Of a stretch of DNA of 10,612 nucleotides, positions 1 to 10,612 are shown piece by piece (within the stretch, counting starts at the first letter, position 1; every line of letters begins with the position of its first letter). The stretch is from Flavobacteriales bacterium (GTDB lineage Bacteria; Bacteroidota; Bacteroidia; Flavobacteriales; Parvicellaceae), in the NCBI GenBank assembly GCA_014239715.1, contig JAAZYJ010000198.1, forward strand, positions 1-10,612. The letters run 5' to 3'. The notes under the pieces were generated by a model. That model did no database searches and was not told the origin of the DNA. It saw only the letters and a list, made by a program, of their open reading frames with translations. The position numbers and the translations under genes are program-made.

Positions 1-2
1 AA

Positions 3-608
3 CTGCAAGTGATTTCAAAAGCAAAGGCGGAAAAAGAGGTTCTCGCAAGCATAGACCGATTTATTTATTACGCGGGATGGTGTGACAAGTTTTCACAAGT
101 GTTCAGCTCTGTTAACCCTGTTGCCAGCTCTCATTTTAATTTTACTGCTCCTGAACCCATGGGGGTTATCTCAATTTGTGCTCCGGAAGGATCTGGACTG
201 CTAGGATTAGTCAATGCTATTGCGCCGGTTCTTGCAGGAGGGAACACTTGTGTTGTTCTTGCCTCGGAGAGCATGCCGCTTTGTTCAATTACTTTCGCTG
301 AAGTACTGAATGCTTCAGATGTGCCGGGTGGAACAGTCAATATCCTTACCGGCAGAAGATCGGAACTTTTAGAACATATGGCGTCTCATATGGATGTAAA
401 TGGATTTTCTTACAGTGGAACAGATAAGGAAGAGATCAAAAAAGTTCAGGAGTATGCTGTTGAAAACCTAAAGAGGGTGTCTGTATTGGATGCTGCAAAT
501 TTGTTCAGTGCCGACAATCATAGCCCGTATTTTATTGATGATTTTGTTGAAATGAAGACCACCTGGCATCCCATCGAGAAGATCGCCGGCGCTGGAAGTG
601 GATATTAG
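3..608 (+). CDS. ALDH16-like aldehyde dehydrogenase, C-terminal non-catalytic part (5' end outside window)
   Basis: The frame is open to the left edge (codon at 3-5 reads Leu, then Gln), so the GTG at 9 is probably an internal Val and the gene starts upstream. The visible 201 residues contain one aldehyde dehydrogenase cofactor-fold segment: PEPMGV, then IAPVLAGGNT, then a VPGGTVNILTG motif and an FSYSG strand. The motifs DRFIYYAGWCDK, SVNPVASSHFNF and the ending KTTWHPIEK resemble, from memory, the second ALDH domain of ALDH16-type proteins. That domain lacks the catalytic Cys and Glu; here too no GQxC catalytic loop follows the cofactor fold and the protein stops soon after. The role is inferred: a structural or dimerising partner of an active ALDH domain encoded just upstream, either in the same protein or as a tandem gene. 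It ends 21 bases before cysQ on the same strand, so the two may be co-transcribed. The substrate cannot be told from this part. Confidence 0.8.
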   Translation: MQVISKAKAEKEVLASIDRFIYYAGWCDKFSQVFSSVNPVASSHFNFTAPEPMGVISICAPEGSGLLGLVNAIAPVLAGGNTCVVLASESMPLCSITFAEVLNASDVPGGTVNILTGRRSELLEHMASHMDVNGFSYSGTDKEEIKKVQEYAVENLKRVSVLDAANLFSADNHSPYFIDDFVEMKTTWHPIEKIAGAGSGY

Positions 609-629
609 TGACATTATTAAACCTAAAAA

Positions 630-1391
630 GTGGATCTAAAGGTATTGATGGAATTGGCCGAAAAAGCGGCTATTCAAGGAGGAAAAGAGATATTGGACGT
701 TTATCATTCCGACAATTTCGAAGTAGAAAAGAAAGGTGATCAATCCCCCCTGACCTTAGCAGATCGAAAAGCACATTTGGCAATAATGGAAGTGCTTGAA
801 GCTTCAGGTATTCCTGTGTTAAGTGAAGAGGGGAAGGAAATTCCTTATGAGGAAAGAAAAAACTGGAAGAGGTTGTGGATCGTTGACCCCTTAGATGGAA
901 CGAAGGAGTTTATAAAAAGAAATGGTGAATTTACAGTCAATATCGCTTTGATCGATAATGGAATCCCCCTGCTTGGGGTCATATACGTTCCTGTGAAAAA
1001 TGAACTTTATTCAGGGGCAAGTGGTATGGGAGCACGAAAAGTCCAAAATGGAGAGTCAATTGCAATTCCCATTGTACAGAAAGCCAGAAAATATAGAGCC
1101 GTTGGAAGCAGGTCACACATGTCTCCCGAAACTCAGAATTTTCTCGAAAATCTCAAAAAGGAACATGGAGAGGTTGAAATTGTCTCTATGGGTAGCTCAC
1201 TTAAGATCTGTCTGGTTGCAGAAGGTACAGCTGATGTTTACCCTAGATTTGCACCAACAATGGAATGGGATACTGCTGCGGGTCATGCTATTGCAAAAGC
1301 CGCGGGAAAGTCACTTATTGATGTCAAGACAAATCAGGAAATGGTGTACAATAGGAAAGACCTATTGAATAACTGGTTTGTTGTAGCTTAA
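630..1391 (+). CDS. cysQ: 3'(2'),5'-bisphosphate nucleotidase CysQ
   Basis: This enzyme removes the 3'-phosphate from 3'-phosphoadenosine 5'-phosphate (PAP), the by-product of PAPS-dependent sulfate reduction or sulfotransfer, giving AMP. It belongs to the Mg-dependent, lithium-sensitive inositol monophosphatase superfamily. At 253 residues it has normal CysQ length. Metal-binding motifs are clear: SEEGK (Glu66/67), DPLDGTKEF (Asp86 to Phe94) and EWDTAAGHA (Asp214). The segment IKRNGEFTVNIALID and the motifs SMGSSLK, CLVAEG and YPRFAPT closely match E. coli CysQ, which separates it from plain inositol monophosphatases. The start is uncertain: GTG at 630 gives MDLKVLMELA, while ATG at 648 gives a length closer to E. 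coli CysQ. Neither has a Shine-Dalgarno sequence. No sulfotransferase or cysDN genes are visible next to it, so whether it serves sulfate assimilation or sulfation of polysaccharide is open. Confidence 0.93.
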   Translation: MDLKVLMELAEKAAIQGGKEILDVYHSDNFEVEKKGDQSPLTLADRKAHLAIMEVLEASGIPVLSEEGKEIPYEERKNWKRLWIVDPLDGTKEFIKRNGEFTVNIALIDNGIPLLGVIYVPVKNELYSGASGMGARKVQNGESIAIPIVQKARKYRAVGSRSHMSPETQNFLENLKKEHGEVEIVSMGSSLKICLVAEGTADVYPRFAPTMEWDTAAGHAIAKAAGKSLIDVKTNQEMVYNRKDLLNNWFVVA

Positions 1392-1500
1392 TTATTGTTG
1401 TTTGTTACCGGTTTTTCAACCAGCCGATGCAGGCAGTTGTCATTTATTTGTTGTTAACTAGCTAGGGAATATTAAATTTGCTTGTTACTATTATTTCTTT
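1392..1500 (+). other. Intergenic region between cysQ and gmd
   Basis: This 109-base gap is the only one longer than about 25 bases between plus-strand genes in the window. Apart from the promoter boxes in its second half, it holds only very short inverted repeats (GGTT/AACC at 1410-1421 and GCC/GGC at 1423-1434). Neither is convincing as a terminator for cysQ. The last 16 bases before gmd (TTACTATTATTTCTTT) are A/T-rich with no Shine-Dalgarno match. Confidence 0.6.
1448..1480 (+). promoter_or_regulatory. Bacteroidota-type promoter for the gmd cluster
   Basis: A TAAATTTG box at 1473-1480 fits the Bacteroidota -7 consensus TAnnTTTG exactly. Upstream, TTG occurs at 1448-1450 and 1451-1453, which gives spacings of 22 or 19 bases, both within the range known for the -33 TTG element. 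Transcription would start near 1485-1488, leaving a leader of roughly 15 bases before the gmd ATG at 1501. This is a consensus match in an AT-rich gap, without experimental support. Confidence 0.6.
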
Positions 1501-2586
1501 ATGAAAAAGGCATTAATTACAGGTGTTACGGGCCAGGATGGAGCATACTTATCAGAGCTGTTGCTTTCCAAAGGCTATGAGGTACACGGGGTCAAAAGAA
1601 GAACTTCGCTCTTCAATACAGATCGGATCGATCATTTATACAAAGATTTGCATGAAGCTAACGTCAAGTTCCTGCTCCATTATGGAGATTTGACTGACTC
1701 GACGAATCTGATTCGGATCATACAAGAGGTTCAGCCCGATGAGATCTACAACCTAGCTGCACAATCTCATGTAATGGTATCTTTCGAAACCCCTGAATAT
1801 ACAGCCAATTCGGATGCAATGGGAACGTTGCGGATACTTGAGGCGATTAGGATTCTGGGGTTAGAGCAAAAAACAAAATTTTATCAGGCCTCTACTTCAG
1901 AACTGTATGGTAAAGTACATGAAATCCCTCAAAATGAAACAACACCGTTTTACCCTAGAAGTCCATATGGCGTGGCTAAACTGTATGCCTATTGGATCAC
2001 GAAGAACTATCGTGAGGCGTATGGGATTTTTGCAAGCAACGGCATTCTGTTCAATCACGAATCTCCATTGCGTGGAGAAACTTTTGTAACAAGAAAGATA
2101 ACCAGAGCGGCCTGTCGAGTATCTTTAGGATTGCAGAAAACGTTGTTTCTTGGAAATCTGGATGCACAAAGGGACTGGGGTCACGCAAAAGACTATGTAG
2201 AAGGAATGTGGAGAATTTTACAACATGATGCTCCCGACGATTTTGTCCTTGCAACAGGCGTGACTGTAGCGGTCCGTGAGTTTGTTGATCTGGCCTTTGC
2301 GGAAGTTGGCATAGAACTGGAATGGACAGGAGAAGGAGTAAATGAAAAGGGCATTGATAAAAAGAGTAAAAAAGTAATAGTACAAGTTGATCCTAAATAT
2401 TTTCGACCTACTGAAGTGGACATTTTGGTCGGAGACGCTTCAAAAGCGAGGAAGGAGCTCGGCTGGGAGCACACGTACGACCTTAAGGCTTTGGTTAAGG
2501 ATATGATGGAATCGGATCTGGCACTTTTCAAAAAAGACAAATACCTAATGGATGGCGGGCATAAAGTAATGGACTACAATGAATAG
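1501..2586 (+). CDS. gmd: GDP-mannose 4,6-dehydratase
   Basis: Gmd converts GDP-D-mannose to GDP-4-keto-6-deoxy-D-mannose in the cytoplasm, the first committed step to GDP-L-fucose and related sugars. The 361-residue protein is an extended short-chain dehydrogenase/reductase. It has the NADP-binding GVTGQDG (Gly8, Gly11, Gly14), the RRTS motif near residue 33, and the catalytic set Thr132 and Glu134 (in STSELYG) plus Tyr156 and Lys160 (in YGVAK). These positions match the E. coli enzyme. [16 protein letters not shown] (residues 185-200) and [14 protein letters not shown] (224-237) are typical family signatures. The ATG at 1501 gives the expected N-terminus directly before the nucleotide-binding strand. 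The gene is the first of the cluster and overlaps fcl by 8 bases (ATGAATAG), suggesting coupled translation of the two consecutive pathway enzymes. Confidence 0.98.
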
Positions 2587-3523
2587 CTCGGATAAGATAT
2601 TTGTGGCCGGGCATCGCGGAATGGTTGGATCGGCAATTGTGCGTAAGCTTCAAGCAGAAGGGTTCAGCAGCATTGTGGTCAGAACTTCTTCTGAGCTCGA
2701 CCTCAAAAATCAGGCAGAAGTTGAGAAGTTTTTTCAGGATGAAAGGCCTGCGTATGTCTTCCTTGCAGCAGCCAAGGTCGGAGGAATCCATGCAAACAAT
2801 GTTTTTCGTGGCGAGTTTATTTATGAAAACCTTATGATTCAAAGCAATGTTATTCATCAGGCACATGTTGCTGACGTGAAGAAATTGTTGTTTTTGGGTT
2901 CTTCATGCATTTACCCTAAGCTGGCTCCTCAACCGATGCAAGAGAAAAGCCTGTTGTCTGATGTGCTTGAGCCAACCAACGAACCATATGCGATCGCAAA
3001 AATAGCAGGCATAAAGATGTGTGAGGCGTATCGTGACCAATACGGTTGTGATTTCATTTCAGCAATGCCGACAAACTTATACGGCCCGAACGATAACTAT
3101 TACCTGAACAATTCTCACGTGCTACCGGCATTGATCAGAAAATTTCATGAGGCAAAGGCAAATCGGAGTGAGGAGGTTGTAGTTTGGGGAACGGGGTCGC
3201 CAAAAAGAGAATTCCTGCATGTTTCTGATCTGGCTGATGCGTGCTTCTTCTTAATGAAGAACTACTCAGGTTCTCAATTTGTGAATGTAGGCACAGGAGA
3301 AGATCTTAGCATTAAGGATCTGGCTTATGTGATCAAGAAAATTGTAGGCTTTGAAGGAGAGGTCGTTTTTGACGAAACCAAGCCGGATGGAACGCCCCGT
3401 AAATTAATGGACGTAAATAAGATCAATAATTTGGGTTGGAAACACCGTATTGAGCTGGGGGAAGGAATTGAATCCGTCTATTCTGAATTGATAGAAGCTA
3501 ATTATTTTGGTCAATTAGTATAA
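2579..3523 (+). CDS. fcl: GDP-L-fucose synthase (3,5-epimerase/4-reductase)
   Basis: Fcl (WcaG) epimerises the Gmd product at C3 and C5, then reduces C4 with NADPH, giving GDP-L-fucose. The 314-residue SDR protein shows GHRGMVGS (residues 11-18) for cofactor binding, the catalytic Ser108 and Cys110 in [11 protein letters not shown], Tyr137 and Lys141 in [10 protein letters not shown], and His180 in NNSHVLPAL. All are offset by one from the corresponding E. coli residues. [11 protein letters not shown] and [18 protein letters not shown] are also family hallmarks. The ATG at 2579 lies inside the end of gmd, so the two genes are likely translationally coupled. The stop TAA at 3521-3523 is in the same frame as the following gene, 6 bases before its proposed TTG start. 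Confidence 0.98.
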
Positions 3524-3529
3524 ACTTGT

Positions 3530-5080
3530 TTGAAGTACACGCTTTGCATAGCAGCTATATTGTTCACTTTCTCCCTGAAAGGTCAACAGAAAAATTTGCC
3601 GCTAAACCATGAGTTGAATTACCGAATTCAACGAATAATGATTGTCGATGACACTATAATCCATTCCTCATTAAGACCTTACGTTGAAAGCAGTGCCGGT
3701 ATGAAGGACGTCAATAAAGTAATGATCGATTCAGGCTTGTACTACTACGCCATTACACAGAAGCTTTGCAAAGAAAACCTGCTGGAGCTCAAAGGAGATG
3801 ACTATCGACTAACGCTGGATCCACTTGGGAATTTCAGATGGGGGAAGGATTTGAACCAGGATTTTCGCATCATGACCAGAAATACACGAGCCCTTCGTGT
3901 ACAAGGAGATCTTGGGTCCAATTTTTCATTTGAGTCATTTTTTTACGAGAATTTGGTCAAAATGCCGGAATATATCGTTGATTATGCCAATCAAACCGGT
4001 ACATTGCCCAGTGAAGGGCGCGTAAAATTGTACGGAGGAAAATTAGATTACGGCTACGCCATGGGGTATGTTTCGTTCAGTCCAAGTAAAAACCTCAACA
4101 TACAGTTGGGACACGGCAAACATTTCATCGGAAATGGTTATCGTAGTATGTTGTTGTCTGACTATGCTTTCAACTATCCATACCTTAGGACGACCTATGA
4201 TTTCGCAAACGGCAAGTTGAAGTACACTTCTATTTTTGCTCAGCTCTCGTCGATGACAAGACTGCCGGTGTCAACCACGCCCGAGGCCACATTCAAGGAG
4301 AAGTTGGGCAACTTTCATTATTTAACATTCAAGCCGGGTCCGAAACTTGAAATAGGGATCTTTGAAGGCGGAATTTTTAAGCAATACGTCGACACCCTGG
4401 GTACAGTGCCGCTGGATTTTTCTGCTTACTCTCCTATTATCGGAACTTCATTTGCATTTAACGGGTTTGAAGGGTCAAATAACGTCGTTCTTGGGGTCAA
4501 CCTTAGCTATCGTTTACTAAAAAAGGTGCAGATCTACGGACAGCTTGTAGCAGACAATCCAGCTAAGAAAAAACTTGGTTATCAGGTTGGAGTAAAATCG
4601 TTTGACGGTTTTGGAATAAAAAATCTGTATCTACAGGCCGAACTTAATAGTGCTCTTCCTTATACCTTTGCTACAGCGGGTAGCGAGCCTCTTCAAAATT
4701 GGATGCACATGAGTGCGCCTCTCGCACACCCTTATGGAGCCAGCTTCACAGAATTGGTTGGTATAGGCTATTATGAGAAAAGAAAGATATTCGGCCAGAT
4801 CAAAGTTGTATCAGGTATCATAAAAGGGCTGGGGGATGGTTACCAATACAACATTGACTTCCCTGATGAGGTGGTTGAAGGGGACTCGGATGAACAAAGA
4901 ACGATCTACAATAATGTGCAAGAGCTTACAATTGGTTACAGACTCAATGTGAAAACGAATTTAACCAGTTTTATTAGTGCCAGGAACAGAGTACATGCTG
5001 ATCATAATTCAGTGTCAAACTCAACCTTTATTTATCTGGGAATACGAACAAACCTGAACAACCTTTATTACGATTTCTGA
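3530..5080 (+). CDS. Wzi/RemB-like outer-membrane protein, copy 1
   Basis: This is a predicted outer-membrane beta-barrel of the Wzi (capsule assembly) / RemB (gliding-associated) type, 516 residues. A signal peptide is visible (MKYTLCIAAILFTFSLKGQQ, cut probably near residue 18). The rest is rich in alternating aromatic and polar strands and ends in NLYYDF, with a terminal Phe expected of a BamA-recognised barrel. Diagnostic blocks are GHGKHFIGNGYRS (194-206), LLSDYAFNYPY, YGQLVADNP, QVGVKSFDG and LAHPYG (398-403). All recur in the second copy at 6189. Wzi binds capsule at the cell surface in Gram-negatives, and RemB is reported in Flavobacterium gliding studies; which role applies here is inferred. 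The start is TTG at 3530. An in-frame TAA lies at 3521-3523 and the next in-frame ATG is at codon 37, beyond the signal peptide. The stop overlaps the next start by one base (TGATG). Confidence 0.85.
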   Translation: MKYTLCIAAILFTFSLKGQQKNLPLNHELNYRIQRIMIVDDTIIHSSLRPYVESSAGMKDVNKVMIDSGLYYYAITQKLCKENLLELKGDDYRLTLDPLGNFRWGKDLNQDFRIMTRNTRALRVQGDLGSNFSFESFFYENLVKMPEYIVDYANQTGTLPSEGRVKLYGGKLDYGYAMGYVSFSPSKNLNIQLGHGKHFIGNGYRSMLLSDYAFNYPYLRTTYDFANGKLKYTSIFAQLSSMTRLPVSTTPEATFKEKLGNFHYLTFKPGPKLEIGIFEGGIFKQYVDTLGTVPLDFSAYSPIIGTSFAFNGFEGSNNVVLGVNLSYRLLKKVQIYGQLVADNPAKKKLGYQVGVKSFDGFGIKNLYLQAELNSALPYTFATAGSEPLQNWMHMSAPLAHPYGASFTELVGIGYYEKRKIFGQIKVVSGIIKGLGDGYQYNIDFPDEVVEGDSDEQRTIYNNVQELTIGYRLNVKTNLTSFISARNRVHADHNSVSNSTFIYLGIRTNLNNLYYDF

Positions 5081-6192
5081 TGGCGGAGAACACGATCTTA
5101 TTGGGTTTTATTACTGCGTTCTTCATTGTACTGATGGCAACCCCCTCTTTGATCAAGGTGGCTAAGCTGAAACATCTTGTGGACGAACCCGGCGAAGACC
5201 GCAAGATCCACAGAAGAAGCATTCCTACAATAGGTGGCATCATCATTTTTGGCGCGGTTCTGTTCTCGTATGCCTTGTGGTACCCGGAGAGCTATTCCAC
5301 TGTTATCGAAGAGAACGACTATTTCATTAAGGAGGCATTAACGATCTTCAAATACCTTACTGCTTGTCTGATCCTGTTGTTCTTTGTAGGGATTAAAGAT
5401 GATATCATCGGTACCGCACCATTGAAAAAACTACTTGCACATATGTTGGTCGGTTTTATTCTGGTAATGATGGGCGGGATAAAAATTGAAGGCATGCACG
5501 GCATTTTCGGTATTGGTGATTTCTATGAGGAATGGGCGGGAGTGTTGCTGTCTGTATTTGTTTATATCGTCGTTGTAAATGCATATAATCTTATTGATGG
5601 TGTTGACGGATTAGCGGCAGGAATAGGGTTTATCAATTCATGCATGTTTGCAGGGTGGTTCTATTATACCGGAAATATTCCTTTGGCCTTACTGGCAATG
5701 ATCTTAGCCGGAACGCTATTGGGCTTTTTAGTATTCAATTTCAGTCCTGCAAAAATATTCATGGGTGATTCTGGCTCCATGGTGATCGGGGCGATCATAT
5801 CTGTGCTGGCTATTAGTATGATCAATGAAGATCAATCCAGAGTTCGTGAAACTATGGGCCTGCTGGCAAAAATTCCAACTCCTGTTTTCGCAATGGCTGT
5901 GCTGGTTTATCCGCTCATTGATACGATCAGAATATTTGCCGTGCGGGCAAGCCGTGGGAACTCTCCATTTTCAGCAGATAAAAATCACATCCATCATAGA
6001 CTTATTGGTTCAGGATTGAGTCATGCCAAAACCGTTGTGGTTTTGTATGGGTACAATATTTTGGTGGTTGGCCTGTCTATTTTGTTTGCGCAGGATAATG
6101 CGACAGTTAGCTTTTTTATTGCTGTCGGAATTGCTGTGTTTTTGGCCGGACTGATCTTATTGATTTTTCGACGTAAAGCTCGAAAAGAATGA
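5080..6192 (+). CDS. Undecaprenyl-phosphate sugar-1-phosphate transferase, WecA/TagO type
   Basis: This is a polytopic inner-membrane enzyme of the MraY/WecA family. It would transfer a sugar 1-phosphate, likely GlcNAc-1-P, from a UDP-sugar to undecaprenyl phosphate and so start a surface glycan. The 370-residue protein has about ten or eleven hydrophobic segments. Family motifs are in order: DEPGEDRKIH and PTIGGI near the N-terminus, Asp107-Asp108 in GIKDD, NAYNLIDGVDGLAAG (167-181), FNFSPAKIFMGDSGS (219-233) and HIHHRL (303-308). The C-terminal HxHH motif favours the WecA/TagO branch over MraY, as does the setting outside a peptidoglycan cluster. The sugar specificity cannot be settled by eye. 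The ATG at 5080 shares one base with the preceding stop, and its own TGA overlaps the next start by 4 bases (ATGA). It is sandwiched between the two Wzi-like paralogues. Confidence 0.92.
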   Translation: MAENTILLGFITAFFIVLMATPSLIKVAKLKHLVDEPGEDRKIHRRSIPTIGGIIIFGAVLFSYALWYPESYSTVIEENDYFIKEALTIFKYLTACLILLFFVGIKDDIIGTAPLKKLLAHMLVGFILVMMGGIKIEGMHGIFGIGDFYEEWAGVLLSVFVYIVVVNAYNLIDGVDGLAAGIGFINSCMFAGWFYYTGNIPLALLAMILAGTLLGFLVFNFSPAKIFMGDSGSMVIGAIISVLAISMINEDQSRVRETMGLLAKIPTPVFAMAVLVYPLIDTIRIFAVRASRGNSPFSADKNHIHHRLIGSGLSHAKTVVVLYGYNILVVGLSILFAQDNATVSFFIAVGIAVFLAGLILLIFRRKARKE

Positions 6193-7715
6193 AATATATT
6201 AGTGCGGTTTTTCTTTTCATTCACTCTGTTGGCCTTTTCGCCCAAAGTCAGCTTGGCAATGTGCCTATGCATCGTTATGCTGAAAGGGATATCAGCAAAC
6301 TGAACGTAAAATATGGAGGCAGCTCATCCATTAGACCCTATGTATATGATGAATACCCTGACTCCGTATTTGTTGTTGCTGGTTTGTGCCAGCTCCAGAA
6401 GAAAAATAGTACCACTCGATTAAAACTTCTTTCAGACATCGAAACAGGTGCCGACAATAATAGGCTTGGAACAGATCTGGCAATTCACGGTGGATTGGGA
6501 TTTGGCGCTGAATATAAGCTGAAGAATAAACTCTTATTATCTGTTGATGCAATTGGGAATTATCTAAACGGACCGTCATTTGTTGATTCCATAATGCAGA
6601 GCTTGGGTGTTGCTCCATCATTTGGTCGGGTAACTAAGTTCGGCTCTGGATATGGCCACCTTCAGATACAAGGCTATTTGCACTTCAAGGCCAATAAATT
6701 CTTCACCTTACAACTGGGAAATGGAAAGAACTTTTTTGGTGACGGATATAGATCTCTGTTATTGAGTGATGTGGCCAATAATTACCCCTATTTTAAGATC
6801 TCGACCAAGGTGTGGAAGATCAAATATATCAATCTGTTTACTAGACAAAGACACATTTATGGATCGGAAGGTGATCCACAGAATTTTAAGGGAAAGTTTA
6901 CGGCAACGCACTATCTGGATTGGGACTTATCCCGCGTTGTCAATATTGGTTTTTTTGAGACAATTGTGTGGCAGTCGGAAGATACTCTGTTGAATCGCGG
7001 TTTTGATATTAACTATTTGAACCCAATCATATTTTATCGACCTGTAGAATACCAGCAAGGTTCAGCAGATAACGCAATTATGGGAATGAACATTAGTGTG
7101 AACGTATGCAAAAAGCTTAAGGTGTATGGGCAACTCGTTATTGATGAATTCTTACTTTCTGAGATAAGAGCTGATAGCGGGTGGTGGGCAAACAAGTACG
7201 GAGGCCAGATCGGTGTGAAATCTTTTGATTTTCTATTAGAAGGGTTGGATCTGCAGACTGAACTAACCGCAGTTAGGCCATACACGTATTCACACGGCGC
7301 ACCTGTCCAAAATTATGCCCATGACAACGCTTCGTTGGCACACCCGTATGGTTCTAACTTTTGGGAATGGATGAGCTTTATTCGTTATACCAAGAAGAAA
7401 TGGATCTTTGAAGAACAGGTAAGCGTGGCAATGCACGGGAAAGACTCTATACCATCTATCTCATACGGGGGCAATATTTTTCAACCTTATTCGAACAGGC
7501 CCTATGATTACGGGCACTTTATAGGCCAAGGCTCAAACACAAGAATCTTTTACAGTCATCTCAGAATATCGTATCTGATACATGCTAAAACAAATTTGAG
7601 GGCAGAGCTGGGCTATGTGTTCAGAGAACTGAAAAGTGGACTGGAGTTTAAATCCGACCATTATGTATACTTTGGGTTGAAAACAAATTTATGGAACAGG
7701 TATAATGACTATTAA
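6189..7715 (+). CDS. Wzi/RemB-like outer-membrane protein, copy 2
   Basis: This 508-residue protein is a diverged paralogue of the protein at 3530. It has a clear signal peptide (MKYISAVFLFIHSVGLFAQ, cleavage likely after Ala18) and then a mature part of barrel-like strands ending in NRYNDY with a terminal Tyr. Shared blocks are SIRPYV (residues 47-52, the same place as SLRPYV in copy 1), GNGKNFFGDGYRS (177-189), LLSDVANNYPY, YGQLVIDE, QIGVKSFD, LQTELTAVRPYTY and LAHPYG (383-388). The first 45 or so mature residues and the middle (about 60-150) differ most, so the two copies may not be interchangeable. By family it belongs at the outer membrane in surface polysaccharide display or gliding; that role is inferred. 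The start overlaps the transferase gene (ATGA) and the end overlaps the next gene by 11 bases. Confidence 0.85.
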   Translation: MKYISAVFLFIHSVGLFAQSQLGNVPMHRYAERDISKLNVKYGGSSSIRPYVYDEYPDSVFVVAGLCQLQKKNSTTRLKLLSDIETGADNNRLGTDLAIHGGLGFGAEYKLKNKLLLSVDAIGNYLNGPSFVDSIMQSLGVAPSFGRVTKFGSGYGHLQIQGYLHFKANKFFTLQLGNGKNFFGDGYRSLLLSDVANNYPYFKISTKVWKIKYINLFTRQRHIYGSEGDPQNFKGKFTATHYLDWDLSRVVNIGFFETIVWQSEDTLLNRGFDINYLNPIIFYRPVEYQQGSADNAIMGMNISVNVCKKLKVYGQLVIDEFLLSEIRADSGWWANKYGGQIGVKSFDFLLEGLDLQTELTAVRPYTYSHGAPVQNYAHDNASLAHPYGSNFWEWMSFIRYTKKKWIFEEQVSVAMHGKDSIPSISYGGNIFQPYSNRPYDYGHFIGQGSNTRIFYSHLRISYLIHAKTNLRAELGYVFRELKSGLEFKSDHYVYFGLKTNLWNRYNDY

Positions 7716-8166
7716 CGACAGCACTAAACGTGAACTATTAATGCACTGTCATCAATATGTTTCAGAACGCATCAATCGATTTTCAAATGCCATTTCTTCA
7801 GCTCAGATTGATGCGAATAAAGAAACAAAGAGCTCTGCCGGTGACAAACATGAAACCGGTCGTGCAATGGCCCAATTGGAAACAGAGAACAATTCGAAAC
7901 ACCTCTCCGAGGCGCATAAACTGAAAGCTACATTAGGTCAAATAGACCCGGATAAAAAATGTGCATGTATTGAATTGGGAGCTCTGGTAAAGACAGATAA
8001 AGGAAATTACTTTATTTCGATTAGCGCTGGAAAGGTAGAATTTCAGGGAGAAGATGTTTATATGGTTTCTGTTGCATCACCTATAGGTCAGCATTTTTTA
8101 GGTAAAAAAGGCGGCGAAAGTGTTAGCATCAATGGCCAAACCCATATAATACAAGGGGTAGTGTGA
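7705..8166 (+). CDS. GreA/GreB-family protein
   Basis: This 153-residue protein has a C-terminal half matching the GreA/GreB FKBP-like domain. Residues 88-153 contain CIELGALVKTDKG, then VASPIGQHFLGKKGGESV (123-140) and a final beta segment. The SPIGxxxLGKKxG signature is the Gre hallmark. The N-terminal half is predicted helical, with SSAGDKHETGRAMAQLE (43-59) where the Gre coiled-coil tip would be; this does not look like the usual GreA tip. From memory, short Gre-like proteins with this AGDKxETGRAM motif are common in Bacteroidota and are sometimes labelled 3-oxoacyl-ACP synthase in error. A role at the RNA polymerase secondary channel is possible but inferred. No signal peptide is seen, so it is cytoplasmic. 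It overlaps the preceding gene by 11 bases and closes the cluster. A 20-base gap separates it from the restored end of the convergent peptidase gene. Confidence 0.82.
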   Translation: MTINDSTKRELLMHCHQYVSERINRFSNAISSAQIDANKETKSSAGDKHETGRAMAQLETENNSKHLSEAHKLKATLGQIDPDKKCACIELGALVKTDKGNYFISISAGKVEFQGEDVYMVSVASPIGQHFLGKKGGESVSINGQTHIIQGVV

Positions 8167-8168
8167 TC

Positions 8169-8186
8169 AGCTGCTGTTTTGCAGCT
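8169..8186. terminator. Small hairpin between convergent genes
   Basis: AGCTGC at 8169-8174 and GCAGCT at 8181-8186 form a perfect 6-base-pair stem around a TGTTTT loop. It sits 2 bases after the gre-like stop codon and directly next to the restored TAG of the opposite-strand peptidase gene (8187-8189). Placement suggests a shared bidirectional terminator. No run of T follows on either strand, so it may instead be a weak or accidental hairpin. Confidence 0.4.
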
Positions 8187-8228
8187 CTATTTCACGACTA
8201 TCATTCGCTTCGGAGCGCTTCTTAGGTC
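8187..8228 (-). pseudogene. Detached T9SS sorting-signal tail after in-frame TGA
   Basis: Past the TGA at 8229-8231 the same minus-strand frame continues for 13 codons, DLRSAPKRMIVVK, and then reaches TAG at 8187-8189. This is what the last segment of a type A T9SS sorting domain looks like: a polar turn, then a basic pair, a hydrophobic strand and a terminal Lys. With Gly in place of the stop, the junction would read YYVRS-G-DLRSAPK, a normal ending. The codon TGA is one base from GGA (Gly), and also one base from CGA or AGA (Arg). The segment is therefore the lost end of the peptidase gene. It has no start codon or function of its own. Confidence 0.75.
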
Positions 8229-8231
8229 TCA
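8229..8231 (-). other. In-frame TGA interrupting the T9SS sorting domain
   Basis: On the minus strand the codons run TAT GTC CGA TCT TGA GAC CTA, so the stop falls between VRS and DLRSAPK with no change of frame. Family pattern predicts a small turn residue here, most simply Gly (GGA). TGA serves as the ordinary stop of three other genes in this window (ending at 5080, 6192 and 8166), so a different genetic code is unlikely. Confidence 0.8.
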
Positions 8232-10612
8232 AGATCGGACATAGTACAGATATGTGCCTCCACCGTATGTTTGAGTGTTCACCTCAATACTTCTGCTTCT
8301 CGGATCAATTGATGTTTTCTCAATAACCTGACCAACACTATTGGTTACAATGAATTCGGCTTTAATTACATCAGGTGGAAAGCTATAGTTAATATAAGTA
8401 TGCCCGGATGATGGGTTGGGCATGTTCTGCTCTACACCAAACGAATTTTCAATCGATCCATTTACAGAAGTAGGGGCTGTGACTGCGGTAACTTCAAAAT
8501 CATCAAAATAAAATCCATCCTCATTGACCCAATTGTCACTCACTAACTGGAATCTGAATTGAATGCTCTGACCTAGATAATCACTAAGATCAATTTCTTC
8601 TTGGACCCAGCTGTTCTGCGTTCCATCCCAAAGTGGGTTTCCCGGGTCCTGATCAGCTGTTCCCGGACCAGTGTATTTTCCACATTGCGGGATCCAGGAT
8701 GTTCCGCCATCTGTCGACACCTGCAATTGTACGTAATCATACCCGGCCTCAATGTCCCATCGCGCCCAGAACATAAGATTAGCCGAAATAGCATTGGTAA
8801 GATCAACCGCGTTGTCAAGGCTAATGGTGTTTACATCATTGTTGTTATAGTCATTTCCCGACCCCGGAGAATCCGTTATGGAAGAAGAAGGAGAATAGTA
8901 CTCCAGACCTGTTGCATCCCAATCCGCGCTTGTCCAATTGGCCATGGATGAGGCGTCATCTGCAAAGATCACTGTTCCGTTGCCAAAAGTTTTTATGATG
9001 GTATCGGTTGTTACAAATTGGCCGTTGTCCAGACTGATCGCATACTCGATCGGGTCTCCATCAACAATACCTCCCGACAGGGTATAGCTAACCGAATCCA
9101 GATCAGTTTGAAGTAACGTCATTCCGTTATGCGTTTTAACCGGACTGGAAAATGTAATGTTTGTAATGCCTGTGAAAGTTACTGTGAAGTCTGCGGGGTC
9201 TTGCAGTCCCAATCGTTGGATCTCGTATTGAGCATACCCCGAAAGAGTATTCCATAGGGGAGGATTAAGGTCAGCTACATTTGCATAATTCGTAATCAGA
9301 TGGGCGGCGGTCAGATTCATATATACAGTACTTTTGCAGATGTCCTCGATCTGACTGCTGGCTGGCCAGAAAGAAGGACCGATTTCAGGAGTCATGGCGA
9401 AAATTTTATCGTGTGTTGCTGTTTCAGCATACATCCAGTCGTCGGAATCTCCGGATGCCGGATATAGGTCTGCTGATAACATGTTGTTGAACCCATTTTG
9501 CTCAACCATCATAGCAGAGATAGTTTCAAATGTAGGATTGTCAGGTGTCAGTACCGGATTGTATCCGTGAGGATAAAGCAACAGGTCTCCGGACGTGTGT
9601 GAATTTAGTGCCATTACAAATTCCCGTTGTTCACATAGCCATTTCATTGCTTGATTTTCTGCCTCAGAAAAAGCAGCCGTTCCAGGGTAATTGTCAGCCC
9701 ACACGTCCCAGCTAATGCCGGTAGTTCCCCATTCGTAAGAGTAGTTTCTATTGTTGTCAACGCCAAAGTATCCGCCACCGTGATCTCTTCGGTTTTTTCT
9801 CCACATTCCGCCACCTGAGGGGTCTGTCGTTTCATTGTACACATAACCGTCGGGATTTAGAAGAGGCACAAAATAAAGCTCCGTATTGTCCAGAAGAGCT
9901 GTAATTTCCGGGTCTGTTCCATAATTTTCCAGGAGATACCACATGTAAAAAATAAGTTGAGATAAGCAGGCCGGCTCCCGGGCGTGGTGAATCGAGGAAT
10001 ATAGGATTTCAGGTTCCGGTTCATCAGTATTGGCATTATCAGACATTCGCAACCAGTAGATCGATCTTCCTTCATAAGTTTGAAACGTACTGATTGCCGA
10101 TTTTGAGGTGATCAGACTGGGGTAAAGCGACGCCATATTGTCCAGGTGGGCTATAGCTTCGCTATACGTAAAAAATCCACCCATAGAACCTAAGCTCCAA
10201 TTGGAAGGAGTTGTATAGTCCGTTGTTCCGGTCCCGTTTCCTGTGCAACTCAAATTTTTTGTTTCAAGTGATTTAATTTCAGAATTCATATTTTGTTGAA
10301 CGTAGTACTCCTTCACATCTTCGATAAGAATAGAAACATTCAAGCCCAGACCTTTTGCTACTTTCAATTCATTTTCCGAGAAATCCGATTCAATAAAAAC
10401 GCCTTGCTTGTGCTTACCATGGTCGATGACAACACCATTTTTTGCCAACAAGAACAAGTCTTTTGCCTGCGTGTAAAAAATTCGGGCTCTGCTGTATTTT
10501 TGTTGGACCCCCGAAAACTCTTTAGAGTACAATTCATAATCTTCAACTGTAACGGGAATCCCTACCAATTCAGTATTGGATGGGTTAACTTCTTGGGCTA
10601 AAGTGAAAAAGG
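8229..10612 (-). CDS. Secreted M14 zinc carboxypeptidase with MAM-like domain and T9SS sorting domain (5' end outside window, 3' end cut by TGA)
   Basis: The frame stays open to the right edge and reads FFTLAQEVNPSN just inside it, which looks like the end of a signal peptide. The start codon is therefore beyond 10612, and the TTG at 10568 is only an internal Leu. Counting from that TTG: a propeptide-like region (1-110), then a carboxypeptidase T-like M14 domain (about 130-430) with zinc ligands His195 and Glu198 (HHAREP) and His324 (NSHTSGD). Arg274 (GVDNNRNY), Tyr380 and Glu395 (MTPEIGP) match the substrate-binding and catalytic residues, so the enzyme should be active. An Ig-like stretch (430-530) and a MAM/jelly-roll-like domain (535-695, ending DGFYFDDFEV) follow, then a T9SS sorting domain from about 709 (GVEQNMPNPSSG). 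The reading frame ends at TGA 8229-8231, about 13 residues short of a complete sorting domain. The likely job is peptide breakdown outside the cell or at its surface. It faces the polysaccharide cluster and is probably unrelated to it. Confidence 0.92.
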   Translation of the reverse strand, partial: FFTLAQEVNPSNTELVGIPVTVEDYELYSKEFSGVQQKYSRARIFYTQAKDLFLLAKNGVVIDHGKHKQGVFIESDFSENELKVAKGLGLNVSILIEDVKEYYVQQNMNSEIKSLETKNLSCTGNGTGTTDYTTPSNWSLGSMGGFFTYSEAIAHLDNMASLYPSLITSKSAISTFQTYEGRSIYWLRMSDNANTDEPEPEILYSSIHHAREPACLSQLIFYMWYLLENYGTDPEITALLDNTELYFVPLLNPDGYVYNETTDPSGGGMWRKNRRDHGGGYFGVDNNRNYSYEWGTTGISWDVWADNYPGTAAFSEAENQAMKWLCEQREFVMALNSHTSGDLLLYPHGYNPVLTPDNPTFETISAMMVEQNGFNNMLSADLYPASGDSDDWMYAETATHDKIFAMTPEIGPSFWPASSQIEDICKSTVYMNLTAAHLITNYANVADLNPPLWNTLSGYAQYEIQRLGLQDPADFTVTFTGITNITFSSPVKTHNGMTLLQTDLDSVSYTLSGGIVDGDPIEYAISLDNGQFVTTDTIIKTFGNGTVIFADDASSMANWTSADWDATGLEYYSPSSSITDSPGSGNDYNNNDVNTISLDNAVDLTNAISANLMFWARWDIEAGYDYVQLQVSTDGGTSWIPQCGKYTGPGTADQDPGNPLWDGTQNSWVQEEIDLSDYLGQSIQFRFQLVSDNWVNEDGFYFDDFEVTAVTAPTSVNGSIENSFGVEQNMPNPSSGHTYINYSFPPDVIKAEFIVTNSVGQVIEKTSIDPRSRSIEVNTQTYGGGTYLYYVRS

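Follow-up and report, generated by a model that had tools for sequence, protein, structure and literature searches.

The question raised by this locus is whether an M14 peptidase carrying a T9SS sorting domain has lost the end of that domain, and with it its export, to one premature stop codon. The window, meaning the whole 10,612-nucleotide stretch that was analysed, holds a minus-strand frame that reads ...GGGTYLYYVRS, a TGA (8231-8229), the in-frame residues DLRSAPKRMIVVK, and a TAG (8189-8187). This is the arrangement described in the original prediction, and its range proved exact. The TGA stands 14 codons short of the ancestral end, within the last 1.7% of an 820-aa full-length homologue. 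We consider it probable that the gene is a recent nonsense allele, seen on a single contig, of an otherwise unchanged T9SS cargo whose export tail has been lost. Coordinates are given in Table 1.

Table 1. Features of the M14 peptidase gene and its convergent neighbor in the window.
Feature	Position	Strand	Basis or remark
M14 carboxypeptidase open frame	8229..10610	(-)	793 aa, TGA-ended; 5' end beyond window
Peptidase_M14 (PF00246), residues 154-429	9324..10151	(-)	187.7 bits, cut-off 21.6
InhA-like MAM domain (PF20773), residues 591-709	8484..8840	(-)	84.2 bits, cut-off 26.9
Residual T9SS type A sorting domain, residues 731-793	8232..8420	(-)	PF18962 positions 3-62/75, 16.5 bits
Premature stop codon TGA	8229..8231	(-)	frame reading and aligned residues of relatives
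13 untranslated codons DLRSAPKRMIVVK, ancestral tail (motif E, last strand)	8190..8228	(-)	homologue tails; strand 7 of intact relative
Ancestral stop codon TAG	8187..8189	(-)	20 bases from convergent gene
Convergent GreA-like gene	7705..8166	(+)	conserved neighbor in L001 (cut by contig end), L002 and L003

The body of the enzyme was examined for domains using Pfam. The PF00246 match is above its cut-off and spans profile positions 3-284 of 286, and the frame contains the motifs HHAREP and NSHTSGD, which presumably hold the zinc ligands. The expectation that the catalytic domain is intact is borne out by the M14 score (Table 1). No domain beyond M14 and MAM was identified in the frame at E<=0.001, and the sorting domain was unlisted at that threshold. 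The open frame begins within the signal-peptide region of the full-length homologue P0001, whose N-terminus is MKLLFSVSLMSFAFLTLAQ. About 13 residues are absent from the window, and by arithmetic the truncated product would have ∼806 aa vs 820 in P0001.

A homologue search that scored 7,998 candidates yielded 5,579 proteins with E<=0.001, of which the best 120 were examined. P0001 is the closest among the matches listed, 95% identical over 793 aa, the whole query. Its C-terminus is VRSGDLRSAPKRMIVVK, while that of P0002 and P0003 (90% identical) is KANGLRSAPKRMIVVK. The residues behind the TGA are identical to the C-terminus of P0001 at 13/13 positions, so the tail is not a product of chance. 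Since P0001 continues with VRSGDLRSAPKRMIVVK, the sequence comparison indicates an ancestral tail and a derived stop.

The length of the tail was then counted from the leftmost G-x-Y match within the last 27 residues. The window protein has 9 residues after this anchor, compared with 21–27 in 90/90 distinct relative loci that reach a stop, where the 27 of L063 reflects a chance match inside the tail. Among the proteins (best 120 of 5,579), 119/120 have 21–24 residues. The exception, P0042, lacks a precomputed sorting domain, comes from an assembly whose longest contig is 2,582 bases, and was probably cut off by a contig end. Counted outside the 90 loci were L081-L083 (the same places as L003, L002 and L001), L011 and L093 (contig ends before the stop), L084 (another protein, no strong match), and family-search matches without a given locus, including G005, G007, G031, G017 and G032. 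The possibility that orthologues all end at VRS was checked and does not hold, and with the tail retained in 90/90 loci and 119/120 proteins, the claim that a conserved type A T9SS tail has been removed is supported. The residues aligned to the TGA in the 119 proteins are Asn (39), Gly (34), Glu (17), Asp (8), Ala (7), Lys (6), Ser (4), Gln (3) and Thr (1). P0001 has Gly in this position, which at the level of the protein residue agrees with the proposal that a Gly codon was replaced by the stop.

The intact orthologues L001-L003 (genomes G001-G003) and P0001-P0010 share the M14 domain, the MAM-like region and the sorting domain with the window protein, and differ from it in having a complete tail at the end. 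L001-L003 also have the same convergent neighbor, and L002 and L003 preserve the order of the upstream genes. The genes facing the M14 gene in those two loci are, in order, Gmd-like, epimerase, a large protein, a family 4 glycosyltransferase, a second large protein and GreA-like. The contig of L001 terminates inside the GreA-like gene. In the window, Pfam identified the epimerase at 2579-3523 and glycosyltransferase 4 at 5080-6192; the names Gmd and Fcl are presumptive. The GreA/GreB C-terminal domain of 7705-8166 scored a weak 21.8 bits, under the cut-off of 26.9. The convergent stops are separated by 13 bases in L002 and by 5 in L003. In the window the distance is 20 bases if the M14 gene ends at the TAG, or 62 if it ends at the TGA. 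The 20-base gap is near those of the two relatives, so the position agrees with the TAG as the ancestral end.

Several other features of this neighborhood were observed. The GreA-like gene overlaps the end of the preceding gene. A hairpin that resembles a terminator, with a T-rich tail, lies between the convergent genes at 8173-8185 (+), where one was found vs 0.2 expected in shuffled sequences; it would end the transcript of the GreA-like gene. Two large proteins (3530-5080 and 6189-7715) flank the family 4 glycosyltransferase. Each is 27–30% identical to the L002/L003 orthologue of the other, so the two look like paralogues. The 6189-7715 protein had no Pfam match at E<=0.001. Elsewhere in the family, one genome carries a tandem pair of such M14 peptidase genes (G017:C62:284-5025).

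What remains of the sorting domain was evaluated using profiles and structure models. The PF18962 match of the window protein (Table 1) was obtained at a lenient limit and is under the cut-off of 27. With X in place of the stop, it extends to positions 3-75 and 22.5 bits. P0001 (26.4) and P0002 (26.5) fall just under the cut-off and P0004 (28.8) is over it. As P0001 and P0002 are just under it, this cut-off discriminates poorly in this clade. TIGR04183 (cut-off 23) gave 18.2 for P0002 and 28.0 for P0004, and the window protein and P0001 were unlisted at E<=10. This profile is uninformative because P0001 is unlisted.

AlphaFold2 models were built from the aligned domains of 22 relatives; the first 18 residues of the models are unreliable. 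The intact L003 domain was modeled with seven strands, the last at residues 98-102 (mean pLDDT 74.9). The truncated window domain was modeled with six strands, the first one shorter (mean pLDDT 75.4), and is not predicted to form the seven-stranded Ig-like sandwich. Motif E, the K-rich last strand, is absent from its C-terminus and sits behind the stop. The lost piece is therefore motif E, the seventh strand of a type A T9SS C-terminal domain (CTD). The window domain resembles type A CTDs (PF18962/TIGR04183; RgpB, NucA) in its C-terminal position, its NPxxG and G-x-Y features and its match to profile positions 3-62, and differs from them in having neither motif E nor the seventh strand.

A profile of the relatives' intact domains matched the NucA (Endonuclease I) CTD of the T9SS complex 8glk (E 2.9e-7), along with six other PDB sequences at E<=0.001. 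Using Foldseek, 8glk_D ranked eighth for the intact domain at an E value that does not reach 0.001, and unrelated Ig/FN3 folds scored alike. For the truncated domain 8glk_D was absent among the 50 matches listed, none of which reached E 0.001. This predicted difference between intact and truncated domains is weak.

A full-length enzyme would still be made if the TGA were translated, whether by read-through, recoding or a changed code. The frame is indeed open past the TGA and its residues are unchanged. Against this, three other window genes have TGA as their stop at the point where their orthologues end; in L002/L003 these orthologues differ in length by at most one residue and terminate with TAA or TGA. 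In this genome, TGA acts as an ordinary stop. Selenocysteine is disfavored by the aligned column, in which Cys occurs in 0/119 homologues, and by Rfam, in which no family matches the window at the gathering score. On these grounds a changed code and selenocysteine were ruled out as candidates; together with designed read-through they are unlikely. Low-level read-through giving two forms of the enzyme, an alternative offered in the original prediction, found no positive support. Overall, we regard translation of the TGA as exceedingly improbable.

A more serious competitor for the nonsense allele is an error of consensus or assembly, in which one base of the contig is wrong and the gene is intact in the living organism. 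Such an error predicts what is seen in the gene, namely a tail unchanged from P0001 (13/13) and no decay elsewhere. Amino acid changes between the window protein and P0001 were polarized by P0002/P0003, which placed 14 on the window side and 19 on the P0001 side and left 7 undecided, so there is no sign of decay in the window gene. The unchanged tail itself says little, because at 5% divergence only ∼0.65 changes are expected in 13 residues. By these two measures a sequencing error is indistinguishable from a very recent change.

Broken M14 genes in related assemblies bear on the same point. Among 20 family genomes whose match was better than 1e-100, 3 have frame breaks or a rearrangement in the M14 gene. 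In G005 (L097, G005:C9:134500-137700) the reading frame changes near residue 655, a TGA occurs early within the sorting domain, and a further sorting-domain match lies in another frame. The gene of G007 (L098, G007:C3:694200-697600) is split near residue 415 by a frame change, with the sorting domain intact (122.3 bits to the CTD profile). In G031 the gene is reversed at a contig end, also with an intact sorting domain (91.5 bits to the CTD profile), and this break is plainly an assembly matter. The sorting domain of G005 is more heavily broken than that of the window, which counts against such lesions being rare in the M14 gene of draft genomes, and the three cases together argue that errors in such assemblies are not rare.

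Two observations stand against an error. The stop sits in the final 1.7% of the gene, the part where a genuine truncation has the best chance of surviving. In addition, five of the other genes in the window equal their L002/L003 orthologues in length within three residues, which argues that the contig is not full of errors. A second nucleotide copy of the locus was sought by a contig scan, which gave loci of <=78% identity (80 kept of 145 relatives), and by genus and family searches round the nearest genome (3 and 39 genomes), which gave nothing closer. Plasmids had no match to 7705-9000, and viral contigs had no exact match to a 39-base pattern. Weighing these points, we consider an error unlikely though far from negligible, and a real nonsense allele, by plain loss or by selection taken together, likely.

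The PorU sortase (NF033707) was over cut-off in 3/3 nearest genomes and in 0/14 control genomes, so the lineage of the window very probably has a T9SS. The end of the CTD has been linked to export in several cargoes, as described in published reports (PMC10202324, PMC11285876, PMC5445135, PMC4804311). Deleting two residues at the end of RgpB hinders export (PMC11285876, PMC5445135), PPAD tolerates the loss of two residues and not of four (PMC11285876), and the last 22 residues of HBP35 are enough for export of GFP (PMC4804311). Cargoes of P. gingivalis thus vary in the number of terminal residues required, PPAD being more tolerant than RgpB, which counts against the expectation that export is lost. 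The window protein is short of 14 residues, so by analogy its export is expected to be lost or strongly reduced.

The laboratory truncations of RgpB and PPAD resemble the window allele in that the end of a type A CTD is lost and the catalytic part is intact; they differ in removing two to four residues rather than a natural 14, and in cargo and organism (PMC11285876, PMC5445135). In the parts of the literature on natural nonsense alleles of T9SS cargo that were accessible, no cargo with a lost CTD tail was found. Nonsense changes are described in fimbrial genes, with the CTD kept in all mfa5 genotypes (PMC8313007), as is a stop in gldB (PMC8400371).

The sequence of events that we favor starts with a recent nonsense mutation located 14 codons short of the ancestral end; it would have removed motif E, the last beta-strand. 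The truncated peptidase would presumably still cross the inner membrane and fold. The T9SS translocon and shuttle would no longer recognize its sorting domain, and the peptidase would then probably stay in the periplasm, be degraded there, or be only weakly exported. The extracellular role of the enzyme would thereby be lost in this cell line or sub-population.

Loss of export from an otherwise active peptidase could also have been selected, either because the cell then has the enzyme or its products to itself or because it avoids the cost of secretion. The stop does take the export tail and spare the catalytic domain in a gene free of general decay. However, this is one allele on one contig, and a single tail loss of this sort is absent in 90/90 relative loci. 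We consider selection very unlikely. A broader proposal, that last-strand nonsense alleles act as population switches in Bacteroidota, turning a shared extracellular enzyme into a private periplasmic one with both alleles coexisting, is more doubtful still.

Plain loss of the export tail by a recent nonsense change is therefore the reading carried forward. The consequence of such a lesion is already known from laboratory mutants of other cargoes. The locus also illustrates that profile annotation overlooks a T9SS cargo once its tail is cut, as no sorting domain appeared here at E<=0.001. If real, the allele would be a natural counterpart of the laboratory CTD truncations, an otherwise intact hydrolase minus its export tail. 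Though one contig is too little to establish a general pattern, the allele would also raise the question of whether bacteria often give up a shared extracellular enzyme through loss of its secretion instead of its activity.
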